A stretch of 29,749 nt of DNA from a virus: positions 1-29,749 of IMG/VR virus record IMGVR_UViG_3300015265_000014, one strand, 5' to 3'. Within the stretch, counting starts at the first letter, position 1. Each line of letters opens with the position of its first letter. Below are positions 1 to 29,749 of this stretch, piece by piece. Below the pieces are notes generated by a model. That model saw only the letters and a program-made list of their open reading frames with translations. It was not told the origin of the DNA and searched no databases. The position numbers and the translations under genes are program-made.

Positions 1-390
1 AGAGTAAGTGAGAACACCATCAATAGTGAGCTTGTTCCACATCAGAAATGCAGCTGATGCATCACGGAAGTTACCCGCGTTGTGTTGCCGAAGTACTGTG
101 GATGTTTGAAATGCGTAAACACCAATGTTGAAAGTTAAACTCACCATTGCATCAAACTGAGCCTGTGTAGCAGCCCGCTTGAGCGCCTTGGTGACGGCCT
201 TCTCAACACCCGCTACGTGTGCATCCCTTGCCGCGTCGGCCTGCTCCTGCGTCCACACCAGCCCTTCCACCACGTCTTTACCGGTCTGCCCCCAGCCAAT
301 GGTCCATACGCCTTTGTCATCCTTGTAAGCCTTTAACTTACAGCCTTCCGACTTTTGAACAGCTTTCAAACCTTGTTCTGACAACTTCAT
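1..390 (-). CDS. Phage lysozyme (endolysin), GH24 family, 3' end cut by window
   Basis: This muramidase cleaves the peptidoglycan N-acetylmuramic acid/N-acetylglucosamine bond at the end of infection. The first 130 codons lie in the window and the C terminus is beyond base 1. The T4-type catalytic triad is visible as E15, D24 and T30, with exactly the 9 and 6 residue spacing of T4 lysozyme E11/D20/T26. It lies in SEG...YKDDKGVWTIGWG, and the later FNIG segment also fits the family. The ATG at 390 is preceded by AGGAG at a good distance. There is no signal peptide or signal-anchor at the N terminus, so export should depend on a holin. It is the last visible gene of a lysis cassette that also holds two small membrane proteins and a papain-fold hydrolase. 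Family assignment is firm; the length cannot be judged. Confidence 0.95.
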   Translation of the reverse strand, partial: MKLSEQGLKAVQKSEGCKLKAYKDDKGVWTIGWGQTGKDVVEGLVWTQEQADAARDAHVAGVEKAVTKALKRAATQAQFDAMVSLTFNIGVYAFQTSTVLRQHNAGNFRDASAAFLMWNKLTIDGVLTYS

Positions 391-393
391 TTG

Positions 394-672
394 TTATTTC
401 TCCTGGGTAAAGGTCTTAATTGCAATCAGATTCACAGCAACACTTAAGGTACTTACGATTGCAGCAAGGGGATGAATAATAATTGAGTCCCCTTGAAAGA
501 ATAAAATTGCACCTTCAATAAGGTACAGAATACCGATAACAATAATCAGTATTGCAATGCAACGTGGCGCCGACTTGGAGTTATCCATAGTTCGGAATGC
601 CTTCACACCAGTAAAGATACTGTATGCAAAGGCCAGGAATACTAGGGCTGTAATGATGTTGTGAACTATCAT
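394..672 (-). CDS. Small three-helix membrane protein, lysis cassette (holin/antiholin candidate)
   Basis: This 92-residue protein has three hydrophobic segments, at about residues 5-22, 38-59 and 63-85, with short polar linkers and a charged C-terminal tail. I recognise no specific family. Its ATG overlaps the stop of the upstream holin-like gene (ATGA) and is preceded by a strong AGGAGGTGA site, so the two should be translated together. It lies directly before the lysozyme gene. Size, topology and position suggest a second holin, an antiholin or another membrane component of lysis; a spanin is less likely because it has several transmembrane segments and no lipobox. The function is inferred from context only. 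Confidence 0.7.
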   Translation of the reverse strand: MIVHNIITALVFLAFAYSIFTGVKAFRTMDNSKSAPRCIAILIIVIGILYLIEGAILFFQGDSIIIHPLAAIVSTLSVAVNLIAIKTFTQEK

Positions 673-962
673 TTAATCACCTCCTGCGTCTTACTTAAGA
701 ACTTACCCTCAAGAATGCTTAGCAGTGGGTACGCCGTGAAACCCACCATAAGGATGATGCCATCACGGTAATCAACATTCATTGGGATAAACTTACCTAC
801 GACAATACCCGCAAACAAAGCAATACCAATATTCAGCAGTAACCTTTTAAGGGAGAACGGTTCATCACCTTTAAGGAGTCTGTGGCATTGCTTTGCTACT
901 GCACCAGCGATTGCAAACAAACCCAGTTGCAGAAGCTCTAGCAGTTTTTCAAATGTAAACAT
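669..962 (-). CDS. Putative holin (LydA/superfamily III-like)
   Basis: This 97-residue protein would form the inner-membrane lesion that releases the lysozyme. It has three hydrophobic segments (about residues 8-24, 40-59 and 68-86). The segment GLFAIAGAVAKQCHRLL followed by a basic SLKRLL stretch and a second helix ending in GKFIP resembles LydA-type holins. The ATG at 962 follows AAGGAG. The gene sits between the papain-fold hydrolase and the second small membrane protein, and its stop overlaps the next start. The holin call rests on size, topology and position; the exact family is a recollection of pattern and would need a profile search. Confidence 0.7.
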   Translation of the reverse strand: MFTFEKLLELLQLGLFAIAGAVAKQCHRLLKGDEPFSLKRLLLNIGIALFAGIVVGKFIPMNVDYRDGIILMVGFTAYPLLSILEGKFLSKTQEVIK

Positions 963-985
963 TCATCTATAACTCCTTTTGTTGT

Positions 986-1468
986 TTAACTGAACTGACT
1001 TAGCAACTCCAACGGATGTCCTTGTGTAATTGCTGGTGCAGGAATCATCCACAAGTTCTGTGGAGTACCTCGGCCTATCAACTCAGGGCGCAATAGTGGG
1101 TAACCAGCTTCACGGAACGACCATGCAACAAACTCAGAACAAAAGAACTTGTCTGGTGTCTGTAGGGCATCGGAATGAACAAGGATGCCAAGCAATCCTA
1201 GATAGTCATATCCCTTGCCAAGTTGATCGATTGCAACTTGTTGAACTCTTACTGGGTCAGCACATGGCAAGTCTACCAATGCTGCATAACTGGACACTGC
1301 CAGGCGTTCTTTGATTGGCGTTAAACTCACACCGTGAGGAATGTTTGCACCAATCACATGGTCACCAATCACAATTTCAACGTGACTGAATGCAGACCAT
1401 GTAACACCTCGGATAAGCAAGCTACCGATAGCGCGACGGCGAGTGAATAGAACTCTAACTACACCCAT
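986..1468 (-). CDS. YiiX/YebB-like permuted NlpC/P60 papain-fold hydrolase
   Basis: This 160-residue protein shows the circularly permuted papain-fold arrangement in which the catalytic His precedes the Cys. SHVEI carries H29 near the N terminus, a GYDYLGLLG segment lies at about 86-94, and FFCSEFVAW carries C110. This is the hallmark of the YiiX/DUF830 group of NlpC/P60-related enzymes, which are thought to cleave amide or ester bonds in peptides or lipids. There is no signal peptide. It lies between the tail-fibre chaperone and the holin-like gene with its own AAAGGAG site, so it may be a lysis accessory enzyme or a virion or host-modifying hydrolase. The fold call is good; the substrate is unknown. 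Confidence 0.8.
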   Translation of the reverse strand: MGVVRVLFTRRRAIGSLLIRGVTWSAFSHVEIVIGDHVIGANIPHGVSLTPIKERLAVSSYAALVDLPCADPVRVQQVAIDQLGKGYDYLGLLGILVHSDALQTPDKFFCSEFVAWSFREAGYPLLRPELIGRGTPQNLWMIPAPAITQGHPLELLSQFS

Positions 1469-1478
1469 ACGAACTCCT

Positions 1479-2027
1479 TTAGGAAATCAGCGACAATGCT
1501 TGCTGAATGGTTGCGTCAATCTCGTTGTATTTATCCAATGCATCTTGTTCTGTTAGGGGTAGGAGTTCGTACTTGCGCATACGCAGTGCCCCAAGAGTTT
1601 CTTGAGCAGACCTCAACCCAACAGCTTGTTCCAATATAAGATCACATGCCGATTTACTGGAGAGGTTAGCGGCAGTAGCAAATGCTGTAATCCAAACACT
1701 ACAAACACCTGAGTAATTGGAAGCCTTGTAAGCAATGGCAGCTTGCTCCCGGAATACGTATTCAGATTCAAATCGTGTCCAAGTACTGTAAACCCTTGCC
1801 AGTGTATCGTTCAATTTGTCAGATAATTGATGCCCGGTTTCCCACACTATTGGCATATCAATCAGTATTGGCAACCCGGCATTATCGTGCGAACGAAGCT
1901 TCGTTGGGTCAGGGTTTGCAATAACACTGTCATATCGTTCTTTACTAATCAGCACTGCATCACTGGGCATATCCTTGCCATTCACTTGTTCTAGATAGGT
2001 GCAGCCAGTTGACTTCGCGTAATACAT
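1479..2027 (-). CDS. Tail fibre assembly protein (chaperone)
   Basis: This 182-residue protein should help fold or attach the tail fibre encoded just upstream. The N terminus (MYYAKSTGCTY, then DMPSDAVLISKERYDSV) matches the usual opening of the phage tail-fibre assembly family, in which a short beta motif precedes a D-x-P-x-D-A-V segment. The open frame runs back to 2138 inside the fibre gene, but the ATG at 2027 is chosen because a perfect AGGAGGT lies about 9 bases upstream and family homology begins there. The C-terminal half is helical. It follows the third fibre gene closely, the usual fibre/chaperone order. Confidence 0.85.
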   Translation of the reverse strand: MYYAKSTGCTYLEQVNGKDMPSDAVLISKERYDSVIANPDPTKLRSHDNAGLPILIDMPIVWETGHQLSDKLNDTLARVYSTWTRFESEYVFREQAAIAYKASNYSGVCSVWITAFATAANLSSKSACDLILEQAVGLRSAQETLGALRMRKYELLPLTEQDALDKYNEIDATIQQALSLIS

Positions 2028-2040
2028 TGTTGAATACCTC

Positions 2041-2841
2041 CTAGCGACCAATTGAAAAGTAGTGGCCTTGTACGTTGCCGTTAGAGTTCCCAAGTACGGG
2101 CGCGGTCCCACTAACCCCAAAGAAAGCAGTCCATGCAAAACCGGACAAAGATTTAGAGTTCAGTGTTGCATATGCTTGAGTGTTGCCCCCAGCTTGTAGT
2201 CCAGTGAGTAATACAGCAAAGCAAGAGTTGGGGTATGCCAGAGTAAATGTCCCAGTGCTTGTTGCGTTAGCAGTGTTACTTAAAAGTCCCCATTGAAATA
2301 TGACGCTCAGCATCCATGTTGGGAATACAATATACCCATTATTACCAAGGCTTATCAAAAACCCGAAACGCAATTTCTTAGGGGTGACTATGGTTGTATC
2401 ATCAGTGCCAGCATCAGTTTGGGCCTGTGTTGCAATTTTTGCCCAACCAAACACTGTCTCTGTTGCTTGAATTACAACTTTGGCAATAGCTTGAAAAACT
2501 CTGAGGGGGCTCATCCACTTGGTGTTATTTGTTCCAGCCTCAGCCTCAGCCTGTGTGGATAGGTTAGAAGTAAGAACTCGTGCATCTATAGCAGTTTGTT
2601 GTGCAGTGGATACCGGCTTGTTAATGTCACTGGTATTGTTGACTTGATCCAATCCAATGGTTGCACGGTTGGATGCAGCATCAGCATCATCTAGCAGTGC
2701 TAAACCTTGAGCAGTAACTACCGCATTGTTTCCCTTTACCTTTTTACCAGTGGTGCCATCAAACAAAACCATCGTGCCATCAGTAGAGCTGTTAGGTCCG
2801 ACAACATCCCCTGTGGAAAGTAGTACTACGGGATCAGCCAT
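2041..2841 (-). CDS. Tail fibre protein with gp53-like C-terminal domain
   Basis: This 266-residue fibre protein probably contacts the host surface. The N-terminal part contains an NRATIGL-DQVNNTSD segment. It is followed by two repeats of the TQAxxxAGTxxT...(S/T)P type common in fibre shafts (about residues 96-113 and 138-155). From about residue 168 to the end, NGYIVFPTWMLSVIFQWG, the middle TFTLAYPNSCFAVLLT and the terminal HYFSIGR match the small receptor-side domain known as the gp53-like C-terminal domain. The ATG at 2841 follows AAGGAGG. It lies between two larger fibre genes and a fibre chaperone. It may be the distal subunit that binds the larger fibres; this is inferred from size and order. 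Confidence 0.85.
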   Translation of the reverse strand: MADPVVLLSTGDVVGPNSSTDGTMVLFDGTTGKKVKGNNAVVTAQGLALLDDADAASNRATIGLDQVNNTSDINKPVSTAQQTAIDARVLTSNLSTQAEAEAGTNNTKWMSPLRVFQAIAKVVIQATETVFGWAKIATQAQTDAGTDDTTIVTPKKLRFGFLISLGNNGYIVFPTWMLSVIFQWGLLSNTANATSTGTFTLAYPNSCFAVLLTGLQAGGNTQAYATLNSKSLSGFAWTAFFGVSGTAPVLGNSNGNVQGHYFSIGR

Positions 2842-2850
2842 AGGGCCTCC

Positions 2851-4269
2851 TTATGTATTAGAAACTTGTTGTGGGGTAAGTGCAGATAGCCAAGTCTTAA
2901 AGCTATTCAAATATTTTGCACCATGTGCAATAGTGCTGGCGCTAAGTGTAAATGCTGCACCAGTAACCGCATCTTGCTTGCTGTTGATCGTAATCTTAAG
3001 TGCTCCATCAAAGTAGACGAATGTTTTGTTTTGCACTGAGTCAGACACAACAACAAACTTGTGGTTCTTGGTGTGGTCCACAGGTGCAATAGTGAAGATT
3101 GTATTAACCCCACCCACAACCGATTGGTAACTATAGTTGGTACTTACAACTTGAATGCCAGAATTTAGGACTCCATGCCCCACATAACCCAAGGAAGTAA
3201 CACCAGCTATACTTTGGCAGTCGAGCAGCCACGTGTAGTTATTGGCATTCAAAAGATTCAATGCAGTGGGTACACTCAAATTCTCAGAGTCCACGTTACT
3301 GGTTACGTACAAACCCAATGCCGTAAACCTTGGGGTATTGAGGGCAGCTGTTTGTGCAGTGCCGCTCTTATCCGTGTAACCACGACTGCCAGCCGGACCT
3401 GTGAAGGTAGTAACACCTGATCCATATGTAAGGGTAATGTTGTTCCTCAGTACGACTTCGCAATCTGGTGTTGGTGGTACATAACTAGCTTCAACAGCCT
3501 CACGGGCAGTAATGTAGTTTGAATCCAAAAGTAGATTGCTTTTAACAGCACTGGGGTCAATAAACACAGCGTGAGCCGTGCTATCAATACCTAATTTACT
3601 GTTTGCACCAAGAGCCAGGAATGTACCTGTTGAATCTGTAAACAGCTTAGCTGCATACGTTGCATCACCAATACCTGTACTGGCGAATAAGTGCCTTACC
3701 AAACCTGTGTAGTCACCACCAGTCACAGGAACTGCACCAACTTGTACAGCATCAACTTCGTGCGGGTTACCAACGTCGGCAATGTGAGTATTGAGTCCCC
3801 CTTGAACAACTGCAACCTTCGAATCAATTACAGTTTTGGCGTAGGTGTTAAGAATCTCTGTGGTCAATTGGTGGGGGTTGGATGTGTTGGCAATATGGTT
3901 GGACCAATTCAGTACAGCAAGATCGTACTGTGCCCTAGAGATTTGAATAGCTGACTTGTCCCACTGTGATAAGTTTAGGCTTGGGCGCAATGTGGTACTT
4001 GGACTAGCAGTCTTGGACAGATAGATGAAACCATCTGCTTCATCCCAAGCCATCGCAGCAGTGTTATACGTTACATCACTACCCCACTCAAACATCCCCC
4101 GCTCAGCCAGAGCAACAATGTTGGTGTCGTAGCGGTTGTTAATGTAGTTGAGTACTTGGAATAGTGGAATTTCAGCAACCCAACCCAGTTTGTACTTAAC
4201 CGCGCCGGGATCAATGTTAGGGCTGGTTGGAGTATCAGCCCAAATTCGCCCTAATTGTAGTGCACTCAT
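2851..4269 (-). CDS. Tail fibre protein with LamG-like C terminus (paralogue of the gene at 4279-5469)
   Basis: This 472-residue protein opens with a phage-fibre N-terminal pattern: GRIWAD, KYKLGWVAEIP, LNYINNRYD and ERGMFEWG. A short carbohydrate-binding-like stretch with conserved W and Y follows (about 60-105). Two NPH repeats come at 131-133 and 168-170, then TGGDYTG at 183-189. From about 270 the chain looks like a concanavalin/LamG-type beta sandwich (YTDKSGTAQTA, FVYFDGALKITI, and a closing FKTWLSALTPQQ). The neighbouring 396-residue protein has the same order of NPH, TGGDFTG, YTDRSNNAQTA and LTPRQ, so the two are paralogues. The start has AAGGAGG. The likely role is host surface-sugar recognition. 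Confidence 0.8.
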   Translation of the reverse strand: MSALQLGRIWADTPTSPNIDPGAVKYKLGWVAEIPLFQVLNYINNRYDTNIVALAERGMFEWGSDVTYNTAAMAWDEADGFIYLSKTASPSTTLRPSLNLSQWDKSAIQISRAQYDLAVLNWSNHIANTSNPHQLTTEILNTYAKTVIDSKVAVVQGGLNTHIADVGNPHEVDAVQVGAVPVTGGDYTGLVRHLFASTGIGDATYAAKLFTDSTGTFLALGANSKLGIDSTAHAVFIDPSAVKSNLLLDSNYITAREAVEASYVPPTPDCEVVLRNNITLTYGSGVTTFTGPAGSRGYTDKSGTAQTAALNTPRFTALGLYVTSNVDSENLSVPTALNLLNANNYTWLLDCQSIAGVTSLGYVGHGVLNSGIQVVSTNYSYQSVVGGVNTIFTIAPVDHTKNHKFVVVSDSVQNKTFVYFDGALKITINSKQDAVTGAAFTLSASTIAHGAKYLNSFKTWLSALTPQQVSNT

Positions 4270-4278
4270 AGTTCCTCC

Positions 4279-5469
4279 TTAACGCGGAATACTAAGTTTC
4301 TGTCTTGGGGTAAGTCGTTGTGACCACACCCGAAAGTTTTTAACGTTACCTGATGTGCCAAAGTAACTAACCAAGTCAACACTGGTAAACTGGACATCTT
4401 TAACTACCACTACCCCATCCAGTGTGTAGGATATGCAACCATCCCTAGCACCAAACAAACCCACAGCAGATACAAGCAATGCTGTTCCAACTGCCAACTT
4501 CATACCGGCGATTTCGAATGCTGGGGTATTTATTGGGGCAGTTTGTGCATTGTTGCTACGGTCTGTGTAAGCCAAGGTAGCAGCCCGAGTGAATGCAAGA
4601 CTCCCAACAGAAGCCACGGGATTCAAATTGGTCATCAAGGGAAAGTGTAAATCTGGCTTAGGCATCACGAATGACGGGTGGTACAACTGATTGATACTTG
4701 GGAAACTCAACACTGTAAATATGTGCTGCCATCTACCACCAAGATGATAATCAGCTACTCCAATACCAATTGCACCTGCGTTGCTTCTAAAAGAAACAAA
4801 GGTGGAAATGTTAGTCATGAGTTCACAAGTGGTGCCAAGACTTAAGTTCTGCCGGTAGTTAACCTGGCCCGTGAAGTCCCCACCAGTTGTTGGGATAGTG
4901 CCCACACCAATTGCAGTATCTGTGTGGGGGTTGTTAACCAGTGGTATGTGTGCTGCAAGCCCATCACTGACAACCATGATCTGCGCATCAATGGCAATCT
5001 TTGTGTTGCCACCAATATCAACTATGTTGTCACTGTGGCTGTTCTGACCGGCTGGTGTGTGGATGTTGTACTTGTTTTGCATATCCGCGATAGTTGCGAT
5101 ATATCCAGCAGCAGTTGTGAACTTAACAGGTGACCAGTATGTTGTCTGTGTTATCGGATTCTTGTTCTTATTACTGCCCGATAGTGATACATACAAGATG
5201 CCTAGGTACACGGACAAGGCCCCAAGCTTGTAATATACATCCTCATCCCAAGGAACCCTGCCACTTTGTGCAACTGCCTTTACGCGATCTTCCCGCAACT
5301 TAATGTTGAAGTTTTCCCACTCATGCGGTTCTGTCTCTGAAATCCAACCTCTTAGGGTTTTCCCAGGGCCACCTTCCCCGCTAGGATGATCTACATCTAA
5401 TTCTGCATCGGTAACTTCGGAAGCAACATCCGTTGCCCAACCGTTGGCGATACTAAATCTGGTTGTCAT
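4279..5469 (-). CDS. Tail fibre or baseplate-attached adhesin, LamG-like (paralogue of the gene at 2851-4269)
   Basis: This 396-residue protein follows the DUF2612 baseplate gene directly. The N terminus (about 1-60) is shared with typical baseplate-bound fibres (ANGWATD, KTLRGWISE, HEWENFN). Residues about 72-115 resemble a small carbohydrate-binding module (VPWDEDVYY, LGILYVSLS, YWSPV). A NNPH motif lies at 179-182 and TGGDFTG at 195-201. The C-terminal region carries YTDRSNNAQTA and ends in FRVWSQRLTPRQ, as in the 472-residue paralogue. The ribosome binding site is AAGGTGG. Having the most baseplate-like N terminus and the position closest to the baseplate genes, it may be the proximal subunit. 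That is inference. Confidence 0.75.
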   Translation of the reverse strand: MTTRFSIANGWATDVASEVTDAELDVDHPSGEGGPGKTLRGWISETEPHEWENFNIKLREDRVKAVAQSGRVPWDEDVYYKLGALSVYLGILYVSLSGSNKNKNPITQTTYWSPVKFTTAAGYIATIADMQNKYNIHTPAGQNSHSDNIVDIGGNTKIAIDAQIMVVSDGLAAHIPLVNNPHTDTAIGVGTIPTTGGDFTGQVNYRQNLSLGTTCELMTNISTFVSFRSNAGAIGIGVADYHLGGRWQHIFTVLSFPSINQLYHPSFVMPKPDLHFPLMTNLNPVASVGSLAFTRAATLAYTDRSNNAQTAPINTPAFEIAGMKLAVGTALLVSAVGLFGARDGCISYTLDGVVVVKDVQFTSVDLVSYFGTSGNVKNFRVWSQRLTPRQKLSIPR

Positions 5470-5480
5470 TGTTCACCACC

Positions 5481-6170
5481 TTAGTTGGCAACTTCCCTCA
5501 CTGCGATAGTCCCGTGATTATCCCGAAGGGTCATAGAGACACCAACAGGACGCACACCAGATATCAACAAACTTAAGGAAATACGTTGAAGTTGATTCAA
5601 GTTCTCATGGACATAAATATCAACATGGCAACTCGACTCTGCAATTTCCGTATCACAGCTAAAACCAATAATCAGATCGATGTATAACAACACATCTTCT
5701 ACACAACAGTTAGTCATGTTCTTGACGATCTTGGCATAGATAGCTTTCTTGTATGTGGCATCGTCCATTACATAGTCGGCAGAATCCCGGTCAGTAATGG
5801 ATTTGTAAACACCACCCACAGTTGAATCAAATGCATCACCAATAGATGGAATTGCAGATTGTGGATCATCGTAGAAGCCAAAGTAGCCCAACGCAGCAGC
5901 ACCGTAAAAGATGCGACCAATACCAACAATCTCACCCACCACATCTAGTTGTGCACCAGATGCATCAGCCAAGTATCGGAGGTTAATGGTGTCTTGAATA
6001 GCTTTACTGATAATGTCTACCTCAGCCATGAAGCAACCGATGTATGCAGAAAGGTTTGGGGAGTCTTTGTATTGTGCCAGCAGTAATGTTTGAATTCGAC
6101 CAGAGGGAACTGTGAATTGCACTGTTTGCGATGGTGGCAAAGGTCTGAAGTCAGTAGCCCTATACGACAT
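5481..6170 (-). CDS. Baseplate wedge protein, DUF2612/gpI-like
   Basis: This 229-residue protein has the core pattern of DUF2612: LRYLADASGAQLDVVGEIVG followed by a glycine and aromatic-rich FYGAAALGYFGFYDD, then DDATYKKAIYAKIVKNMTN. Known members lie next to gpJ-like proteins at the baseplate periphery and link baseplate to fibres, equivalent to P2 gpI. Here the gene starts inside the last 11 bases of the gpJ-like gene and precedes the fibre genes, which agrees. The start ATG at 6170 follows AAGGTGGTGG. The assignment is by motif and synteny. Confidence 0.85.
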   Translation of the reverse strand: MSYRATDFRPLPPSQTVQFTVPSGRIQTLLLAQYKDSPNLSAYIGCFMAEVDIISKAIQDTINLRYLADASGAQLDVVGEIVGIGRIFYGAAALGYFGFYDDPQSAIPSIGDAFDSTVGGVYKSITDRDSADYVMDDATYKKAIYAKIVKNMTNCCVEDVLLYIDLIIGFSCDTEIAESSCHVDIYVHENLNQLQRISLSLLISGVRPVGVSMTLRDNHGTIAVREVAN

Positions 6171-7296
6171 TCACCACCACCTTACTTGCATCAGTGCGTG
6201 CACGCTGTTGTGCGCTGATAGGCAAGTCTGTAATACCAAAGGTTGGGCCAGAGGTAAACTTAATGGTGATGGAGTTGATTTTGATGTATGGGACATCCCC
6301 CAACAATGCAGGGAACAAGTATGACCAATACACATCCTCAGAGATATTGAGGTTGTTGATATACTTAACCAACGACTCAACAGCCAATGTTGCAGAGTCC
6401 ACACTGGCCCCCGGCAAGTTTGTAATACTGGCAATAATGCTTACATCAGTTGGCGCAGGACGACTCAAACCAATGTCGTGGGGATAACCTTTAGAATCAT
6501 TTATGACAGTGATGATTGAACCAAAGGCTTCAATGCCTTGGGGTTTATTGTCATAGATAATCCGAGATACTTCCTCTGGTGTACCACCTTCCACAACAGT
6601 GAGGAATGCCTTACCCGGAATGCCGTCAACAGTTACAGCACTGTTGTTCTCAATGATTGCAATGTATGGAAGGTTCAAAGAACGAACACCCTCGTAGATA
6701 GCATCAATACTATTGGTGCCCCGACTAATGGTGGAGCCTTCACGACGACTTCTAAATGCAGGATCTTCTTCACGAACAATACCAGTGATGCCCGGCTCAA
6801 GGTTTGATGCACTCGTTAGCCCTGGGATATCCGCAGAAAGAACATGTACATCCCCTGCAAGGATCTTAATTGCCCCCATAGTGGTGCACTTGGCAGTAAC
6901 GATTGCAGGCAGTACTGCTGTAGCAACCGTTTGAAACACTAATCCATCATCAGTCTTGATGGCATACCCACTAGGAACAACTGTACCTGCTGTGCCCACA
7001 AATGTGATTGCAACACTGCTAGGTAAGTTTGTGATGCGGGTGATTCCGTTAAGCTCTACAACTTTATCCAAACCAACACCAAAGGCATTTGTAGGACTAT
7101 AAGCATTGTATGCAGCTTCACATTGTTCCCACACACTACCCAGTACTTCTGCAAGGATGCCAATGGTTTGACCATCTGGACCTTCCGCAGATACATCAAA
7201 CTGATTACCAAATGTACCAATAAATCTGGCATTAAGGTCAGAGGTAATCTCTGGTACTGTTTTAATTGCAAAACCTTGTTCTGTTACTCCAGCCAT
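6160..7296 (-). CDS. Baseplate J-like protein (gpJ/Mu gp47 family)
   Basis: This 378-residue wedge protein forms the baseplate ring around the hub. Features that fit the Baseplate_J family are an N-terminal GPDGQTIGILAEVLGSVWEQCEAAYNAYSP stretch (read in pieces), the small domain TFVGTAGTVVPSGYAIKT with VFQTVATAVLP, the SNLEPGITGIVREEDPAFRSRR segment, and GKAFLTVVEGGTPEEVSRIIYDNKPQGIEAFGS near residue 230-265 (again read in pieces). The ATG at 7296 overlaps the stop of the gp25-like gene (TAATG) and has CGGAGG upstream. The order gp25-like, J, DUF2612, fibre is standard for simple contractile baseplates. Confidence 0.93.
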   Translation of the reverse strand: MAGVTEQGFAIKTVPEITSDLNARFIGTFGNQFDVSAEGPDGQTIGILAEVLGSVWEQCEAAYNAYSPTNAFGVGLDKVVELNGITRITNLPSSVAITFVGTAGTVVPSGYAIKTDDGLVFQTVATAVLPAIVTAKCTTMGAIKILAGDVHVLSADIPGLTSASNLEPGITGIVREEDPAFRSRREGSTISRGTNSIDAIYEGVRSLNLPYIAIIENNSAVTVDGIPGKAFLTVVEGGTPEEVSRIIYDNKPQGIEAFGSIITVINDSKGYPHDIGLSRPAPTDVSIIASITNLPGASVDSATLAVESLVKYINNLNISEDVYWSYLFPALLGDVPYIKINSITIKFTSGPTFGITDLPISAQQRARTDASKVVVNVV

Positions 7297-7658
7297 TAAC
7301 TACCTCCGAATGCTACATTACTCTCAAATAATCCCCAGTCAGACAAAGCTTCAAAGGTGACGTTTAGTACACGGTTATTTTTATCTAGTGCTAGGTTGAT
7401 GCTCAGTACGTCAAGTACATGTGGCGTATTCTTAATGCAGGATAGAATCAACCCTTCCACTAAAGATAAGTCCGGTGCCTTGACCATGATGTCAGAGAAC
7501 CAAGGCAGACCTAAAGTCTGGTTGGCTTTCCACTCACCAAGTACTGTTAACAGTTTGTTCTTTACCAACTGGATGGTGTATTCAAGTCCAGCCACTCTGG
7601 TAGTACCGCGACCAATGATAATGTCATTGTCTGAATTCAATTTTAAATTGTGTGCCAC
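7296..7658 (-). CDS. Baseplate wedge protein, gp25/XkdS (DUF2634)-like
   Basis: This 120-residue protein contains the sequence LLTVLGEWKANQTLGLPW, followed by SDIMVKAPDLS, LILSCIKNTPHV and a beta hairpin ending in VTFEAL. This is the pattern of the gp25/gpW-like wedge proteins, including Mu gp46 and XkdS. Such proteins sit at the sheath/baseplate junction and trigger sheath assembly. The start is GTG at 7658, chosen because AAGGAGGGACT lies immediately upstream; no ATG fits. Its stop overlaps the gpJ-like start by one base. Confidence 0.85.
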   Translation of the reverse strand: MAHNLKLNSDNDIIIGRGTTRVAGLEYTIQLVKNKLLTVLGEWKANQTLGLPWFSDIMVKAPDLSLVEGLILSCIKNTPHVLDVLSINLALDKNNRVLNVTFEALSDWGLFESNVAFGGS

Positions 7659-7667
7659 AGTCCCTCC

Positions 7668-8336
7668 TTATGCTTGTGGAATGTTGGATAGACCAGACCC
7701 AGGAGTTACACCTGTAGTGATGTGGTTTAGAAGTGAAACTGTTAATGCCTGTACATCTGTATCAGATGTAATCAAACCAGTTACATGTAGTGCGCCATTA
7801 ATCCTCATGTTGCCATCCATCACTGAGTTAGGGGCAGTGATGTGCAACTCACTTGGAGTTACAACTTCCATGACCCCACTTGGCAGTAATGTAACTCTCT
7901 GCGTTCTTGCAGCATTCCGAAGTTCTGGTGCAGTTGCATTAAAGTTTGGGATGGCTTGGGGAATAGGGTTGTACCCAACCATGGCCACCGCATCATTAAT
8001 GTTGTAAGAACGAAAGTAGTCTGCCTTGGGTACGCCCGAAGTGTACTTACCTATCTTACCCTTACCTTCATACAACCAATGGGAAATGCCTTTATCACAA
8101 AAGTCCAACATGCAATTGTCCCCAGCTTTAACCGGGAAGGTTAAGCAGTAACCACCACCTTGAGGGAACTGGACGGGAACATCTTGCAGGATGGGGAAAT
8201 CGTATTCTGTGTACATTGAGTACAGGGTGTTGCTGTATTGCTCACGTTGGATCTGAACTTTAGCTGTCTGCTTCACTGGATCAAACGACACAATCTTACC
8301 CGGATAGTGGGTAAGTATTGGAACCCAATCACTCAT
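7668..8336 (-). CDS. Baseplate spike protein with gp138/gpV-like N-terminal OB fold
   Basis: This 222-residue protein is the likely membrane-piercing tip of the tail tube. The N-terminal half (about 1-110) carries the Gp138-type sequence: FPILQDVPVQFPQGGG, LTFPVKAGDNCMLDFCDKGISHWLYEG (read in pieces). The C-terminal part after residue 135 is a repetitive beta region (VTLLPSGVMEVVTP, LHITAPNSVMDGNMRINGALHVTG) typical of a triple-stranded beta-helix spike. It ends in LLNHITTGVTPGSGLSNIP, resembling spike tips. The HxH iron-binding motif seen in P2 and phi92 spikes is not complete: only one His is left in NHITTG. The RBS is AGGAGGT. Confidence 0.85.
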   Translation of the reverse strand: MSDWVPILTHYPGKIVSFDPVKQTAKVQIQREQYSNTLYSMYTEYDFPILQDVPVQFPQGGGYCLTFPVKAGDNCMLDFCDKGISHWLYEGKGKIGKYTSGVPKADYFRSYNINDAVAMVGYNPIPQAIPNFNATAPELRNAARTQRVTLLPSGVMEVVTPSELHITAPNSVMDGNMRINGALHVTGLITSDTDVQALTVSLLNHITTGVTPGSGLSNIPQA

Positions 8337-8346
8337 TGCTTACCTC

Positions 8347-8637
8347 CTAAACGAGTTCTCCTACTTCAATAATGTAAGCTGTGATAGAAGTGAATTTACC
8401 CGGATCTAAAACCGGTTCTGTGTTGTTGACGATGTAAAGATAGAATGGCACACCAAACTGTTTAAGCATGTTAGTGCCAGCTCGTAATGCCATACTCTTA
8501 ACAACCACGTCGTTCCATTGAAAGTCACAAACCCAACACCTCATGATGTTGTTCCAACGCACTGTAGAGAACCTTGTATTACCAAAGTAATCGACAATGA
8601 TGCCTCCCTTATTTGAGAGGGGTACGATATAGCTCAT
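8347..8637 (-). CDS. Small baseplate protein, probable baseplate plug (Pam3 gp18/DUF6983-like)
   Basis: This 96-residue beta-rich protein has MSYIVPLSN at the start, a central MRCWVCDFQWNDVVVKSMALRAGTNMLKQFG (read in pieces) and a final ITAYIIEVGEL. The pattern of a tryptophan-containing beta strand followed by LRAGTNxLxQF resembles the small plug proteins found between Dit-like and spike genes in contractile-tailed phages such as cyanophage Pam3. It starts within the Dit-like gene stop (ATGA overlap), so translation is coupled. The family call is from memory of the pattern and synteny; the role is moderately supported. Confidence 0.6.
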   Translation of the reverse strand: MSYIVPLSNKGGIIVDYFGNTRFSTVRWNNIMRCWVCDFQWNDVVVKSMALRAGTNMLKQFGVPFYLYIVNNTEPVLDPGKFTSITAYIIEVGELV

Positions 8638-9407
8638 AGTAAGAAAGCTCCAATAATGTTGACGCCACTTGATTTAAGTATCTTCAACATCAATTGGGTA
8701 TCGGTTGGTGTGGTTGTCTGCAATGCCTTCTTCTGATCAGCAGGAACATCGAAACCGATACGCCCATCAGGTTGGATAACCCTCAACTGTTCGAAGGTTA
8801 ATGTCACTGGGAGGATGGTTGCAGTTCTGACATCTTGGTGGATGCGTACTTCACGTAACACACATCCTTCATAGGTTCCTAGGATGGTAGCCACATGAAC
8901 AATGGTGCCCTCACGAACCAACTCTTGCAGTTGAAGGAAGGCATCCTTGATAGGATCACCAGCCATACCACAGTTATCAATTGCATGTGCAGCACTGCCA
9001 ATCAAGCTACCAAGTACAGGACCAATAACACGACTAGCCATCCCCCCAACAACTTTACCAATGGTACTAATTAGTGTCAGGTCGCCCGGCATACTCACGT
9101 TAGTGATGATACCGTTCAAACTAAACATAGGATTCTTTTTAATCACATGCTCACTAATAAGAAAGCCACTGCTCACAGGGTAGGAAGTAACCTCATTCCT
9201 AAAGGAGTGGGACTCACCCATTACACAGTCTAGTGCCAAAGTGTTAAAACTGGTTTCAGTTGTTTCCTCTGGTCTTTCACTATCTGGATAAAAGATTGTC
9301 TCTATGGGGTTACCTAAATCATTAGGTGTAAAGGTTTGTGCAACTACATCCTTTTCAAATACGCTTTGACTTTTGGCCCATATAATCTGTGATTTTGTGA
9401 AAGCCAT
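8634..9407 (-). CDS. Dit-like distal tail/baseplate protein
   Basis: This 257-residue protein shows the Dit-like opening seen in many phages: LALDCVMGESHSF, EVTSYPVSSGFLISEHVIKKNP and MFSLNGIITNV, where the evT-yPV-sG--i-dHv motif is diagnostic. A hydrophobic glycine-rich stretch at about 108-143 (TIGKVVGG...VIGPVLGSLIGSAAHAI) interrupts the domain. The second half (REGTIVHVATILGTYEGCVLREV, TLTFEQLRVI) is a beta domain like those in tail-tip proteins. Its ATG overlaps the hub stop (TAATG). It should form the ring joining tube and hub. Confidence 0.75.
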   Translation of the reverse strand: MAFTKSQIIWAKSQSVFEKDVVAQTFTPNDLGNPIETIFYPDSERPEETTETSFNTLALDCVMGESHSFRNEVTSYPVSSGFLISEHVIKKNPMFSLNGIITNVSMPGDLTLISTIGKVVGGMASRVIGPVLGSLIGSAAHAIDNCGMAGDPIKDAFLQLQELVREGTIVHVATILGTYEGCVLREVRIHQDVRTATILPVTLTFEQLRVIQPDGRIGFDVPADQKKALQTTTPTDTQLMLKILKSSGVNIIGAFLL

Positions 9408-10951
9408 TATAAAGTACCTCTTAATGCACGGTCGTATCTCAAGTAATCTTGAGTCTCCCTTGCAGCCGGTTCATCACCAGCCATAACATCACTGGCAGCT
9501 TTGTTGCCTCCGTTGTAGTTGGCGTTCATGGCATCTATATTGCCGTTGTACCTTTCATTTAGTTGGTCATACAATTTGCCAGTTGCTGCTGTGGACTTAA
9601 CAAAGTCATTCCGATCATCTTGACTACTATTGACGGTAAGCCCAAGGTTCCTTGCAGTCTCTGGCATCATTTGGTACGGGCCTGCTGCACCAGCTGGTGA
9701 TACGGCATTCTGTACAGAACTGTGCCCACGGTTCTCAATGCGAAGTTTATTCTGAATAAAGTTTGACTTGGCATTGTTGCCACCAGACACACCATTGATT
9801 GCATCTAATTGATCTTGGGAAAGCTTGACAGAATTAAGCTGCTCAAACTCTTTAGGGGTTACCCCAGTGGTACTAACCGATTGATTGAGGACTGGAACAC
9901 CTTGTGTGCGATTAACTTGTTGTTGTACATCCACATCCCACGTACCAGTGCCGTTACCATTACCGCTAACATCCTTGTCACCAACCAAACCATCGTTGAA
10001 CTGCACACCAACAATACGAGTTTCCCAGGCACGGGCATAGTTGCTACCAACATGCTGTGTCCCCAGTACTAGGTATTGTTCAAAGATTGTTTGTGACCAT
10101 AAAGTATCACTTCGGAATAACACAGAGTCTGCGTTGTCTACCGAAACCACACCGTTAGAAGGTGGACGGTTTGGATCATTTGTCCTGGCACCAAGGAATG
10201 CAGTTACATCAACCACATCCCCACAATCTATAGATGCATCCAAATTCATTACGAAATCGATCTTTGCCACAGTGGCTTCTGGAGTACCTTTCAGTTTGTC
10301 CAGAGTCATTTTGTGGAAAGTGGCTTCACCCTCACGGATCTTCTGCACAACGTTGGCAGAGTTACCCATGCTGATTAACTGCACATTACTGTTAGTCCCA
10401 CGAACATAGAAACGATACTGATCACCAAGCTCTGATAGAGAGTGGCTAACCGTCCCACGCAAGATGTAGCTTAATATGGGTGTGTTTAAAACATCGTCGT
10501 CAATGCCGAAGAACTTTGGTGGTGCTGTGTATCCCGCGTATTTAGAGATAGCCCCAATCAAGCCTTTAAGTGTGCCGTTCTCATAAACCAAAGTGTTCAA
10601 CGCAGCGGTACTACTCAAAGTCTCTACTGAGTAGGGTACACACCAAATGGATGTGATGTGATTAGGTATGGCCTTGCGACCAGCTACGTTAACTACATAC
10701 CCATCCATCAGTGTGGACATAGCTGTTGGCTCATCATGATACCCAACATCCAACTTGATACTTCTTCGCTTAGTGTCCAGAAGCATCTTCAATGTCTCAG
10801 GCCCCAGGTTGTAGATATCAACCTTTAGGGTATCTGCCATCCAACTAAGGTTGCCTTGATAAACAAAGTCAATCCTGTTTTCAGATGTAGATAGGAGAAC
10901 TTCCTTTGTGTCTTTGTTGAAAATCTGTAACTCTACTCTACGCTTCCACAA
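9407..10951 (-). CDS. Baseplate hub protein with C-terminal lytic transglycosylase domain
   Basis: This 514-residue protein combines two functions. Residues about 1-330 form the hub (gp27/Mu gp44-like): LDVGYHDEP, LMDGYVVNV and TIFEQYLVLGTQHVG fit that family. After a glycine/asparagine-rich linker (about 335-365), residues 395-514 look like an SLT lytic transglycosylase: IENRGHSS with candidate catalytic E406, SPAGAAGPYQMMPETA, and NANYNGG near the end. It would cut peptidoglycan during tail penetration. The start is TTG at 10951, chosen because GGGAGGT is 7 bases upstream and the protein begins with the expected WKRRVEL strand. The gene follows the tape-measure-position gene. Confidence 0.85.
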   Translation of the reverse strand: MWKRRVELQIFNKDTKEVLLSTSENRIDFVYQGNLSWMADTLKVDIYNLGPETLKMLLDTKRRSIKLDVGYHDEPTAMSTLMDGYVVNVAGRKAIPNHITSIWCVPYSVETLSSTAALNTLVYENGTLKGLIGAISKYAGYTAPPKFFGIDDDVLNTPILSYILRGTVSHSLSELGDQYRFYVRGTNSNVQLISMGNSANVVQKIREGEATFHKMTLDKLKGTPEATVAKIDFVMNLDASIDCGDVVDVTAFLGARTNDPNRPPSNGVVSVDNADSVLFRSDTLWSQTIFEQYLVLGTQHVGSNYARAWETRIVGVQFNDGLVGDKDVSGNGNGTGTWDVDVQQQVNRTQGVPVLNQSVSTTGVTPKEFEQLNSVKLSQDQLDAINGVSGGNNAKSNFIQNKLRIENRGHSSVQNAVSPAGAAGPYQMMPETARNLGLTVNSSQDDRNDFVKSTAATGKLYDQLNERYNGNIDAMNANYNGGNKAASDVMAGDEPAARETQDYLRYDRALRGTL

Positions 10952-10972
10952 TGTTTGTACCTCCCATATACA

Positions 10973-13900
10973 TTATTGAACAACAGTTTGATGGTACGAC
11001 TGTTGAGTTGTGGCAGACTTGCCCCCAGCTTGAACTTCCACTGTGGACACACTACCCTCCAACTTAACAGTGACATTGACATCTATAGGTTCACGCTGAA
11101 CTTTGCCAGAATAAACTGTGCCACCTTGCTGGGTTGTTCCTGCTTCTTGTCCAGCACTGCCACTAATACCTGTAAGGGAATTACCAGCTTCATCGATGGC
11201 ACCACCAATAGTTGCAGGAATGTTCTTCAACTTACCTAGTTCCTTTTGGGCATATCCTGCATCCTGTGTAACACCAGCGTTTACTGCAATTGCCGCAAGA
11301 CTTCTACGGTGTGCTGCCTCTGCGCCTTGGTTAATTACCCGGTTGGTATTTGCGTAAGAACTGAGGGTAGCTAAGGGCTGCTCTTTTGATTTAGCAGTAA
11401 CGTTAGCTTGTTCCTCAGGACTAAGGTTTGCCAATGTGCCGAAACCTTCAAGTCCAGACCTACGCAAACCTTCTGCAACAGCCATAGGACTCATGTTGCG
11501 ATCTTTGCCATTCTTGATAATACGAAGGGCACGCTCAGTTGGGTTGTCTGCAAGTTCCCTCTTGGTTGCAAGGTCTTCTAAACCAAGTGTTCCAACAACT
11601 TGATTAATTGCGCCGCTGTAGTCACCAAGCTCCATTGCACCAGACATAGATGCACCAGACAATGTAGCGCTACGTGCATCACGATCTGCTACACCAGCAC
11701 CACGTAATGCAATGTTGTTGCTCAAGTACTGACCGGGATTAACACCGTAGTCCAGTGGCTTACCCATATCCTCACGGAAACCAGCAGCAAGTTCCTGTGC
11801 ATTGCGGTCAACCATTTGAGTGACATCTTTAACAGTGTTGTAAGCAGTGCTTAACCAACCACGCTGTTTCTTACTGCTGTCTTGCTCCCGCTTTTCATTC
11901 TCTCTATGGGCAGCATTCCAATCCCTGGCAAATGACATACCCTCTTTTTGCGTGTTGTCTGGTGGTTTATTACCTTTGCCACCACCACCTAATGCATCTT
12001 CAACTTCAAGCTTACTGGCACTTACCAAGAAACCATACTTACCAGATTTGTCAGAAGCCATTGTGGCTTGTGCTGCTAGAAACTCTTCCTGAGTCATTGC
12101 AGCATTACGCTTAATACTGTCTTGGGCTTGTTCAATCTTGTGGCGGTTACGCTTCTGCCACTCCAGATCCTTGTTAACCGTTTGCGTCTGTGTGCGAAGT
12201 TTTCCATCCACTTCTACACCCTGCACAATATCAACAGAGTCTAACTTACCAACCGCCATCTGCATTTGAACTTGGTCGTGATACTTGGCAAAGTCCCTAA
12301 ACTCACGTGGAGCTTTAAATTCAACACCACGTTTAGTAGGTTCGCCATTCTCAGTAACCAACCCATCAAGTGATGCGCCACCTGGGAAACCCTTGTTCTG
12401 GAGTAACCCCATTTCAAGAATCTCAGTTCCAGTTTGCTTTTCATACTGTTTGCGGATGTTGCCTTCTAGCCTGTGACCACGTTCAATGTCTTCAGTTGAA
12501 AAAGGTTTGGTAGTAGTCATCCCCCAATTTTCCATCGACTTTTCGCCAACGAATGTATTGCGGGTTCTGTCTGTGGTAATAACTCGGCCAACATCAGAAG
12601 CTGTTACAAGTTCTTTACGCTCATCCAACCACTGCTGACTGCCTTGTGGGGCAACACTAATACTAATATCAGGGTTCTGTTCAGCGTACTTCTGCCTAGC
12701 TTGTTCCAACCTTTCATCACGAGTAGCAGCAACTGGTGAAGGTTTATCAGCAACTGTCTCTACAGGTTTAACTGGTGGGGCTGCTTTCTTACTTGTATCA
12801 AAATCAACGTGGGGAGTTGTTGGATTTGGTGTAGCAGCTCGTGCAGCCACTGACTGTCCTAAACGACTGCCTGACGTTGCGCCAGTGGTCGATACAGACT
12901 CTCCCAGGTTGTTGCCATGCGATGCCCGCTGGTTGGTATTTGCGCCTTCCCTGACGCCTTCCACAGCTTGCATATCAACACTGGGGGCAGCCGTTGCGAA
13001 GGAGTCATCGACACCTGCTGGACCTTCCCGAGACAGTGCCTCAATGCCCGTCTGCTCTGCATAGGGGCCATGATCCTTACCACCTTTGCCATCGTCAGGC
13101 CCACCACTTGGCGGAGCCCCACCGTCACTAGCGGAGCCGTCATCGTCCTGCAAATCGACATCAGCCGCTGCAAGCTCTAGATACTCATCAACTTGCGTTA
13201 AATTGTTGTCTTTGTAATCTGCTGCAAGATCCCCAGCAGGTTGAAAGAATACATCTACAGTACGTGCAAGTTCATCACGAGCGTAACGGTCAAGTTGCGA
13301 TGGCTTATGCTCAAGCTCTCTATCAAGTTGTGGCTTCTGTGTTGAGACATCTGACTCATCAAGTTGCTCATCAAGCGATTGCTCAAGCTTGTCATAGTTA
13401 ATGTGCAAGCCACCTTCCCAGGATTTACGACTTACTTCTGAATCACTAATGCCGTAGATGCGCCCAAGCTGTTTAGGAAGCTCAGTTAATGCCGCACGTT
13501 TTACAGTGGCTTGTTGATACTCATCATCTTGCTGAGCAAACTTACTATATGAAAGGTTGTGTGTACCGTAGGTAAGCAACGTAGACATAGTGTCCACTTG
13601 CTCAGGATCATCGGTCCAAATACCTTTCTTAGTCATGCCACGCTTAACAACACCTTCTGCAAACTCACGCAGCTTACTGCTGTTAAGGGATGCCACCAAT
13701 TCGTGGGGACTTGGATAAGCATTGTAAGCAGCAGTGGGGGGAATAATGTTGCCCTTCCCTGCACCAACAATTCTTACAGCTTCATCAACACCATGTTTCT
13801 CAACAAGGGAATTAAATTGATCATCATTAGTTTGAATAGATGTAGCGTTCTGCACCGAAATCTCTTTCAGTCGTGCAGGCAGCAACTTACTAATCTGCAT

Positions 13901-15007
13901 GGAGATAAGCTTGACAGCCTTATTCCTTTCGGAAGTAGACATGTACTCAAGCTTTTCTGGATCAATGTATTGCTCAGCAAGTTTATCAAAGTACTCTTGC
14001 ACGTTAGCGTTATCAGGCAACCCCAATGCTTCGGATTGTTGTTCCTGAATAGTATTCCCTTTCATGGCCCTTGCAGGTTGCATGTATGCAGGGTACTTAG
14101 CAGGAGCCTTTAACGAAAACTCATTGTGCAGAAGGTCTGACGACACTTCATTTTTATTGATTGGCAGAATGTCGTAAGTGGCCCCGGAAAGGGATTCACG
14201 ATACGCACCAAAGATAGCAGCCAAACCTGAGTGTGGTGTTTTGTTATCTTGGGCATAGTCAAATTCAACAACAGACAGAGAACCCATGTCCTCTTTGTCA
14301 TCATCAAAGGTTCCACCAACATCACCAAAATCTAGTACCGACCTTTTACTGGTAAGTTTAGATGGTGTTAAGCCTGTGACAGCAATGCTGTTAAAGATTG
14401 AAACTTCTTCTTTAGAGAAAGACTTACTACGATCATCCGAAGACATCGAGATATATTGATCGTATTTATTCAATACGCTTGCCAGTTCGTTTTCCAAACC
14501 AGCCGCTTTAATCTTCCCTGCTACAACTGTTTCTGGTGTTAGGAGTGTGGAGTTTTCTTCATAGTTGCTGGAGATTGCTCCTGTCTCTTTACCAACAAAG
14601 TCGCGTTGTTTCTTAATCTGTTCAAGCTTTCTTGTTGTCGCATTCTTATTCGTTTGCGCAACAGTGGCCTTAACAGCTTCGCTAGTAGAGACAACTGGTG
14701 TATCTCGATATCTGGCAAAACGATCTTCAAGAAGCATTTCCTGAACATCTAAGTCATCCCAATCTTCACTGGCAATAACTTTCTCAAACTGAGCCTGACT
14801 GCCACCACTCGCTTTAGACATGAAGTATGCAAGTTGTTTCCGGCGTGTTGCCTTCTCTTGCTTACGTTGTGCGGCAATGCTTACATCAGATGCTTCGTGG
14901 GAAACATTGCCTGCTGTTTGTGATGGTGGAATATAACTCTGTGTGCCGGAAGCTACACCAGTAGGTTTTTCGCGCTTGCCAAGTTTAAGTACCTTCTTTT
15001 CATCCAT
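10973..15007 (-). CDS. Tape-measure-position protein with embedded YqaJ/lambda-exonuclease-like nuclease domain
   Basis: This 1344-residue protein lies between the tail assembly chaperone and the baseplate hub, where the tape measure protein belongs; at about 1.5 A per residue it would set a tail near 200 nm. Residues 1-640 are mostly helical and charged. Residues 640-780 are a Gly/Ser/Asp/Pro-rich linker. Residues 785-960 are a PD-(D/E)xK nuclease of the YqaJ/lambda-exo type: QGSQQWL (W793) and TAS, RGHRLE (E848), GASLDGLV (D881), EFK (E896, K898) and YHDQVQMQM (Q912, Q914). All catalytic residues are present. The rest is helical, and the final 40 residues (REPIDVNVTVKLEG) look like a tape-measure C terminus. 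No transmembrane segment is evident. The ATG at 15007 follows GAGGG. The tape-measure role is by synteny; the nuclease fold is by motif. Confidence 0.85.
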   Translation of the reverse strand: MDEKKVLKLGKREKPTGVASGTQSYIPPSQTAGNVSHEASDVSIAAQRKQEKATRRKQLAYFMSKASGGSQAQFEKVIASEDWDDLDVQEMLLEDRFARYRDTPVVSTSEAVKATVAQTNKNATTRKLEQIKKQRDFVGKETGAISSNYEENSTLLTPETVVAGKIKAAGLENELASVLNKYDQYISMSSDDRSKSFSKEEVSIFNSIAVTGLTPSKLTSKRSVLDFGDVGGTFDDDKEDMGSLSVVEFDYAQDNKTPHSGLAAIFGAYRESLSGATYDILPINKNEVSSDLLHNEFSLKAPAKYPAYMQPARAMKGNTIQEQQSEALGLPDNANVQEYFDKLAEQYIDPEKLEYMSTSERNKAVKLISMQISKLLPARLKEISVQNATSIQTNDDQFNSLVEKHGVDEAVRIVGAGKGNIIPPTAAYNAYPSPHELVASLNSSKLREFAEGVVKRGMTKKGIWTDDPEQVDTMSTLLTYGTHNLSYSKFAQQDDEYQQATVKRAALTELPKQLGRIYGISDSEVSRKSWEGGLHINYDKLEQSLDEQLDESDVSTQKPQLDRELEHKPSQLDRYARDELARTVDVFFQPAGDLAADYKDNNLTQVDEYLELAAADVDLQDDDGSASDGGAPPSGGPDDGKGGKDHGPYAEQTGIEALSREGPAGVDDSFATAAPSVDMQAVEGVREGANTNQRASHGNNLGESVSTTGATSGSRLGQSVAARAATPNPTTPHVDFDTSKKAAPPVKPVETVADKPSPVAATRDERLEQARQKYAEQNPDISISVAPQGSQQWLDERKELVTASDVGRVITTDRTRNTFVGEKSMENWGMTTTKPFSTEDIERGHRLEGNIRKQYEKQTGTEILEMGLLQNKGFPGGASLDGLVTENGEPTKRGVEFKAPREFRDFAKYHDQVQMQMAVGKLDSVDIVQGVEVDGKLRTQTQTVNKDLEWQKRNRHKIEQAQDSIKRNAAMTQEEFLAAQATMASDKSGKYGFLVSASKLEVEDALGGGGKGNKPPDNTQKEGMSFARDWNAAHRENEKREQDSSKKQRGWLSTAYNTVKDVTQMVDRNAQELAAGFREDMGKPLDYGVNPGQYLSNNIALRGAGVADRDARSATLSGASMSGAMELGDYSGAINQVVGTLGLEDLATKRELADNPTERALRIIKNGKDRNMSPMAVAEGLRRSGLEGFGTLANLSPEEQANVTAKSKEQPLATLSSYANTNRVINQGAEAAHRRSLAAIAVNAGVTQDAGYAQKELGKLKNIPATIGGAIDEAGNSLTGISGSAGQEAGTTQQGGTVYSGKVQREPIDVNVTVKLEGSVSTVEVQAGGKSATTQQSYHQTVVQ

Positions 15008-15023
15008 TAGTTTCCCTCAACTG

Positions 15024-15688
15024 TTATTGCCAGTTCATCACTCGCACAGATAGTGGAGAATCAGAAGGCGAAATGTATTCTTTAAGGTCTAACAACTCAT
15101 GCATGATGAATAGGTCATCAATGCTATATGTGAAGTCTTGAAGCTCCCTCAAAGTGCACATTGGTGGATTAGCAATCAATGGACGATGAAGAAAGTAATT
15201 CACTTCGGGGAACAGATCTGAAATCTTTGGTTTACCATCTGATGCAGTGTGGTACGTAGTCGTCCCATCTTCATTAGTGGTTATACCAATTACTTCTTCA
15301 ACTGGTTCTTCTTGACTTCTTCCATTGCCGCTAGACCTTCTACGAAAAAATCCTTGAAGTTCACCTCAAGAACAAAAGAGAAGATTGAGTAGATGCGCAT
15401 CAAGTCGCCACTGAATTCAACGTCGAAGTTGGCTTCATTAATCACAACATTGTCAACAACAGCGCAAGAAATACACTCTTTAACCAGTGATATAAATACG
15501 GGCTTCTCTACACGTTGAAGGATATAAATAAGATTGCCGAAGTTCCAATCACCCATAACAAAGGATAGAGCGTCATCCCCCATTACAGTTAGCACATCAA
15601 TTTGCATAGCCATTGCTTTGTTAGCAGGCCATTGCCGGACGAATACAGGCTTACCTCTAATCTCCCGAGTCTCTGTCTTACACGCCAT
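15024..15688 (-). CDS. Tail assembly chaperone, long form by programmed -1 frameshift
   Basis: The short chaperone frame starts at 15688 and is read through codon 115 (Phe, 15344-15346). There, ribosomes that slip back one base on T TTT TTC continue in the -1 frame for 106 more codons, to a TAA at 15024-15026, giving a 221-residue protein. The -1 frame is fully open from the heptamer to that stop. Its product includes FPEVNYFLHRP, LRELQDFTYSIDDLFIMHELL and ends SVRVMNWQ. It stops 16 bases before the tape-measure start, so it fills a region that otherwise has no gene. This is the G/GT arrangement of lambda and many other tailed phages: the short form coats the tape measure and the extended form recruits tube subunits. 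Join: 15688-15344 then 15344-15024. Confidence 0.85.
15290..15688 (-). CDS. Tail assembly chaperone, short form (G-like)
   Basis: This 132-residue product results when no frameshift occurs. It is translated from an ATG at 15688 with AAGGAG upstream and ends at 15290. The sequence (RGKPVFVRQWPANKAM, then helical segments) is typical of small helical tail chaperones located between tube and tape-measure genes. It should bind the tape measure during tail assembly and not remain in the virion. The last 17 residues (after F115) differ from the long form because the frame is different. It follows the tube gene after a stable hairpin. Specific family membership cannot be decided by eye. Confidence 0.85.
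   Translation of the reverse strand: MACKTETREIRGKPVFVRQWPANKAMAMQIDVLTVMGDDALSFVMGDWNFGNLIYILQRVEKPVFISLVKECISCAVVDNVVINEANFDVEFSGDLMRIYSIFSFVLEVNFKDFFVEGLAAMEEVKKNQLKK
15344..15367 (-). promoter_or_regulatory. Programmed -1 ribosomal frameshift signal
   Basis: On the minus strand the order is GAGGTGA (15367-15361), a 10-base spacer, then T TTT TTC (15350-15344), read in the zero frame as GAT TTT TTC. The heptamer is a classic X XXY YYZ slippery site in which both tRNAPhe can re-pair. GAGGTGA is a perfect match to the anti-Shine-Dalgarno region. Its 10-base distance equals that of the stimulatory SD in Escherichia coli dnaX. I could not see a strong downstream hairpin. Confidence 0.85.
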
Positions 15689-15704
15689 TAAGTATTCTCC
15701 TTAA

Positions 15705-15734
15705 AGCTGGAGGATTATCTTTCACCCTCCAGCT
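15705..15734 (-). terminator. Stable hairpin between tube and chaperone genes (attenuator or processing site)
   Basis: A perfect 9-bp inverted repeat (AGCTGGAGG and CCTCCAGCT) with a 12-base loop lies between the tube stop and the chaperone RBS. It is followed on the transcribed strand by only three T residues, so it is a weak terminator at best. It may reduce read-through from the highly expressed tube gene or protect the 3' end of its message. Confidence 0.5.
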
Positions 15735-15745
15735 AACATTCTGTA

Positions 15746-16201
15746 TTACAGGCCTACGTAATCGTACTTACCATTGGTGAACCAGATCTGTTCAAACTCA
15801 ACAGTCCAACTCAGCGAGACAATGCCAGTACCACGAACAATTGCAGGCATCACCGGAATGAAACCGTTAACACCAGTAACAAGTGCAAGGCCCATCTTAT
15901 CGTTCATCAAACCTTGGATTGGATCAAAGGTTGCACGGTTGCCACTAAGGCCTGTGTTCTGCGAAAGGATTGCACGGCTGTTCAACACGGCGTTGTAATC
16001 ACTGGTCTGCAACAGGGTGAATACAATACGGCCAGAACGGTCTGCGATAGTTGCTACAGACATTTCACCACGGGCACCAATGACTTTGGTGTGTTGTACG
16101 TTAGTACGGCCAGCGGAAATGATGCTGTTGTTGTCAGTGAAGCCAGTTACTGGAATACCATCCAGCAGAAGGTCAACGTTGTAAAAGCTATACTGCTTCA
16201 T
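15746..16201 (-). CDS. Tail tube protein (DUF3277 family)
   Basis: This 151-residue protein is the likely subunit of the inner tail tube through which DNA passes. The pattern fits DUF3277: a short N-terminal strand (YSFYNVDLLLDGIPVTGF), GARGEMSVATIADRSGRIVFTLLQTS (read in pieces), and a C terminus with VSLSWTVEFEQIWF. It follows the sheath gene, as the tube usually does. The ATG at 16201 has AAGGAG upstream. A strong hairpin follows the stop. Confidence 0.88.
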   Translation of the reverse strand: MKQYSFYNVDLLLDGIPVTGFTDNNSIISAGRTNVQHTKVIGARGEMSVATIADRSGRIVFTLLQTSDYNAVLNSRAILSQNTGLSGNRATFDPIQGLMNDKMGLALVTGVNGFIPVMPAIVRGTGIVSLSWTVEFEQIWFTNGKYDYVGL

Positions 16202-16214
16202 AAATTACTTCTCC

Positions 16215-17657
16215 TTATTCCGAGAACGAGCCGGTGATGGTTACGCCATGAATTGCGCCTGCACCAACTGCGATAAAGGAGATACCATCGTACTGACGAT
16301 TACCTTTGTCAGCAGCACTAACATCACCAACTGGGATGTAATCGATACGGTAGCCAAGTTCAAGGTAAGTGCCATCAGTGGTGTAACCTGGGGCAATCAA
16401 ACCGTTAGTAACACCTTGGCGCAGACCATGCTCAAGTTTCTGAATGATCATGCTTACACCAGTATCAGTGAAAGGAACCTTGGTTGGAGATTGATACATC
16501 AGGTTGAATACATCAGTCTCAGTACGATTCTGCAACCAATCAATGCCGTGCTTGGTGTCGAAGAAACTACCATCAGCCATTTTCGATGTGGCGAAGAAGG
16601 AGTTACCACCAACATCCAGGAACACGTTGCAGTTGATTGCTTTCAGGTTGTTGTTCTGACCAGAGCCAATACGAGCAACTGGAATGGTAGGCAACTTCTT
16701 GTACATCAGTGTGATGGTGGTATTGGTGCCTTCAAAGTTAACAGTGAATGCACGACCAGCAACAGAGATACCAGCGTAACTACCAGCAACTGGTGCGTAG
16801 GTAGAAAGTGTATTACCCAAAGATGCCGAGAACATTTGACCAGCGAAGGTTGAAAGGTTGGCATTTGTCAGGGTAACTGCATCATTGGTTGTGTTGAAGA
16901 ACTTCTTGGTACGGGCTTGAGTCCAAACTGCTGCATCATATGCCGCTTGGGTATCGTCAAACTCTGTATCCAGTGCAACACCATAGAAGGAGTTATCTAC
17001 TTGTTCCGCAGCAGACAAAGCTTGTGCAGGAGTTTCAGCAGCAGCACCTTGGGTAAGGGTTGCAATGATCATGCCTAGTGCAGCAGCCAAACCTTGTACA
17101 TCCGCAGATGCAACGGTAATGGTCGAAGTCACACCAGTGGTTGGACTAGTGATTACAAAATGGGTGCCATTGTAAACACAGGTAGTGCCTGGCTTTTGAA
17201 CGGCCAACTTACCTTGAACAATGGTTGCAGCAGCAGCAAACGAAATAGCACCAGACAAATCAGTTGCAGTAATAACAACAAGGGTGCCATCAATAGTGCA
17301 AGTGAAGCCACCAGCAGTAACAGCTTGCAAGGCAGGCAGGCTTGGTGTGTTGCTACCAGTTGCATGTGCAGCAGTGTTAACGCCATCGATCAGGCCAACC
17401 ATAAAGTAAAGTGGTCGTGGCACTTGTGCGTAATAGACGTTTGCAGCTTTGTTAATCTCGGTGCCATCCAGATAGTCAGCAGCTACAGCCTTCATGCCAC
17501 TGTACTGACGGATACGTTCTTCCGCAGTAATAGGATTGGTGCCGACGTTTGCAGATTTACTAAAAAAGCCCAACTTACCAAAGCCAGCCAAACCTTGTGG
17601 GGTCGGGGCAAGGGCAATGCCTACATTGATATACTCAGAAATTGGAACTGACGACAT
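16215..17657 (-). CDS. Contractile tail sheath protein (DUF3383 family)
   Basis: This 480-residue protein opens with PISEYINVGIALAPTPQGLAGFGKLGFF (read in pieces) and contains EERIRQYSGM, FFNTTNDAVTL and a C-terminal region LGYRIDYIPVGDVSAADKGNRQY, followed by AGAIHGVTITGSF. These match the DUF3383 sheath family, found with DUF3277 tubes in contractile-tailed phages. Length is about right for the family. Residues 95-210 contain two similar Ala/Thr-rich segments (CTIDGTLVVITATD and CVYNGTHFVITSPT) that probably form a surface domain. The start ATG at 17657 has AAGGAGG about 9 bases upstream. It marks the virion as a myovirus. Confidence 0.92.
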   Translation of the reverse strand: MSSVPISEYINVGIALAPTPQGLAGFGKLGFFSKSANVGTNPITAEERIRQYSGMKAVAADYLDGTEINKAANVYYAQVPRPLYFMVGLIDGVNTAAHATGSNTPSLPALQAVTAGGFTCTIDGTLVVITATDLSGAISFAAAATIVQGKLAVQKPGTTCVYNGTHFVITSPTTGVTSTITVASADVQGLAAALGMIIATLTQGAAAETPAQALSAAEQVDNSFYGVALDTEFDDTQAAYDAAVWTQARTKKFFNTTNDAVTLTNANLSTFAGQMFSASLGNTLSTYAPVAGSYAGISVAGRAFTVNFEGTNTTITLMYKKLPTIPVARIGSGQNNNLKAINCNVFLDVGGNSFFATSKMADGSFFDTKHGIDWLQNRTETDVFNLMYQSPTKVPFTDTGVSMIIQKLEHGLRQGVTNGLIAPGYTTDGTYLELGYRIDYIPVGDVSAADKGNRQYDGISFIAVGAGAIHGVTITGSFSE

Positions 17658-17682
17658 ATAGGAATGCCTCCTTATAAATTAG

Positions 17683-18222
17683 TTACGGTGTGAAATTGAT
17701 ATCTATAGGAATAGGTATCGAAATATCACCCTCTTGAAATTCACCTTGAATGTGTGCCTTAACAATGCGGGGAATACGAGTTACTTGCTTCCTGATGACA
17801 TTGAAGTCAAGCCTGATGGCTGTCCTTACTTCCCATTGAGATTCAAGAGTCAATGTCTTAACAAGGATTGGGCCTTTACTAATTAAAACCATGCCCAAGT
17901 TGCGCATCAAATCCAAAACGTCTTGGCGAAAGAAACTGTTGTTTAAGAAATCAACATCAACATCGTCACGTGAAAACAAAACGTCGAAAGAAAGAATCCG
18001 AAAACCTTTAGTTGTAAATATAAACTCATCAGTCCCTTCATCAAACTTAGACTCATGTTCGTCATACCCCGGACTGTAAGTCCCCATAAGTCTCACAGCT
18101 GCATATGCATCTACTGGAGGACGTGGGGCATTCTTGAACATTGGGTAAGAGTAACGGGGCTTAAGTACACATTGATCGATTATCTTTTGAACCTTTTGAA
18201 CATCTATATCCACTATGGCCAC
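17683..18222 (-). CDS. Tail terminator/neck protein (LIC_12616 / gp12-like)
   Basis: This 179-residue protein contains PRPPVDAYAAVRLMG, FTTKGFRILSFDVLFSRDDVDVDFLNNSFF (read in pieces) and ends in a short beta stretch (IPIPIDINFTP). This is the pattern of small neck proteins (LIC_12616-like) that cap the tail tube and stop tail growth. The start is GTG at 18222, lying inside the upstream gene whose stop is at 18213; no good RBS is visible, so translation is probably coupled. It is located between the closure candidate and the sheath, as expected for a terminator. Confidence 0.75.
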   Translation of the reverse strand: MAIVDIDVQKVQKIIDQCVLKPRYSYPMFKNAPRPPVDAYAAVRLMGTYSPGYDEHESKFDEGTDEFIFTTKGFRILSFDVLFSRDDVDVDFLNNSFFRQDVLDLMRNLGMVLISKGPILVKTLTLESQWEVRTAIRLDFNVIRKQVTRIPRIVKAHIQGEFQEGDISIPIPIDINFTP

Positions 18223-18701
18223 CCACTAACATTCAAGTCATTCACAGGTGGTGTTTCCAAAATAATCAATGCACCAAGTTCTGTAAGCAATGCAGTGCCA
18301 TCTTCCGTGAAAATCTCTGTAATCAATCCTTCCACCAACACAAGGTTTTGCACCTTGCTGGCGATAGTCATGTAGAAACCTGCTGCACTGTAGTTAGCAT
18401 ATTGCGTAACGAAGTATGTAACCCCGTATACACACAGCAAGCTATTGATAGGCATGTCCACAAGGGAGTGGAACTTCATGAAGCCCGGTTGACGTTCAAG
18501 TTCAGGGTTGGCTTTAAGTTGCTCACCAAAGACGCCCTCATCCCTATCACCATGTGGAATAGGTGTGGCTTGAATTGCAATGGCTGGACCAGTGGCATAT
18601 TTAACCCACTGATTGTTGTCATCCCAATAACCACCGACTGGGCTGCACATAAGAACTTTGGTTGTGGTGTTTCGATTGAATGCTCTACGAACACTAATCA
18701 T
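18213..18701 (-). CDS. Neck protein of unknown family, probable head-closure protein
   Basis: This 162-residue protein is read from the ATG at 18701, which forms an ATGA overlap with the DUF4054 stop. The open frame extends to 18743, but the overlap start is preferred because the sequence MISVRRAFNRNTTTKV begins there and fits the coupled style of the cluster. It contains a WDDNNQWVKY segment, GFMKFHSLVDMPINSLLCVYGVTYFV (read in pieces) and a C-terminal helix. I do not recognise a named domain. Its position between the head-tail adaptor and the tail terminator suggests the head-closure (stopper) role; that is inference from gene order. Confidence 0.7.
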   Translation of the reverse strand: MISVRRAFNRNTTTKVLMCSPVGGYWDDNNQWVKYATGPAIAIQATPIPHGDRDEGVFGEQLKANPELERQPGFMKFHSLVDMPINSLLCVYGVTYFVTQYANYSAAGFYMTIASKVQNLVLVEGLITEIFTEDGTALLTELGALIILETPPVNDLNVSGWP

Positions 18702-19072
18702 GGGCAGATGATGCGGGCACCAGCGAACGCTTGATTGCGCCAATGCATATACTGCTGACCATAAATGGATGCTGCGAAGTTATCCATTGGTGTACCTGGG
18801 GCAACTGGTGCCACAGCGTATTCAACCAATACATCATCAACATCTGTACTGCGAATTGGCATCAGGGCTATTGTATCGCCTGTTGCACTTCCTGCCCCCA
18901 CTGAGAGAAAGTGGGCAATAAGGTTTGCTTGAGCTACGTCATAAACGTTACTCCATCGATGTTCCTCACTACCCATTTCAATAACAGAGTCCCCAAAAAA
19001 GATGTCGAATCTTAATTGGGATGTTCCAGTGAACTCAGGAAACCTAGCAACAAACATTGCATAAGTAACCAT
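18698..19072 (-). CDS. Head-tail adaptor protein (DUF4054)
   Basis: This 124-residue protein matches the DUF4054 pattern: FVARFPEFTG at the start, ANLIAHFLSVGAG in the middle, a MPIRSTDVDDVLVEYAV segment and ASIYGQQYMHWRNQAFAG at the end. Members are helical adaptors that bind below the portal. The ATG at 19072 follows TAGGAG. The stop overlaps the next start. Confidence 0.85.
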   Translation of the reverse strand: MVTYAMFVARFPEFTGTSQLRFDIFFGDSVIEMGSEEHRWSNVYDVAQANLIAHFLSVGAGSATGDTIALMPIRSTDVDDVLVEYAVAPVAPGTPMDNFAASIYGQQYMHWRNQAFAGARIICP

Positions 19073-19085
19073 TTAGTTCTCCTAC

Positions 19086-19568
19086 TTATTCACACAGAGT
19101 CATGTGCAGTGCAGCAATATCTTCTTCTGTGTGAGTCTCGGCGGTTACAACAACTTTCTTCTTGCCCAAGGCTTTAATCTTGTCTGCAAGAGTAAGGGTG
19201 CTCTTAACCTTTTCAGTGATTTCCAGATCACCTTTCTCAATACGCAGTTTGATCAGATTGACTTCACGGAACTTACCTGTAGGAACAAGCACAGTCTGGT
19301 ATACAGGCTTGCCATCCATTGTTGCTTCGGGAATTACTTCACGCTCTTCATCGAATTGCTGCACACGGGTTTTACCCGAGGTAGCTTGTTTCCACAGGTC
19401 ATCGTCAATTTCAACTTCACACTCAGCCGGAATACAAATCAGAGTGTGTTGAGGGGTTTCCGCTTTGGTAATCTTGTTGCCGTGTTGATCAACATGCTCA
19501 GTAGTCTTACCAGCGTTGATAAAAGCGTTGAGCATGATTGGTGCTTCGGAATGATTTCGAACGCGCAA
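19086..19568 (-). CDS. Hypothetical protein between capsid and head-tail adaptor genes, TTG start
   Basis: This 160-residue protein is not recognised. The start is TTG at 19568, chosen because AAGGAG lies 7 bases upstream; the longer frame back to 19652 would pass through the terminator after the capsid gene. The next ATG (19535) lacks a good RBS. The first half is beta-rich (HTLICIPAECEVEIDDDLW, TVLVPTGKFREVNLIKLRI read in pieces) and the C-terminal 60 residues are highly charged and probably helical (KGDLEITEKVKS, LGKKKVVVTAETHTEEDIAAL). Position suggests a head or neck accessory protein. Confidence 0.75.
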   Translation of the reverse strand: MRVRNHSEAPIMLNAFINAGKTTEHVDQHGNKITKAETPQHTLICIPAECEVEIDDDLWKQATSGKTRVQQFDEEREVIPEATMDGKPVYQTVLVPTGKFREVNLIKLRIEKGDLEITEKVKSTLTLADKIKALGKKKVVVTAETHTEEDIAALHMTLCE

Positions 19569-19590
19569 ATTGGTTCTCCTTAAATTTAGT

Positions 19591-19622
19591 AAATAAAAAG
19601 GCCCACATATAGTGAGCCCTTT
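19591..19622 (-). terminator. Rho-independent terminator after the major capsid gene
   Basis: Transcribed as AAAGGGCTCAC-TATAT-GTGGGCCTTTTTATTT: an 8-bp stem (including G-U pairs) extended by A-U pairs, a 5-base loop and a T-tract. It lies 15-46 bases after the capsid stop and before the next RBS. Genes downstream must then be expressed by read-through or a further promoter. Confidence 0.85.
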
Positions 19623-19636
19623 AGTAACTCTAGATA

Positions 19637-20644
19637 TTAGATGCCGTACCACAGATCAATTGCACGTGGGTAGGTAACTTCCAGACCAGCGAAACGACCA
19701 CGACCTGGGACTTCATAAACCAGACCATGCAGTTGCACTGGCAGGAATTGAAGTGGCAGTGGTTCACGGATACGAATGGTCTGAGTACCTTCTGGAGTCT
19801 TCTTGGCGATTACAACAAAGCCATCCGAGTTGCCATCAAACTTGTTGTCGATAGCGTTCAAGGCTTTCACTTTATCTTTAGTGATGCCGAACGGGTTGTT
19901 GTCGCAGAAGTATTGCAGGATGGTGGTGTCGCTCAACGAACTACGTGGAGTGGAAGCAATGTAGTTGTGTTGCAGAACTGGCAACCAAATTTCTTCTGGC
20001 TTGTGGATTTTCTTGGTAGCTGCATACATAGCGCTGCAAGCCGAGTTCAAGTCCTTCAGAATTTCATCTGGAGTCTTGGTAGCCCAAGTGGTGGTAGTAG
20101 ACACACCAGCAACAACTGGGTTGTGAGCGATGTATGGGTTACCGAACAGGCCAACGAAACCACCTACAGCATCACCCGACCAAACAGCATCGTTTACATA
20201 CTGCTCATAACCACGACGGGAAGCCATAGCTTTACGAGCTTCAAGAGGCATGCCCGACATTGCAGCGGATGCAACTTCATCGATATCGAAGTCATATGCA
20301 CAACCAACGGATTTAACGTTGATCGAATATTCACGGCCCGAGATATCGGACTTTGGCAGATCGGTAGCACGAGCGTTAATAACTTGTGCCTTACCAACAC
20401 GATCGTACGAACGATAAGTCAGGCTTGTAGCACCTGCACCACCAAGGGTGAGGGTTGGGAAGCAGTCACGAGCTTCCAGATCTGGATACAGCACGTCATA
20501 GGTAGTCTGTTCAATTACTTCCAGTTGACGTTGAAAGAAGATGCCATCGCCATCAGCAAGGCGAACATCGGCATCAACCAGACGCTCAAAGTGATCATTC
20601 AGGGTTTCGGTAGTGCCATCAGCCAATTTTACTTCACGAGCCAT
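19637..20644 (-). CDS. Major capsid protein (DUF2184-like, HK97 fold)
   Basis: This 335-residue protein should form the icosahedral shell. The sequence DGIFFQRQLEVIEQTTYDVLYPDLEARDCFP (read in pieces), the conserved YRSYDRVGKAQVI segment, FDIDEVASAAMSG, ALFGNPY-type VGLFGNPYIAHNP, EEIWLPVLQHNYI and the C-terminal RGRFAGLEVTYPRAIDLWYGI (read in pieces) match the DUF2184 capsid family. There is no N-terminal protease-cleaved scaffold region, consistent with the separate protease/scaffold gene upstream. The ATG at 20644 has AAAGGAG. A strong terminator follows. Confidence 0.92.
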   Translation of the reverse strand: MAREVKLADGTTETLNDHFERLVDADVRLADGDGIFFQRQLEVIEQTTYDVLYPDLEARDCFPTLTLGGAGATSLTYRSYDRVGKAQVINARATDLPKSDISGREYSINVKSVGCAYDFDIDEVASAAMSGMPLEARKAMASRRGYEQYVNDAVWSGDAVGGFVGLFGNPYIAHNPVVAGVSTTTTWATKTPDEILKDLNSACSAMYAATKKIHKPEEIWLPVLQHNYIASTPRSSLSDTTILQYFCDNNPFGITKDKVKALNAIDNKFDGNSDGFVVIAKKTPEGTQTIRIREPLPLQFLPVQLHGLVYEVPGRGRFAGLEVTYPRAIDLWYGI

Positions 20645-20671
20645 AATTCAAATCTCCTTTATTAGTTATAA

Positions 20672-21160
20672 TTAAACAGCGGTGCCGTTGATCATTGCTA
20701 CGGTGATATCAACACCGACAACTTCACCAGCGCCCGCAGAAGCTTTGAACTTCATGTTCGAGGCCTTGACATAACCGCCAGTGGCAGCAGAAGTAAACTG
20801 GCCAGTGGTGGAGTTAACATATACAGCGCCATCGAACAGGCAAGCTGCAACAGTAACTACGTTGATGGAACCTTCCAGCAGTACTGGAATGATTGCACCA
20901 ATTGGATAAGGGGCTGCACCAGTGTTAGGGCGGAAATCACTTTCCACAGTCATTTGACGGATAACAACACCGAATTGTTGGCCGGCACCAGCACTGCCCA
21001 AATCTACTTCACGATCAGCAGAGTGCTTAACAACTTTACCAGCAGTAATGCCAGCAACTTTAGCCTTAAAGCTTTCACGCTTGCTGTTGGTGTAAGTCAG
21101 GCCGATAAGAGTACCTTCTTGTGCGCCTGGGATATTGATGCTGTAAGTTTGAACTGGCAT
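20672..21160 (-). CDS. Capsid cement/decoration-like structural protein
   Basis: This 162-residue protein is rich in Gly, Ala, Thr and Val and has no membrane segment. VKHSADREVDLGSAGAGQQFGVV and the C-terminal GAGEVVGVDITVAMINGTAV (read in pieces) fit the beta-rich pattern of phage cement proteins encoded between the protease/scaffold and the capsid gene. It probably trimerises on the capsid surface and stabilises it. The ATG at 21160 lies 2 bases after the protease stop with AAGGAG inside the preceding gene. The function is by pattern and position. Confidence 0.75.
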   Translation of the reverse strand: MPVQTYSINIPGAQEGTLIGLTYTNSKRESFKAKVAGITAGKVVKHSADREVDLGSAGAGQQFGVVIRQMTVESDFRPNTGAAPYPIGAIIPVLLEGSINVVTVAACLFDGAVYVNSTTGQFTSAATGGYVKASNMKFKASAGAGEVVGVDITVAMINGTAV

Positions 21161-21162
21161 AA

Positions 21163-22320
21163 TTATTTAGCTCCTTCATTTCGTTTAATCATTTGTTCCC
21201 GAGCAGTTTCATTCTTTGCTGGAGTAACAACAGGTTTGACCGACACACCAGCAACGTCCCGTAGAACTTGTGTCATGTCGGTTGACTCATCTTTCACAAA
21301 ATCCTTATCTTCAAGGAGAATGCCGTATCGAACTTCAACATATTGATCCGACATAGAAACAGGGGCAGACGGGCATACCTTAGTAACCACTGCACGCATC
21401 ACTTCTAATTTAGTCAGACCTTTAACATCAACATCAGCAAGCTTAAGTGCCTGGCTTACAAACGCCATACGCTCTTCAACAAGGGAATCAATGTCTTTCA
21501 ACTTCTCGCCAATCGCTACAGCATCGGCAAGTTTTGCAGTGACATCATCAAGCTTCGCTTTCAGTGTTTCCACTTCTGCAACCAAAAGGGCATCGCCAAT
21601 TTTGATTTCACCACCAGCATCATCGACCTTGGCCAATTCAATTACTGGAGGGATAACTTTGACATCATCAATTACTTCTTCTTCCACATCTGCACTGTCA
21701 GCAATAGATGCTGTACCAGCACGGCCCTTGGGCACGATTGCAAAGTGGTTATTGCGGATGTTGGTCTTCTTGGCGTGATACCCAACTGTATCTACATCAC
21801 ACAAAACCAAAGTGGCATTGTGTCCGCTGGATAGTTGGTTAACATTAGAACGAACCAATGCAATAGCATCTGCATCATTAAGCACCATAGTGCCGATCAG
21901 TTCTTCGCCTGCCTCATCCTTACAAGGGACGCCCTCAAGCATACCTTTAACAAGCTCTTTAGCATTTTCAGTATTCACATCATCTTTTGGATGACCGATA
22001 GTGAATGGTGCAGCCCGATAAGAATCAATCGAAGCCTCATCAAACAAATCTTCTGGCAGTGTCATGATCTTGATAAGTGCTTCTGGATCGTGGTCTTTAA
22101 ACTGTGCACCCAAATCCTTTGCTCGATATTCCATGATGCCTGTACGTGCAAGAGTGCAAGGAGCAATCATTTGACCACTCATTTTGAACTTGCGCTTTGT
22201 AGGCATGTGCAACTTGTCTTGCAGGTTTACACTTGCATCCTCTTCATCAAGGAATCGAACACTACCAATAGCAATACACAGACTCGCCATTGCTAGGCCC
22301 AACGTATTTTTCAAACGCAT
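21163..22320 (-). CDS. Prohead protease (DUF2213) with C-terminal scaffold region
   Basis: This 385-residue protein has the DUF2213 core at about residues 55-205: LARTGIMEYRA, FTIGHPKDD (H110), LSSGHNATLV (S164/S165) and IRNNHFAIVPKGRAG. In such proteins this core is a self-cleaving head maturation protease. Residues about 240-300 are a likely coiled coil (LLVAEVETLKAKLDDVTAKL), fitting a scaffold fused to the protease. The ATG at 22320 follows AAGGAG. The first 46 residues, including a hydrophobic stretch at 5-20, precede the core and are odd for this family; M47 or M51 may be an internal or true alternative start. Confidence 0.85.
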   Translation of the reverse strand: MRLKNTLGLAMASLCIAIGSVRFLDEEDASVNLQDKLHMPTKRKFKMSGQMIAPCTLARTGIMEYRAKDLGAQFKDHDPEALIKIMTLPEDLFDEASIDSYRAAPFTIGHPKDDVNTENAKELVKGMLEGVPCKDEAGEELIGTMVLNDADAIALVRSNVNQLSSGHNATLVLCDVDTVGYHAKKTNIRNNHFAIVPKGRAGTASIADSADVEEEVIDDVKVIPPVIELAKVDDAGGEIKIGDALLVAEVETLKAKLDDVTAKLADAVAIGEKLKDIDSLVEERMAFVSQALKLADVDVKGLTKLEVMRAVVTKVCPSAPVSMSDQYVEVRYGILLEDKDFVKDESTDMTQVLRDVAGVSVKPVVTPAKNETAREQMIKRNEGAK

Positions 22321-23682
22321 TTATTTCTCCTTCTTATCGTCAGGCCCATCAGATGGACGTGAAATCTTGGCTGCTCCCGGTGGAGGCGCTTTAGGAACTT
22401 CACCCATGTCTTCTTTCGAATAAACATTTTTGGTGTACAGAATCTTGTGTGCAGCTTCGGGAGTTAGAACACCAGCAGTTACGAGCGCTACAATAGAAGC
22501 AATTGTGTCCTTATCCTTCTTCTCTTTCTCGGCAGCAGATTCAGGAAAGATGCAACGCCATTTGTACTTACACGCTGGCAAACCAAAGTGAGCTTGAATG
22601 ATGGCATCGAGGATTTTGAGCTTCGGGTCATACTCCATCTTTTGAATGGCAGCCAACAAGTCAACATAGTTAACAAGGTCGCTCTCACCTGTAGCATTCA
22701 TACCGCTTGGTGATGCAGACAAGAAACGAGTTGCTGGAATACCTACACCAGCAGCCACTACTTCCAAGTACTCCCAAATCAAATCCTTTACACCAGAGAG
22801 TTGTACTTTCTTGGTGGAGTAGACTTCATTGGCATCCAACAGAATTACGTTATAAATCGACTTCATCTGTTTCATCAGGCGGAATCGTTTCATAACAGCC
22901 ATTTCACCTTGTGGGTTAGATAGCATGTTCTGCAAACCATTGATTGTAATTACATCAGTGTTAGCCTCTACAACAAGATGTGCAGCAGCCTGAACAGCAG
23001 TATGGAAGTTATCAACCAAAGTATTCAGTGGCAGCAGTACGCTGTCTGAGTACCACTGGTTATGCCAGTTCTCATACATAGGAAGGCGTGTACCTTCAAA
23101 CCTAATCAAACGGGTGTAGTGAATCTTGGCAGTGCTGCCCGCAATCATGTAATGCTCAGGTTGCCCATAGCATGGTGACAGTGGATCCATGTTAATCATG
23201 CCACTGCCCATCAACCTTGTACGGTCAATTACTTGCAGGCTGTTGATGCAGTTCACCTTCAACCTTTTCAGGTCAAGTGGTGTATCCATCTTTCCTGAAC
23301 TTTTAATGTCCAGAAGGATTGCAGAAGTACCAAACACACGAGCCCACTTGTAAGCTTCATTAAACAAGCCTGCAACATTGAAATACTCATCTGCCTCTTG
23401 TGCATCTTCTGTTTCAAGCTCACGCCACTGGCGAGTTGTATCCAAAGGGATGATGGTGCAAATCTTCTGTGCAATCCAATCTTCACGGAAGCGAGTGATC
23501 AAACCATCTTGATCTTGGTTGCCACCACTACGAGTCCACTTGTTGTAAGTAGTTTTATCACCACTGCCACCAAGGCCTGAGACTACGTTTTCCAAACCAT
23601 CTTGAGCTTTAATCGCTGTTGCAGCTTCGACGATTAATTTTTCAGCGAGTGCTTCTAAAGTCAGGTTTTCTTCTTCATTCAT
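22321..23682 (-). CDS. Portal protein (DUF1073 family)
   Basis: This 453-residue protein forms the dodecameric ring for DNA entry and exit. The sequence IAQKICTIIPLDTTRQWREL (read in two parts), YKWARVFGTSAILLDI, CYGQPEHYMI, IHYTRLIRFEGTRLP and, near the end, PATRFLSASPSGMNATGESDLVNYVDLL (read in pieces) are typical of the DUF1073 portal family. The charged C terminus is Pro and Lys-rich. The ATG at 23682 follows AAGGA and overlaps the end of the upstream 61-residue gene. It lies between terminase and protease, the usual portal location. Confidence 0.93.
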   Translation of the reverse strand: MNEEENLTLEALAEKLIVEAATAIKAQDGLENVVSGLGGSGDKTTYNKWTRSGGNQDQDGLITRFREDWIAQKICTIIPLDTTRQWRELETEDAQEADEYFNVAGLFNEAYKWARVFGTSAILLDIKSSGKMDTPLDLKRLKVNCINSLQVIDRTRLMGSGMINMDPLSPCYGQPEHYMIAGSTAKIHYTRLIRFEGTRLPMYENWHNQWYSDSVLLPLNTLVDNFHTAVQAAAHLVVEANTDVITINGLQNMLSNPQGEMAVMKRFRLMKQMKSIYNVILLDANEVYSTKKVQLSGVKDLIWEYLEVVAAGVGIPATRFLSASPSGMNATGESDLVNYVDLLAAIQKMEYDPKLKILDAIIQAHFGLPACKYKWRCIFPESAAEKEKKDKDTIASIVALVTAGVLTPEAAHKILYTKNVYSKEDMGEVPKAPPPGAAKISRPSDGPDDKKEK

Positions 23683-23864
23683 AGATCATCCTTCTTGCTA
23701 GAATAGCCATTGGGTTTTTCCAAGTGGTATTCAGGCAGTGTGGATACTTGCAGCTCTACACGATCACTCACAGTTTCAATTGTGGCGATGATGTTGCCAG
23801 CGCTATCTTTGATATGAAAAAGGTTATTGCCTGATGCTTTCTTGCACAGACGTGTGCTGATCAT
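23679..23864 (-). CDS. Small protein of 61 residues, weak CsrA-like resemblance
   Basis: This gene lies between the large terminase and the portal. The ATG at 23864 has TAAGGAG and its stop overlaps the portal start, so it looks translated. The chain has alternating beta strands: NLFHIKD, AGNIIATIETV and RVELQVSTLP, then EYHLEKPNGY. The order of strands and the R-x-x-x-V...P...Y pattern recall CsrA (carbon storage regulator), but the key CsrA Arg44 is not conserved and the similarity is not more than suggestive. It may instead be an unrelated small head or regulatory protein. Call as hypothetical. Confidence 0.7.
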   Translation of the reverse strand: MISTRLCKKASGNNLFHIKDSAGNIIATIETVSDRVELQVSTLPEYHLEKPNGYSSKKDDL

Positions 23865-23875
23865 GACAGTACTCC

Positions 23876-25882
23876 TTAATTAACCCAATTTTCATAGTTG
23901 GCCGAACTTCCACTGTATTCGATGGCAACTGCATCACTTACGTTATCAACAACGTCGTCATGTCCAGTTGAACTGCCTAAGCCAGTCATGCCCAAGACTT
24001 CACGCATAACGTGTGCCTTATGTACATGCTCACTTGGAAACCATAATCTACCTTGTGCAAAGTAAGGGATTGTGTTCAGGAAACGAGCCACCTTATCGCC
24101 GGAGGTTTTATCCTTCGGAACAGGCATAACTCTAATGTCACCGTCACGTGTAAATTGTTGATTCAAGAACTGGCCCGAACTCTTATCTTCCATGTACAGG
24201 GCCGTAGGCAGCATGCACGGAAATGAAAGATCAAGCTTGTTGTGTTTATTCCAAAACTTAATCAACTCCTTCTTAAGCTCAGGAGTCTCCCACTTACCAA
24301 GCACGAGGTCCGCTAGGTACATATCTCGGTTGCGCATCACTACCCACAAACAAACGACAGAGTAATCTGAGTATGTCTGCGCAGTAGATGCTGTATCCGC
24401 TGTCATGAAGCTACGAATAACCTGCGACTTATCAAGCTCCAGATATTCCTGCCACCATGCTTCTTGAACGAGCCCTGTACCTTGTGCAGTCGGATCACCC
24501 ATGTACTGACTGTTGAATGTATACGGTGATGCCTTCTTCATTGCATCTAGTGACTCCAAACTCTTACGAGACGGCCACAATGCGGTACGAGCTTCCTTAC
24601 GAACTAACTTAAAGAGTATTGGCTTGGCATGTGTATACGCCTGCTTTTCAATAAGCTTGTCGTACCATGCTTGCGAACCAACACCTTCTTCAATAATTGC
24701 AGGGATGTTCAACCAGTCATATGCATCACTGGAGTTACCCCGTAGCAGATAACCAACAAGGTCTTCGTCGTGAACTCGTTGCATGATGATAGCCACAGGA
24801 GTACGAGGACATTTAATCTCGTTACCTTCGTCATCATTAACAACACCGTCGTTTGCGAGACGGGACATAAATGTGTTGTCGTATCGATCATTAATCTCAG
24901 AACGCACTGTATTAGAGTAAGCATCCTTTGGTTTAATAATGTCGTCTACAACAAAGCAACCGGAATATACGGTAGTCAAACTACCAGCACCCTTCCCTGT
25001 CAACTTACCACCAGATGGAACTGCGTGAAGCACGCCACCTTTAGTAGTACCCCAACGTTCAAGCGAGCGCTTACTAGCATCGATCTTCAATGCTGGAAAC
25101 ACTTTCATGAATAGTTCGTTGAGCATGATGGTACGGATGTAACCACTACTCTCTGCTACAACATCATCCGCATAAGATGTGATGATGTTATGTGAGCCAG
25201 GATTGTGGCAGAAGCTGTACAACGGTAGAAAGATACTGAGGATCTGTGTTTTGGAATGACGGGGAGGGATCGTTACAATTACCCGATCCCTCTTACCATC
25301 CACAAGGTCTTGGCATACTTCGAAAATAACATTATGGAAGTCCTGCATCTGGAATTTGAAACCCATCTGCAACTCAAATGCCCACTTACTGAATATCGCA
25401 AAGCTAGCGACAAGTATTTCTCTTGCCTCGGTACAATCTTCGTTAGTAAGTTCTTCAAGATTTACTTCCAGCGGACTGTTAATAATGGCCATCGCCAAAG
25501 AAAGTTTCTTCTTGGCTTTGTTAACAACAGCGACATCACCATTACTATCTAACTCAACTTTACCTTCTGTAATTAATTTCTTAATCTCAGAACTGTATAC
25601 AGTGTTGTTTTTATGGTCAGCATTTCGGAACGCTTCCAACTGAGCATCTTGCAAGGCTTTGATTACAGCATTGTTCTCTAAGCCCTGACCTTCAATCTCA
25701 CTTGTAATAGATTTATGGTATTGCTCAATAATAAAATCATTTTCTGAAATATACTTTCGTAGTTGTGGGAGTGTCTGTGTGATACCCCTTGATCTACTAA
25801 CTTTTAACAAATCACCGTAATGTTGAGTCAGTTGGTTAACAATGTAGTTATCAACTTGCTCATCAATAGGTAATGCAGCCAT
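23876..25882 (-). CDS. Terminase large subunit (packaging ATPase and nuclease)
   Basis: This 668-residue motor drives DNA into the prohead and cuts it. The ATPase has a Walker A-like loop (TIPPRHSKTQIL, K211) and a Walker B (CFVVDDIIKP, D313/D314). The nuclease domain shows D496 in MTADTAST, E565/D566 in MEDKSSGQF, and D642/D643 in GHDDVVDNVSDA, the three acidic clusters of the RNase H-like fold. About 170 residues precede the ATPase, a longer N-terminal region than usual, perhaps for binding a small subunit. Its ATG overlaps the stop of the zinc-ribbon gene (TAATG). No recognisable small terminase is present in the window. Confidence 0.95.
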   Translation of the reverse strand: MAALPIDEQVDNYIVNQLTQHYGDLLKVSRSRGITQTLPQLRKYISENDFIIEQYHKSITSEIEGQGLENNAVIKALQDAQLEAFRNADHKNNTVYSSEIKKLITEGKVELDSNGDVAVVNKAKKKLSLAMAIINSPLEVNLEELTNEDCTEAREILVASFAIFSKWAFELQMGFKFQMQDFHNVIFEVCQDLVDGKRDRVIVTIPPRHSKTQILSIFLPLYSFCHNPGSHNIITSYADDVVAESSGYIRTIMLNELFMKVFPALKIDASKRSLERWGTTKGGVLHAVPSGGKLTGKGAGSLTTVYSGCFVVDDIIKPKDAYSNTVRSEINDRYDNTFMSRLANDGVVNDDEGNEIKCPRTPVAIIMQRVHDEDLVGYLLRGNSSDAYDWLNIPAIIEEGVGSQAWYDKLIEKQAYTHAKPILFKLVRKEARTALWPSRKSLESLDAMKKASPYTFNSQYMGDPTAQGTGLVQEAWWQEYLELDKSQVIRSFMTADTASTAQTYSDYSVVCLWVVMRNRDMYLADLVLGKWETPELKKELIKFWNKHNKLDLSFPCMLPTALYMEDKSSGQFLNQQFTRDGDIRVMPVPKDKTSGDKVARFLNTIPYFAQGRLWFPSEHVHKAHVMREVLGMTGLGSSTGHDDVVDNVSDAVAIEYSGSSANYENWVN

Positions 25883-26160
25883 TAAAACTTATCCTTATCT
25901 GCAACTGGATCTTGCATGTAGAGAAAGTTGAAACGTTCAATCGACATCTTTTCAGGGATAAGAGCCTTAAGCTCATTGTGGATTTCCATCCAAGCTCCTT
26001 CTGTTGGTGCAGCAAATGAAATGGTGATGTTCACTCTTTCATCAGTTACCTCTTCTTCATCTTCGTTGTAATACACTTCATCACACAGAGGACATTCCCC
26101 TGCAACTAGATCAACGTAGTGATTACAGTTTCTGCATTTGGTTCTGCAATCGTTACTCAT
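25882..26160 (-). CDS. Zinc-ribbon protein of 92 residues upstream of the terminase
   Basis: This small acidic protein begins with a zinc ribbon: C9-x2-C12, ten residues, then C23-x2-C26 (an extra C5 precedes). The acidic EDEEEVTDE stretch and a helix follow, then FNFLYMQDPV near the end. Four cysteines in two CxxC knuckles should bind one zinc ion. The gene is the first after the non-coding gap, has TAGGAG, and overlaps the terminase start, so the two are translated together. A terminase partner or small-terminase-like DNA-binding role is possible from position only; it is much smaller than the usual small subunit. Confidence 0.7.
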   Translation of the reverse strand: MSNDCRTKCRNCNHYVDLVAGECPLCDEVYYNEDEEEVTDERVNITISFAAPTEGAWMEIHNELKALIPEKMSIERFNFLYMQDPVADKDKF

Positions 26161-26412
26161 GGTGGTTCTCCTAACTCATTAGTTGTTACCTCTCAGGGAG
26201 GTATATTTGTTGTGGTGTGTTTTAGTTAACAAGAATTTTCAAACCTTTTATTAAAAGAGAAAGCATCCCCCAGCCCCCTTAAGGGCCAGAAGAAATTAAA
26301 TAAAAACTTTGGAGCTTGCTGGTGTATCTATATGGACGGTAGCTGGAAGCCACGGTTTATAAGGCCTGTAGCCAAAGCTGTTTTCCCAACACGGCCAAAA
26401 CTTTGCAAACTT
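26161..26412 (-). promoter_or_regulatory. Non-coding gap between RNA polymerase and packaging genes
   Basis: This 252-base AT-rich region is the only large gap and probably carries the promoter for the packaging and structural genes. No convincing sigma70 box pair or T7-like promoter was found. Visible structures on the transcribed strand include a 6-bp long-range pairing (CTTTGG with CCAAAG), followed by TTTTTATTT, so the enclosed ~75 bases may be a structured leader ending in a terminator. A hairpin CTGGCCC/GGGCTGG follows, with a T-rich stretch after it. GTGGC can pair with either of two GCTAC copies. A small ACCTC/GAGGT hairpin lies 29-43 bases before the zinc-ribbon ATG. Nothing coding is seen. 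Confidence 0.5.
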
Positions 26413-28206
26413 TTACAGGAAAAAGCGCTCGCATTTGTGGATCACATTCAAATCCCAATCACCCATTGAAGGTTCATCAGGCAAAGCTACGCCGTACTGC
26501 TGTTCCCACTGCTGTTTCAAAGCAAGCAAATAGTTACCGGAGTACAATTTAACGAATTCTTCTCGTATTACTTTATCGAGGAATGGAATGTAGTTGGCAT
26601 GTACAGCGAAGCTATCGTGCACCCATACAGCAGGAAGCCCGACTTCTTTAAGTCTCAACGCCACCATACGAAGGTGAGTTGCGTCAAGGCTGTGAATCAC
26701 ATTAGGACCAATTGCAGATTTGTGCTTGGAGAGTTTAGGAATGAAATTCCCTTCCTCATCTAGAACGTCCTTCTTGATAGTGATGCTGTGCTTGCGTCGT
26801 TTTATAACAACTGTAACTACTTCTTCTTCTGTTACACGGTAGTCCTGACTTGCAGTAAATCCATCAGGAGTGTCCCAGGTGATTTGGTGTGCACCTGTTG
26901 CACAAATGATTGACATACAATCTTTCAGCCAGTCAACACCAGCCACAATAGGTTGCAGAACGATGTTAGTTGTGTTGAACAGTTGTGAACCAAGCTGACA
27001 AGTAACCTTTCGATCTACAGCAGGAAACATATCGCTCACGTTATCCATTGCGGAAATACGAGTAGCAGAATATGCAAATGTCATTACTGGCTTCTTAGCA
27101 ACTTTACGGGTTGCCATGTACTTGTAATCTTCCAGTAAAACAATTTCCCATTTGTATGCAACGAATTCATAGATGTCCATGCCATCCGCTGCCTCACTAA
27201 TCTCCATTCCAAGCCGGTCTGTGATTGCGCTGGATCTCATCAGGGCTGACCAATGCTGTAGGCCAGAGCAACGCCCATCCCTTGGAACGAAGGCCGCCAA
27301 CGGCTTCTCAGGAGCCCTTAAATGTTCGGCAATGAGCCTGGCATTTGCCATGCCGCTGTAGGGTTTATCCCACGTCTTCCAAGCCAGGTTATCCCAGTCA
27401 CGGGCCTGCGCAGCGTATAGACAGGCTTTCGCCTCAGTGTCCATACCGTCATAGCGGGTGTCCTCTGCATAGTCGTCTGTGGCTGCCACAAGAGCCGAAA
27501 GCCCTTCTGGTGTCAGTGCCTCACTGAATATTGGTAAGCAAAACGCCTTCTCGTGATCTGCACCTTGAGGACTAATGCCAATAGTTGTATCCGCATAAAC
27601 ACGACCACGACTATCAAGGAACACAGGAAACTTGAAACTACGTTCGTACCTCAGTTGCTCTGCACATTTCAAAGCACGGCTGGCCATTACACTTGATGTG
27701 TAAGAATCCTTTTCTACGTGCTTGTATAGTTCAAGGATGAAATCATTCACACGGAATTTTGTATCTGCAATAACGCTGGCAGCTTTAAGGTGCGACGTTT
27801 GAGGCACACCATACCTTACCTTGGCTTCTGGAATTAAATGACCTTCCTTCACAACCTGCTTAAGTATTGGAGGCAAGCCACCAGCGATCATCATACTCAC
27901 AAGTTCATAAGTAGGATTTACAAAGACATTGGTTTTGGTTTTGCTAACACGTATGTTCTCAAGGGTTAGCAATTTGGCACTTACCATAGCCATTATGAAA
28001 CAAAGACCTATGTACGGATCTTCGTGTAAGTATTGGGCTAGGTAGTTTCTTTTACTGTAGTTGACGTCACTATCAATCCTGCACAAAGCGACATATAACT
28101 TTGGAATACAATCAACATAGACTTGTGCAGATTGACGATAAGGTGGTGCCAGCTTTGGTATTAACCTTCTTGTGACAGAAAGTTCAAACGATTCTTCAAC
28201 GGCCAC
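26413..28206 (-). CDS. Single-subunit T7-like DNA-dependent RNA polymerase, short N terminus
   Basis: This 597-residue polymerase would transcribe phage genes independently of the host enzyme. Conserved elements are FPVFLDSRGRVYA, motif A (PRDGRCSGLQH, D310), motif B (TRKVAKKPVMTFAYS: R367, K371, Y379), IAPNF-like IGPNVIHSLDATHLR, and motif C (VHDSF, H530, D531), ending in a FAFA-like RFFL. T7 polymerase has 883 residues; here about 227 residues before motif A are missing. The T7-type specificity region before IGPNVIHS is present (WDTPDGF to KHKS). In motif B the T7 YG is YS. Start: GTG at 28206, with GAGG 6 bases upstream; a TTG 3 bases earlier has the frame immediately after a TGA, so no N-terminal extension is possible. 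Confidence 0.93.
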   Translation of the reverse strand: MAVEESFELSVTRRLIPKLAPPYRQSAQVYVDCIPKLYVALCRIDSDVNYSKRNYLAQYLHEDPYIGLCFIMAMVSAKLLTLENIRVSKTKTNVFVNPTYELVSMMIAGGLPPILKQVVKEGHLIPEAKVRYGVPQTSHLKAASVIADTKFRVNDFILELYKHVEKDSYTSSVMASRALKCAEQLRYERSFKFPVFLDSRGRVYADTTIGISPQGADHEKAFCLPIFSEALTPEGLSALVAATDDYAEDTRYDGMDTEAKACLYAAQARDWDNLAWKTWDKPYSGMANARLIAEHLRAPEKPLAAFVPRDGRCSGLQHWSALMRSSAITDRLGMEISEAADGMDIYEFVAYKWEIVLLEDYKYMATRKVAKKPVMTFAYSATRISAMDNVSDMFPAVDRKVTCQLGSQLFNTTNIVLQPIVAGVDWLKDCMSIICATGAHQITWDTPDGFTASQDYRVTEEEVVTVVIKRRKHSITIKKDVLDEEGNFIPKLSKHKSAIGPNVIHSLDATHLRMVALRLKEVGLPAVWVHDSFAVHANYIPFLDKVIREEFVKLYSGNYLLALKQQWEQQYGVALPDEPSMGDWDLNVIHKCERFFL

Positions 28207-28216
28207 CAATCACCTC

Positions 28217-28429
28217 TTAATTAGATACCTCCACAGGCTTACCAGTGAGGCAGGACTTGCAAAGGCATTGCCCACCCCAATCAACTTCACGTTCTTGAGG
28301 TTTAACAGTGAAACACCAGCACGTACCCTTTCCTTGAGCCACGTCACAACGCACCGGACTTGTACAAGTCGGACATGTATGCGTGATAAGGGAAGGTAAA
28401 GTTGGTGCAAGTTCCATGTAGCTACACAT
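28217..28429 (-). CDS. Cysteine-rich CWC family protein
   Basis: This 70-residue protein has eight Cys: C19-x2-C22, C28, the CWC motif at 37-39, and C55-L-C57-x2-C60. The pattern CPxC...CWC...CLCxxCL is that of the Cys-rich CWC family, whose function is unknown; metal binding is likely. The ATG at 28429 overlaps the stop of the ribonucleotide reductase gene as TAATG and has no good RBS of its own, so translation depends on the reductase gene. It precedes the RNA polymerase gene by 10 bases. A link to the redox chemistry of the reductase is possible from coupling only. It is too small to have been found without the overlap. Confidence 0.75.
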   Translation of the reverse strand: MCSYMELAPTLPSLITHTCPTCTSPVRCDVAQGKGTCWCFTVKPQEREVDWGGQCLCKSCLTGKPVEVSN

Positions 28430-29749
28430 TACGAGATTTCGCAGAACCCACCAGCACAAGCCAACTCGGCAGCGAGGTTGATAGAGTTGCCATTTGCTTC
28501 AAACACATCATCAATATTGATAGCCTCAAGGTGAACAAGCATGGATTCATAGACTTCTTTGGAGCAGTCTTCGAAAGGAAGTTGCGGATAAGCCTCTGCA
28601 CCGAAGAATGGAAGTACACTGATGCCGTTGTAATGCTCACGGTTAATCCACATCCAGTTGGTGAGTTCTTCCCATTCGTTATCCTTAACACTGATGGTGC
28701 AAGATACGTTGTGTTTGTTGTCACCCTGCAAGTGGCCACGAGCAACCCAATCAAGACTTACTTTCTTCACACGTTCCAGCAGTGCGAACATACTTTCAGT
28801 ACGAACACATGCACCCTCTGGAGCAGATTGTGGGAAAGACAGAACAACTTGGTGAGGGACATTCACATCTTGTTCAACCAATGCAGGAGCAACACGCATC
28901 ATGTATTGAGCAAGCTCTTCATCTTTACCAGCACGCATACGACGAATGTAATATTCAGCGTGCCATGCATGGATGCCACTAGAAGTACCCAATGCCAACG
29001 AAGTTGTGCCAGCAGGTTTAACACAGGTAATACGTTCAGCTTCATTGATGCCAATAATGTTTGCGATGATCTGGTTTGTTTGAATTGCTACGTTAGCAGC
29101 TTGATCCATATCCAGTTCAGTCACAGTATTACTAGCAATGCCTGTCATCGAAACGCCGAGTAGTGCCCCGCGTTCACACGTCTCACGCCATTTAGGATTG
29201 AGGTAGTGGAAGTCTGTGTAACCCGCTTGCAAAGTACCAATAAAAGTAGCAGCCGAACTAACATCGTTAAAATCCTCCTGACTAGATACAAGGGAAGCAT
29301 TAATTTCAGTGAGGTTGCACATTTGATAAGGTTCAAGTGCAATCTCACAACAAGGGTTAGTGCCCCAATCTTTATTGTTGGTCCAGTAAACACCTGGCTC
29401 ACCACAGCCGCTTGCTTCAACACGAGCCATCAGCTTGACGAATTGGTCAGAAGTTACTTCACCACGAAGAAGTACAGCACTATTGTTAGCGCGTGCACGG
29501 TACGGGTGAGTTTCCCACCAGTTACCAGACTTGGAAGTAATCAGTTCTTCGTCAGAAAGATCGAAGAGGCTAATCATTGCAGCACGACGAATACCACCAG
29601 CCAGAACGGCATCAGCAATAATGCAGGCAGCATCGTGTACTTCAATTGGTCGAAGCTTACGGCCCATAGCTTTATTGAACAGTGCTGACAATGCATCAAC
29701 ACAAATCTTCAATGGTGCTGGGCCTGGGGCTTGACCACCTGTAGTTACA
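28429..29749 (-). CDS. nrdJ: Class II (adenosylcobalamin-dependent) ribonucleotide reductase, 5' end beyond window
   Basis: The frame is open to the window edge (base 29749), so the N terminus is missing; the visible part is about 440 codons. It reduces ribonucleotides to deoxyribonucleotides for phage DNA synthesis. Class II monomer (RTPR-like) signs are GGQAPGPAPL, NPCCEIALEPYQMCNLTEIN (thiyl-radical Cys codon 29350-29352 and the redox Cys 11 residues later at 29317-29319, the spacing of RTPR C408/C419), KPAGTTSLALGTSSGIHAW, and a C-terminal C-AGGF-C (codons 28456-28458 and 28441-28443) matching RTPR C731/C736. The usual NPCGEI has a Cys in place of Gly. Host cobalamin and thioredoxin are needed. 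Its stop overlaps the CWC start. Confidence 0.9.
   Translation of the reverse strand, partial: VTTGGQAPGPAPLKICVDALSALFNKAMGRKLRPIEVHDAACIIADAVLAGGIRRAAMISLFDLSDEELITSKSGNWWETHPYRARANNSAVLLRGEVTSDQFVKLMARVEASGCGEPGVYWTNNKDWGTNPCCEIALEPYQMCNLTEINASLVSSQEDFNDVSSAATFIGTLQAGYTDFHYLNPKWRETCERGALLGVSMTGIASNTVTELDMDQAANVAIQTNQIIANIIGINEAERITCVKPAGTTSLALGTSSGIHAWHAEYYIRRMRAGKDEELAQYMMRVAPALVEQDVNVPHQVVLSFPQSAPEGACVRTESMFALLERVKKVSLDWVARGHLQGDNKHNVSCTISVKDNEWEELTNWMWINREHYNGISVLPFFGAEAYPQLPFEDCSKEVYESMLVHLEAINIDDVFEANGNSINLAAELACAGGFCEIS

What the first reader, a model, noticed from the sequence alone, without database searches (positions are those of the whole stretch)
10973..15007. Intact YqaJ/lambda-exonuclease-like nuclease inside the presumed tape measure protein
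The gene in the tape-measure slot (after the frameshifted chaperone, before the hub) encodes 1344 residues. Residues 785-960 carry all marks of the YqaJ/lambda-exo branch of PD-(D/E)xK nucleases: QGSQQWL...TAS, RGHRLE, GASLDGLV (D881), EFK (E896/K898) and YHDQVQMQM. Such domains are normally separate recombination enzymes. Tape measures are known to carry peptidases or murein hydrolases, but I know of no well-described case with a recombination-type exonuclease. If packed in the tail, the enzyme could be ejected first and process host DNA, resect incoming phage ends for recombination or circularisation, or counter host defence.
Basis: partly seen in the sequence, partly recalled or inferred. 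Interest (0 to 1): 0.85.

Follow-up and report, generated by a model that had tools for sequence, protein, structure and literature searches.

The report
Exonuclease built into phage tail ruler
This virus of bacteria carries a complete DNA-chewing enzyme domain, of the kind normally used for recombination, inside the long protein that sets its tail length, and so do all the related viruses examined, which suggests (but does not yet prove) that the enzyme is carried in the virus particle and works on DNA at the moment of infection.

Summary
The 1344-residue gene (minus strand) contains an intact YqaJ/lambda-exonuclease domain (Pfam E 2.8e-14). AlphaFold gives pLDDT 89, and the best structural matches are LHK-Exo (Z 19.3) and lambda exonuclease (Z 18.5). 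All catalytic residues (E848, D881, E896, K898) and the 5'-phosphate pocket (W793, R797) are invariant across 51 sequences.

The window is a distant member of Chaseviridae (terminase 61-67% identical). All 10 named chasevirus genomes and 9 viral records searched have exactly one YqaJ domain each; wherever I read the gene it is the one in the tape-measure slot. Four metagenomic relatives (60-73%) keep it under stronger purifying selection than the rest of the protein. In published mass spectrometry of Escherichia phage 4HA13 virions, the protein named as tape measure was among the twelve most abundant.

In a sample of 80 viral loci, every giant fused copy was from Chaseviridae; all other copies were small proteins (196-479 residues). 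Databases file the two halves of the family differently, as 'exonuclease' or 'virion structural protein'. I found no paper describing the fusion.

Best explanation: a tail-borne 5'-3' exonuclease delivered with the tape measure that acts on DNA ends at entry. Its substrate is unproven.

The parts
10973..15007 (-). Tape-measure-slot protein, 1344 aa, with internal YqaJ domain
   Evidence: Open frame, position between tail assembly chaperone and hub; syntenic with chasevirus genes annotated tape measure / virion structural protein / exonuclease
12113..12655 (-). YqaJ / lambda-exonuclease domain, residues 785-965; active site E848, D881, E896, K898; 5'-phosphate pocket W793, R797; QMQ motif Q912, Q914
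   Evidence: Pfam E 2.8e-14; AF2 pLDDT 89.3, pTM 0.86; LHK-Exo Z 19.3, lambda exo Z 18.5; invariant residues
12722..12841 (-). Residues 723-762, a variable low-complexity linker just before the nuclease domain, absent or of other length in relatives
   Evidence: Alignment A3
15024..15688 (-). Tail assembly chaperone (132 aa, 15290-15688) plus overlapping -1 frame to 15024; TTTTTTC slip heptamer at 15350-15344
   Evidence: phrog_11820 E 4.3e-35; frames read; frameshift inferred from sequence
9407..10951 (-). Baseplate hub with C-terminal transglycosylase (SLT) domain at 9485-9712
   Evidence: phrog_196 E 4.3e-23, SLT E 4.3e-10
15746..16201 (-). Tail tube protein
   Evidence: phrog_280 E 8.3e-30; synteny with annotated chasevirus tube gene
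16215..17657 (-). Tail sheath protein (contractile tail)
   Evidence: phrog_205 E 8e-103, DUF3383 E 5.2e-77
23876..25882 (-). Terminase large subunit, used to place the phage
   Evidence: 61-67% identical to Chaseviridae over 99-100% of its length

Best explanation
The gene encodes the tail tape measure protein of a distant chasevirus, and a catalytically intact 5'-3' double-strand DNA exonuclease of the lambda-exo/YqaJ type is part of that protein. The protein is built into the tail (shown by mass spectrometry in one relative, inferred here). During infection it leaves the tail ahead of the DNA (inferred from other phages). Once at or across the inner membrane the domain would be free to fold, or to assemble as the trimer known for lambda exonuclease, and to act on 5'-phosphorylated DNA ends. 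The most natural substrate is the end of the incoming linear phage genome, which in named chaseviruses carries direct terminal repeats of about 3 kb: resecting the 5' strands would expose complementary single strands for circularisation or concatemer formation, and would turn blunt ends that RecBCD can enter into 3'-tailed ends. Shown: domain, fold, catalytic residues, purifying selection, family-wide conservation, tape-measure position. Inferred: virion location in this phage, ejection, activity. Least certain: which DNA it acts on.
For: Domain and fold: Pfam E 2.8e-14, phmmer to LHK-Exo E 1.5e-6, AF2 model, Foldseek and VIA-align matches to LHK-Exo and lambda exo. Catalytic competence: the residues tested by mutagenesis of lambda exo (active site E85, D119, K131 and phosphate pocket W24, R28; PMC7496540) correspond to E848, D881, K898, W793 and R797, all invariant in 51 sequences; the channel residue R45 aligns with R814, kept in all five window-clade copies. 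Selection: dN/dS 0.014-0.079 in the domain against 0.073-0.125 in the rest, for the pairs where it could be computed in both; 15 of 181 domain positions are invariant across 13 family proteins against 18 of 1163 elsewhere (p 6e-6). Family-wide: one YqaJ per genome in 10 named chaseviruses and 9 viral records, and in the tape-measure-slot gene in all 13 proteins aligned. In virions: the 4HA13 protein named tail tape measure is among the twelve most abundant in purified particles (PMC9699118). Delivery: the lambda tape measure is labelled by an inner-membrane ManZ fusion during genome injection (PMC13190303). Substrate hint: terminal repeats of 3120, 3234 and 3202 bp in three relatives, plus a separate replication-module 5'-3' exonuclease in 9 of 9 genomes searched, so the tape-measure copy probably does something else.
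Against: No activity, ejection or tail-length experiment exists for any chasevirus that I could find. A folded lambda-exo trimer should not fit in a tail tube about 4 nm wide (lumen size from my own knowledge), so the domain must travel unfolded, as a monomer, or be placed elsewhere. No RecT- or ERF-type annealing protein was found in nine genomes, which leaves the resection-and-annealing version without a known phage partner; other annealase families were not searched. The window protein has no transmembrane-like stretch (top hydropathy 0.83). The mass spectrometry evidence is by protein name and running number; the coverage of the nuclease stretch was not visible to me.
Confidence: 0.55

Rival explanations
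1. Tail-borne nuclease used against the host: after ejection it degrades or resects host DNA ends or plasmids, or disables a DNA-based defence, as a weapon rather than a genome-end processor.
For: Same domain and delivery evidence as the best explanation. SNIPE shows that the injection site is a place where nucleases and tape measures meet in a bacterial defence.
Against: Lambda exo needs a free double-strand end and does not start at nicks or gaps (PMC7496540); a circular chromosome offers few ends. The few copies carried by one tail would do little to a whole chromosome (copy number from my own knowledge).
Confidence: 0.15
2. DNA-end clamp: the domain grips the 5'-phosphate end of the packaged genome where it enters the tail, tethering DNA to the tape measure for orderly ejection; cleavage is secondary or absent.
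For: The 5'-phosphate pocket residues W793 and R797 are invariant; the place is inside the tail, where the leading DNA end lies in other phages (own knowledge).
Against: The metal-binding and catalytic residues E848, D881, E896 and K898 are equally invariant, which a pure clamp would not need.
Confidence: 0.12
3. Not a virion enzyme in function: the nuclease works inside the infected cell late, on newly made copies of the protein or a processed fragment, in recombination or packaging, and the tape-measure link is only a way of making it.
For: All other viral copies found are small recombination-type exonucleases, and one such free copy lies beside a Bet annealase. PHROGs files the Nefertitivirinae proteins under DNA metabolism.
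Against: The gene lies among tail genes in every genome read, and the full-length protein is reported in virions of a relative. A late gene is an odd place for a replication function, and no RecT or ERF partner was found.
Confidence: 0.12
4. The domain is a relic of an old fusion without present function, or the fusion is an assembly artefact.
For: The domain of Nefertitivirinae has diverged strongly (22-24% identity to the window).
Against: Four independent contigs and many isolate genomes carry the same fusion; dN/dS is lower in the domain than elsewhere; all catalytic residues are invariant.
Confidence: 0.03

Closest known systems
Lambda exonuclease / LHK-Exo (YqaJ-type viral recombinases, PF09588)
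   Same: Fold (Z 18.5 and 19.3), catalytic residues and 5'-phosphate pocket
   Different: They are free enzymes of about 200-230 aa, often paired with an annealase; here the domain is embedded in a 1344-aa tail protein and no RecT or ERF partner was found in relatives
Tape-measure-slot proteins of Chaseviridae (phrog_19855 'virion structural protein', phrog_149 'exonuclease')
   Same: Same gene slot, same YqaJ domain with the same invariant residues
   Different: Only about 20% identical over the whole protein; the Cleopatravirinae versions also carry a C-terminal SLT domain, which the window clade has in the hub instead
Tape measure proteins with peptidoglycan hydrolase or peptidase domains
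   Same: An enzyme domain carried within the tape measure, presumably to help entry
   Different: Those domains act on the cell wall; this one acts on DNA
Virion proteins that enter the cell with the genome (for example N4 virion RNA polymerase, T4 Alt, T7 internal proteins; from my own knowledge)
   Same: An enzyme carried in the particle and acting at once after entry
   Different: Here the enzyme would be an exonuclease inside the tail ruler

Membership tests
YqaJ / lambda-exonuclease family (PF09588) | Profile match above the curated cut-off | tested here: met
   54.1 bits against 22, E 2.8e-14, profile positions 1-146 of 150
YqaJ / lambda-exonuclease family (PF09588) | PD-(D/E)xK active site (lambda E85, D119, E129, K131) | tested here: met
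   E848, D881, E896, K898 invariant in 13 tape-measure proteins and in the 51-sequence domain set
YqaJ / lambda-exonuclease family (PF09588) | 5'-phosphate pocket (lambda W24, R28) | tested here: met
   W793 and R797 invariant; residue match in phmmer alignment; roles from PMC7496540
YqaJ / lambda-exonuclease family (PF09588) | Lambda-exo fold | tested here: met
   AF2 pLDDT 89.3, pTM 0.86; LHK-Exo Z 19.3 over 182 residues, lambda exo Z 18.5 over 191
YqaJ / lambda-exonuclease family (PF09588) | Toroidal homotrimer | not tested
   No complex prediction was made
YqaJ / lambda-exonuclease family (PF09588) | 5'-3' double-strand DNA exonuclease activity | not testable with these tools
   Needs purified protein
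Two-component (exonuclease plus annealase) recombinase system | Partner annealing protein in the genome | tested here: inconclusive
   No RecT (PF03837) or ERF (PF04404) match in nine chasevirus genomes; Rad52-like, Red-beta-only and unknown annealases were not searched
Tail tape measure protein | Gene between tail assembly chaperone and hub, longest of the tail module | tested here: met
   same slot in the named chasevirus genomes read
Tail tape measure protein | Upstream chaperone with programmed frameshift | tested here: met
   TTTTTTC at 15350-15344 and an open -1 frame to 15024; that slippage takes place was not tested
Tail tape measure protein | Present in virions | not testable with these tools
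   No virion of this phage exists; reported for relative 4HA13 (PMC9699118)
Tail tape measure protein | Length scales with tail length | tested here: inconclusive
   At 0.15 nm per residue, 4HA13 and ST32 give 181 and 186 nm for the full chain and 136 and 141 nm without YqaJ and SLT, against 116.5 and 132 nm measured; tail of the window phage unknown
Chaseviridae | Core genes: terminase 61-67% identical, contractile tail, single-subunit RNA polymerase | tested here: met
   formal taxonomy was not attempted
Chaseviridae | Genome 52-56 kb with about 3 kb terminal repeats | tested here: inconclusive
   The window is a 29.7 kb fragment; its relatives G001 and G002 are 54.2 and 53.5 kb; termini not examined

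The most novel reading that the evidence does not exclude
A whole phage family carries a lambda-exo-type exonuclease inside its tape measure and injects it ahead of the genome, where it resects the ends of the incoming phage DNA in the first moments of infection, making circularisation or RecBCD resistance independent of phage gene expression.
Probability: 0.4. Interest if true: 0.85.

Novelty: new variant of a known kind. Interest (0 to 1): 0.68.

Why it matters
Tape measures are known to carry wall-degrading enzymes, but I found no paper describing a recombination-type DNA exonuclease in one, and this one is conserved across a phage family with isolates that grow on laboratory E. coli. If active, it would be a DNA-processing enzyme delivered before any phage gene is expressed, at the very place where the genome end appears. 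That makes three open questions testable in cultured phages: what enzymes a tape measure can deliver into the cytoplasm, how linear terminally redundant genomes are protected and joined just after entry, and how a folded enzyme passes through a tail tube. It also corrects database labels that split one protein family between 'exonuclease', 'tail fiber' and 'virion structural protein'.

Tried and rejected
AlphaFold of residues 145-1344 with nine sequences gave pLDDT 40.7 and pTM 0.26, so nothing is concluded about the rest of the protein beyond a mostly helical tendency. A tree of 55 nuclease domains did not decide whether the tape-measure copies have a single origin: the best tree splits them in two, but one clade is not rejected (p-AU 0.3), and long branches meet. 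Megablast of the window against phages found nothing. A direct protein search missed the Nefertitivirinae copies because they are too diverged; they were found through the terminase, synteny and a Pfam scan. Literature searches for a tape measure with a nuclease or YqaJ domain returned no paper describing it (judged from titles, abstracts and the papers opened), but the library lacks most subscription journals, and the original papers on phages GJ1 and Y2 are not held. The serine matching lambda S35 (S804) is not essential to the argument, as two relatives have alanine there. An assembly artefact was rejected because four other contigs and many isolates carry the same fusion. Giant copies outside Chaseviridae were looked for in 80 viral loci and in the top 50 structural matches: the only giant copies among the 80 loci are four known chasevirus records; of the long phage proteins in the structural list, the two I could identify are chaseviral (pAh6.2TG by name, Spp001), while two of 1229-1230 aa carried no name. 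The genome-contig collection was not scanned.
Full report
Observation. The gene at 10973-15007 is on the minus strand and encodes 1344 residues without interruption. Pfam finds one confident domain in it, YqaJ-like viral recombinase, at residues 792-919 (E 2.8e-14); PHROGs finds RecE-like recombination exonuclease at 774-964 (E 1.1e-16) and 'virion structural protein' phrog_19855 at 719-971. The gene order is that of a contractile tail: sheath, tube, tail assembly chaperone, this gene, then hub and baseplate. The chaperone has a TTTTTTC heptamer at 15350-15344 and an open -1 frame running to 15024, the usual sign of the frameshift found upstream of tape measures. No other gene between chaperone and baseplate is longer than 514 residues, so this is the tape measure by position and by elimination.

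The nuclease domain. An alignment of 51 related viral sequences leaves these residues invariant: Q788, W793, R797, G844, E848, S879, D881, E896, K898, Q912, Q914, M917. In lambda exonuclease the residues tested by mutagenesis include E85, D119 and K131 in the active site and W24 and R28 in the 5'-phosphate pocket (PMC7496540). The sequence alignment to lambda exo puts W24 on W793, R28 on R797 and the channel residue R45 on R814; the active-site residues fall on E848, D881 and K898 (the E896 to E129 match rests on my own knowledge of the lambda enzyme). AlphaFold2 with the window and metagenomic relatives gives pLDDT 89.3 and pTM 0.86. Against the PDB the best matches are LHK-Exo (Z 19.3, 182 residues) and lambda exonuclease (Z 18.5, 191 residues), well above Cas4 and other members of the fold. 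The domain therefore belongs to the lambda-exo branch and looks catalytically intact.

Whose feature is it? The terminase is 61-67% identical, over its whole length, to terminases of Chaseviridae, nearest to Aeromonas and Vibrio members. Reading the tape-measure slot of named chaseviruses showed the same domain in all of them: one and only one YqaJ match per genome in ten genomes, including phages where simple protein search had missed it, and in nine viral records, among them the window and four of its relatives. Across 13 of these proteins overall identity to the window is about 20%, but 15 of 181 domain positions are invariant against 18 of 1163 elsewhere. Shewanella phage Spp001, which surfaced through a structure search, also proved to be a chasevirus with all catalytic residues kept, although its tape measure is recorded as two ORFs. 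A scan of viral contigs with the domain profile returned 80 loci: the only giant ORFs were four known chaseviruses; all others were 196-479 residues, the normal free enzyme. A separate scan with the whole protein found four relatives of the window at 60-73%. One free copy found in a Pseudomonas phage sits next to a Bet annealase, the ordinary setting for this enzyme.

Selection. Between the window and its relatives, dN/dS in the domain is 0.014-0.079, lower than in the rest of the protein for the same pairs (0.073-0.125). For two pairs it could not be computed in the domain, because no differences were present or synonymous sites were saturated. A relic would not look like this.

Virion location. 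Purified 4HA13 particles, analysed by mass spectrometry, list the tail tape measure protein among the twelve most abundant (PMC9699118). The running numbers of the record (sheath ..876, tube ..877, tape measure ..880) match the YqaJ-bearing gene. A word search of that paper finds no mention of YqaJ. Tail lengths of 116.5 nm (4HA13) and 132 nm (ST32) are closer to the helical-ruler estimate when the YqaJ and SLT domains are left out (136 and 141 nm) than when they are counted (181 and 186 nm). This is weak evidence that the domain is not part of the ruler.

How it most likely works. The lambda tape measure is labelled by a fusion to the inner-membrane protein ManZ while the genome enters (PMC13190303), so a domain of the tape measure can be at the membrane when the genome end appears. 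Chasevirus genomes are linear with direct terminal repeats of about 3 kb (PMC12842549; 3120, 3234 and 3202 bp). A 5'-3' exonuclease acting on these ends would expose complementary 3' strands, allowing circularisation or concatemer formation, and would leave ends that RecBCD enters poorly (own knowledge). The family has a separate 5'-3' exonuclease of another type in the replication module (9 of 9 genomes), so the tape-measure copy is not needed for that work. These last steps are inference. Against it stand the absence of RecT- and ERF-type annealases, the narrow tube, and the lack of any experiment.

Rivals. Host DNA attack, a DNA-end clamp, and a late intracellular role are listed with what would refute each. 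A relic or an assembly artefact is close to excluded.

Known or new. Each part is known: the nuclease family, and tape measures with enzyme domains. Public databases already mark the Nefertitivirinae protein as exonuclease (phrog_149) and the Cleopatravirinae one as virion structural protein or tail fiber, but I found no text that puts the two together. I therefore call it a new variant of a known kind, conserved in a family, with an unproven but directly testable function.

Noticed in passing
window 26413-28209 (minus); records G001 and G002: A 598-aa T7-like RNA polymerase lies between a ribonucleotide reductase gene and the terminase. The two 54 kb relatives carry this one and a second RNA polymerase-like gene elsewhere, so the clade appears to have two single-subunit RNA polymerases.
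   Followed up: partly
window 9485-9712 (minus) and chasevirus tape measures: The transglycosylase SLT domain is at the C-terminus of the hub in the window clade, at the C-terminus of the tape measure in Cleopatravirinae, and was not found in three Nefertitivirinae-like genomes: a wall-degrading domain that has moved between neighbouring tail genes.
   Followed up: partly
phrog_149 and phrog_19855: PHROGs puts homologous tape-measure proteins of two chasevirus subfamilies into different functional categories (DNA metabolism against head and packaging).
   Followed up: yes
L099 7793-11253; Aeromonas phage pAh6-C; Shewanella phage SppYZU05: The tape measure is recorded as two or more ORFs in some chasevirus genomes; sequencing error or real splitting was not examined.
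   Followed up: no
window 28432-29712 (minus): Partial ribonucleotide reductase large subunit with only a modest match to the Pfam barrel model and no small-subunit gene before the terminase, unlike most relatives; possibly a B12-dependent class II enzyme.
   Followed up: no
window 986-1468 (minus): Small protein with a sub-threshold match to permuted papain-like amidases (C92), downstream of the tail fibre genes; a possible lysis enzyme.
   Followed up: no
window 8347-8637 (minus): Baseplate plug protein related to cyanophage Pam3 gp18.
   Followed up: no
L003 1348-1491: Proteus phage Myduc has an annotated host RecBCD nuclease inhibitor, a hint that RecBCD threatens chasevirus genomes.
   Followed up: no
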